Shown: piece after piece, positions 1 to 42,129 of the stretch | How the letters are laid out: the number at the start of each line of letters is the position of its first letter | Numbering within the stretch: the stretch's first letter is position 1 | Virus record (IMG/VR): IMGVR_UViG_3300021379_000906 | Span: 1 to 42,129 of that record | DNA from: a virus | Length of the DNA: 42,129 nt | Direction: 5' to 3' (one strand) | Position numbers and translations under genes: made by a program | The notes under the pieces: generated by a model | The model's database searches: none | What the model saw: only the letters and a program-made list of their open reading frames with translations | Told to the model about the DNA's origin: nothing

Positions 1-639
1 GGTGTTATCTGATGTTGTGTTGTTTGTATTGCTATTAGTGTTCGTATAAACAGCAACAGACTCTGACACAGTTACATTGTTGTTATTGTTTGTATTAGTG
101 CTTGTGCTTACGTTAGTATTATTATTCGTATTAGTATTTGTGCTAGTGCTAACATTGGTGTTGTTGTTGGTGTTAGTGTTGGTACTAGTGCTAGTGTTTA
201 CGTTAGTATTATTATTCGTATTAGTATTTGTGCTAGTGCTAACATTGGTGTTGTTGTTAGTGTTAGTAGCAGTTATGGTCGTGTTGTTAGTATTATTATT
301 TGTGTTATTATTTGTGTTATTATTTGTAGCATTGATGGTGGAACTAATGGTAGTGTTATTAGTATTTAAGTTTGTGTTTGTGTTGGTACTAGTGCTAGTG
401 TTGTTATTTGTGTTTGTGTTGGTACTAGTGCTAGTGTTGGTATTTGTGTTAGTATTCGTACTAGTATTTGTATTGGTGTTCGTGTTCGTATTGGTAGAGG
501 TAACTGTGGAGCTACTTGAGGTAGTCCCATTAGTTTCTACGTATGTAGTTGAATCAAAATTTCCATCTGCATCATTAGCTACTTGTCCATAAACTATATT
601 GGTCATCAAAAGCATGACAAACGCTGACCAGCGTTTCAT
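1..639 (-). CDS. Secreted Asn/Thr-repeat protein, 5' part only (runs off the window)
   Basis: This minus-strand frame is open from an ATG at 639-637 to base 1, so only the first 213 codons are present. Residues 1-18 look like a signal peptide: MKRW, then a hydrophobic stretch ending near VYG. After a short unique segment (about residues 19-48, rich in Asp, Thr and Ser) the protein becomes almost pure alternating Asn-Thr/Ser-Thr/Asn-Asn-Thr. A purine-rich Shine-Dalgarno (AAAAGGGG) lies 7 nt before the ATG, and an exact late box lies upstream at 701-694, so I read it as a late, exported or envelope/virion-associated protein. The plus-strand frame over the same bases is a Val/Leu-only antisense shadow. 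I do not recognise a family. The repeats could form an adhesive stalk or fibre, but that is a guess. Confidence 0.75.
   Translation of the reverse strand, partial: MKRWSAFVMLLMTNIVYGQVANDADGNFDSTTYVETNGTTSSSSTVTSTNTNTNTNTNTSTNTNTNTNTSTSTNTNTNNNTSTSTNTNTNLNTNNTTISSTINATNNNTNNNTNNNTNNTTITATNTNNNTNVSTSTNTNTNNNTNVNTSTSTNTNTNNNTNVSTSTNTNTNNNTNVSTSTNTNNNNNVTVSESVAVYTNTNSNTNNTTSDNT
111..258. repeat. 58-bp direct repeat, period 90 bp
   Basis: Bases 111-168 and 201-258 are identical over 58 bp. Shorter degenerate copies of the same GTGTTAGT/GTACTAGTGCTAGTG words fill about 75-500. All of it is in phase with the Asn/Thr-repeat gene on the minus strand (both periods are multiples of 3), so changes in copy number would lengthen or shorten that protein without a frameshift. 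Confidence 0.85.
619..636 (-). other. Hairpin covering codons 2-7 of the Asn/Thr-repeat gene
   Basis: AAACGCT and AGCGTTT are perfectly complementary around a 4-base loop, directly after the ATG at 639. In mRNA this 7-bp stem would sit inside the ribosome footprint and could damp translation. It could also be chance. Confidence 0.4.
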
Positions 640-662
640 TTATAGCCCCTTTTTTTGGTGTC

Positions 663-686
663 AAAAATCCGACGAATGTTTCGGAT
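663..686 (-). other. Leader hairpin followed by a U-run
   Basis: On the minus strand ATCCGA and TCGGAT pair around an 8-base loop and are followed by TTTTT. The element lies between the late box (701-694) and the ATG (639). It is therefore in the leader of the Asn/Thr-repeat gene and could act as a weak attenuator or a 5' stabilising stem. The 6-bp stem is short for a terminator. Confidence 0.4.
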
Positions 687-693
687 ATACACA

Positions 694-701
694 TATTTAT
701 A
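694..701 (-). promoter_or_regulatory. Late promoter box TATAAATA (minus strand)
   Basis: An exact match to the T4 late -10 element (TATAAATA), read on the minus strand, about 55 nt before the ATG of the Asn/Thr-repeat gene. No -35 is needed for this promoter class, which the T4 gp55/gp33 system recognises; a gp33 homologue is encoded at 17098. Confidence 0.65.
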
Positions 702-744
702 TGGTGTCACATTTAAGTCACTGATTTACTTATGGAAAAAGTGC

Positions 745-773
745 TTGACAAATAGATCTACTTGTGTCATAAT
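745..773 (+). promoter_or_regulatory. Sigma70-type early promoter for the tailoring operon
   Basis: TTGACA at 745-750, a 17-bp spacer, then CATAAT at 768-773. It is followed by a short leader with the Shine-Dalgarno TGAGGAG before the ATG at 800. The flanking words TGCTTGAC and TTGTGAGGAG recur at the promoter at 12940. It is the only good promoter I see before the run of coupled genes that ends at 11257. Confidence 0.75.
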
Positions 774-799
774 AACGGTAAATTTGTGAGGAGCCTATT

Positions 800-1105
800 A
801 TGTATCTAGATCTTGTAAACTACAACAAGTCCAAACCCCGACGCAAAGTAAAAAAAGCAAAAGGTAATGTTTACGGAAAATATACGCCGCCTAAGTTTGA
901 ACCCTATGTGCCGTCTCGCACTTGGCGTCCTGATACTCCAGAATACAAGAGTGTCACTTCAACAGGAGTAGGTACAGAAAAGCCTGAACGTAAAGAGTAC
1001 ACAGGTACACTTATTAAAGGCATTGCAACTATGCACAAGTCTAATGCTGTTCCTATTATAAATGATGATGAAGCCAAAGATATTTCGAGGATGCGTAGAG
1101 GTTGA
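800..1105 (+). CDS. Small conserved basic phage protein, function unknown
   Basis: 101 residues, first gene after the promoter at 745, with a clear TGAGGAG ribosome site. The N-terminus is very basic (KSKPRRKVKKAKG). The middle is rich in Pro, Tyr and Thr. The C-terminal third carries YTGTLIKGIATMHKSNAVPI and ends in Met-Arg-Arg-Gly. From memory, this kind of C-terminal motif recurs in small hypothetical proteins of marine T4-like phages, which argues against a peptide precursor for the radical SAM enzymes downstream. No catalytic motif, signal peptide or membrane segment is visible. It overlaps the next gene by 4 bp. Confidence 0.85.
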   Translation: MYLDLVNYNKSKPRRKVKKAKGNVYGKYTPPKFEPYVPSRTWRPDTPEYKSVTSTGVGTEKPERKEYTGTLIKGIATMHKSNAVPIINDDEAKDISRMRRG

Positions 1106-1746
1106 ATAAATTTTTAATTAAATCTTCAGCAAGAGCTGGATCACATTTATTATATTTTTACCTAGTATCAACCGGGATGACAGGATATCATACGAACTGG
1201 CAAATATATGATAATCGTCGTGGACGTTTGGACAAACATAACAGACCTTTGTTGACTAACGGTACCTATTTGAATTATCAAAATGATAACGTGGTGATAC
1301 ACGACCACACCAACTGGTTACCTAGTGATACTGAAAACTGGCATATAATTTATACTAAGAGATTAGACACTATAAAACAAACCATATCTTTAAAATGGGC
1401 TGAGCACATATCCGAGTTTGTTGAAAATAATTCATTAAAACATTCATATACTAACAAAACATACGAACCAATTGAATTAGATCTTGAAGCTACTTTGAAT
1501 CACTACATATGGCACACTGGAACTTGGGACAGAAATTTAGACAGAGTATTCCTACAAGGAAATTGGAAAAAGGCTGACATATTGTATCTAGAAACTTTTG
1601 TAAAAAAGACACCACAAACTGTTGCTGCATATTTAGGCATTCCTCAAATAGACTTTTCATGGGATAGTCAAAAAAATCCCAGAGACGTTGAAAAATATAT
1701 TACAAATTATAGTGAAGTTTATAATTTTATAGAGCAACATATATAA
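1102..1746 (+). CDS. Sulfotransferase-like protein
   Basis: 214 residues starting at TTG 1102, which overlaps the TGA of the previous gene; no ATG lies in the first third of the frame. The N-terminus (FLIKSSARAGSHLLYFYL, residues 4-21) resembles the PAPS-binding P-loop of sulfotransferases (SxRxGSxLL). Residues about 84-100 (IIYTKRLDTIKQTISLKWA) resemble the second phosphate-binding region, and the Leu-Glu-Thr-Phe then YLGI pattern near the C-terminus is typical of the family. It would move a sulfate group to a hydroxyl or amine, or be a non-sulfating relative. The call rests on motifs only. It sits in an operon with radical SAM enzymes and a carbamoyltransferase, which suggests modification of a glycan or small molecule. 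Confidence 0.6.
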   Translation: MNKFLIKSSARAGSHLLYFYLVSTGMTGYHTNWQIYDNRRGRLDKHNRPLLTNGTYLNYQNDNVVIHDHTNWLPSDTENWHIIYTKRLDTIKQTISLKWAEHISEFVENNSLKHSYTNKTYEPIELDLEATLNHYIWHTGTWDRNLDRVFLQGNWKKADILYLETFVKKTPQTVAAYLGIPQIDFSWDSQKNPRDVEKYITNYSEVYNFIEQHI

Positions 1747-2372
1747 TGATACCACACAAATTGCTGTCAGACTGGATGATGTTTTTAAGAACAAATCCAG
1801 AACATTTACAAAGATTCAGCGAGTGTTTTTGGCCTAGTCAAATGATTAGCAAACATTATGCTTTAGATCTTTTGCAAGAACACATGGGAAACTGGGGAGA
1901 AATATATGAGCGCCAAATATATATTTTTGGTGGATGGTATGGTGTGTTTGCACAGTTAATGAGTGAAAGATTCAGATCAATACAAATTTACAATATAGAT
2001 GTAGATCCTGAGTGTGAAAAAGTGTTTAATCTTTTACCTGTTGATGGAAGAAAAAATATAACACATATTACCGCTGACATGGCAGATTTTGAGTATCATA
2101 CAACACCTGATTTTGTAATTAATACTAGCACAGAACACGTTACACAGGAAACATATGATGCTTGGTGGAACAACATTCCTGCAGGAACTAAATATCTCAT
2201 ACAAAGCAATAATTTCTTTGAAATTGATGAACACATTAGATGTGCAAACTCGTTAGAAGAGTTTGTTGAAATGAATAATATACAACATAACGATTATAAG
2301 TCTAGCATTAAAGTAGGACAGAGACCTGATGGTTCTGCATTTTTTAGATTTATGGCACTAGGTGAAAAATGA
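1746..2372 (+). CDS. Class I SAM-methyltransferase-like protein
   Basis: 208 residues. The ATG shares its A with the stop codon of the gene before. The order of motifs suggests a Rossmann methyltransferase: IYIFGGWYGVFAQLM (residues about 58-72, in place of the glycine loop), IYNIDVDPECEKVF (motif II acidic residue), ITADMADFEY (motif III) and DFVINTSTEHV (motif IV). The glycine loop is degenerate (FGGWYG), so SAM binding is likely but not certain. The substrate is unknown. It overlaps the first radical SAM gene by 4 bp (ATGA), implying coupled translation. Confidence 0.55.
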   Translation: MIPHKLLSDWMMFLRTNPEHLQRFSECFWPSQMISKHYALDLLQEHMGNWGEIYERQIYIFGGWYGVFAQLMSERFRSIQIYNIDVDPECEKVFNLLPVDGRKNITHITADMADFEYHTTPDFVINTSTEHVTQETYDAWWNNIPAGTKYLIQSNNFFEIDEHIRCANSLEEFVEMNNIQHNDYKSSIKVGQRPDGSAFFRFMALGEK

Positions 2373-3796
2373 GTGATGACATAAAAGGTGATGAGGTTGA
2401 AAAAGGACTAGACGGAGCATATAAGTCAGTCTATTTTAACAACACCAAAGAAATGTTAGATGGTCTAAATTCTGTTAGTCCATCTTTTTGTCTTGCTAAA
2501 TGGTTCAATGTTAGTTTACACATACCTACTGGTAGAACACATAGCTGTTATCATCCCCCTGCACATAGGATTCCTAAAGACGAACTCTTAATCACAAGTG
2601 ATGCTCTGCACAATACCAATTGGAAAAAAGAACAACGCAAAAAAATGTTAGCAGGAGAAAGACCTAAAGAATGTTCTTTTTGTTGGGACATTGAAGACGC
2701 AGGAAATATAAGTGATAGACCCTACAGAAGTTTCGATGTGAATACTCCGGGTATTATAGATGAGGCTCTAGACGTTGGTTGGGAAGGGAATCCTGCTCCA
2801 AAATATTTGGAAGTAAACTTCAATCAAGCGTGTAACTTTAAATGTAGTTATTGTAGTCCCCATTTGTCCACAGAATGGCATAAAGAAATTAAAAAACACG
2901 GAGCATATAAGTTAGGCACAATATCACACAATGATATTACATGGATGGAACGAGACAACATGATGCCTAATAATTCACCTGACAATCCATACCTGTTGGC
3001 GTTTTGGGATTGGTTCCCTAAAATATATGACAACCTAACTACTTTTAGGATGACAGGTGGTGAGCCTTTAATGGATAAAAACACCTTTAAAATTTTTGAC
3101 TATGTTAAGAAAAATCCTAGTGACAAATTACATTTAAGTATTACTAGTAATTGTTGTCCTCCTAAAGGTCAATGGCAAAAATTTATTAATGATTTAAAAG
3201 ACATTACTAATAAAAAAGCCATAGATCATTTTATGTTGTTTTGTAGTTTGGATAGTTGGGGCAAACAAGCAGAATACATCAGAACAGGAATGGATTTTGA
3301 AATATTAGAAAGAAACGTGAGACAATATCTTTCTGAATGTGAAATGCACAGTTTGACGTTTATTATTACTTGCAACTTATTATCACTGCCAGGATGGATG
3401 ACTTACTTTGAAAACATTTATAAATTAAGATGTGAAATGAATACTGACAGACAGTTAATATGGTTTGATACTCCGATGCTTATAGATCCTAAGTGGATGA
3501 GTATGAAGTTAGCAACTCCTAAAATGTTGCAACCTCTCCTTGACAGTATTTCTTTCATGGAAGAAAGAAAAGAAACTATTAATAACAGATTTAAAGGATT
3601 CAAAGATTACGAAATTGATAAAGTGAAAAGACTTTACGATTGGGCATCTAATCCCATGACCTCCAAAGAAGAAAAATTTTATAAGAAAAACTTTTCTCTG
3701 TATTTTAAAGAATATGACAAAAGAAGAGAACTGAATTTAAAAGATACATTTCCTGAATTAAAAGACTTTATAATAGAGTGTGAAAATTATGAGTGA
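2369..3796 (+). CDS. Twitch-type radical SAM protein 1
   Basis: 475 residues. The [4Fe-4S]/SAM motif CNFKCSYC places Cys155, Cys159 and Cys162 in the expected CxxxCxxC spacing, followed by the GGEP motif (FRMTGGEPLMD). An N-terminal region of about 150 residues carries further Cys/His groups (HSCYHP, CSFCWDIED), as in the phage radical SAM proteins with an auxiliary twitch-like domain. Such enzymes cleave SAM to a 5'-deoxyadenosyl radical; the substrate here is unknown. The closest relative I can see is the very next gene, which shares the same layout from end to end. Confidence 0.85.
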   Translation: MSDDIKGDEVEKGLDGAYKSVYFNNTKEMLDGLNSVSPSFCLAKWFNVSLHIPTGRTHSCYHPPAHRIPKDELLITSDALHNTNWKKEQRKKMLAGERPKECSFCWDIEDAGNISDRPYRSFDVNTPGIIDEALDVGWEGNPAPKYLEVNFNQACNFKCSYCSPHLSTEWHKEIKKHGAYKLGTISHNDITWMERDNMMPNNSPDNPYLLAFWDWFPKIYDNLTTFRMTGGEPLMDKNTFKIFDYVKKNPSDKLHLSITSNCCPPKGQWQKFINDLKDITNKKAIDHFMLFCSLDSWGKQAEYIRTGMDFEILERNVRQYLSECEMHSLTFIITCNLLSLPGWMTYFENIYKLRCEMNTDRQLIWFDTPMLIDPKWMSMKLATPKMLQPLLDSISFMEERKETINNRFKGFKDYEIDKVKRLYDWASNPMTSKEEKFYKKNFSLYFKEYDKRRELNLKDTFPELKDFIIECENYE

Positions 3797-5171
3797 ATAT
3801 CTACACGAACAATATATGGATCGTGTTTCTAGTGTTAGAGACCGTTTGAACAAAGTAGGAAAAGGCTTTTGTACACAGAAATGGTTACACCAAACGCTAT
3901 ACCTACATACAGGAGATAACCACAGTTGTTATCATCCGAGACCTCATCATATAGGTTTAGACGAGATTGCTGAGAATCCTTCTGCGCTTCATAATACAAA
4001 ATGGAAGAAACAGCAACGTAAAAAAATGCTCAATAATGAAAGACCGGATGAATGCTATTACTGTTGGAACATTGAGGATTTAGAAGGCGAACATTTTTCT
4101 GATAGAATGTTTCATAGTGCTAGTGATTATGCAGAAAATGAAATTGAAAATTTAGCAAAAATTCCATGGGATTCTAATATAAATCCTAGATATCTTGAAA
4201 TTAGTTTTGGTAATGGTTGTAATTATAGATGCGGTTATTGTTGCCCTCAAGCAAGTACAAAATGGATGGAAGAAATTAGAAGGCATGGTAATTATGATGT
4301 AACATATAATCAATATGGTATTGAATTTTTAGAAAACGGAACATACTATGCGCCTGAAGATGAAAATCCTTACATTGAGGCTTTTTGGAAATGGTGGCCT
4401 AGTTTAAGAGAAGATTTGTGGACCCTTCGCATCACGGGGGGAGAACCTCTGATGAATCCAGGTGTGTTACAATTTTTTGATATATTAGAAGATGAACCCG
4501 CCCCACAATTAAAGCTTTCTGTGAACACTAATCTAGGAGTTGTTGATAGAAAAATAGATAGAATGTATGATAGAATACAGAGTTTATTAGATCAAAATAA
4601 AATTAAAGAGTTTACAATGTTTACCAGTTTAGAAGGTTGGGGTGAACAAGCAGAATACATGAGAACGGGGTTGAAGTGCGATCACTGGGAACGTAATTTT
4701 CTAAAAGCTCTGGATAGAGGTTGGGAAGTGAATATTATGTGTACTTTTAACGTATTGTGTGTTGCAACATTTACAAACTTTTTAGAAAAAATTGTAGAGT
4801 GGAGATCTAAGTATGGATTTAAAGTTAGATTTGACACTCCTTACTTAAAAGAACCTCCTCACTGGGAACCTAGAATATTAACACCTGATTTTCTTGAGGA
4901 CATGGATAAAAATTTAAAGTTTATAACTGATAGACCCGATCAATTCGGCAAACACGAATATGAAAAGATGAAACGTGTTACAGACTATATGCACGAAAAC
5001 ATAAACAAGGGAGTAATATCTTCAAATAAATATGATGCAGGCAGAAGAGATTTTTATTCTTTCTTTACTGAAAACGATAAAAGACTAGGAACTGACCTGT
5101 TAAAAACTTTTCCTAGATATGAAGAGTTTTATCACCTTTGTAAACAGGTTTATGAAAACTATGATAAATGA
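3789..5171 (+). CDS. Twitch-type radical SAM protein 2 (paralogue of the previous gene)
   Basis: 460 residues from ATG 3789. A GTG at 3780 is in frame, but the ATG gives the usual short overlap with the upstream stop. The cluster motif CNYRCGYC gives Cys144, Cys148 and Cys151, followed by LRITGGEPLMN. Shared blocks with the preceding protein include HSCYHP, the LHNTxWKKxQRKKML region, CxxCWxIED, the STxWxxEIxxHGxY segment and GWGEQAEYMRTG. This marks an old tandem duplication within the operon. The extra Cys immediately after the cluster motif (YCC) is not in the paralogue. Confidence 0.85.
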   Translation: MSEYLHEQYMDRVSSVRDRLNKVGKGFCTQKWLHQTLYLHTGDNHSCYHPRPHHIGLDEIAENPSALHNTKWKKQQRKKMLNNERPDECYYCWNIEDLEGEHFSDRMFHSASDYAENEIENLAKIPWDSNINPRYLEISFGNGCNYRCGYCCPQASTKWMEEIRRHGNYDVTYNQYGIEFLENGTYYAPEDENPYIEAFWKWWPSLREDLWTLRITGGEPLMNPGVLQFFDILEDEPAPQLKLSVNTNLGVVDRKIDRMYDRIQSLLDQNKIKEFTMFTSLEGWGEQAEYMRTGLKCDHWERNFLKALDRGWEVNIMCTFNVLCVATFTNFLEKIVEWRSKYGFKVRFDTPYLKEPPHWEPRILTPDFLEDMDKNLKFITDRPDQFGKHEYEKMKRVTDYMHENINKGVISSNKYDAGRRDFYSFFTENDKRLGTDLLKTFPRYEEFYHLCKQVYENYDK

Positions 5172-6399
5172 AAAAAATAAACACTCCTGGTGTGTGAACG
5201 CAGAACATTCCATGAGTGCTAATAATGACGGCTCTACTAAAATGTGCTGTATGATAAAAGATTCGTATAATAATTTTGAAAAAACGAACAAGTATATCAT
5301 AGGTGAAACTTCTATTGTTGAAAATTTCAATAATCCATCTTCTATAAAAATACGAGAGGATTTAAAATCAGGTATTAGAAACTCTGCTTGTGACGCTTGT
5401 TGGCAAGAAGAAGATGGGGGAAGAAAAAGTAAAAGAATGAGAGATAACGAAAAATATCTCCATGCTAAAAAGTATCAAGGTAAAGTTTTTTCAGGGTTAG
5501 TTAATTTAGAATTAAATTTAGGTAATAATTGCAACATTAAGTGTAGAACTTGTCATCCCTCGATTAGCTCACAGTGGATGAAAGAAGCCTATGATTTAGA
5601 TCACAAAGGTAGAATATCATCATATAAAAAGTATGCTGAGAGTATGAAAAAGTACCATCAACACTACGATGATGAAAGTCCATTTTGGTCTGATTTAGAA
5701 AATAACTTACAAACAATTAGGCAGTTTGACTTTTATGGTGGTGAGCCTTTTTTAAGTAAAAAAATGTGGGAAATTTTAAAACTGTGTGTAGATAAAGACT
5801 ATTCTAAAAATATAGAATTACACTTTAATACTAATGGAACTACTTGGCCTAAAAATATAGACGAATCTTTTAAACACTTCAAAGAAGTCAATTTAAGTTT
5901 CAGTATAGATGGAATAGGTGAAAGATTTGAATATATGAGATATTTAGCTAAGTGGGATGAAGTCCGCAATAACATGGAAAAAGCTAGAACCTATATGAAA
6001 ACATATGGTAATATGAGTTTGAGTTGGTGCATAACACTGAGTACCATAAATATTTTTTACTTGAAAGAAATATTAGACTTTTACTATGCTAACTATGCAA
6101 AGGACTTTGGCTTGTATTTAAATTTAGTACACGGGCCTAAACACTTTAATATTTCTACTTTACCTGAAGATGTTAAAGAATTTGTTTTAAATGAAATTAA
6201 CTCAATACCTGAAAATTATGAATCTGCAAAACATCAAATACCAGGTATTGCAGGTTTTATAGAAAATGGCGTTTCAGATATTGTTAATTGGAACCTTTTT
6301 TCTCATCACATAAAGAAACACGATGAATATAGAAAACAAAATTTTAGTCAAACATTCCCAGAATATCATAAAATATTGAACGATAAAGGACTTTTCTAA
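5152..6399 (+). CDS. Twitch-type radical SAM protein 3
   Basis: About 415 residues. In-frame ATGs at 5119, 5152 and 5161 all lie inside the previous gene; I chose 5152 because AGG sits just upstream, but 5161 is equally possible. The cluster motif is CNIKCRTC (Cys127, Cys131, Cys134), followed by FYGGEPFLS. The N-terminus holds MCCM and ACDACWQEED, matching the auxiliary Cys region of this group. A later block (SFSIDGIGERFEYMR) is shared with radical SAM protein 5 of this operon. Substrate unknown. Confidence 0.85.
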   Translation: MKTMINEKNKHSWCVNAEHSMSANNDGSTKMCCMIKDSYNNFEKTNKYIIGETSIVENFNNPSSIKIREDLKSGIRNSACDACWQEEDGGRKSKRMRDNEKYLHAKKYQGKVFSGLVNLELNLGNNCNIKCRTCHPSISSQWMKEAYDLDHKGRISSYKKYAESMKKYHQHYDDESPFWSDLENNLQTIRQFDFYGGEPFLSKKMWEILKLCVDKDYSKNIELHFNTNGTTWPKNIDESFKHFKEVNLSFSIDGIGERFEYMRYLAKWDEVRNNMEKARTYMKTYGNMSLSWCITLSTINIFYLKEILDFYYANYAKDFGLYLNLVHGPKHFNISTLPEDVKEFVLNEINSIPENYESAKHQIPGIAGFIENGVSDIVNWNLFSHHIKKHDEYRKQNFSQTFPEYHKILNDKGLF

Positions 6400-7635
6400 A
6401 TGTGGAGTTTTGATAATTTGGGACAAATGCACATTGAATTGACTAACGGTTGTAATGCTGCTTGTCCTATGTGTGTTAGATTTCATTGTAGCAGTCCTCT
6501 TGTCAGACCAGATATAAAAATAACGCAAATTACGTTAGATACATTTAAACAATGGTTTCCCGAGGACATAATACAGAAAACTGATTTGATACTTTTTTGT
6601 GGTGTTCACGGGGATCCGTCTGTTGCTAGAGATATGTATGAAATTTGTGAATATATATCAAATTGTTCTAATACTAAAATATTGGTAAACACTAATGGAG
6701 GAGCAAGAAAACCTGAGTGGTGGGAAAAACTAGGTTTATTGTTTGCTAAAAACACAAGCTGGGAGTTGACTTTTAGTATAGATGGTTTAGAAGATACCAA
6801 TCATATATACCGTAGGAATGTAGTCTGGAAAAAGTTAGAAGCTAATGTAAAAGCATTTACAAAAAACGGAGCAAAATCAGATTGGGATTTTTTGATGTTT
6901 AAGCACAATGAACATCAAATAGAAGAAGCTAAGAAAATATGTAAAGAGTGGGGTATAACAAATTTTGTACCTAAAAAAGCATTGGGTGTAGATAATGGAA
7001 AAAGTCTACAGGGTATGCCTGCTTTAAACGATAGGGGAGAATTAGATTATTGGATAGAAGCACCAGAAGATCCTAGTAAAAGAAATTTAGAAACTCCTGT
7101 TGAAAATGTCACAATTTTTAAACATCACAATTTTGATGTAGATCAATACCGAGAGATGAAAAAACAAAATGTTTCATCAAACAACTATCAAAAAAGTGTA
7201 GAAAATGTATACAGCCACAATTTAAAATATGAAGACACAAGTCATTGGGACAAAGCTACAATATCTTGTAAAAGCAAGTTATGGGGAGACAAAACAGAAA
7301 TATTTGTAGACAGTGATGGTATTGTTATGCCTTGTTGTTATATAGGAACACATTTAAATGGTGTATATACCGATTTTAAGTCCATGCAACTACATTACCA
7401 TATGAATAATTACGGGTGGGATAATTTTAATTTAAATAAACATTCACTTGAGAATATATTGAAAAAACAACATTTAAATAGAGTGTTTTCAGATTCTTGG
7501 GATAAGGAGAGTGTTAAGTGTGGTAAGTTAGCTTACTGTTCAGAAACTTGTGGTAAATTTAGTAGCATTGATAATATTTTTACCCATGAAGATGTTGAAA
7601 ATGAGTCTAAATATAGGTTTAAAAAGAATGGCTAA
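6400..7635 (+). CDS. Radical SAM/SPASM-type protein 4
   Basis: 411 residues, abutting the previous stop. The radical SAM motif lies close to the N-terminus: CNAACPMC with Cys18, Cys22 and Cys25. It lacks the long N-terminal Cys region of its three upstream neighbours. The C-terminal half carries several Cys (ISCKSKLWG, VMPCCYIGTHLNG and a final cluster around CGKLAYCSETCGK), as expected for a SPASM-type domain holding auxiliary iron-sulfur clusters. SPASM radical SAM enzymes modify peptides, sugars or cofactors. It has a different architecture from the other four, so probably a different reaction in the same pathway. Confidence 0.8.
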   Translation: MWSFDNLGQMHIELTNGCNAACPMCVRFHCSSPLVRPDIKITQITLDTFKQWFPEDIIQKTDLILFCGVHGDPSVARDMYEICEYISNCSNTKILVNTNGGARKPEWWEKLGLLFAKNTSWELTFSIDGLEDTNHIYRRNVVWKKLEANVKAFTKNGAKSDWDFLMFKHNEHQIEEAKKICKEWGITNFVPKKALGVDNGKSLQGMPALNDRGELDYWIEAPEDPSKRNLETPVENVTIFKHHNFDVDQYREMKKQNVSSNNYQKSVENVYSHNLKYEDTSHWDKATISCKSKLWGDKTEIFVDSDGIVMPCCYIGTHLNGVYTDFKSMQLHYHMNNYGWDNFNLNKHSLENILKKQHLNRVFSDSWDKESVKCGKLAYCSETCGKFSSIDNIFTHEDVENESKYRFKKNG

Positions 7636-8521
7636 AGCTAAGGTATTAGGAAAAGAAAAAGAGTTTAATCGAATAGTTGCGTATGGTTGTAGTTTTACTG
7701 CTGCCGAAGAAACCGCAGATGAAGATTTATACTGTCATTTCGGTACCAGAAGAGAAATTGACGAATTTAAAAGAAACCATGAACACTATGGAATTTTTTC
7801 GGATAAAATAAACAAAATATGTAAAGGAAACTATCCCGAAAAATTCACATGGAACGGGGATAAAATAAATATAGATCATCATCTTGTAAAAGAATTGCAA
7901 AAAGAAAATTCTTATGTTAATAAATTAGCAGAACTCTATAATGTTTCTTGTTTTAACAGAGCGATTTCAGGTTCTAGTGTGTCGTATTCTATTTTTCAAA
8001 TACTTTCTGATATATCTGCAGGACTAGTAAACCCAGACAATGACTTAATTTTTGTAGGGATAACTTCTAAGGGAAGATTTTGGTCTTTTGATTCTATAGA
8101 CGAATATAATCCGGTGAAGCATTTTCTTATCGGTCATCCTTCACATAATTGGCAATCTGATGATTTTCACAATAAATATGTTTTACAATTAGGTGACGGA
8201 TATACATTGGGTAAAAATTATTTTATGGAATTGCATCATCTATCTTTACTTGCAAAAAAATATCAAATTTTTTGTTTGGACATTTTTAAAACTGAATATC
8301 AACTATCTACTAAGGACACATATAAAGCCTGTCAATCAAAAAACCCTAGCATTGAAGATTTTTTGAGTTTATCTCAAACTACAAAATTTGAAGAGTTCGT
8401 TGATCTTGACTTAGGAGAATATATGAGTCATACAAAGGATGAAATGCACGGATTTATGCACCCAACAAAAGAACACCATATAGAAGCTGCAAACAAAATA
8501 TTTGAGTCTATAAAATGTTAA
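7628..8521 (+). CDS. SGNH/GDSL-hydrolase-like protein
   Basis: 297 residues from ATG 7628, which overlaps the previous gene by 8 bp. RIVAYGCSFTAAEE near the N-terminus matches the catalytic block I of SGNH hydrolases with a nucleophile candidate Ser22. NRAISGSSVSYSIFQI resembles the oxyanion Gly/Asn blocks, DLIFVGITSKGRFW resembles the third block, and GFMHPTKEHHIEAANKI supplies the catalytic His278 candidate. Such enzymes add or remove acyl (often acetyl) groups on sugars or lipids. Its place between two radical SAM genes fits a carbohydrate-tailoring role, which is inference. Confidence 0.6.
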   Translation: MAKAKVLGKEKEFNRIVAYGCSFTAAEETADEDLYCHFGTRREIDEFKRNHEHYGIFSDKINKICKGNYPEKFTWNGDKINIDHHLVKELQKENSYVNKLAELYNVSCFNRAISGSSVSYSIFQILSDISAGLVNPDNDLIFVGITSKGRFWSFDSIDEYNPVKHFLIGHPSHNWQSDDFHNKYVLQLGDGYTLGKNYFMELHHLSLLAKKYQIFCLDIFKTEYQLSTKDTYKACQSKNPSIEDFLSLSQTTKFEEFVDLDLGEYMSHTKDEMHGFMHPTKEHHIEAANKIFESIKC

Positions 8522-9714
8522 ATAAAGAAACATATTGTTCATATCCTTTTAATACTTTCTTTTTAGGCTCTGATGGTTGTGTAAAATTTTGTTGTTCCTC
8601 AAGAAAAGACTTAGGAAACATAAACGAACAACCACTAGAAGAGATAATTCAAGGTGATGTTGCTCAAAGTGTGAGAGAACACATACTTTCTAATACTTGG
8701 GAAATGGAACACTGTGCGCAGTGCCATATAATAGAGAGTAGAGGGGGAAAATCAGAAAGAGTAAATGCAATCCCTCACTTTTGGGATGAACATAATTCTG
8801 AAGTTAAAGATAAAACATTTTTTAAATTAACAAAATTAGACATTCGATGGTCTAATATTTGTAATCTTTCTTGTAATTATTGTTATCCATTTTTTAGCTC
8901 ACAGTGGGCTAAAATACTAAATGATCCTGTAAATAATAACAACAAAGAAGCCAATGAAAAAACCTTTGAATATATAGAAAAAAATAAAAATCATATAGAG
9001 CATATTCAAATGCTAGGTGGTGAACCTTTATTGCAAAGACAAAATATAAAATTGTTTGAAATGATGAAAGATCAAGAAATAAAATATTATATTCTTACAA
9101 ATTTGTCTGTTGATTTAGAAAAAAATGAAGTTTTTAAAAAAATTTTAGAAATGAAAAATCCTAATTTGAGTGTTGCTATTGGAGTTAGTTTTGAAAACAT
9201 TGGAGATAGATTTGAATATGTCAGAAATGGAGCAAAGTGGGATGTTTTTGTAAAAAATTTAGAAATTATTTCAAAACACGGTTTTGAAATAAACGCCCAT
9301 CCTGTTTTTTGCATATATTCAGGACTATACATGAAAGAATATTATGATTGGTGTTATGAATCAGGATTTTTTTCTGATATATTCTGGACCAACTTAAATA
9401 ATATAGCAGCTCTTGATATTTTTAGTTACAATAATGAAGTTATACAAAAAGTAATTGATGAAATAGATCGGGTGTTAGACAAATATAAAATTGATTACAA
9501 TACTACAGAATCACACCTCATTTCATACAAAGATCATCTTGTACAAAAGATGGAAAAAAGAAATAATACTATTATTACAACATCTCGAGCAGATGAAAAA
9601 TTCATAAAAGAATTTAAATTATTTAATGATAATCTTGAAGGTAAGTGGCACCCAAATAAAAAACATTCTATTTTTGATTTGTGGCCGGATCTTTTATATC
9701 TAAAGGAGGATTAA
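8515..9714 (+). CDS. Twitch-type radical SAM protein 5
   Basis: 399 residues, overlapping the previous gene by 7 bp. An N-terminal Cys region (FCCSSRKDLGN, then HCAQCHIIESRGG) precedes the cluster motif CNLSCNYC (Cys116, Cys120, Cys123) and MLGGEPLLQ. It shares with radical SAM 3 the block around GDRFEYVRNGAKWD, so these two are closer to each other than to proteins 1 and 2. It closes the radical SAM block. A strong Shine-Dalgarno (AAAGGAGGA) at its 3' end serves the next small gene. Confidence 0.85.
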   Translation: MLNKETYCSYPFNTFFLGSDGCVKFCCSSRKDLGNINEQPLEEIIQGDVAQSVREHILSNTWEMEHCAQCHIIESRGGKSERVNAIPHFWDEHNSEVKDKTFFKLTKLDIRWSNICNLSCNYCYPFFSSQWAKILNDPVNNNNKEANEKTFEYIEKNKNHIEHIQMLGGEPLLQRQNIKLFEMMKDQEIKYYILTNLSVDLEKNEVFKKILEMKNPNLSVAIGVSFENIGDRFEYVRNGAKWDVFVKNLEIISKHGFEINAHPVFCIYSGLYMKEYYDWCYESGFFSDIFWTNLNNIAALDIFSYNNEVIQKVIDEIDRVLDKYKIDYNTTESHLISYKDHLVQKMEKRNNTIITTSRADEKFIKEFKLFNDNLEGKWHPNKKHSIFDLWPDLLYLKED

Positions 9715-9837
9715 ATGGACAAAGAAGAAAAAGAAGATAAGGATACCAAAGAAGAAGAATTAACTGTAGAAGAACAAGAAATTATTAAAAAAAGAATAGA
9801 AGAAATTAAAAAACAAGACCCTTTTATATATGATTAG
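9715..9837 (+). CDS. 40-residue acidic coiled peptide
   Basis: A short gene that is easily missed: ATG directly after the previous stop, preceded by the strongest ribosome site of the region (AAAGGAGGA). The peptide is almost all Glu, Lys and Asp with an Ile/Lys-rich helix (residues about 16-34), then the conserved-looking end DPFIYD. It overlaps the carbamoyltransferase by 8 bp. No function is recognised. A helical adaptor or partner for the carbamoyltransferase is possible. Confidence 0.7.
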   Translation: MDKEEKEDKDTKEEELTVEEQEIIKKRIEEIKKQDPFIYD

Positions 9838-11257
9838 TTGGGGTGTTAGTGCAGGGTTCCATGATGCGGCTTTGACAGTTATCAAAGACGGTAAAATTCA
9901 TTTTGCCTCGCATTCTGAAAGATACAGTAGAATAAAAAATGACAAAAATTTAAACTGGGGTCTAGTAAGAGCTGCTTTAGAAGTCGGTGAACCTGACATT
10001 ATATTTTGGTATGAAAATCCTCTGTTAAAAGCTACACGTAGAATCTGGGCAGGGCAAAAAAACTGGTATAAAAATCCGAGAGAATATTTTAAATACATAG
10101 GATACGATCCTAAGTGCCATATAGAATGGGGCAATCATCACAAGTCACATTGGGCAGCAGGATATTACACAAGACCGTTTGGCGACTGTGCTACACTTGT
10201 AGTTGATGCAATAGGAGAATGGACTACTGCGTCTATATGGAACAACGAAAAGAAAGTTTGGTCATCAAGATACCCTAAGTCACTAGGACTTTTTTATTCT
10301 GCATTTACTGACAGACTGGGACTAAAGGCAAATGAGGACGAGTATATTCTCATGGGTATGGCGGCTTATGGTGATCCGGAAAAATATTATGATGAACTGA
10401 CTGAACTATCTACATCAGGTAAAAATTTTCACAAAGGAATACGAGACTGGCGACCTGAACTAACATCAGAACAAGAGTTGTTTGACATTGCTGCGGGTGT
10501 GCAAAAAGTCTTTGAGTCTAACTTACACGGATTATTGGCAAAAGTTAAAGAAATGACTGACCAAGACAATCTAGTTTACATGGGCGGTTGCGCCCTTAAC
10601 TGTCTTGCCAATAGAATCATTCCTAGTTACTTCAAAAAGCATTGGATACTGCCGAACCCAGGTGACGCAGGATCTTCACTCGGCGCAATATTAGCACATA
10701 CTAAGGAACGTGTGAAATTTGTCACCCCGTATTTGGGTGAAACAATAATGGGTAGATATCCAGTTGACAATGCACTAAAAGAACTGTTACACTGTGGGAT
10801 AGTGGGAGTAGCAAATGGTCCTGCTGAGTTTGGTCCGAGGGCTTTAGGTAATCGTAGTTTATTGGCTGATCCTAGAGGTCAGAAAATGAAAGATGAGGTG
10901 AACAAAATAAAACAGCGGCAAGAGTTTAGACCCTTCGCCCCTGTGATTGCACAACATAATGTCAGTAAATATTTTGATGTGGACGATAATTTTCATTCAC
11001 CGTATATGCAACAAGTTGTAATATGTAAAGATCCAGAATTGTATCCTGCAATAGTACATAAGGACGGAACTAGTAGAGTGCAAACAGTTAAGTTTAACGA
11101 AAACAAAGGTCTTTATACTTTGTTGAATAGATGGGAAGCAGAAACAGGTTGCCCAATGTTGTTAAACACTAGTCTAAACATAAAAGGACAACCCATTGTC
11201 AATTCTATACAGGATGCTTTGGACTTTGCAAATAAATATAAGGTAAAAGTTTACTGA
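9830..11257 (+). CDS. Carbamoyltransferase (NodU/CmcH/TobZ family)
   Basis: 475 residues. The N-terminal Kae1-like domain starts with WGVSAGFHDAALTV and carries the metal-binding HxxxH (His103, His107 in NHHKSH). YILMGMAAYGDP, MGGCALNC and PNPGDAGSSLGA follow in family order. The C-terminal YrdC-like part has GPAEFGPRALGNRSLLADPR (about 328-347) and CPMLLNTSLNIKGQP. The family transfers carbamoyl from carbamoyl phosphate, through carbamoyl-adenylate, to a hydroxyl of a sugar or antibiotic. It is shorter than the usual 550-600 residues but all core motifs are present. As the last gene of the tailoring operon it suggests that the product is a carbamoylated glycan or metabolite. Confidence 0.9.
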   Translation: MISWGVSAGFHDAALTVIKDGKIHFASHSERYSRIKNDKNLNWGLVRAALEVGEPDIIFWYENPLLKATRRIWAGQKNWYKNPREYFKYIGYDPKCHIEWGNHHKSHWAAGYYTRPFGDCATLVVDAIGEWTTASIWNNEKKVWSSRYPKSLGLFYSAFTDRLGLKANEDEYILMGMAAYGDPEKYYDELTELSTSGKNFHKGIRDWRPELTSEQELFDIAAGVQKVFESNLHGLLAKVKEMTDQDNLVYMGGCALNCLANRIIPSYFKKHWILPNPGDAGSSLGAILAHTKERVKFVTPYLGETIMGRYPVDNALKELLHCGIVGVANGPAEFGPRALGNRSLLADPRGQKMKDEVNKIKQRQEFRPFAPVIAQHNVSKYFDVDDNFHSPYMQQVVICKDPELYPAIVHKDGTSRVQTVKFNENKGLYTLLNRWEAETGCPMLLNTSLNIKGQPIVNSIQDALDFANKYKVKVY

Positions 11258-11275
11258 GGAATAAATATCTACATT

Positions 11276-11581
11276 ATGGGAAAAGTAGTAGACATTACAG
11301 CAAAATCAGAAACGCCTCCTAAAATTATTGGTCATAGGATATCCTTTTACACAGATGAAGAAATTGATTTGACCTTAATTGCATTGAACACGTATGCCTG
11401 GGATAAGGTGAGATATACAACTGATAACATGGGACAACTAGAACCTCTTTTTATCAAAAGTTGTTTGATAAAACTACTCAATTCTGGTTTATTGTCATAT
11501 AAAGCCAAAACAGTAATAAACAGTATTCTTAATAACATGAAAGAAATATCTGAGGATGAATATTATGCCCAAAAAATTTAA
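11276..11581 (+). CDS. Conserved small phage protein, unknown
   Basis: 101 residues, start ATG 11276, soon after the carbamoyltransferase. Soluble, mixed alpha/beta composition with an LIKSCLIKLLNSGLLSYKAKTVINSI-type helical second half (about residues 60-85). No catalytic motif, signal or membrane segment seen. AATAAATA just upstream is one base off the late box. It overlaps the next small gene by 17 bp, so the two are probably co-expressed. Confidence 0.75.
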   Translation: MGKVVDITAKSETPPKIIGHRISFYTDEEIDLTLIALNTYAWDKVRYTTDNMGQLEPLFIKSCLIKLLNSGLLSYKAKTVINSILNNMKEISEDEYYAQKI

Positions 11582-11744
11582 ACCTAGTGCAACCAAGTAT
11601 GTTAATGGTGTGAAAAGACAGGAACATACATATATGTCAGGTGTTAGCACACAGACTCTTAAAGATGAATTAGAAAAACATAACACAACACCCAAATTCA
11701 AAGATAAAATTATGAAAGAACTGGTAAAGCGAGGAGCCGTATAA
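11565..11744 (+). CDS. Small basic protein, unknown
   Basis: 59 residues from ATG 11565. An ATG at 11556 is in frame, but the GAGG at 11552-11555 abuts it and is correctly spaced (9 nt) for 11565. The protein is Lys-rich (MPKKFKPSATKYVNGVKR at the start) with a helical C-terminal half. No family recognised. It ends 1 bp before the next gene. Confidence 0.7.
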   Translation: MPKKFKPSATKYVNGVKRQEHTYMSGVSTQTLKDELEKHNTTPKFKDKIMKELVKRGAV

Positions 11745-11745
11745 T

Positions 11746-12057
11746 ATGCCATTGTATAGTTTTCGTAACAACGAAACAGGTGAAGAATATGATATGATGA
11801 TGAAGTACGATGACAAAGTACAGTATCTAGCAAGTCACCCAGAAATTGAATCAATTATTACAGGTGCCCCAGGTCTTGTTAAAGGCACAGGCGACCGCAC
11901 AAAACCACCTAGTGGATTCAAAGAAGTCCTATCAAGAATCTCAGAAAACAATCCAACAAGTGCATTAGCAAATGATTTTGGTCATAAAGACCATAAGTCT
12001 GTAAAGAAACGAGAAGTTGTAGAAAAACATAGAACTAAAATACAAGGAGGAGAGTAA
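11746..12057 (+). CDS. FmdB-like small protein lacking its zinc cysteines
   Basis: 103 residues. The start (MPLYSFRNNETGEEYDMMM) matches the opening of FmdB/CxxC-type putative regulatory proteins, in which MPxYxYxCxxCG is followed by a zinc ribbon. Here no Cys is present anywhere, so the fold would have to be metal-free. The middle contains GAPGLVKGTGDRTKPPSGFKE-like sequence and the C-terminal third is charged. Such degenerate forms are, as I recall, present in marine T4-like phages. Function unknown. Confidence 0.55.
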   Translation: MPLYSFRNNETGEEYDMMMKYDDKVQYLASHPEIESIITGAPGLVKGTGDRTKPPSGFKEVLSRISENNPTSALANDFGHKDHKSVKKREVVEKHRTKIQGGE

Positions 12058-12100
12058 ACTTACATCATGCCCCACTAACCTTTTACCATAGGAATTATTC

Positions 12101-12841
12101 ATGGCAAAGAAAAATCTTCAGTTAGTACAACATGAAAGTGGCGCCAACAACAGTCTGAAAATGAGAATTGAGGATCTCAGAACAATCAGCGCAAAAACAG
12201 AAAATCAAGGTCAGTTTATGTCTCAGTACAAATATAAACCAGCCTTTTTGTTACATGGTTGTGCAGGCACAGGTAAAACTTTCATAGCATTATATAGGGC
12301 ATTGGAGGAAGTATTAGATAAGGGAACGAGCCGAGACAAAGTAATAATTGTTAGGTCTGCTGTGCCTTCCCGTGAGATAGGACACTTACCCGGTGACCAA
12401 GATGAAAAAACTGAGGTTTACAGCGCACCTTACCAAGCGATGTGTCAAGAACTTTTCCCATCTAAACAACAACCATATCAGAGATTGATGGAACAAAAGT
12501 ATCTTGATTTTATGTGTACTTCATTTGTCAGAGGTATCACGCTAGACCATGCTATTGTTATTGTCGATGAATGTCAGAACTTAAATGACATGGAGATAAA
12601 TTCTATAATGACAAGGGTAGGAGTCAATACAAAAATAATATTTTGTGGAGACTTCAGGCAGACGGACCTTTACAAGAGGAACGATATGTCTGGGTTGAAA
12701 AAGTTTATGGTAACCGTTGAGAATATGCCGTCATTTTGTTCAATAGAATTTGGTACCGAAGATATAGTCAGATCCAATCTAGTCAGGGAGTACATACAGG
12801 CTAGATTGCAATATGAGGACGATTATCTTGTAACTACTTGA
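12101..12841 (+). CDS. phoH: PhoH-like ATPase
   Basis: 246 residues. Walker A is GCAGTGKT (residues 53-60) and Walker B is AIVIVDEC (151-158), followed by QNLN. FCGDFRQTD supplies the sensor I-like segment. This is the full PhoH helicase-like core without added domains. PhoH is widespread in marine phages. It is an RNA/nucleotide-metabolism ATPase of poorly known role, named for phosphate-starvation control in E. coli. Shine-Dalgarno TAGGAA lies before the ATG. A strong terminator follows 30 bp after the stop, so the gene ends its transcription unit. Confidence 0.93.
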   Translation: MAKKNLQLVQHESGANNSLKMRIEDLRTISAKTENQGQFMSQYKYKPAFLLHGCAGTGKTFIALYRALEEVLDKGTSRDKVIIVRSAVPSREIGHLPGDQDEKTEVYSAPYQAMCQELFPSKQQPYQRLMEQKYLDFMCTSFVRGITLDHAIVIVDECQNLNDMEINSIMTRVGVNTKIIFCGDFRQTDLYKRNDMSGLKKFMVTVENMPSFCSIEFGTEDIVRSNLVREYIQARLQYEDDYLVTT

Positions 12842-12873
12842 TTTTATTGATAAAAATAAAAGCTCTTTAATAT

Positions 12874-12912
12874 CAAGCACTTACGTTAGAAATAGCGTAG
12901 GTGCTTGTTTTT
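12874..12912 (+). terminator. Rho-independent terminator after phoH
   Basis: A 12-bp stem (CAAGCACTTACG with CGTAGGTGCTTG, one G-T pair) around a 10-base loop is followed by TTTTT. It separates the phoH unit from the promoter at 12940. Confidence 0.85.
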
Positions 12913-12939
12913 CTTACGGAAAAAAGTTGGAAAAAATGC

Positions 12940-12967
12940 TTGACTTTTCCTAAAATTACTGTATAAT
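12940..12967 (+). promoter_or_regulatory. Sigma70-type early promoter
   Basis: TTGACT at 12940-12945, a 16-bp spacer and TATAAT at 12962-12967, right after the terminator. The upstream word GGAAAAAATGCTTGAC and the leader word TTGTGAGGAG nearly repeat the promoter at 745. It drives the small-gene cluster and probably the tRNAs. Confidence 0.8.
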
Positions 12968-13008
12968 AAGCATTATAAACTGATAAATTACTTGTGAGGA
13001 GATAGTTT

Positions 13009-13236
13009 ATGAGCAGCAACGTAGCAAAAATTTCAGAGCTTATTGTTAGTTTCAATAACGCAGTCCTTAACCCTGAGAACTTAGATGACAACGGTCGAAT
13101 TGACTGGAACTTTGTGGATGCCGATATTCACATGGATGCAGGCGAGGTTGACAAGGTTGTACCCGAGGAGTGGTATAACGTATTCAACGATCTCGCTGAT
13201 GAATTTGAACTCAATCAACTGCAGGAGTCTGTATAA
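13009..13236 (+). CDS. Small acidic protein, unknown
   Basis: 75 residues with a good ribosome site (TGAGGAG). Strongly acidic (many Asp/Glu, including the C-terminal DEFELNQLQES region) and with no Cys. It is the first gene after the promoter, which is typical of early host-takeover peptides. Nothing in the sequence shows a particular target. Its stop overlaps the next ATG by one base. Confidence 0.75.
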   Translation: MSSNVAKISELIVSFNNAVLNPENLDDNGRIDWNFVDADIHMDAGEVDKVVPEEWYNVFNDLADEFELNQLQESV

Positions 13237-13454
13237 TGTGGAACTTAGAAGGTATGCGTGTTAAAGGTCTTTATCTTGACGGTAACCAGCCCGTCAGCGG
13301 CAAAGTAACCCATAGCCGTGTTTGTTACGGTGGTGGTGTCGCTCACCACATCGAACTGGATGAAGGCTTCCAGTATAAAGATACCACTATCAGTCGCAAG
13401 GCTGGTGAGGTTGTTATTGTTGACCACAAGTATATTACAGAGGTGCGTGACTAA
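13236..13454 (+). CDS. Small beta-rich protein, unknown
   Basis: 72 residues, ATG overlapping the preceding stop by one base. The alternating hydrophobic pattern (GMRVKGLYLDG, GKVTHSRVCYGGGVAHHIELDEG, AGEVVIVDHKYITEV) suggests a small beta-barrel or SH3-like fold. No catalytic motif. I do not recognise a named family. Confidence 0.7.
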   Translation: MWNLEGMRVKGLYLDGNQPVSGKVTHSRVCYGGGVAHHIELDEGFQYKDTTISRKAGEVVIVDHKYITEVRD

Positions 13455-13597
13455 TGTTAGTTTTGTCTAATGGCTACACCGAAGAACTTTTTTCGTGTCA
13501 TCTAGAATTGATAGACTTCCTCGGTCAAGAAACATTTGTTGCAGTGATGGAAGGCATTCATTCTCAATACAACATAACCTATTTTAATATCACGTAA
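13454..13597 (+). CDS. 47-residue protein, unknown
   Basis: A short gene linked on both sides by one-base stop/start overlaps (TAATG at 13452 and 13595), which is the main evidence that it is real. The peptide has a helix-like middle (HLELIDFLGQETFVAVMEG) and no recognisable motif. Confidence 0.65.
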   Translation: MLVLSNGYTEELFSCHLELIDFLGQETFVAVMEGIHSQYNITYFNIT

Positions 13598-13917
13598 TGG
13601 CTAAACAAGAACGCTACAAGTTTCCGAATCCAACTGATTCAACTGCTGAACTAATCAAGCGCCGTCGGTTGCAAATACTTGTCCATTCATGCGTTTATTA
13701 TATGATGGATGACAACCTTGTCAGCGATGAACAGTTTGACAGTTGGGCAAAAGAACTTGAAAAATTAATGAAGGAGAACCCTGGATTATATAGTGATAGA
13801 TTTGATTACGCCTTTGAGGAATGGGATAGCTCTTCAGGCTATAACTTACCCCATCGAGACCCTTGGGTTATGTCAGTAGCAAAACAGTTATTAAGCGCTA
13901 GTAGCTCAACCGGATAG
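13597..13917 (+). CDS. Stand-alone NAD-dependent DNA ligase Ia-like domain
   Basis: 106 residues. The block YYMMDDNLVSDEQFDSWAKE followed by LEKLMKENPGL matches the pattern of domain Ia of bacterial NAD-dependent DNA ligases (YY, then a D/S-D-x-x-F/Y-D, then L-x-x-L-E/K-x-x-x-P). That domain binds the NMN half of NAD. No adenylation Lys, OB fold, zinc finger or BRCT domain is present, so this is not a ligase by itself. It may bind NAD or a nucleotide. The last 23 bp (including the stop) lie inside the tRNA-Arg gene that follows, so mature tRNA processing would cut the message. Confidence 0.65.
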   Translation: MAKQERYKFPNPTDSTAELIKRRRLQILVHSCVYYMMDDNLVSDEQFDSWAKELEKLMKENPGLYSDRFDYAFEEWDSSSGYNLPHRDPWVMSVAKQLLSASSSTG

Positions 13918-13971
13918 AGCATCGGCCTTCTAAGCCGAGGGTTGCAGGTTCAAGTCCTGCCTGGCGTACCA
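13895..13971 (+). tRNA. tRNA-Arg (anticodon UCU)
   Basis: 77 nt with encoded CCA. Acceptor GCGCTAG pairs with CTGGCGT (two G-T pairs). D stem is GCTC/GAGC, anticodon stem TCGGC/GCCGA with loop CTTCTAA (anticodon TCT), and T stem GCAGG/CCTGC with loop TTCAAGT. It reads AGA, a codon used very often in this genome. Confidence 0.95.
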
Positions 13972-13977
13972 ATTTAG

Positions 13978-14061
13978 GCAGAGGTGGGTGAGTGGTTAAA
14001 ACCATCAGACTGTAAATCTGACGCTTCGGCTACGCTGGTTCGAATCCAGCCCTCTGCACCA
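13978..14061 (+). tRNA. tRNA-Tyr (anticodon GUA)
   Basis: 84 nt with encoded CCA. Acceptor GCAGAGG/CCTCTGC, anticodon stem TCAGA/TCTGA with loop CTGTAAA (anticodon GTA), a long class II variable arm around CTTCGG, and T arm GCTGG-TTCGAAT-CCAGC. It lies 6 bp after tRNA-Arg, so both probably come from one transcript. Confidence 0.95.
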
Positions 14062-14075
14062 ATATAAGTAGTATT

Positions 14076-14741
14076 ATGTTTAATAGAATAGAAATTGATT
14101 TACCTGTACCTAATGCAGTAAACACACCCAAAGGCCGTTTTTATGAAACACCTGAGGGAAACAGATATCCATCAGTTACGACTCTCATGTCTTACAAGTC
14201 TAGAGAGTCTATTGCTGCCTGGAGAGAAAAAGTAGGAGAAGAAGAAGCTAATAAAATAAGCAATCAGTCTGCTACAAGAGGCACAAAAATACATGACCTC
14301 GCTGAAAAATATTTGCTAAACGAAGATTTGAATACTGACAATCTAAGTTTGTTGGATATGCAGATGTGGAAAAACTTGAAGTCAGAAATAAATGACATAG
14401 ACAACATCCATGCAATCGAGGATCCTCTTTTCAGTGATTACTTACGGCTTGCAGGTAGGGTTGACTGTATAGCCGAATACAAAGGCGTACTGTCAGTTAT
14501 AGATTTCAAAACTGCTCGAAAGCCTAAACGCAAACAATGGATTGATGGATATTTTATGCAGTGTTCTGCGTATGCTATCATGTTTGAAGAAATGACCAAA
14601 ATACCTGTTGCACAAACGGTTGTGATGATGACAGTTGAGGGTGATGATCCTCAGGTGTTTGTAGAAAAGCGTGATAACTATGCTGACCAGTTGTTAGATT
14701 TGAGACTAGATTATGAGCGTCACTATAGACTGGAAGGGTAA
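14076..14741 (+). CDS. PD-(D/E)XK exonuclease (RecB/Cas4/MGME1-like)
   Basis: 221 residues. The family motifs are in order: PSVTTLMSY at the N-terminus, TRGTKIHDLAEKYL with His73, AGRVDCIAEYKG with Asp130, and VIDFKTARK with Asp143 and Lys145, then a QCSAYAIMFEE helix. These give the H-D-DxK active site of RecB-family nucleases that degrade single-stranded or frayed DNA. Similar genes are common in marine T4-like phages and are annotated as exonuclease. It lies just after the tRNAs and overlaps the next gene by 29 bp. Confidence 0.8.
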   Translation: MFNRIEIDLPVPNAVNTPKGRFYETPEGNRYPSVTTLMSYKSRESIAAWREKVGEEEANKISNQSATRGTKIHDLAEKYLLNEDLNTDNLSLLDMQMWKNLKSEINDIDNIHAIEDPLFSDYLRLAGRVDCIAEYKGVLSVIDFKTARKPKRKQWIDGYFMQCSAYAIMFEEMTKIPVAQTVVMMTVEGDDPQVFVEKRDNYADQLLDLRLDYERHYRLEG

Positions 14742-15453
14742 AATAGGATACGGTGACATAGTATCACCTATTTGTTATGCCCATAATCAAGCTGATAAGT
14801 TAGACACAAGTATAGTTTTAAATTTTCATTGGAATCATTCACTAGGAACAAAATTTAAAGAACAAGACGCTGAAACAATAAATGACAGAGTGTCCTTCAT
14901 TGCAGAACATACAGAATCAAGCTACAATTCTGTCACAATAAATCAGTATTATGATAGCAAACTAGACGTAGATCACACCAACTATTCTCACCATCCAATT
15001 AGTTATCACAATTTAAGACACAGTAAAACTTTTAGGTGGAATCCTAAAGAACATATTGCTGTCATACCTAGCACTAACAACAAAAAACAGTTTGCAGACT
15101 ATGCACCAGGTAAAGCATGGAAAGATCCTTTGTCGGGTGAATGGGATGGGTATATATCTGATATAAGTAAAAACAACAAAGTAGAGTTGGTTCATTATGA
15201 AACCCCTATACAAGAAGCCTGTGAAATTTTATCTTCATCTAAACTTGTAATAGGCTATCACGGTTCTGCTATGTGGTTAGCTAGATGGATTGGAGCACCG
15301 ATGGTGATATATTCTTCTAAGGATTTTACAAAAGAAGTTTTTCCTTGGTGCATACATAATCCGAAAAAAATACAACCTCTGTTTGACATAGGAAAAAGTT
15401 TAGAACTACAAACAGATGTAAACAGACAATTAGAAAGGTATTTAGACGAATGA
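14713..15453 (+). CDS. Glycosyltransferase-like (GT-B/family-9-like) protein
   Basis: 246 residues starting inside the exonuclease gene. WKGKIGYGDIVSPICYAHN at the start and SSSKLVIGYHGSAMWLARWIGAPMVI-type sequence at residues about 176-203 follow the pattern of GT-B enzymes, in which a glycine-rich start loop and a late His-Gly-Ser/Ala-Gly-Ala-Pro segment bind the nucleotide sugar. The usual length is nearer 350, so this may be a reduced or divergent form. The next gene is a GT-A enzyme, so the pair may act on one glycan. Confidence 0.5.
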   Translation: MSVTIDWKGKIGYGDIVSPICYAHNQADKLDTSIVLNFHWNHSLGTKFKEQDAETINDRVSFIAEHTESSYNSVTINQYYDSKLDVDHTNYSHHPISYHNLRHSKTFRWNPKEHIAVIPSTNNKKQFADYAPGKAWKDPLSGEWDGYISDISKNNKVELVHYETPIQEACEILSSSKLVIGYHGSAMWLARWIGAPMVIYSSKDFTKEVFPWCIHNPKKIQPLFDIGKSLELQTDVNRQLERYLDE

Positions 15454-16106
15454 TTTTTATAGGGTATGATGAAAGGGAACATCGAGCGTATGAGGTGTGT
15501 AAATTTTCCATAGATAGAAGAAGTAGTCTAAGCACAATAAAACTATACACGCCTGAAATGTATTTTTACACCAGAAGCACAGGCGAACCTCAGTCCACTA
15601 ATTTTACCTTTTCCAGATTTTTCGTTCCTCATATTTGCAATTTTGAAGGGTATTCAATTTTTGTAGATTGTGATTTTCTGTTTATGTCAGATCCTCAAGA
15701 ATTAATTGACATTGCGAAAAAAGATACAAGCAAAGCTGTTTGGGTTTGCAAACACCCAAGATATATTCCCAATACTGTGAGAAAAATGGATAACATAACT
15801 CAAAATTCTTATGAAAAGAAAAATTGGGCAAGTTTAATGGTATTTAACAATTCACATCCTGATTGCAAAAAATTAACTCTTAAATATTTAAATAATCACA
15901 CACCTGGATTAGACTTTCATCAATTCAAATGGACAGACAGCATAGGCAGTTTGCCACTCGAATGGAACTGTTTGGACGGTTATTATCACTTAACATATCC
16001 GAAAGCTATACACTATACAGACGGCGGTCCTTGGTTTGAGGGGTATGAAAATACTTTTTATTCCGACTTTTGGCTACAAGAAGAAGCAACAATGCTTGAC
16101 GTATAG
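15450..16106 (+). CDS. Glycosyltransferase (GT-A fold, DxD motif)
   Basis: 218 residues, ATG overlapping the preceding stop by 4 bp (ATGA). MIFIGYDEREHRAYEVCKFSI opens like phage and bacterial GT-A enzymes. FVDCDFLF carries the metal and nucleotide-sugar DxD (Asp73, Asp75). NWASLMVFNN and AIHYTDGGPWFEGYE are the late acceptor-site and His blocks. It transfers a sugar from a nucleotide-sugar donor; the acceptor is unknown (phage DNA, virion protein and host surface are all possible). A promoter cluster begins inside its last codons. Confidence 0.75.
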   Translation: MIFIGYDEREHRAYEVCKFSIDRRSSLSTIKLYTPEMYFYTRSTGEPQSTNFTFSRFFVPHICNFEGYSIFVDCDFLFMSDPQELIDIAKKDTSKAVWVCKHPRYIPNTVRKMDNITQNSYEKKNWASLMVFNNSHPDCKKLTLKYLNNHTPGLDFHQFKWTDSIGSLPLEWNCLDGYYHLTYPKAIHYTDGGPWFEGYENTFYSDFWLQEEATMLDV

Positions 16107-16129
16107 ATAAAATACTGTTATTATAAATA
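16096..16129 (+). promoter_or_regulatory. Overlapping sigma70-type and late promoters for the lysis/gp33-gp59 unit
   Basis: TTGACG at 16096-16101 with a 17-bp spacer to TATTAT at 16119-16124, preceded by the TGCT word found at the two other early promoters. An exact late box TATAAATA lies at 16122-16129, 20 bp before the ATG at 16150, whose ribosome site is TAGGAGA. The unit may be read both early and late. Confidence 0.6.
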
Positions 16130-16149
16130 TATTATTATAGGAGAACGAT

Positions 16150-16530
16150 ATGAAAAAGCTACTTTTACTCTGTCTTTTATTTCCGACAATGGCTTTTGCT
16201 AATATTAGAGTCATTTCTGAAGTTCCTAGAATGGTTACTATTTACCAAAAACAATGTGAACTGAAGCAAGTATTGGTGGACAATCAAACAAGAAACGGTA
16301 TTCTTGGTGGTTTGTTAGGTGCTGCTATTGGAACACAAATCGGCGGTGGGTCTGGTAGAGATATTGCTACTGTAGTTGGTGCAATATCAGGCTCAAACAT
16401 AGCTAGAAGTCGAACCCAAGAAAGATTAGAATATCGCAATATTTGTACTGAAGTTCCTGTTACTGTAGAAGCAGGAAAAATTGTGACCTTTGAATACAAT
16501 GGCACTGTATTTACTCAAATTATAGAATAA
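16150..16530 (+). CDS. Exported glycine-zipper protein
   Basis: 126 residues. A classical signal peptide (MKKLLLLCLLFPTMAFA, cut before NIRV; no lipobox Cys at +1) precedes a glycine-zipper segment at about residues 52-80 (GILGGLLGAAIGTQIGGG, then VVGAISGSNIA) of the 17-kDa-antigen/2TM type. Two Cys flank this segment (Cys36, Cys98) and could form a disulfide in the periplasm. Glycine zippers pack in membranes and can oligomerise. Next to the SleB hydrolase this suggests a role in lysis or envelope disturbance, though a virion or superinfection-exclusion role is not excluded. Confidence 0.75.
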   Translation: MKKLLLLCLLFPTMAFANIRVISEVPRMVTIYQKQCELKQVLVDNQTRNGILGGLLGAAIGTQIGGGSGRDIATVVGAISGSNIARSRTQERLEYRNICTEVPVTVEAGKIVTFEYNGTVFTQIIE

Positions 16531-17093
16531 TGTTCAAACTCAGACTGATAGTATTCTTACTGTTAGCAGTAATAGTTGTCCTGCTAAACTATAAAAGGCC
16601 TGTCAATCAGGTAGTGGATATAAATCCTATGCCTGTTGAGATAGTGTTCCCCACAGGACCTACTTACAGGGAAGTTGAGTGTCTAGCTAAAAACATTTAT
16701 TTTGAAGCTAGAGGTGAACCTGAAATAGGACAGATTGCTGTTGGCTATGTTGCAATCAATAGGCAAAAGTCTCAAAATTTTCCTCAAGATTTGTGTGAGG
16801 TGATTTATCAAGGTCCTATATCGAATTGGTTCCTTAAAGCTCATGGAAGAGTTGTACCTTTGCGAGATCGCTGTCAGTTTAGTTGGTGGTGTGACGGCAA
16901 AAGTGATACTCCTATAGATATGTGGGCTTGGGGTCGTGCAATGGACGTTGCTGCAGGAGTTATAAATTACATATATGAAGATCCTACTGAAGGAGCTTTA
17001 TGGTATCATAACACAGAAGTTAATCCCTCCTGGGCTGCATCTATGATACCGACAACACAAATAAACGAGCATATTTTTTATAGAATGGAGTAG
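16530..17093 (+). CDS. Membrane-anchored cell-wall hydrolase (SleB/Hydrolase_2 family), probable endolysin
   Basis: 187 residues, starting on the last base of the previous stop. Residues 4-20 form an uncleaved signal-anchor (LRLIVFLLLAVIVVLL). The SleB domain begins near residue 47: CLAKNIYFEARGEPEIGQIA with the catalytic Glu59, VGYVAINR, CQFSWWCDG and WYHNTEVNPSW in family order. SleB-type enzymes cut peptidoglycan. The N-terminal anchor would let it reach the periplasm through the host Sec system, as signal-anchor endolysins do. With the glycine-zipper gene it makes the most likely lysis module. Confidence 0.85.
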   Translation: MFKLRLIVFLLLAVIVVLLNYKRPVNQVVDINPMPVEIVFPTGPTYREVECLAKNIYFEARGEPEIGQIAVGYVAINRQKSQNFPQDLCEVIYQGPISNWFLKAHGRVVPLRDRCQFSWWCDGKSDTPIDMWAWGRAMDVAAGVINYIYEDPTEGALWYHNTEVNPSWAASMIPTTQINEHIFYRME

Positions 17094-17097
17094 TAGA

Positions 17098-17391
17098 GTG
17101 ATTACGGACGTAATAACCAATGAATTTATGGTAGAAAAACAAAAACCCACAGACGTATTTTTAATTACAAAGAAGTTTAAGACTAGCTCTCAATTTTCAC
17201 AATTCATTGAAAAAGAAGCAGTGGTGTCTAAATCTTCTTGTATCGACATCTTAATAGATTATTGTGTGAAAAATGATATTGAAATTGAAAGTGTGAATAA
17301 ACTTCTCAGTTCTAGTTTGAAACAAAAACTAGAGGTTGAAGCACAAGACTTAAACTTACTAAAGGTGAAATCAAATAAACTACCCTTTTAA
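17098..17391 (+). CDS. gp33: Late transcription coactivator (gp33-like)
   Basis: 97 residues from GTG 17098 with GGAG 7 nt upstream. The order FLITKKFKTSSQFSQFIEKEAV, SSCIDILIDYCVKNDIEIES, then LLSSSLKQKLEVEAQDLNLL matches the phage late-transcription coactivator family. This family bridges the sliding clamp and host RNA polymerase at TATAAATA promoters together with the sigma gp55. Its neighbour gp59 and the nearby gp32 reproduce the T4 33-59-32 order. T4 gp33 is 112 residues. Confidence 0.8.
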   Translation: MITDVITNEFMVEKQKPTDVFLITKKFKTSSQFSQFIEKEAVVSKSSCIDILIDYCVKNDIEIESVNKLLSSSLKQKLEVEAQDLNLLKVKSNKLPF

Positions 17392-17392
17392 T

Positions 17393-17980
17393 ATGGAACC
17401 TTTCACGGTTTATAAACTATACTTAGCTCTTAAACTGCACTTCACTACAGACTCTTACGACATTACAAAACACAAGGGTGCTGTTCGTGGCAAGAAAGAA
17501 ACTTTCCTCAAAAGAAAAGATCTCACCGCTATTCGTAAACTTGCAAGGGACTACAAGAAAAAAGAAATCATAGATCTTCTTGTTGCTAACTTTGTTTCGG
17601 GTAATAAGTGGGGAGGCATCTTTGATGAATTTTGTATTGAAAACTATAAAAAGTTCTTGACAACACGAAAAAGAATGTTATATAATTTAGATACAGACTT
17701 AGATAATATGTTGTTTAGAATGGAAAGGGACAATATCAAGTCTGTTACTAATGAAGGAGAACACCCACTAATCTTCAAGATGTTTATGGGTGGGGATATA
17801 AAACTTGAAACACTTGTTATTATGGAAAAACTATATCCTTTTATTGAAGATTACACTAATGATTTTGTCCTTGAGGATATTTGTCGTTTAGTGAGAAAAT
17901 ATAAACCCTTTGTTCATATTGACAAAGATGAAGTAAAACAGAGATTTGCAGGGAAATTTGCACAATGTCTAAATCAGTAA
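17393..17980 (+). CDS. gp59: Helicase loader gp59
   Basis: 195 residues (T4: 217). VYKLYLALKLHFTTDSYDITKH at the N-terminus matches T4 gp59 (VYKLYLMIKQH), followed by the all-helical pattern KKKEIIDLLVANFVSG and a C-terminal half with LIFKMFMGGDIKLETLVIME. gp59 loads the gp41 replicative helicase onto gp32-coated DNA. It sits directly upstream of gp32 as in T4, with one small gene between. A perfect sigma70 promoter lies inside it. Confidence 0.88.
   Translation: MEPFTVYKLYLALKLHFTTDSYDITKHKGAVRGKKETFLKRKDLTAIRKLARDYKKKEIIDLLVANFVSGNKWGGIFDEFCIENYKKFLTTRKRMLYNLDTDLDNMLFRMERDNIKSVTNEGEHPLIFKMFMGGDIKLETLVIMEKLYPFIEDYTNDFVLEDICRLVRKYKPFVHIDKDEVKQRFAGKFAQCLNQ
17656..17685 (+). promoter_or_regulatory. 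Consensus sigma70 promoter inside gp59, facing gp32
   Basis: TTGACA at 17656-17661, an 18-bp spacer and TATAAT at 17680-17685. Both hexamers are perfect. It would give gp32 and the small gene before it extra transcription without gp33/gp59. Being inside a coding region, it needs a mapped start to be sure. Confidence 0.5.
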
Positions 17981-18144
17981 GAAGAAGACCCGAGGAGAAA
18001 AAAATCCATAGGGTGGGAAAACAAAAGCCTGAACGTGAACTCGATCAGGAATTAAGACGTATAAATAGTGTTGAGGATCTAAAAAATATGGATTTAGATG
18101 AAGTCCTCGACACATATACAACGATAGATACTAATACACATTAA
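17965..18144 (+). CDS. Small charged protein between gp59 and gp32
   Basis: 59 residues, start ATG 17965 overlapping the end of gp59 by 16 bp in another frame. The N-terminal half is basic (SVRRRPEEKKIHRVGKQK) and the C-terminal half acidic (VEDLKNMDLDEVLDTY). I do not recognise it. The position inside the 33-59-32 block suggests a replication or late-transcription accessory peptide. Confidence 0.65.
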   Translation: MSKSVRRRPEEKKIHRVGKQKPERELDQELRRINSVEDLKNMDLDEVLDTYTTIDTNTH

Positions 18145-18162
18145 TACAACGCTATACAACGC
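18116..18162 (+). promoter_or_regulatory. ATACAACG repeats in the gp32 leader
   Basis: ATACAACG occurs at 18116, 18144 and 18154 (the last two extended to ATACAACGC, 10 bp apart), just before the gp32 ribosome site (CGGAGA) and ATG 18181. T4 gp32 represses its own translation by binding its leader, so an unstructured repeated site here is a candidate operator. This is inference from position only. Confidence 0.35.
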
Positions 18163-18180
18163 ATATACGGAGAAATACAT

Positions 18181-19089
18181 ATGTCATTCAATTCACTATC
18201 TGACCTAAGAAAAGCTCGTGGTAACTTTGACCAGTTGATGAAGGAAGTCGAAAAACTCGATGCCCCTCAACAACGTAACGATGATTCAAACGAGTGGAAA
18301 CCCACAGTAGATCAAGCAGGCAACGGATACGCTGTTATTCGTTTTCTTCCAGCACCTCAGGGTGAAGATATGCCTTGGGTTCAACTTTGGAATCATGGCT
18401 TTCAAGGTCCTACAGGTAAGTGGTATATCGAAAACTCACTTACTACACTAAAACAAACTGATCCTGTTTCAGAGCTGAACTCTGAACTTTGGAACAGTGG
18501 TGTAGAGGCAAACAAGGATATTGCACGGAAGCAAAAGCGGCGCCTCTCATATTACGCTAATATTCTTGTAGTCGAGGATTCAGGTAATCCTTCAAACAAC
18601 GGTAAAGTATTCCTTTACAAGTTTGGTAAAAAGATCTTTGACAAAATCAAAGATGCAATGCAGCCTGAGTTCCAAGACGAAGCACCAATGAATCCTTTTG
18701 ACTTTTGGGATGGTGCTAACTTCAAACTCAAGATTCGTCAGGTAGAAGGCTATCGTAATTATGATAAGTCTGAGTTTGCAGCCCCTAGTCCTATTGCAGA
18801 GGAAGACTCAGCGATTGAGGCTATTTGGACACAGCAGCACTCACTAGCTGCTATTGTAGATCCTAGTAACTTCAAGTCATATGACGAACTCAAAAAGAAG
18901 TTGGACTTTGTGTTGGGTAACAGTGCCAAGGTAGGCACAGCAGAAAGTATTTCTAGTCAGACCGGAGATGCTGCTGATGACAATTACATGGAGAAGGTAA
19001 CACAAATGTCAAAGGCTGAGACTTCAGTTTCAGATGATGACGAGGATGATACAATGTCCTACTTTGCTAAACTAGCAAATGATGATTAA
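18181..19089 (+). CDS. gp32: Single-stranded DNA-binding protein gp32
   Basis: 302 residues (T4: 301). The basic N-terminal arm (MSFNSLSDLRKARGNF) for cooperative binding, the OB core (AVIRFLPAP, LWNHGFQGPTGKWYIENS, RRLSYYANILVVED, VFLYKFGKKIFDKI, NFKLKIRQVEGYRNYDKS) and an acidic C-terminal tail (SDDDEDDTMSYFAKLANDD) are all present. Of the T4 zinc ligands only the His (His72) remains; the three Cys positions are Ser86, Asp94 and Ser97. It organises replication and recombination by coating ssDNA and recruiting gp59. A strong terminator follows at once. Confidence 0.97.
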   Translation: MSFNSLSDLRKARGNFDQLMKEVEKLDAPQQRNDDSNEWKPTVDQAGNGYAVIRFLPAPQGEDMPWVQLWNHGFQGPTGKWYIENSLTTLKQTDPVSELNSELWNSGVEANKDIARKQKRRLSYYANILVVEDSGNPSNNGKVFLYKFGKKIFDKIKDAMQPEFQDEAPMNPFDFWDGANFKLKIRQVEGYRNYDKSEFAAPSPIAEEDSAIEAIWTQQHSLAAIVDPSNFKSYDELKKKLDFVLGNSAKVGTAESISSQTGDAADDNYMEKVTQMSKAETSVSDDDEDDTMSYFAKLANDD

Positions 19090-19094
19090 AAACT

Positions 19095-19116
19095 AGGGGG
19101 CTTCGGCCCCCTTTTT
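19095..19116. terminator. Bidirectional terminator between convergent operons
   Basis: GGGGGC-TTCG-GCCCCC with an extra A-T pair, followed by TTTTT on the plus strand. On the minus strand the AAAAACTA to the left gives TAGTTTTT after the same stem. It closes gp32 on one side and the tape-measure-like gene on the other, whose stop codon (19117-19115) lies in its T-run. Confidence 0.9.
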
Positions 19117-21499
19117 AATACCCAAAAGAAAGATCGTTTCTTCTCTGTATCACACTCTCACTATTTCTAACAGTATCGGGGGCAACATTAATTTGTTGTT
19201 GTCCTGCTCCCCCTGTTGTGTTATTGTTTGTCACATTATTAATTACCGTGGGAGAGTTTTGTGTTTGATCTGGTAAAGTATTGTTCAGTGCTTGTCCAGT
19301 AGGAACTACTTGTGAATTGGCCAGAGATTGTGGATTGGTATAGGCTTGTGTAACTTGAAGGCTCTCGGGCGTACCGCCAAATTTTTCTGTAAATTCTGCG
19401 TCTAATTGACGGCGTTGTGCTGCTTTTCTTCCTGCAGGCTGATTTGCATTATTAATTTCTTCTAGCCTATTATTATATTCTTCTACATCTTCTGGACTCA
19501 TTTGAGATTGTTGTTCTAATTCCACCAATCTATTGTATTCTGCTTCTTCTCTAATCTCATCTGCACTTCTGCCAACTAATCCAAATGACAAAGTATTTAA
19601 CATAGAACTGCCAGCATTTCCAGCTCTTTCAAAAAGTCCTGCATTAGGATCTGCCATTGCACCTTGAAAGCCTCCGTACACAGCAGTACCTGCTGTGATT
19701 GCTGCACCGATCGGTCCTGCAAATCTTGCTGCTCCCCCTAAAGCTCTACCCGCTCCCCCTAAAAATTTACCTGCTCGACTAAACATACCACCACCTCTGC
19801 TCACACTAGGCGCTGGTCCTCTTCCAGGTGCTGAAGTAGAAGGAGCAGTAGTCCTAGGTGTTGATGTAGAAGTAGATGCTGTAGTAGGCCTGGTAGTTGA
19901 GGTAGAAGTTGTGGATCTACTTCCCTGTCTTTGCCTTGTACGTTCCTCTCTTACCTCTCTAGCTCTTTGATCTCTGGCTGTTTGTTCTTGTGGAGTTCTT
20001 TGTGAGGGGTCTGTTCTAGGAACTGTGTTTCTAGGAGTTGTATTTGCAGTAGGTCTACTTCCACCGCCACGTATACCGCTACGGCCGCCACGTCCCCCTC
20101 TACTTCCTCCACGAAAACCTCTACCACCACGAAGACCGAGGTCAAGTCCCATTCCTCCACCCATACCACCAGCAAACACACCATCTTCAGCTATTTTTTT
20201 GAGTATGTCTCTTATTTCTTCTAGTAAATCAACCTCATTGGGGCCTTCTCTATCAATACCTGATTTAAACTGACCGCCTGCTGTTGGAGTAGATGATTCT
20301 TTACTAACAGCTGCTATTTCTTTTGCAGTTTCTTGAGCAGTTTCTTTTATGACTTCTTTGGTTTCTTGATTTGTTTCTTTTGTAGCTTCTTTTTCTTGAA
20401 TAATTTGATTTGTACTGTCCGTCAATGCTTTAGCGACATCCGGTAAGGGTTGTTCTTCTTGCAAATTTCTTAGAAGCACTTCTTCTTTAGACTTAGCTCC
20501 GAATCCAAGAAATCCCGTGTCACCAAAACCTAAAGCTGCTTTTAAACTGTTATCTGCTTTTCTTTTATTACTAGATACTGCTGCTGTTGTTAAATTACCA
20601 GTTACACTGTCTAAACCTAATTTATTACTCAAATCTGGAGATTGTTCTTTTATTTGCTCTACCTGTTTTATAATATCTTGTATAGAGGATACACTTTGTT
20701 TTCCAGTTTTAGTTTGAGCTTTTGCTAGTTGTTCAATCAGTGTTTTTAATTGACCTTTTAATCCATCTCCCTGTTGATTCAGAATGTCTTGTACTTCAAT
20801 AGTATTTTTTCCTAAATTCTCAGAAATCGTAGAAGTGGCTTGAGTTATTTCTGATTTTTGTATGTTTCCTAAATTTAAATTGCGCCCAGACGCAGCAGTT
20901 TTTACAGCTTCTACTAAACCCTTAGCTTTTTCACCACCACTGAATCTTCCAGTGTTCATATCTCTAAGATTAGCTCCTCCAAAGCCTTCGTCTAGTATAT
21001 TCCTACCTTCTACTCTATTTGCCATTGTAAAATTTTTCTTAGGTGTTGTGTTTGATTTTGTAGGTGATGGCGAGGGTGATGGCGAGGGTGATGGCGAGGG
21101 TGATGGCGAGGGAGTTGACATATTACTGTTATCCTCCATATCTTCATCAAAGTCAAAATCCTCATCAATCAGTGTATATCCTAGCTTGCTTGAAATAGCT
21201 GCCCAAGCCTCAGGATTTTGATTATCTCCGTCTACAAAAAGAGCAGGTTTAAGATCCGGGTTTTCCTTTAAATACTGTGTAGTTGCTTTTTCTATTGCGT
21301 TTCCCAATACTCCTCTATACGGACCTGTATTAACATCCCAAACCCAAACTCCACCATAGCCTTCTTCCTCAGTAAGCTCTGCTATAGAAACAAACTCATT
21401 ATCATCACTGGTTACTTTATTGCCGTCAATACTAAATTTAGTATCCGGATATTTTTGTTGTAACATATCAACTAAGATATTTTGAAAAACTGAATTCAT
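19115..21499 (-). CDS. Large tail protein, probable tape-measure protein
   Basis: 794 residues, last gene of the minus-strand tail unit; its ATG overlaps the stop of the gp26 -1 frame extension (ATGA). In order: an N-terminal alpha/beta domain (about 1-125) with a GNAT-like flavour (RGVLGNAI, NPEAWAAISSKLGY); a Ser-Pro repeat (about 132-147); a long helical, Gln/Lys/Glu-rich middle (about 160-440) with KETNQETKEVIKETAQETAK; a Gly-Arg-rich segment (about 455-490); a Thr/Ser/Pro linker; a hydrophobic Gly/Ala segment (LGGAGRALGGAARFAGPIGAAITAG, about 580-610); and an Asn/Gln-rich end. Position right after the tail assembly chaperone candidate and the helical plus hydrophobic layout point to the tape measure (T4 gp29 equivalent), but I see no clear sequence match. 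Confidence 0.6.
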   Translation of the reverse strand: MNSVFQNILVDMLQQKYPDTKFSIDGNKVTSDDNEFVSIAELTEEEGYGGVWVWDVNTGPYRGVLGNAIEKATTQYLKENPDLKPALFVDGDNQNPEAWAAISSKLGYTLIDEDFDFDEDMEDNSNMSTPSPSPSPSPSPSPSPSPTKSNTTPKKNFTMANRVEGRNILDEGFGGANLRDMNTGRFSGGEKAKGLVEAVKTAASGRNLNLGNIQKSEITQATSTISENLGKNTIEVQDILNQQGDGLKGQLKTLIEQLAKAQTKTGKQSVSSIQDIIKQVEQIKEQSPDLSNKLGLDSVTGNLTTAAVSSNKRKADNSLKAALGFGDTGFLGFGAKSKEEVLLRNLQEEQPLPDVAKALTDSTNQIIQEKEATKETNQETKEVIKETAQETAKEIAAVSKESSTPTAGGQFKSGIDREGPNEVDLLEEIRDILKKIAEDGVFAGGMGGGMGLDLGLRGGRGFRGGSRGGRGGRSGIRGGGSRPTANTTPRNTVPRTDPSQRTPQEQTARDQRAREVREERTRQRQGSRSTTSTSTTRPTTASTSTSTPRTTAPSTSAPGRGPAPSVSRGGGMFSRAGKFLGGAGRALGGAARFAGPIGAAITAGTAVYGGFQGAMADPNAGLFERAGNAGSSMLNTLSFGLVGRSADEIREEAEYNRLVELEQQSQMSPEDVEEYNNRLEEINNANQPAGRKAAQRRQLDAEFTEKFGGTPESLQVTQAYTNPQSLANSQVVPTGQALNNTLPDQTQNSPTVINNVTNNNTTGGAGQQQINVAPDTVRNSESVIQRRNDLSFGY
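21063..21110 (-). repeat. Four perfect 12-bp tandem repeats encoding Ser-Pro
   Basis: GGTGATGGCGAG is repeated four times without change. On the coding strand each unit reads Ser-Pro-Ser-Pro. It joins the N-terminal domain to the rest of the tail protein and could expand or contract by slippage without changing frame. Confidence 0.9.
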
Positions 21500-21675
21500 T
21501 TTTCTTTAGCCCTTTCTGCTTTTTCCTTTAAATGTCCTATCAACATACTAATGTAAACATCTCTTTCCCAGGGCATCATTGATTCTACTTCTGTTAAACT
21601 CCAATGATGTTCTTGTATCAGTAAAAAATTCGTTTGATAATAATTTTCAATCGAATCCTGAGAAAGAGTTAAACG
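21496..21675 (-). CDS. -1 frame extension of gp26 (tail assembly chaperone GT-type tail)
   Basis: 59 codons from 21675 to the TGA at 21498-21496, lying between the gp26 stop and the tape-measure-like gene. The peptide has NYYQTNFLLIQEHHWSLTEV followed by MMPWERDVYISMLIGHLKEK, a compact helical unit of the type seen in the downstream part of tail assembly chaperones. The frame is open upstream only to 21711 and contains no ATG, GTG or TTG before an internal ATG at 21579, which would remove more than half of it. It is best read as translated by -1 frameshifting from gp26, giving a 287-residue fusion. The T4 gene 51 product that follows gp26 is much longer, so I do not equate them. Confidence 0.75.
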   Translation of the reverse strand, partial: RLTLSQDSIENYYQTNFLLIQEHHWSLTEVESMMPWERDVYISMLIGHLKEKAERAKEK

Positions 21676-22358
21676 AAAAAATGTTCGTATCCATTTATTA
21701 CAATAGTATTTTTATTTGCACAACCTGTACAATCCCACGAAACTGTGTTTGCTAGTGTCGGTAATTGTGATAAAAATTCTTCAGCTTCATTATATTTTTC
21801 TATTGTAAGAGATTCTAAAAAATCTACTATCTCTTCAATATTATCATTATTAGGTCTAGTAATTTCCTCATCATCAAAAATATATTCTATACAACTACTT
21901 AATATTTCAGATTCATTCATATTTTCCAAATTCATTTGAATTTCAGAAGATGGATACTTTAATACAAATCCTGCAGAATCATTTATTAATATTTTTTTAG
22001 TTTCACTTTCAGTGTTTCCTATAAAATCAAAATCATCTATTTTCATGTCATAGTTTACTACTGTTTGACAAGAACCACACATAAGCTCTAGTCCTTGTAT
22101 TTCACCTACTGATTTTTCTCTTAACTTTAAAAACAACCATTGTAATTTGTGAAGAGGTAAATTTTCTACATTTAATCCTTCGGTGCAATTTTCTACTACT
22201 TGCTTACAAGCAGAAAGCATACCAGCTTTATTTTCACTTTCTACAGCTAAAGTTAATATTTTACTCTCTTTAACTAAAAATGGTCTACATTTTATAATAT
22301 CAGTGGTTCCAGGTAAAGTTACTTCAAATTTTGGAACATCAATTCTTGGCAACGCCAT
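21669..22358 (-). CDS. gp26: Baseplate hub/tail assembly protein gp26
   Basis: 229 residues from ATG 22358 (an in-frame GTG lies one codon earlier; AGGAG is well placed for the ATG). N-terminal PRIDVPKFEVTLPGTT and KCRPFLVKESKIL match the gp26 family of marine T4-like phages. Two CxxC pairs (Cys94/97 in MCGSCQT, Cys210/213 in DCTGCAN) form a zinc-ribbon pair; the first comes after a helical region, the second just before the stop. In T4, gp26 is needed to assemble the hub. The 3' end carries the slippery heptamer described separately. Confidence 0.82.
   Translation of the reverse strand: MALPRIDVPKFEVTLPGTTDIIKCRPFLVKESKILTLAVESENKAGMLSACKQVVENCTEGLNVENLPLHKLQWLFLKLREKSVGEIQGLELMCGSCQTVVNYDMKIDDFDFIGNTESETKKILINDSAGFVLKYPSSEIQMNLENMNESEILSSCIEYIFDDEEITRPNNDNIEEIVDFLESLTIEKYNEAEEFLSQLPTLANTVSWDCTGCANKNTIVINGYEHFFV
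21675..21681 (-). promoter_or_regulatory. -1 ribosomal frameshift site T TTT TTC
   Basis: The last sense codons of gp26 are CAT TTT TTC GTT then TAA. In phase this is X XXY YYZ with X=Y=T and Z=C, the canonical bacterial -1 slippery heptamer. After slippage the next codons are CGT TTA ACT, which enter the 59-codon open frame. No strong downstream hairpin is obvious by eye. Confidence 0.75.
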
Positions 22359-22385
22359 CACAATCTCCTATAATTTAATTACTGT

Positions 22386-23021
22386 TTACGTCACATTATT
22401 AGTGCTATCAGTATTACTAATATCTCTTTTTATAGCTTCATTTCTCAAATCACTTCCTCTAAAACCGCCCGAAACTGAATTGTCCTCATAATTGGCATAC
22501 GTGGTCATCCATCGTTTAGCCGACATGGACAATGATGTTCTGAGTTGTTGTGTGTTGCCCCAAGCAACAGGTGTTATGTTCAAAAGTTTTGGCATAGCTT
22601 CAATAAATTTCCATTCAGCTATAACCTCGTCCTGTGTGTCTAAAGACTTGACCTTTACGTCTGCGGTTATGTCACTATAAAAACTAACTTCTTTTGTTCT
22701 CATGTTTGCAGTATGATTTATCCAAGCCTCGAAATATGTTCTTAGGCTCCATTTTTCATCTACAAGAAAAGTAAATACAATTTCAGTGGACAAAAATTCT
22801 AAGTTTTGTGTTCGGTATTCTGTCCAAGGTCCTATTTTGTAAGGCACATTAGTTGCCGAAAGCCCAGGCAACTGCGCCTCTTCACACATTAATGTTGTGA
22901 GAAAATTTGCTCCTAACTTTTTACAACCACCTATTTCTACCTCAAATCTGTCCGAACGTGGAAGATGCTCTCTTCTCATCCGGTGCATAAACTCTTGGTA
23001 GTTTGTCATTGATTTAGGCAT
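22386..23021 (-). CDS. Tail-tube-fold protein (gp19/gp54-like)
   Basis: 211 residues, overlapping gp2 by 8 bp; AAGGA is well spaced before ATG 23021. The pattern LPRSDRFEVEIGGCKK, ANFLTTLMCEEAQLPGLS, STEIVFTFLVDEKWSLRTYF and ADVKVKSLDTQDEVIAEWKF fits the beta-sandwich of T4 tube proteins (gp19) and of the tube-starting baseplate protein gp54. Its place just before gp26 and the tape-measure candidate mirrors the tube-chaperone-tape-measure order of many tailed phages. Main tube subunit, tube initiator (gp54) and terminator (gp3) cannot be told apart here. Confidence 0.65.
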   Translation of the reverse strand: MPKSMTNYQEFMHRMRREHLPRSDRFEVEIGGCKKLGANFLTTLMCEEAQLPGLSATNVPYKIGPWTEYRTQNLEFLSTEIVFTFLVDEKWSLRTYFEAWINHTANMRTKEVSFYSDITADVKVKSLDTQDEVIAEWKFIEAMPKLLNITPVAWGNTQQLRTSLSMSAKRWMTTYANYEDNSVSGGFRGSDLRNEAIKRDISNTDSTNNVT

Positions 23022-23589
23022 TGATTACATCCTTGCTATCTTGGTATACAGCCTGCGTAGATGCGCCTTGAAAACTTTGAGTTGGCAAAAATATGGATGC
23101 CTTCCAGTGTTCAGGATCTATTTTTAAGAATCTACTGTTGACCTGTGAATACAAATATTTTTTTATTGTTGGTTTTATTCCTGGGAATCTTGAAAAACTT
23201 TTCAGCATACTCCACTTTACTTCAATTTTACTTTTCGCTGTCAGTTCTCTGTCTGTAAAATCTAACAAAGATCCTAACAGTTTTGCTCTCATCATAGGAG
23301 GCAAATAGTGCAAGTTAAGTCCTACAAAACCATTGCTTGTATCATCAAAAGGCATACACAAAGGAAATCTGTCAAAGTAAGGAAGTTGTTTTTTCATTTT
23401 CGGGTCATATACAAACATATACATATCACCCGGTTCTAAACTTCCTGTCAATTCGCCCAAGTCAGTTCTACTAGCTTCACCGTATGATCTGATACCATTA
23501 GCAAACTTACGAACAGCTTGCTGATACCATCGAAACGAACGATCCTGCTCGCCTGCGCTTGTTGTTATGTTTTGAAAAGGATTTGCCAT
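23014..23589 (-). CDS. gp2: DNA end protector-like protein gp2
   Basis: 191 residues (T4 gp2 is longer, about 270). FRWYQQAVRKFANGIRSYG, then GDMYMFVYDPKMKKQLPYFD, RFPLCMPF, GFVGLNLHYLPPMMRAKLLG and IKKYLYSQVNSRFLKIDPEH follow the gp2-type pattern of marine T4-like phages. It lies between gp4 and the tube-like protein, as in the T4 3-2-4 cluster. gp2 protects the packaged DNA end from RecBCD. A late box lies only 7 nt before the ATG and no Shine-Dalgarno is visible. Confidence 0.75.
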   Translation of the reverse strand: MANPFQNITTSAGEQDRSFRWYQQAVRKFANGIRSYGEASRTDLGELTGSLEPGDMYMFVYDPKMKKQLPYFDRFPLCMPFDDTSNGFVGLNLHYLPPMMRAKLLGSLLDFTDRELTAKSKIEVKWSMLKSFSRFPGIKPTIKKYLYSQVNSRFLKIDPEHWKASIFLPTQSFQGASTQAVYQDSKDVINA

Positions 23590-23596
23590 AGTGTAT

Positions 23597-23604
23597 TATT
23601 TATA
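23597..23604 (-). promoter_or_regulatory. Late promoter box before gp2 (minus strand)
   Basis: An exact TATAAATA on the minus strand, overlapping the gap between the gp4 stop and the gp2 ATG. The T4 start is about 6 nt downstream of the box, here about 23591, two bases before the ATG at 23589. The message would be nearly leaderless. Confidence 0.6.
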
Positions 23605-23605
23605 A

Positions 23606-24052
23606 TCATAATCCAAGTTCTTTTTCAGTTATAATTTTAAATTCCCACTTGCGGTCATCACAAAATTCTTTGGCAGCTTCCCATTTTGCAAGATTCACAC
23701 CCCATTGTTTCACTTCTTGTATGAATCTTTTTGTTTTTCTTTTCGGTATTTTTGGTTCTTGTGTGAACCTGTGAGGTTTCACTTCAATCAAATACATCTT
23801 TGTTTTATTACCTGATTTGACTTTGATGAAAAAATCAACAAAGTATCTATGGATTTTGTTGTCTAACGGAGAACGATACGGTATCACTATTTCCTCACTA
23901 CCCCACTCCATGACAGAATCATTGAGATCACACCAATTCATAAACTTTAGCTCATAACCCGATCTATAAATTATGTTTGATACGTTTCCTTTATACTTAG
24001 CAGGATTTCTCGGCATAAATCTGCCGGAATAAATTTCTTTCCGATACGTCAT
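23606..24052 (-). CDS. gp4: Head completion protein gp4
   Basis: 148 residues from ATG 24052, which has AGGA 4-5 nt upstream; an in-frame TTG at 24079 is less likely. The protein matches the gp4 (gp50) head-completion family: GRFMPRNPAKYKG, IIYRSGYELKFMNWCDLND, EWGSEEIVIPYRSPLD, HRYFVDFFIKV and MYLIEVKP. The Asp in YFVDFF and Glu-x-Lys in IEVKP are the catalytic-type residues of a restriction-endonuclease fold, as noted for the family. It finishes the filled head before tail joining. Confidence 0.92.
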   Translation of the reverse strand: MTYRKEIYSGRFMPRNPAKYKGNVSNIIYRSGYELKFMNWCDLNDSVMEWGSEEIVIPYRSPLDNKIHRYFVDFFIKVKSGNKTKMYLIEVKPHRFTQEPKIPKRKTKRFIQEVKQWGVNLAKWEAAKEFCDDRKWEFKIITEKELGL

Positions 24053-24060
24053 ATAATCCT

Positions 24061-24068
24061 TATAAATA
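24061..24068 (+). promoter_or_regulatory. Late promoter box for the baseplate operon (plus strand)
   Basis: An exact TATAAATA 35 bp before the gp48 ATG (24103). TAGGA at 24091-24095 is the ribosome site. It faces the minus-strand late box at 24096-24103 across 27 bp. Confidence 0.7.
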
Positions 24069-24095
24069 ATGTGAAACAATAACTTAGTCTTAGGA

Positions 24096-24103
24096 TATTT
24101 ATA
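24096..24103 (-). promoter_or_regulatory. Late promoter box for gp4 and the minus-strand tail unit
   Basis: An exact TATAAATA read on the minus strand, about 44 bp before the gp4 ATG at 24052. It overlaps the gp48 leader and the first base of its ATG. Confidence 0.65.
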
Positions 24104-25548
24104 TGTCAGGCGTAGATGTAAATGTTACAACCATTGATAATAGTGGTACTGCACCTAATGCTCAATCAACCAATCAACAAGTAACGCCTGTTGGAGGCAC
24201 CATTACATCGACCATTCCGGGTCAGGACGGTGGTTCGGTTACAACTGTAGTTCCTTATGCAGCATCTATAGAGGAAGGAGATACCTCACAAAATCCTGGA
24301 TATTTGGAAAGGTTATCAAATTTTGGTTCTAATTCTATTTCTTCTTTAAGAGATACATTAGGAATTGCCTGGAACAGAACTACTCAAGCGTGGGAAGATG
24401 GTGTAAACGGTGTACAAAGAGAAAATTTTGATAATATGGATGAAGATGTAAGGAATAGATTGTCTCTTCAATCAGCTGTTCCCCCATCCTTACTATCATA
24501 TCCCATGGGTGCTTTTGATGCTTCTATTAGTAACTCAGACACACAGTTAGTACACAGTGTTGTTTTTAATATTTTAGCTAGAAGTAATAGTAGAGTTGCA
24601 CAAATAAGACAAAATCAAGGACTTACTGCGGCGTTTGATTCATCTGATGAAAATAGAACTAACGGTGAAAATGCTCAACAATATTTAGCATCACTTGGCA
24701 CAGTAGCAGGCGCTGCATTTGCATATAAAAGATTAAAAGATGCAAATAATACTGCTAGACAAATTCAAGGAAACCCACTCGGACTTGTCGGTCAACTCGC
24801 TCAAGGAGCACTTATTGCAGGTGCGACCGGAGCGGTGAGTAGCCTTGCAGCGGAGAACAATTCAGTTGTAGATATAATGACAGCAATAGAGTTGTATGTA
24901 ACACAACCCCCAATTGCAGAATATGAAGCAATGTGGGAACAAAAAGAACTTGGCGCTCTTGGGGGTATGTTGGCTAGAGGTGAAAGAGCAAATCTTTCTG
25001 TTGAAAGTTTTATGTCAGGAGCTTCTGGTTTAGGTGAGGTTGGCGTTAGAGGAGTTATAGGCGCTGCTGCATCGTTGCCAGGGGCGTTAGGTATAAGTGG
25101 TGATTTAGCAGCGGGCATAGAAGCAACTTCTAAGAAGGTAACTAATCCATACAAAGAACAACTGTTTAAATCAATGGGATTCAGGAAGTTTGCTTTTTCC
25201 CATAAATTTGCACCTAGAAACTTACCAGAGTTACGTAATGTATTAAACATAATACAACAATTTAAATATCATATGCACCCAGAAAACGATCATAGTAATT
25301 TGTTTTTAGAGTATCCTTCTGAATTCCATATTGAATATCGTTACAAAGGAAAACGAAATAAGTTTGTTAGCAGGATATCTACTTGTGCTTTAACAGGGAT
25401 GAAAGTAACATACGGCGGACAGGATGCTTTTACTTCTTTTATTGACACTGAAGGCGCTCCATCTGAGTTTCAATTAGATTTAGTATTTGAAGAACTAGAA
25501 ACACTAACAAACGATAGGATTGGACTAGATTACGAGGACAGCTTGTAA
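24103..25548 (+). CDS. gp48: Baseplate tail-tube cap gp48
   Basis: 481 residues (T4: 364). The diagnostic C-terminal domain starts near residue 347: NPYKEQLFKSMGFRKFAFSH, FAPRNLPELRNVLNIIQQFK, YHMHPEN, FLEYPSEFHIEYRYKG, CALTGMKVTYGG and FQLDLVFEELETLT all align with T4 gp48. The first 120 residues are a Thr/Gly/Ser-rich extension with no T4 counterpart that I can see, and the middle has Gly/Ala-rich segments (ALIAGATGAVSSLA). gp48 sits on the hub and starts tube growth. Confidence 0.88.
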   Translation: MSGVDVNVTTIDNSGTAPNAQSTNQQVTPVGGTITSTIPGQDGGSVTTVVPYAASIEEGDTSQNPGYLERLSNFGSNSISSLRDTLGIAWNRTTQAWEDGVNGVQRENFDNMDEDVRNRLSLQSAVPPSLLSYPMGAFDASISNSDTQLVHSVVFNILARSNSRVAQIRQNQGLTAAFDSSDENRTNGENAQQYLASLGTVAGAAFAYKRLKDANNTARQIQGNPLGLVGQLAQGALIAGATGAVSSLAAENNSVVDIMTAIELYVTQPPIAEYEAMWEQKELGALGGMLARGERANLSVESFMSGASGLGEVGVRGVIGAAASLPGALGISGDLAAGIEATSKKVTNPYKEQLFKSMGFRKFAFSHKFAPRNLPELRNVLNIIQQFKYHMHPENDHSNLFLEYPSEFHIEYRYKGKRNKFVSRISTCALTGMKVTYGGQDAFTSFIDTEGAPSEFQLDLVFEELETLTNDRIGLDYEDSL

Positions 25549-26075
25549 TGTTTTTTAAAAATATGCCGACTATGCGGTATAACATAGACAATAAACCTAG
25601 AATTGTAACTGATATATTTAGACGAGTTGCTATTAGCAAATATCAAAATAATACTTTAGCCATGAATGAATATTATGTTCAGGATAGAGAAACTCCTGAG
25701 GATGTTGCATATAACTGGTATGGCACTGCTTACTATCATTGGATAATTTTAACCATAAATAATATTGTCGATGTAAACAACGAATGGCCAAGACCACAAA
25801 ATTCTTTATTTGAATATGTTGAAGATAAGTACGGTGTAAACAATGCATCTGAAGTACACCACTACGTCCTTAAAAAAGATGTGAATGATAATGATGTTAC
25901 AGAAGAAATTTATGTTGATTATAATGCATCTGATCTTGCAACAGGTAAAATAGAGTCAGTGACTAACTATAAGTATGAAGAAGAACTCAATGACGATAAA
26001 AGACAAATATATTTGTTAAAACCTGAATTTTTAGGTGAGTTTGTAAAATCCTATAAACGCTTAATGGCTAGATAG
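25548..26075 (+). CDS. gp53: Baseplate wedge protein gp53
   Basis: 175 residues (T4: 196), ATG overlapping the gp48 stop by one base. EYYVQDRETPEDVAYNWYG and YHWIILTINNIVDVNNEWP are the LysM-like hallmark of gp53, followed by EYVEDKYG. The C-terminus RQIYLLKPEFLGEFVKSYK is also typical. gp53 joins neighbouring wedges to form the hexagonal baseplate. The order 4-53-5 is kept from T4, with gp48 inserted. Confidence 0.92.
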   Translation: MFFKNMPTMRYNIDNKPRIVTDIFRRVAISKYQNNTLAMNEYYVQDRETPEDVAYNWYGTAYYHWIILTINNIVDVNNEWPRPQNSLFEYVEDKYGVNNASEVHHYVLKKDVNDNDVTEEIYVDYNASDLATGKIESVTNYKYEEELNDDKRQIYLLKPEFLGEFVKSYKRLMAR

Positions 26076-26076
26076 T

Positions 26077-27477
26077 ATGAGTGTTCCTGTTGATGAAAAA
26101 CTAATAAAAGCCGGTGATTATGAATTAGAGTCTTTGGTGATACACACTATAGGCGATAATGGCGTAGTTGATCTCACCAACTTTTTTATAGAACTTCATT
26201 TATTTGAGGATATTTTTTCTCCGTCTCTTACAGGTAAAATTGTAATAGCCGATGCGTTGAATTTAATTGTTTCTTTACCTATAATAGGTGACGAAGCAAT
26301 AACGCTAAAAATGAGAACACCGACTTTATCTGATGACACATACAATGTAATTGAAAAAACTTTTAATCTGTATGCGATTAAAGATAGAATATCTAATAAT
26401 GACGGGTCTCAATTTTATACACTTTGTTTTACTTCTATAGAAGATTATTTAGATACCTCACAACCAATATCTAAGACTTTCAGAGGAACCACTGATGAGG
26501 TTGCAGCACAAGTTTTTGAGGATCACATAAAAACTGAAAGAGTATTAGGAAAACCTGACTTCACTCCTTTGTTACTTACAGACACTCCGCACAGAAGTAA
26601 AATAGTATATACTTCAAATTATTGGACTCCTTTCAAAAATATGAGATTTATTTCAAAAAGGGTGAGGGGTAAATCTTTAAATGGATCTGACTATTTATTT
26701 TTTGAGAGTAATAAAAATTTTTACTTCTCTAGTATAGAGTCATTGATACAAACACAATTAACAAAAGGACTTTTTGATGAATATGTTTTAGAAAGAGATT
26801 CACAAAGCATTCCAAGAAGAGAAACTGGATTTGATTTTTATGGTAATCTTTTACCTGATGTTATGACTAGAATTGAAGACATGAAATACAAAAAAAGTAT
26901 TGATATGTTAGACAGTCAACAAGTCGGTCTGTTATCTAGTAGTATATATGGTTATGATTTAGCCACTAAAAAATTTGTACAGCGGGATTTAGACTATGTA
27001 AATGAAGTTAAAAATTTTTATAGAACAGATATTGGAAACCCTTTTCCATCTGAAACCCCTAGAAATCCTAGAAATAAGGTATCTTTTATCATGTATAATT
27101 CTTCAGTTTTTCCTGACTATGGACTAACTGACAATGAAAATTTACCTCAGGGTCATCCTGCAGAATACTATAGTGATAGGTTTCTTTTTAGGCAATCATA
27201 TTTGAATGGATTGAATCAATACACCTTTGAAATGACAGTTCCTGGGAGAACTGATATTGAAGTTGGTTGTGCCATAAGTGTTTTATATCCTGCATCAGGC
27301 GCAAAAGATACAGAAACAAAAGATATAGACACTATTTTTGATCCTTCATTGAGCGGTGTATTTTTTGTAACAGCTATACATCACAAATTTAATATAGACA
27401 GACACGTTATGACTTTAGAACTAATCAAAAACGGTCTCGGAAGTGACTTAGGAGTGTATGAAAATGCAGCGACCTGA
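26077..27477 (+). CDS. Baseplate hub protein (gp27-like)
   Basis: 466 residues (T4 gp27: 391), one base after the gp53 stop. FFIELHLFEDIFSPSLTGKI and ADALNLIVSLPIIGDEAITL form the first tube-like domain, FTSIEDYLDTSQPISKTF precedes the middle domain, and the C-terminus VTAIHHKFNIDRHVMTLELI closes the second tube-like domain, the pattern of gp27/gpD-type hubs. It directly precedes gp5, its binding partner in T4. The match is by pattern and position more than by identity. Confidence 0.75.
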   Translation: MSVPVDEKLIKAGDYELESLVIHTIGDNGVVDLTNFFIELHLFEDIFSPSLTGKIVIADALNLIVSLPIIGDEAITLKMRTPTLSDDTYNVIEKTFNLYAIKDRISNNDGSQFYTLCFTSIEDYLDTSQPISKTFRGTTDEVAAQVFEDHIKTERVLGKPDFTPLLLTDTPHRSKIVYTSNYWTPFKNMRFISKRVRGKSLNGSDYLFFESNKNFYFSSIESLIQTQLTKGLFDEYVLERDSQSIPRRETGFDFYGNLLPDVMTRIEDMKYKKSIDMLDSQQVGLLSSSIYGYDLATKKFVQRDLDYVNEVKNFYRTDIGNPFPSETPRNPRNKVSFIMYNSSVFPDYGLTDNENLPQGHPAEYYSDRFLFRQSYLNGLNQYTFEMTVPGRTDIEVGCAISVLYPASGAKDTETKDIDTIFDPSLSGVFFVTAIHHKFNIDRHVMTLELIKNGLGSDLGVYENAAT

Positions 27478-28852
27478 TTTTAGATGGTGGATGGGTATTG
27501 TTGAGGATAGAGTAGATCCTGAAAAAATGGGTAGATATCGTGTTCGTATTATTGGTTATCATACAGAAGACCGAACAGTTTTGCCAACATCAGATTTGCC
27601 ATGGGCTACTCCTGTAATGCCTGTTTCATCTTCTAGTAACACTGGTGTTTGTGAGACTCCTTCTTTAGTAGAAGGCTCTGCTGTAATAGGATTCTTTAGT
27701 GACGGTGAAAATGAACAACACCCTGTGATTATAGGAAGTATGCCGGGTATGCCTCAACAAAAGATTGAGGATCCTAGTTTTGGTTTTTCGGATCCCAGGG
27801 GTAAGTTTCCTAGATATCTCAATGAACCTGATATATCTAAACTTGCGAGAGATGGTGCAGCAGAAAAACACGAAAGTTTGATTGACAAACGAGAACGTAG
27901 AACAACAGACATACACACTGCTAGAGCCCCGTCTGTAGCTACTATGCTAACTGATAAGGCGGGTAAAGACTATACCGGAGAAACATGGAACGAGCCTCAC
28001 CCAAGATTTGGAACAAGTGAATCTGGGCAATATAATCCGATTGGAAAACCTGTAGATTTTCCTGAGGGCGTGACCTCAGTTTATCCCTTTAACCAGGTGA
28101 AAGAAACTGAGTCCGGTCATGTGTTTGAAATAGACGATACACCTGCAAATGGTAGAATACATGAATATCATAATGCAGGTACTTATAGAGAAATACAAGC
28201 TGACGGAACTAGAGTAACTAAAATTGTTGGCGAAGATTATGAAATAATAGCAAAGGGTAAAAATGTTTTTATCGAAGGTGGGTGTAATGTTACTGTGGTG
28301 GGTGATTGTAAACTTAGAGTAGATGGTGACTATTATCAGGAAATTGATGGAGACTATTTTTTAAGTGTTACAGGAGATAAAATTGTTAAAGTTAATGGCA
28401 ACGATTTAACTGAAGTCGGTACAGACTTAGGTATAAATGTAAATAAAAATAAAACTGTTCGTGTCGGATTAGATAACACAGATTCTATCATAGGAAAGGA
28501 TACAAAAAGTGTCGGTAAAGATAAAATTTTAACAGTAAATCAAAAACTACAAGAGCAAGTTAAAGGAAAAGCCTTTCGTCTAGTTGAAAAGTCTAGCAGT
28601 GAGGTTGTCATAGGTGACAGTAATATTTTATCAGGTGCCAATATACAAATAGGTGCAGATGAAAACATAAAAATAACAGCTAAAAATACTATCACTGAAA
28701 AAGCGAAAGACGGTAACATTGATATGATTACCGAAACAACAGACATTACAGCTAACTCTGCAAGAAAAGTAGATATAGATGCTAGCTCTAATGTAGAAAT
28801 TACAGCAACGAGTAACGTAGATATAGACGGCTCAAGGATAGATTTGAACTAA
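27464..28852 (+). CDS. gp5: Baseplate central spike gp5 without lysozyme domain
   Basis: 462 residues from ATG 27464; GGAG at 27451 lies 9 nt before it, against only 3 nt for the in-frame ATG 27458. Residues about 1-100 form the OB fold (WMGIVEDRVDPEKMGRYRVR, SAVIGFFSDGENEQHPVIIG). A linker follows (to about 210). Residues about 225-462 are the repetitive triple beta-helix (GxxYxEIDGDY, VTGDKIVKVNGND, ending DIDASSNVEITATSNVDIDG). T4 gp5 carries a lysozyme domain between OB fold and helix; no lysozyme-like sequence is present here. The spike tip PAAR gene follows directly. Confidence 0.9.
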   Translation: MQRPDFRWWMGIVEDRVDPEKMGRYRVRIIGYHTEDRTVLPTSDLPWATPVMPVSSSSNTGVCETPSLVEGSAVIGFFSDGENEQHPVIIGSMPGMPQQKIEDPSFGFSDPRGKFPRYLNEPDISKLARDGAAEKHESLIDKRERRTTDIHTARAPSVATMLTDKAGKDYTGETWNEPHPRFGTSESGQYNPIGKPVDFPEGVTSVYPFNQVKETESGHVFEIDDTPANGRIHEYHNAGTYREIQADGTRVTKIVGEDYEIIAKGKNVFIEGGCNVTVVGDCKLRVDGDYYQEIDGDYFLSVTGDKIVKVNGNDLTEVGTDLGINVNKNKTVRVGLDNTDSIIGKDTKSVGKDKILTVNQKLQEQVKGKAFRLVEKSSSEVVIGDSNILSGANIQIGADENIKITAKNTITEKAKDGNIDMITETTDITANSARKVDIDASSNVEITATSNVDIDGSRIDLN

Positions 28853-29130
28853 TGGGACAACAAGCACATAGACTCGGAGACTTGAACACAGCATCTGCTG
28901 CCATATCTTCAGTTCCTTCTAATAGTGATGTATTTTGCAATAGCAAACTTTTGTCTGTAAATGGAAGTCCAGTAGTTCCTCATGGAGCCGCTTTACACGG
29001 TGCTCCTTTTACTGCCAATGGTTCTTCTACTGTTTTTTGCCACAGTATACCAGTAAACAGTAAAACTGATGCAGACAATTGTGGTCATACCAGAGCTACT
29101 GGTAGCACTAATGTTTTTATAGGAGGTTGA
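28852..29130 (+). CDS. PAAR-domain spike tip protein
   Basis: 92 residues (T4 gp5.4: 97), ATG overlapping the gp5 stop by one base. Family features are in order: GQQAHRLGDLNTA, VFCNSKLLSVNGSPVVPHG, AALHGAP and STVFCHSIPVNSKTDADNCG. His and Cys residues that hold the single metal at the cone tip are present (His6, His42, His47, Cys62/His63, Cys76/His78 region). It sharpens the beta-helix of gp5 for membrane piercing. Confidence 0.92.
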   Translation: MGQQAHRLGDLNTASAAISSVPSNSDVFCNSKLLSVNGSPVVPHGAALHGAPFTANGSSTVFCHSIPVNSKTDADNCGHTRATGSTNVFIGG

Positions 29131-29131
29131 A

Positions 29132-29728
29132 ATGAGTTGCGGTCCTGCTGAGAAACTTACAAAATTAGCTGAAGATTTTGAAACAGTTGAGTCCAAAATA
29201 GATGATATGATTGCTGATGTTGAATCTCAGGTCGGAGCAATTCAAGCACAAGCACAGACCGAAGTTGACAAAGTTATTGGTTCTTTGAAGGGGCTTATGC
29301 CTGAAATTGATGTGCCGTTTATCCCCGATTCAGTACAAAATGATATTACAAATATAGTAAGAAATATTTTAACTGCTCAACTAGCGGCTGAAGATATAGC
29401 AAATGAACTTACTAGACTTGAACAAAAATGGAGTGGTGTAGATTTAGGAAATATAAGAATACAAGATATACCTCAACTTCTAAGAAGTGGTGCTTTAGAT
29501 TTAGATAGAATTTGTAAATTAGTACCTAACTTTGAAAAGGATGGATCGCAAGTTGTATTAAAAGGAACACCTATTAGTTTTCCGGAAATAAATGTAGCAG
29601 ACATAATAAAAGGTGGTTCATTGCCCAATATACAAGTTCCAGAATTTACTGAAATTGTTACTAGAAGAGTATCTGACGCAAAAGAAAGATTTATAGAAAT
29701 TAGTATTCCAGGACTGTACCGAGGCTAA
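29132..29728 (+). CDS. Conserved baseplate-operon protein, unknown
   Basis: 198 residues with ribosome site AGGAGG before the ATG. MSCGPAEKLTKLAEDFETVE leads into a helical first half (about 1-100, Glu/Gln/Ala-rich, coiled-coil-like) and a less helical end (TPISFPEINVADIIKGGSLP, then VTRRVSDAKERFIEISIPGL). Being between PAAR and gp25 it is probably a virion or assembly protein. No named family recognised. Confidence 0.7.
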   Translation: MSCGPAEKLTKLAEDFETVESKIDDMIADVESQVGAIQAQAQTEVDKVIGSLKGLMPEIDVPFIPDSVQNDITNIVRNILTAQLAAEDIANELTRLEQKWSGVDLGNIRIQDIPQLLRSGALDLDRICKLVPNFEKDGSQVVLKGTPISFPEINVADIIKGGSLPNIQVPEFTEIVTRRVSDAKERFIEISIPGLYRG

Positions 29729-29735
29729 AATAACT

Positions 29736-29743
29736 TATAAATA
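29736..29743 (+). promoter_or_regulatory. Late promoter box before gp25
   Basis: An exact TATAAATA only 5 bp before the gp25 ATG at 29749. The expected start, about 6 nt past the box, falls on the ATG itself, and no Shine-Dalgarno is seen. A leaderless message is implied. Confidence 0.55.
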
Positions 29744-29748
29744 CACAT

Positions 29749-30156
29749 ATGTCTACTCAAAAATTAAAAGTTTCACGTTTATATTCGGACTTAGATTTAG
29801 ATTTAAGTACACCACATCCTGTAACGGGCGATCTGCCTAAAAAAACAGACGTTAATGCTGTTAAACAGGCTATACAAATTTTAATGATGACTAATTTTTA
29901 TGAAAGACGTTTTTCCCCTAGAAAAGGTGGAAATGTAGTTGGTTTACTTTTTGAACCAATGTCCAACTTAGCTGCATCAACAATAGCTACACAAATAGAA
30001 TTGATGTTAGAAAATTATGAACCAAGAGCCAAAGTGCAATCAGTAGAAGTAATACCTGATTTCAGTAGAAATAGTTATACTGTAACTCTCAGATTTTTTG
30101 TAGTGGGAATAAACAAACCGCAAATTTTATCAGCGAACTTAGAAAGATTAAGGTAA
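29749..30156 (+). CDS. gp25: Baseplate wedge protein gp25
   Basis: 135 residues (T4: 132). LYSDLDLDLSTPHPVTGDL, DVNAVKQAIQILMMTNFYERRFSP-type sequence, VVGLLFEPMSN and IELMLENYEPRA follow the gp25 family order, including the EPR motif near residue 92 that polymerises with the sheath. gp25 starts sheath assembly from the baseplate. It lies directly before gp6, its wedge partner. Confidence 0.95.
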   Translation: MSTQKLKVSRLYSDLDLDLSTPHPVTGDLPKKTDVNAVKQAIQILMMTNFYERRFSPRKGGNVVGLLFEPMSNLAASTIATQIELMLENYEPRAKVQSVEVIPDFSRNSYTVTLRFFVVGINKPQILSANLERLR

Positions 30157-30160
30157 AAAA

Positions 30161-32065
30161 ATGGCACAGTTAAATGTTACAGACTTAGATTTTGATACAA
30201 TAAAAGAAAATCTAAAAACTTTTTTAGATTCTCAAACTGAATTTGATTCATATGATTTTGAAGGTTCAGTGATGTCTGTATTACTGGATACCTTAGCGTA
30301 CAACACACATTACAATGCTGTGCTTGCACATATGTTGGCAAATGAGTCATTTTTAGATACTGCTATAAAAAGAACTTCTGTGGTATCACTTGCAAAAGCT
30401 CTTGGATATACTCCTCGCTCTGCAAGGTCATCTTTAGCACAATTAGATTTGTCTGTGGTCCCTGATTCTAGTTATACTCAAACCACATATACTCTCTCCA
30501 GAGATACCTATTTTAATACTACACAAAATGGAACCACATATACTTTTTATCCTCAATCAGATGTAACTGCATCTTTAACTAATGTAGATGGGGTGTCTAC
30601 ATTTGTTTTTAGCAATTTACCTATAAGAGAAGGTTCTAGAATTTCAAACAATTTTGTTGTGGATGCTAATTCTCTTTCAGGTCCTTTTGTTATACCTAAC
30701 TTGAATGTAGACACAACAACATTACGTGTTAGAGTAACAACATCTATATCTGATTCCACAGTGGAAACATTTACATTACATACTACACTTCTCGATCTCA
30801 CTAGTACGTCTAAAGTTTACTTTTTAGAAGAAAATCTAGATGGATTTTATGTTTTAAGGTTTGGAGACGGGGTGTTAGGCAAACAACTAACTTCCGGTAA
30901 TATTATAACCATAGATTATCTAGTAACCGCAAATGATGCTCCTAATGGTGCAAACACTTTCACTTGCGCTAACACATTGACAGGTAGCGGTGAAACAAAA
31001 ACAATAACAAATATAGTTAAAGCATCGGGTGGAGCAGAAAAAGAATCTATTGACAGTATACGTAGAACTGCTCCTAGATACAATGCTACAAAGGAAAGAG
31101 CAGTAAATGCCTCTGACTATAAAAGTTTGATTTTAGCCAGTAATGCTTCTATACAATCTGTTGCAGTTTGGGGAGGAGAAGAAAATGATCCTCCAATATA
31201 CGGAAAAGTTTTTATTTCATTAGACCCAGTTCCTGGACAAATAATTACAGATGCAATAAAGGACAATATAAAAACTAATATTATTATACCAAAATGTCCT
31301 GTTTCAATTTTGCCAGAATTCGTAGATCCTGAATATATGTATGTGGGCTTGCGTGTAGGTGTAGTTTACAATCCAAACACTACCACCTTTACTTCTGGAC
31401 AAATTAGCAATACTGTTTCTACGGCAATAACTAATTTCTTCAATAACAATTTAAATCAGTTAAATAAAAATTTGTATTACTCTAAAATACATGATGCAGT
31501 AAAAGCATCATCTAAAGCTATTGTTTCTGTAAACATCACACCAACAATACAAAGAAGATTTCGTCCTTCATTAGGAACTGCTGCTAGTCAAACTATTAAC
31601 CTAAACAGTAGAATACAACCAAGAGAGTTGCATAGTACCTGGTTTGATACTACAATTTCAAGCGCAACATACAAAGTAAAATTACAAGACAGACCGAATT
31701 CAGGTGTCATTCCACCTAACTATAATGGAACCGGAGTTGTGTTTTTACAAGACGCTTTAGGAAAAACATTTGGTGACGTTGGAACTATAAACTATGATAC
31801 AGGCAAAATACAGTTAAATTCAATTTTGATAGATTCTTTATATGGAACTGATACTTTTTTGAAAGTATCTTCAAGACCACATGACGATTCTAAAGATATA
31901 TTGACTAGTATATTAACTAGTAACACTCCGAGTTCTGTATCGGCAGTTTATCCTAAACCATCAAAAAATACAATTTTGACCATAGACGATTCTGCACAAA
32001 ACGCAACAACTGGTTCAAGATTGGGAATAAACATAGTCGTAACCACTGATAGCGAAAATAATTAA
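30161..32065 (+). CDS. gp6: Baseplate wedge protein gp6
   Basis: 634 residues (T4: 660). [59 protein letters not shown] and [19 protein letters not shown] form the conserved gpJ-like N-terminal core, and [20 protein letters not shown] is the later core helix. The C-terminal part builds the dimer contacts of the wedge ring. It overlaps the next gene by one base (TAATG). Confidence 0.95.
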
Positions 32066-34470
32066 TGGCGCACGAAACTCCAAGTTATTATAGGTACGTC
32101 TCTAGTATCACAATTAATAATGGCGGAACAGGATACGATTCTGCGAGTCCTCCTGCCATCACAATTAGTGGCGGCGGTGGCACTGGAGCTACAGCAACAG
32201 CTACAGTAGTTGGAGGTGCAATTACTGCCGTCACAGTTACTAATATAGGAAATGGATATACTTCAACTCCTAATGTTACTGTGGCAGGTTCGGGTGGGGC
32301 TGTATTAACAGCAGTTGTGTCTTTTGCAGGAGCTACTCCTAGCTCTGTTACTACAAACAGTAACCTTGGGATAAAATGGACGTTACCTGATTTTATAAGA
32401 ACTGACTATGCTGGAACTACATCATTTGTTACCTTTTTAGAAAAATATTATGCGAGTTTAGATCAAGCAGGCAGCCCTCTAAATATACTTCTTAATAAAA
32501 GATATTTTGATATTGATGATGCAGATTCGGATGAACTGGATAAATGGTCAAAAGAGTTAGCTCACAACTTTCCAAGAACCACCGAGTTTGATCGACTAAC
32601 ACTATACAAGTACCTGAAATCCATCTACGAATCTAAAGGATCAAAAAGATCTATAGAAGCATTTTTTAAAATTGTTTACAATGAAGATGTAGAAGTTTCT
32701 TTTCCTAGTCAATATGTTTTAAGAGCATCAGATGGAGAGTGGGTAGAAGAAAAATCAGTTAGAGCGTTTCCAGGATATAACGACTATGAAGTTTTAAACA
32801 TAAACGCAACCAACGTAGATGTTGTTTTTTATCAAACTGTTGGATCAATTACGTATGCTACTAGGATTCCAACGGCTGTTAGAAATGTAGCGAAAATATC
32901 TTATACCGCCCCTCAAACTTACGAGGTATTTTTAGATTTAGATAGATCAGTTACAGAAATAAAAGGTCCTGGGGCACAAGGATCTGCTACTATTATAGTA
33001 GACTCTTCTGGATCGGTTACCGGATTCAACATAACTAATGCCGGTTACCAGTATGATGCAGCTCCAACAGTGCAATTGTTTGATACTAATGCTTCTCCTG
33101 GTTCAGGTTTTGAAGGAAGAGTAGAAGTATCAAACGGAGCAATTACAGGTATTGTCATAACTAATGGCGGCTCAGGTTACAATGTTTCTGATACAACAGT
33201 GGTTTTTGACACTGAAGATGTTAGAACATTTATAGTAGATAAAAATGCATCTTTGGCTGCAGCTAATGTTAGAGCATACTTAACTAGAACACTATCTTCA
33301 GTCACTTCAAAAACTTATAGTGGTGTAAACGCAGGGTTTCAAATAGGTAATGTATATGTAATTAACGAGAGCGGTGACGATGGTTTAGGTTACGCTTTAG
33401 ATTACTTTGCAGAAGATTATGTATTTATTGGCGGTGGTAATAATGCAATTATTAGAGTTACTTCTATAGATTCTTCAAATGTACCAACGGCATGGGAAAT
33501 AATTAATCCTGGAGCAGGTTTTACTAAAGCAACAACAGACATTTCAATTCTTTCTTCTACGGGAGAAAGTTTAGATATAACACTAAACACAAACTATCTA
33601 TATCAACCAACTGGTAAATATAAGAATGATCGAGGTAAATTGTCAGATGTAAATAAACTTCAAGATAATATGAAGTGGCAAAGTTATTCTTATATTGTAA
33701 AATCTACACAACCAAAGACAACTTGGGAAACAGCCTTTAAAGAAGCAGCTCACATAGCGGGCATGGAAGTTTTTGGTGATTTGGTATTGACTGCTGAGTT
33801 GGACTATTCTACAACTATAGGCGTAGTTTCGGAAGGACTCAGAATTAACTACTTTGAAGTAGAAACAGTTAGTACCAGTGATAGTTCTATAGTTTTTGAT
33901 GTTACTAAAGTATTAACAGATTCAGGATCAGCTTCGGATTCTCCTGTATTTCTTGTTAGTAAGGTATTAGCAGACACTAGTACCGCAACTGATTCAGCTC
34001 CTGTATTTGATATAGGAAAAGTTTTAGCAGATACAGGAACCACATCAGAACAACAAGTCTTTGACGTTAGTAAAGTATTAGCGGACACAGGAACATTAAC
34101 CGACTCACCTGCGATACAATATGATAAACCGGTTACTGACTCAGCATCAGTCACAGATCCTATTGTAATTGCAATGGGTAATGTTTTTGCAGATTCTACA
34201 TCTAGTGTGGATGATGCAACTATAGAGTTTGGAATATCTATAGTAAAAACAGAAAGTTTATCAGCAACACAAACAGTTGTTATAAATACAGATAAGCCTG
34301 TTTCAGACACAGCAAGTGCTACTGAAGCAGACGCAAAAGATTTTTCAACATCTAGGTCTGACAGTGCGACCACTTCAGACAGCGGTACTATTACAGCACC
34401 GCAAGATTATGTAGACGTAACTTATTTTGCAGAAGATTACGTCACGGGTAATACATTAGGCACATTCTAA
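32065..34470 (+). CDS. Baseplate wedge/structural protein in the gp7 position
   Basis: 801 residues between gp6 and gp8, where T4 has gp7 (1032 residues). Residues about 1-95 are a GxGY beta-repeat module ([37 protein letters not shown]). About 104-235 is a helical domain ([60 protein letters not shown]) common in large marine-phage virion proteins. Further GxGY units follow ([20 protein letters not shown]). Residues about 600-780 are roughly eight repeats of a 20-residue VLADTGTxSDSP-type unit. The motif YFAEDYV appears twice (near 450 and at the very end). Function as gp7 is by position. Confidence 0.65.
34281..34288 (+). promoter_or_regulatory. Possible internal late box for the gene at 34486
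   Basis: An exact TATAAATA within the repeat tail of the gp7-position gene, about 200 bp before ATG 34486. Coding AT-rich DNA gives such words by chance, so this is weak. Confidence 0.25.
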
Positions 34471-34485
34471 TATTGGAGATTAACA

Positions 34486-34935
34486 ATGTTTAATACAGAA
34501 ACAATGAAAGCGACAGGTAAAGTAAATGTCGTACTTAAAGATGAAAACGGAAACATTAAGGAAGACTTCACTGTGGACAACTTGGTTGTTGACTCGGGTC
34601 TTGACTATATTGCTTCACGTATGAAAGACGCAACTGCCACTGCTATGTCACATATGGAAGTAGGTACTGATAATACTGCTGCGGCCGCAGGAGATACTAC
34701 TCTTGGTTCAGCAGTAGGTTCATCACGTACAGCCCTTACTTCTACCACTGTTACTGACAACGCTGTTGCGTATGTTTGTACTTTTGGTGCTGGTACTGGC
34801 ACTGGCGCACTTACAGAAGCAGGCATTTTTAACGCATCATCTGCCGGCGATATGCTTTGTCGTACTGTTTTTTCGGTAATCAACAAAGGCGCTGCAGATA
34901 GCATGACTATCACTTGGACTATTACTATTTCATAA
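34486..34935 (+). CDS. Small virion structural protein (fibre/decoration-like)
   Basis: 149 residues, ribosome site TGGAG before the ATG. MKATGKVNVVLKDENGNIKE at the start, then MSHMEVGTDNTAAAAGDTTL, a GTGTGALTEAGIFNASSAGD segment and SVINKGAADSMTITWTITIS at the end match a family of small structural proteins found in many marine and other tailed phages, of unproved position in the particle. Predominantly beta. The base composition is less AT-rich than its neighbours (it even contains GCGGCCGC), which may reflect high expression or separate origin. Confidence 0.75.
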   Translation: MFNTETMKATGKVNVVLKDENGNIKEDFTVDNLVVDSGLDYIASRMKDATATAMSHMEVGTDNTAAAAGDTTLGSAVGSSRTALTSTTVTDNAVAYVCTFGAGTGTGALTEAGIFNASSAGDMLCRTVFSVINKGAADSMTITWTITIS

Positions 34936-34947
34936 TAGGATAATTTA

Positions 34948-36552
34948 GTGTCATTATTACTAACAAAAATAGGTAGAGTAGATTTAGCTCGTTCTTTGCT
35001 TAGAGATGTAAAGAATGATAACGACTATTTTTATTTTACTTTGGGTAGAACAGAGGCTTGGGCTGACGAAACAACACCCGACACTGCTGTAGATTCTGAA
35101 AGTTTTGTAAAAGACTTTAGAAGAAGAATCATGTTTGCACAGAGAGTTGGAGATAGTGATGTTTGTCATTTGGCTCGTAGAATAAACTGGGTTTCAGGAA
35201 CTGTTTATGATCCTTACGATGATACTTACAGTTCCTCTAATCCAGCTTACTCAGAAGCTACTAATTTACCCGATGCAAATTTTTATGTCATCACTGACGA
35301 ATTCAAAGTCTATAAATGTTTAGATAATAATAGCAATGGACAAAGCACTATAAAACCAACATCCACTAGTACATCAACTGAAACTTTGGCTGATGGATAT
35401 AAATGGAAGTTTTTACTTCAGGTAACATCAGCCGATCAAACTAAATTTTTAGATACTAATTACATTCCTGTCAGAAAACTTACAGGTAATCCTACTTTTG
35501 ATGTTAACGGTGAAATAGATAGTGTTACCGTAACGGCTGGTGGTAGTGGATACACTACCGCAAACGTAACTATTAATGGTGATGGAACAGGAGCTGCAGC
35601 AACAGCAACTATTACTGCGGGTGCCATATCTGCTATTACAGTAACGTCTGCAGGATCTGGATATTCATTTGCTTTTATTACAATTTCAGGTGATGGTAGT
35701 AGTGCGACTGCTGATGCAAATTTGGGAGATGCAGACTCCCTTCCTGCTTTACAATCCGCAGTTGAAGCAGCAGCACTTTCTATTGGCGGCGCTGTAGATA
35801 GAATTGTAATTACTAATGCGGGACAAGATTATACTTCAGGCGATGTACAAGTAACTATTACTGGGGACGGAAGTGGTGCTGAAGCAACTGCTACGGTTTC
35901 AACGTCAACTGGAGCAATAACAGGAATCAATGTAACAGCAAGTGGTACTGGATATACTTTTGCTAATATCACTTTTACTCAAACATTAGGTGTTGGTACA
36001 AGTGCTACAGCAAGAGCAGTAATAGCTCCTATTGATGGACATGGATCAAATCCGGTGAAAGAATTGTTTGCTTCTACAGTTGCCTTAGCAGTGTCATTGT
36101 CAGACGATGACAATACAGATTTAATTCTGAACAATGATTTTAGGCAAATAGGACTAGTGAGAAATTTTCTACAGTATGGTTATTCTAGTTCCAGTGATTT
36201 GTTTACTTCTACAACAGGAACTGCTACTTTTATAATTGACGTAAATGACAATTCTGATTATGCAATAGATGATGTTATAACAACAAATGGTGGAGGTGAG
36301 TTTAGAGTATCACAATTGACAGATGATGGTAGCGGAACATATCAAATTCATTTGATACCTATTATACCCACTATAAGTAATTCTAGCATACTTACAAATA
36401 CTACTCAGGGATTGTCTTCCCTTAGTATAAATAGTGTGACAAATCCAGAAATAGCTATAAAAACAGGTGATGTTGTTTATGTAGAAAATCGTGCTAGTGT
36501 AACTAGGCAAGCGAATCAAGTAGAAACAATAAAGGCTTTGATAACATTTTAG
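34948..36552 (+). CDS. gp8: Baseplate wedge protein gp8 with inserted beta-repeat module
   Basis: 534 residues (T4: 334), GTG start 34948 with AGGA 7 nt upstream. [36 protein letters not shown] and [11 protein letters not shown] match the first half of T4 gp8. DFRQIGLV and the end [20 protein letters not shown] with ITF match its C-terminal half. Residues about 184-357 are an insertion of four or more GxGY units ([63 protein letters not shown]). gp8 dimers link wedge and short fibres in T4. Confidence 0.88.
36426..36433 (+). promoter_or_regulatory. Possible internal late box for the DUF4815 gene
   Basis: An exact TATAAATA in the 3' end of gp8, about 130 bp before ATG 36563. Plausible by position, weak because it lies in AT-rich coding DNA. 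Confidence 0.3.
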
Positions 36553-36562
36553 GAAAAAGTAA

Positions 36563-39500
36563 ATGGCTCTCAATTTAAATACTTCTCCATATTTTGATGA
36601 TTTTGATGGGGACAAAAACTACAATAGAATTTTGTTCAAACCAGGGGTTGCTGTCCAGGCAAGAGAACTTACGCAGCTACAAACAGCCCTATCGGATCAA
36701 TTATCGCAACTAGGCAGTTTTACATTAAAAGACGGAGCTGTTGTTAGCGGATGTGAAGAAAGAATATCCAAAGTAAAATATATCAAAGTTTTGGACACCG
36801 ATTCAAGTGGAGACACAATTGACAACGCTGCGTTAGATAGATTTGTTGGAGCTACTTTAACTGGAGGAACTACAGGTATTACTGCTCAAGTAATTGGAGT
36901 TAAAACCGGTTTAATCTCAGATGCACCCAATTTAAAAACGCTCTATATTATTTACACTAAAAGAAATTCTGGAACTGCACAAATATTCGGACAAGCTGAA
37001 ACTCTGACAGTTAGCTCTCCTAATAAAAATATCAGAGGAAAAACTTTTGTAACACACACTTCAGGATCTGATGCTACAAATCCTCCTGGTTCTAGAAATA
37101 GATATGAAGGAACAGCTCCTAAAATAGAATTGTCTCCGGGTATCATATATGTAAAAGGAACTTTTATTAGAACAAACTCTTTAGCTGCTTATATTGATCC
37201 GTACACTTTTAACACTACAAAAACATTAGGATTTTATGTCACTGAAGAAGTAAAAACATCTGCAGATGATTCATCTCTTTTAGATCCAGCATCTGGTTCA
37301 TTTAACTATAATGCACCGGGAGCAGATAGACTTAAATTAGTAGCTTCACTTAGATCCTACGATCAACTTACAACCTTGCCAGAAAACTTTTTTCAATATG
37401 CAATATTTGAAAATAGAAAAATTGTAAGATCAAGAATTAGAGAAAATCCTTTAAGGGAACTCGGTGATCTAATTGCAAAACGTGCTTATGATGCAAATGG
37501 AAGTTATAATATTGCAGGTATGCACGTTACTGCTATTGAAGATCTAAACGACGGTGTAAATAACGGTCATAGGGGAGCTACTGAAGGCGGAGTTTCTACT
37601 AAGATTAATTTTGTTGTTAGCCCAGGTAGAGCAAACCATATGGGTTATCCTATTGAAATAAAAGCTAACACTTTAATAAGAACAGATAAACCGACTGCAA
37701 CCACAACGGTAGAAGATGTAACACAATCTACAGCATATGGTAACTATATTGTATTAGATGAATTGTGTGGTGCGTGGGACATTGATGGTGGTGATGGTTC
37801 TTCTGGTGATGGTATTGTAGATCTTTACGGAACAGCACAAAATGCTGTAACTGGAGGTACGTACTCAGCAACTTCAGTATCAGGAACACTAATTGGTAGA
37901 GCTAAATTTAGACATTTAGTGTATAAAACAGGCACACAAGGTGCTGCTGCCTGTCAGTACAAATTGTATCTTTATGATATTAAAATGCAAGCAGGCGTTT
38001 TTGCTGACGTTAGAAGCATTGTATATGAAAATGACAATGCTAAAGGTATTGCTGATGCAGTATTAGAAAGCAGTGTTGCTGTACTGAAAGAACCAAATAA
38101 CAATAAATTAGTTTGGACTTTGCCTTACGCACACCTTAAAACATTTGCTCCGAGCGCAACATACGATTATACCTTTATATACCAAAAAGAATTTGACACT
38201 ACAGCTTCTGCTGCAGGTGTTATTACACTGGACTCAAGTTTACTACAAACAGGTCAAACATTTACTTTTGGTAATGGTACATTGACTGATGCACAAATAA
38301 CTGCGAATATAAACGCAGTCGCTACTGATACTTTTACTGCGGCTAGTACATATACAGACGGTGAACACATTGATTTAACTGACAGTAATGTGACCGTAAC
38401 ACAGAACAGTACAACTTCCCTAACAATTGATTTGGGTGGTTCTATTGCAGCTTCTTCTAGAGGCGTTAGAGTATATGTCAATGTACAGTATGCTGATGTT
38501 ACACCTATTGCAAAAACACTAGAAGAAAACAAGTTTGTTAAAATAGATGCAGTAACAAACACAGAAGGCACAGCTAGTGGTAGATATTGTCTAGGTGTTT
38601 CTGACGTTTTTCGTATTGTTTCAATCACAGCAACTAGTAACTCAGATTATACTACAAATGCAAAAAATGTAACTGGAGATTTTGTTCTCGACAAAGGGCA
38701 ACGTGATAATTTTTATGGGTTAGCACACATAAAGAAAAAGGCAAGCAGTACACTAGATTTAACTACAGATAGATATTTAGCCGTCAAGGTTGATTTTTTC
38801 TCACGCTCTGTAAACGGTCCAACTTTTGCAGTTAAAGATTCATATCCTGTCGATGACACAGGCGCAACAGGAATAAAAACTGAAGAAATACCGTTGTATA
38901 CTTCATCTAGAAATGCAGTATATGATCTTAGAAATGCTGTAGACTTTAGACCTTACATGACTAACACTGCTACTACTACAGGAACATTGGGTAGTGCAAG
39001 TGAAAATCCAAGTAATACAGAAACTATAGACAGACCTTCAAATGGACTAACTAACCCATCTCCAGTAAATAATCTGACTACGGATTTAGAATACTATTTA
39101 GCACAAGGATATAAAGTATATGTTGCTGAAGATGGCAGACTGCGTGTTGAACTAGACAAGCCGAAAGACATTCCTAAACTTCCGGTATCACCTAAAAATT
39201 CACTTGTTCTTGCAAAAGGTGTTATGCCTCCTTATCCTTGCCTGTCTCCTTCGGCAGGTAGATATTACAATAGAAGAGATTTGACTGTTGAGATTGAGCA
39301 AGTTAGAACAAGACGTTATACTATGCGTGACATAGGTGGTTTAGAAAAGAGAATACAAAACTTAGAATACTACACGGCTCTAAGTAATTTAGAAAATCAA
39401 ACAAAAAATCAAGCAATATACGATAACTCAGGTGTAGACAGATTCAAAAATGGTTTGATGATTGATGCCTTTAAAGGTTTTGGTACAATTAATGTTCCTC

Positions 39501-42129
39501 TATCATCAGGTTCATGTTCCATAGATACTGAGAAAAGACAATTGAGAGCAGCTTTTGACCACAGTATTGTTGAGTGGGAACCTGCTACGGCTGTTGGAAC
39601 TTCAGTCGGTCAAACAGGAACAATGTTTCACTTAAAATACCATGAAGCTGTTTACACAAAACAAATGCAGGCCAGTAGTGTAAGAAATCTTGTAGGCGAA
39701 CTATTGTATGCAGATCCTGCTGCTCCAAATGCTACAGGTCAAACTGCATCTGAAATTGCAGCAACTGCTATTATTAGCAGATTAAATGAAGATTGTATAA
39801 CTCCTATAATCACTCCTCCACCTGAACCAATACCACCACCTGTTCCAGCGGCTCCTATTTTTAGATTGAGGAGATCGGTTCAACAGGTTAATGAGGGTGA
39901 TTCATTTACTATCTACCTAGAAACTAGAAACGTAACACCCGGAGCTACAGTAGATTACACAATAACAGGTGTTGCAAGTGCTGATATTGGTGGAGTTGCG
40001 TTGACAGGAACTTTAACTGTAGATAGCGTTGGAGATGCTTCGATAACTTTTGTAACTACTGAGGACGAAACAACAGAAGGTAATGAAACCTTTACCTTTA
40101 CCTTAGCCGCTACAGACAGTTTAGGAAATGCTACAGAAAGTAGAGCAACTAGTGTTATTATTGTTGACACTTCTCAAACTGCACCAGCGCCTCCTCCTGC
40201 TCCGAGTCCAACTCCTGTTGCAGTTCCTTCTTATGACTATTTAAATGCTCCGTTGGAAGCAAACGAAGGTGATACAGTAATTTGGACACTAAGCACACAA
40301 AACATAACTGATGGTACAACCGTTGGTTATACTATAACAGGTATTGATGCAGACGATATATCTTCTGGATCTTTGACAGGCAATTTTACAATTACTAGTA
40401 ACGCTGCTTCTGTATCAATAACACTGGCAAATGATATAACAACAGAAGGAGAAGAAACAGCAACTCTTACTCTTGCATCGACAGACAGTGCAGCTAACAG
40501 TACAGGATCATTAACTAGAAATGTTACAATTAACGATACCAGTGTAACACAGCAAGTAAACCCTGACCCGGTGCCACCGCCACCGCCCGGCCCATATAAT
40601 GGTACACTAAATTTGATACCTGAAGAAGATTCTTGGTATGATTTAGATTACGCAGAACCTGCTTATATTAATATTTTAGGTGATTGGGATAACTTAGATG
40701 TTTGCGGAAACTGGGTTGACACATGGGGTTCTTGGGAAATAGTATCTACTGATGTTGTGAAAGAGGGTAACGAGACTACTGAGTCTATTACAACATACGG
40801 AGGCAAAGTAGCAACAACACAGGTTACCGAAACAGAACAAGTAGATGGTGGTGTGAATAAAATTGTTTATGAAAATTGGTATCAAGATTCATGGACTGCT
40901 ACAGAAACGACTACTATCTCAGCAATCACTGAAGTAACTGCTGAGAGGACCGGTACTTCTTCTTTGGTTTTTGATAACTACCCCGAAGAGACAACTGTTG
41001 AATCAGAAGATGTTTTGAAAATAATAGCTGCTACTTTTATAAGACCTCAGTTGATAAAAGGTCAAGTAGAAGGGTTGATGCCAGAAGCAGAACATGATGT
41101 TGCAATGGGTTCAATCAAAAAAACTACAGTAACTACTAACGATCAAGGTAGGGGTGTTTTTGAGTTTGCAATCGGTGAAGGTGAATTTGAATGTGGCAAT
41201 CACACTGTTACAGTTACAGATTCTAATCACTTTGATTCTATTACTTCAGGTGCATCGGCTATATTTTCAGCTAATGGACAGAAGAAAATTTTACAAACTA
41301 CATACACAACAACTAAATGGTGTCCTCCTGCTGTAGGAGCAATCGCACTATTTGATTCAAAAACTTTTTATGAGGGAGGAGAAGCATCTATCTCTTCAAC
41401 TCCGGGTGTTAAAACAACAGTATATGATAGAACTAAAGTTTCGGAAACTTTTGAACCAACCCCTCCTGATATTTTAGTATCCACTGTATGTAATACTCCT
41501 GCTGACGGAACAGCAACACAAACTTGGCAAAGAGGGGGCAACTCATCGGACACTTATACTGTTACGGTGCAAGATGCAAGTTGTGTGCCTGCAGCAGATC
41601 CTATATGTGAAGAAGGGTATTATTACAATTCTACGCTAGGTATTTGTGTAAAAGAAGAAGCGGCTGTAGTCGATGTAATTGTTCACGACTCAGTTACTTT
41701 AGAACACGCATTGTCAGGGTCTCAAAATACAATTGTGGCAAGATTTGATGCAGACGTCCTTACTACATTTGTAGATCAAACTCAGGGTCAAAGATTCGAT
41801 CACCAAGGTGATTTTGATACGGACACTGAAGGAGCAACTGAATCTATTATTGAACTGTTAATATCCCAAGATAAAGGATATGATCCATATATAGCTACAT
41901 TAAGCAATGCTTCAACAGATCCTAATTTAACAACTAAAGCAACAACTGCTGCACAAGTAGGTGCTACAATAGCATCAGGAACAATTAATTACGACTTTGA
42001 TATAAATTTGGAATATGGAGACTTTTTTATTGATGAAAACTGCGGTAGAGCAGATCCTATAGCACAAACTTTCTTTGTAACCGGATTGAAAGGTGGTATG
42101 TTTGTTCCTAACATTAAAGTTTACTTTAG
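36563..42129 (+). CDS. Giant DUF4815-type virion protein with two Calx-beta-like domains, 3' end missing
   Basis: Open for 1855 codons to the window edge. The TAG at 42127 is out of frame (the frame reads GTT TAC TTT AG), so the gene continues. The N-terminus LNTSPYFDDFDGDKNYNRIL and FKPGVAVQARELTQLQTALS is the DUF4815 signature, and that domain runs to about residue 1075. Pro-rich linkers then frame two Calx-beta-like domains (about 1097-1203 and 1218-1327; each has the VNEGDSF/ANEGDTV start and TTEGNETFTFTL/TTEGEETATLTL core). The end (CGRADPIAQTFFVTG, FVPNIKVYF) is the usual late motif of these proteins. Probably a baseplate or fibre protein exposed to the host; Calx-beta units often bind calcium or act as adhesion spacers. 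Confidence 0.85.
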   Translation, partial: MALNLNTSPYFDDFDGDKNYNRILFKPGVAVQARELTQLQTALSDQLSQLGSFTLKDGAVVSGCEERISKVKYIKVLDTDSSGDTIDNAALDRFVGATLTGGTTGITAQVIGVKTGLISDAPNLKTLYIIYTKRNSGTAQIFGQAETLTVSSPNKNIRGKTFVTHTSGSDATNPPGSRNRYEGTAPKIELSPGIIYVKGTFIRTNSLAAYIDPYTFNTTKTLGFYVTEEVKTSADDSSLLDPASGSFNYNAPGADRLKLVASLRSYDQLTTLPENFFQYAIFENRKIVRSRIRENPLRELGDLIAKRAYDANGSYNIAGMHVTAIEDLNDGVNNGHRGATEGGVSTKINFVVSPGRANHMGYPIEIKANTLIRTDKPTATTTVEDVTQSTAYGNYIVLDELCGAWDIDGGDGSSGDGIVDLYGTAQNAVTGGTYSATSVSGTLIGRAKFRHLVYKTGTQGAAACQYKLYLYDIKMQAGVFADVRSIVYENDNAKGIADAVLESSVAVLKEPNNNKLVWTLPYAHLKTFAPSATYDYTFIYQKEFDTTASAAGVITLDSSLLQTGQTFTFGNGTLTDAQITANINAVATDTFTAASTYTDGEHIDLTDSNVTVTQNSTTSLTIDLGGSIAASSRGVRVYVNVQYADVTPIAKTLEENKFVKIDAVTNTEGTASGRYCLGVSDVFRIVSITATSNSDYTTNAKNVTGDFVLDKGQRDNFYGLAHIKKKASSTLDLTTDRYLAVKVDFFSRSVNGPTFAVKDSYPVDDTGATGIKTEEIPLYTSSRNAVYDLRNAVDFRPYMTNTATTTGTLGSASENPSNTETIDRPSNGLTNPSPVNNLTTDLEYYLAQGYKVYVAEDGRLRVELDKPKDIPKLPVSPKNSLVLAKGVMPPYPCLSPSAGRYYNRRDLTVEIEQVRTRRYTMRDIGGLEKRIQNLEYYTALSNLENQTKNQAIYDNSGVDRFKNGLMIDAFKGFGTINVPLSSGSCSIDTEKRQLRAAFDHSIVEWEPATAVGTSVGQTGTMFHLKYHEAVYTKQMQASSVRNLVGELLYADPAAPNATGQTASEIAATAIISRLNEDCITPIITPPPEPIPPPVPAAPIFRLRRSVQQVNEGDSFTIYLETRNVTPGATVDYTITGVASADIGGVALTGTLTVDSVGDASITFVTTEDETTEGNETFTFTLAATDSLGNATESRATSVIIVDTSQTAPAPPPAPSPTPVAVPSYDYLNAPLEANEGDTVIWTLSTQNITDGTTVGYTITGIDADDISSGSLTGNFTITSNAASVSITLANDITTEGEETATLTLASTDSAANSTGSLTRNVTINDTSVTQQVNPDPVPPPPPGPYNGTLNLIPEEDSWYDLDYAEPAYINILGDWDNLDVCGNWVDTWGSWEIVSTDVVKEGNETTESITTYGGKVATTQVTETEQVDGGVNKIVYENWYQDSWTATETTTISAITEVTAERTGTSSLVFDNYPEETTVESEDVLKIIAATFIRPQLIKGQVEGLMPEAEHDVAMGSIKKTTVTTNDQGRGVFEFAIGEGEFECGNHTVTVTDSNHFDSITSGASAIFSANGQKKILQTTYTTTKWCPPAVGAIALFDSKTFYEGGEASISSTPGVKTTVYDRTKVSETFEPTPPDILVSTVCNTPADGTATQTWQRGGNSSDTYTVTVQDASCVPAADPICEEGYYYNSTLGICVKEEAAVVDVIVHDSVTLEHALSGSQNTIVARFDADVLTTFVDQTQGQRFDHQGDFDTDTEGATESIIELLISQDKGYDPYIATLSNASTDPNLTTKATTAAQVGATIASGTINYDFDINLEYGDFFIDENCGRADPIAQTFFVTGLKGGMFVPNIKVYF

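Follow-up and report, generated by a model that had tools for sequence, protein, structure and literature searches.

A conserved slippery site at the end of gp26 in an uncultivated marine T4-type phage and its relatives probably yields short and long tail assembly chaperones

The window, the whole 42,129-nucleotide stretch of viral DNA analysed here (IMG/VR record IMGVR_UViG_3300021379_000906), carries a gp26 gene with a tube-fold protein upstream and a tape-measure-like protein downstream. The features of the locus, in the order of transcription, are:

22386..23021, minus strand: tube-fold protein (gp54-like tube initiator or tube); matches phrog_45, tail tube, at E 8e-22, and Pfam Phage_T4_gp19 under its cut-off
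21669..22358, minus strand: gp26, 229 aa, putative short form of the tail assembly chaperone (TAC-N) and normal translation product
21675..21681, minus strand: slippery heptamer T TTT TTC, in phase with gp26, seen in the sequence and across 191 loci
21496..21711, minus strand: -1 frame encoding a gp51-family extension (TAC-C), identified by phrog_634, the C-terminal part of phrog_150, a T4 gp51 profile match and its pN/pS
21496..22358, minus strand: predicted frameshift product (TAC-NC), 287 aa, complement(21675..22358) joined to complement(21496..21675), deduced from the slip site
21625..21659, minus strand: candidate downstream stem-loop, starting 15 nt past the heptamer, -7.4 kcal/mol, weak in the window phage
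19115..21499, minus strand: tape-measure-like protein, 794 aa, starting inside the stop of the -1 frame, so named for its position and its long, Gly/Ala-rich stretches

The gp26 gene starts with the ATG at 22358 and ends with the TAA at 21671-21669, and its minus-strand 3' end reads GAA CAT TTT TTC GTT TAA. The -1 frame has no stop between 21711 and 21499, and the TGA that ends it (21498-21496) shares bases with the ATG of the next gene at 21499. The first ATG, GTG or TTG in this frame lies only at 21579, +92 from the gp26 stop and about half way through the extension. A slip at the heptamer would add the 59 codons at 21675-21499 to 228 residues of gp26 (228 + 59 = 287 aa), with the predicted junction peptide ...YEHFFRLTLSQDSIENYYQ.... 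The gp26 end as the initial annotation read it, its coordinates for the heptamer, the -1 frame and the start at 21579, and its 287-aa fusion all hold when checked on the sequence. The heptamer alone proves nothing: TTTTTTC occurs 33 times in this AT-rich window (22.5 expected), and the weight of the site lies in its conservation.

Both parts of the predicted fusion belong to families known from T4. The gp26 protein matches the profiles of Pfam PF12322 T4_baseplate (E 8.6e-45) and phrog_150 (E 4.1e-46) along its whole length, as far as residue 228, and the best-fitting family for the -1 frame product is the gp51 family phrog_634, 'baseplate hub assembly catalyst' (E 2.8e-26). The latter match is found in all 19 aligned extension sequences. 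The extension also matches the C-terminal part of phrog_150 (E 5.8e-8), the N-terminal part of which corresponds to gp26. A search of NCBIfam gave no match. AlphaFold models gp26 with confidence (pLDDT 90) and the extension as helical (pLDDT 82). Compared by Foldseek with 350,542 PDB chains, the gp26 model had as its top match the HK97 tail assembly chaperone 2ob9 at a non-significant E of 0.37; Foldseek found nothing significant for the 61-aa extension, and a PDB sequence search by the gp26 profile found nothing relevant.

The 794-aa protein encoded downstream gave no significant match in a profile search. In one relative (L071), the protein encoded at the corresponding position hits phrog_794, 'tail length tape measure protein', at E 5e-10, which is a soft match in low-complexity sequence, and the identity of the window protein as a tape measure is read from position and composition. 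It has a Ser-Pro repeat run near residue 135, and the length of the protein at this place varies widely among relatives, from 569 to 1168 aa. At 16530-19089 of the window, a cell wall hydrolase (PF07486) adjoins a gp33-like late-transcription coactivator (PF16805), gp59 and gp32.

T4 has two homologues of the window gene. T4 gp26 (208 aa) consists solely of a PF12322 domain, with ...GLKEFFELL as its last residues, and T4 gp51 (249 aa) has a gp26-like PF12322 domain and then the phrog_634 extension, in one frame. The window gp26 profile matches T4 gp26 over its full length, almost to the last residues (E 4.6e-18), and the extension profile matches residues 200-243 of T4 gp51 (E 1.1e-5) and does not match T4 gp26. 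Both T4 proteins are thus homologous to the window gp26, and gp51 is homologous to the -1 extension as well. Because gp26 corresponds to the short form and gp51 to both domains, these profiles indicate that T4 carries the short form (gp26) and the long form (gp51) as two genes. T4 genes 26 and 51 are on opposite strands, whereas the window has one gene with a slip site. The two Phe codons are TTC TTT in T4, which form no slippery heptamer, and TTT TTC in the window. T4 reportedly uses genes 26 and 51, and several T4-like groups are said to keep frameshifting.

The split into two genes also occurs in phiAS4, phiP4-3, PhT2, SFHK24 and RB43, and the one-gene slippery form is kept in some Straboviridae (nt-1, phiAS5, AS-yj and LPCS28). 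A tree built from 41 domains places the six gp51 domains in a single group (100/98) and sets every one of the twelve copies from two-gene phages apart from all one-gene copies (99/97). The tree is consistent with a single duplication in the T4-type lineage, although long branches make its inner order unsafe. The marine phages and several other T4 relatives, judged from their sequences, probably make both forms from one gene by -1 frameshifting. The pair in RB43 (L097 3001-4294) is in tandem on the same strand, with 51 ahead of 26 and an 8-base overlap, whereas the T4 pair is divergent.

Conservation of the slip site was assessed in four scans. The first, of viral contigs in IMG/VR, covered the 80 nearest relatives (35-90% identity), all 80 of which read CAT TTT TTC, one codon, stop; it was biased, as one of its six seeds (INGYEHFF) sat on the slip site. 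Three more scans were seeded from S-PM2, phiAS5 and Cygsa01 proteins, with no seed on the slip site, and in-phase TTTTTTC lay ten bases ahead of the stop in 100 of 100 readable loci. The combined set of 191 loci comprises the window, 180 IMG/VR relatives and ten named phages, and falls into 70 clusters at 80% protein identity. Conservation across related gp26 loci, which the initial annotation had left to be checked, is complete in this set: the slip site is in phase at the gp26 3' end in every one of the 191 loci analysed.

The pattern of variation is that of a slip site. The heptamer is TTTTTTC in 69 of 70 clusters, and Phe codons elsewhere in these genes are 73% TTT and 27% TTC. The codon that precedes the two Phe codons varies among those for His, Ser, Asp, Asn and Ala and ends in T in all 70 clusters (log10 P about -14 if the clusters are taken as independent, a P that is too small since they are not fully so). 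The six T's are invariant, and the seventh base is C in most phages, G in P10VF and phiM9, T in phiN3 and A in XG4. These exceptions belong to other lineages; P10VF is within the clustered set. This free seventh base is what the X XXY YYZ pattern predicts. The slippery site is not universal: the heptamer is absent from Pseudomonas phage Cygsa01 and Klebsiella phage cp16, in which the -1 frame is nonetheless kept. Where NNT TTT TTN would be expected ahead of the gp26 stop, Cygsa01 (L096 3270-3320) and cp16 (L205, close to where the gp26 match ends) read ATT TTC, and their -1 frame is gp51-like. A stop-start overlap, TAATG, is present in Cygsa01. These two phages may use a poorer slip site or reinitiation instead.

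Is the -1 frame a protein, and if so, could it be a separate one? Between the gp26 stop and the -1 stop, the median pN/pS in the window clade is about 0.19 for the -1 frame versus 1.1 and 3.4 for the other frames, by which measure the -1 frame is a protein under purifying selection. None of 68 clusters has a 0-frame that stays open for 50 codons past gp26. Two outcomes that would have spoken against the initial annotation, relatives with a good start codon in place of the slippery site and loss of the -1 frame with no purifying selection, were looked for and not seen. In 19 of 31 window-clade clusters, the first 20 -1 codons contain no ATG, GTG or TTG. Many cyanophages have an ATG two codons past the gp26 stop. 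An ATG so placed is what one would expect if gp51 were a separate small protein, made from its own start or by reinitiation past the gp26 stop, and gp51 is in fact annotated as its own gene in cyanophages such as S-PM2 and P-SSM2. We give this explanation only a small chance. The window frame has no start codon before 21579, an early start is missing in most window-clade and many cyanophage loci while the heptamer stays constant, and in T4 the extension is fused within gp51 rather than free.

RNA folding downstream of the site bears on how the frame is changed. Relative to control sequences that keep the -1 protein with synonymous codons redrawn, there is a folding signal at +12 (mean z -2.2 over 69 clusters) that is near 0 by +60. 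The mean z is -2.7 in cyanophages, -2.9 in window clade B, -1.1 in window clade A and -0.9 in other T4 relatives. Cyanophage stems lie 5 to 9 nt past the slip site (14 bp and -13.2 kcal/mol in S-PM2; -15.3 in P-SSM2) and are of two types, GTTCTATAATAAT and ATGGCTCAT; other types occur in the window's relatives. Against column-shuffled alignments, the two cyanophage types score z -12 and -5 and window clade B z -3.6, and clade A, to which the window belongs, has no support (z 0.4). The window phage's own stem (21659-21625, z -1.6 to -1.8) is suggestive only. Across 41 relatives, several pairs of that exact stem are broken, and it is not conserved. RNAalifold found no common structure in a mixed-clade alignment, and the clades were folded apart instead. 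The downstream stem-loops, strong in cyanophages and weaker in the window phage, may stimulate frameshifting. The stem sequences of the two cyanophage groups are unrelated to each other, and those at L118 2721-2755 and L085 2034-2064 are near-perfect stem-loops within coding sequence, 5 to 9 nt past the slip site.

Slippage of RNA polymerase on the T run, instead of ribosomal slippage, could also change the frame, as there is a run of six T's at the site and one extra U would give the identical frame. Transcriptional slippage usually needs runs longer than six, so the short run disfavours this explanation. In addition, the T run is lengthened just once (T7 in phiN3), and the stem-loops near the site, downstream of it, point to the ribosome. 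The chance of polymerase slippage is smaller still than that of a separate gp51. Homopolymer runs are prone to errors, but the reading that the frame break is a sequencing or assembly artefact, or that a fusion gene has decayed, is in practice refuted: 191 loci, drawn from numerous studies and including finished phage genomes, are all broken at the same base, and the -1 frame is under selection.

We conclude, with a probability of about 0.93, that gp26 is the T4-type tail assembly chaperone and is extended by -1 frameshifting to the 287-aa long form. The initial annotation had proposed as much, and every sequence mark of it is present. We infer the slippage itself, its efficiency and the chaperone and binding roles along the following lines. 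Most ribosomes would stop at the gp26 TAA and release the 229-aa short form. In a minority, the tRNAs on TTT and TTC of T TTT TTC would move back one base and re-pair on TTT TTT; these ribosomes would miss the stop one codon on and add the 59 gp51-family residues of the long form. If the two forms act as G and GT do in lambda, where slippage occurs at G GGA AAG, the tape measure protein would be covered by many short and few long forms, and the helical extension would recruit the tube protein. The lambda gene adjoins the tape measure gene and has a -1 frameshift near its 3' end that gives a short and a long form (PMC5009743); the proposed likeness is one of gene arrangement and frameshift, and no sequence similarity is claimed. 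The chaperone gene of Pseudomonas phage Adele and other Vandenendeviridae is similarly predicted to undergo a conserved -1 frameshift at a poly-T sequence, and every genome keeps its -1 frame open, but the motif is GTTTTT and the phage family is another (PMC12846349).

Among phages with long tails, a 2016 review still counted T4 as the exception (PMC5009743). Vladimirov, Gautam and Davidson have since identified the chaperones of the T4-like group (2022, Virology 566:9-15; cited by PMC10885494 and PMC12846349). As cited there, this work found that some T4-like phages have separate short and long genes (PMC10885494) and that short-form genes of T4-like phages contain poly-T slippery sequences (PMC12846349). 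As far as these citations go, the window gene is of the same family with the same short and long forms, and differs in coming from an uncultivated marine member. The initial annotation, which knew of no description for T4-type gp26, was mistaken on this point. The principle of frameshifting was already published in 2022, and the interpretation is right and not new, the site being the T4-type version of a frameshift known from many tailed phages; new here are the conservation statistics, the stem-loops and the tree consistent with one duplication.

The window thus holds the frameshifting form of a gene pair that is split in two in T4, and what is gained is confirmation in uncultivated marine phages along with candidate stimulators. 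We lean towards a picture in which a constant six-T slip site is tuned by clade-specific stem-loops, and in which, within the T4-related phages, a single gene duplication took the place of frameshifting and fixed the two forms in genes 26 and 51. In many public cyanophage records, gp51 is either listed as a gene of its own, with a doubtful start, or overlooked. In the record of ACG-2014e (L003), gp51 is left without any annotation. In cyanophage and pelagiphage records such as those of S-PM2 (L004 2525-2698) and Pelagibacter phage Mosig (L094 4762-4896), it is annotated as a free gene that begins at the earliest convenient start, so that the conserved beginning of the extension is lost.
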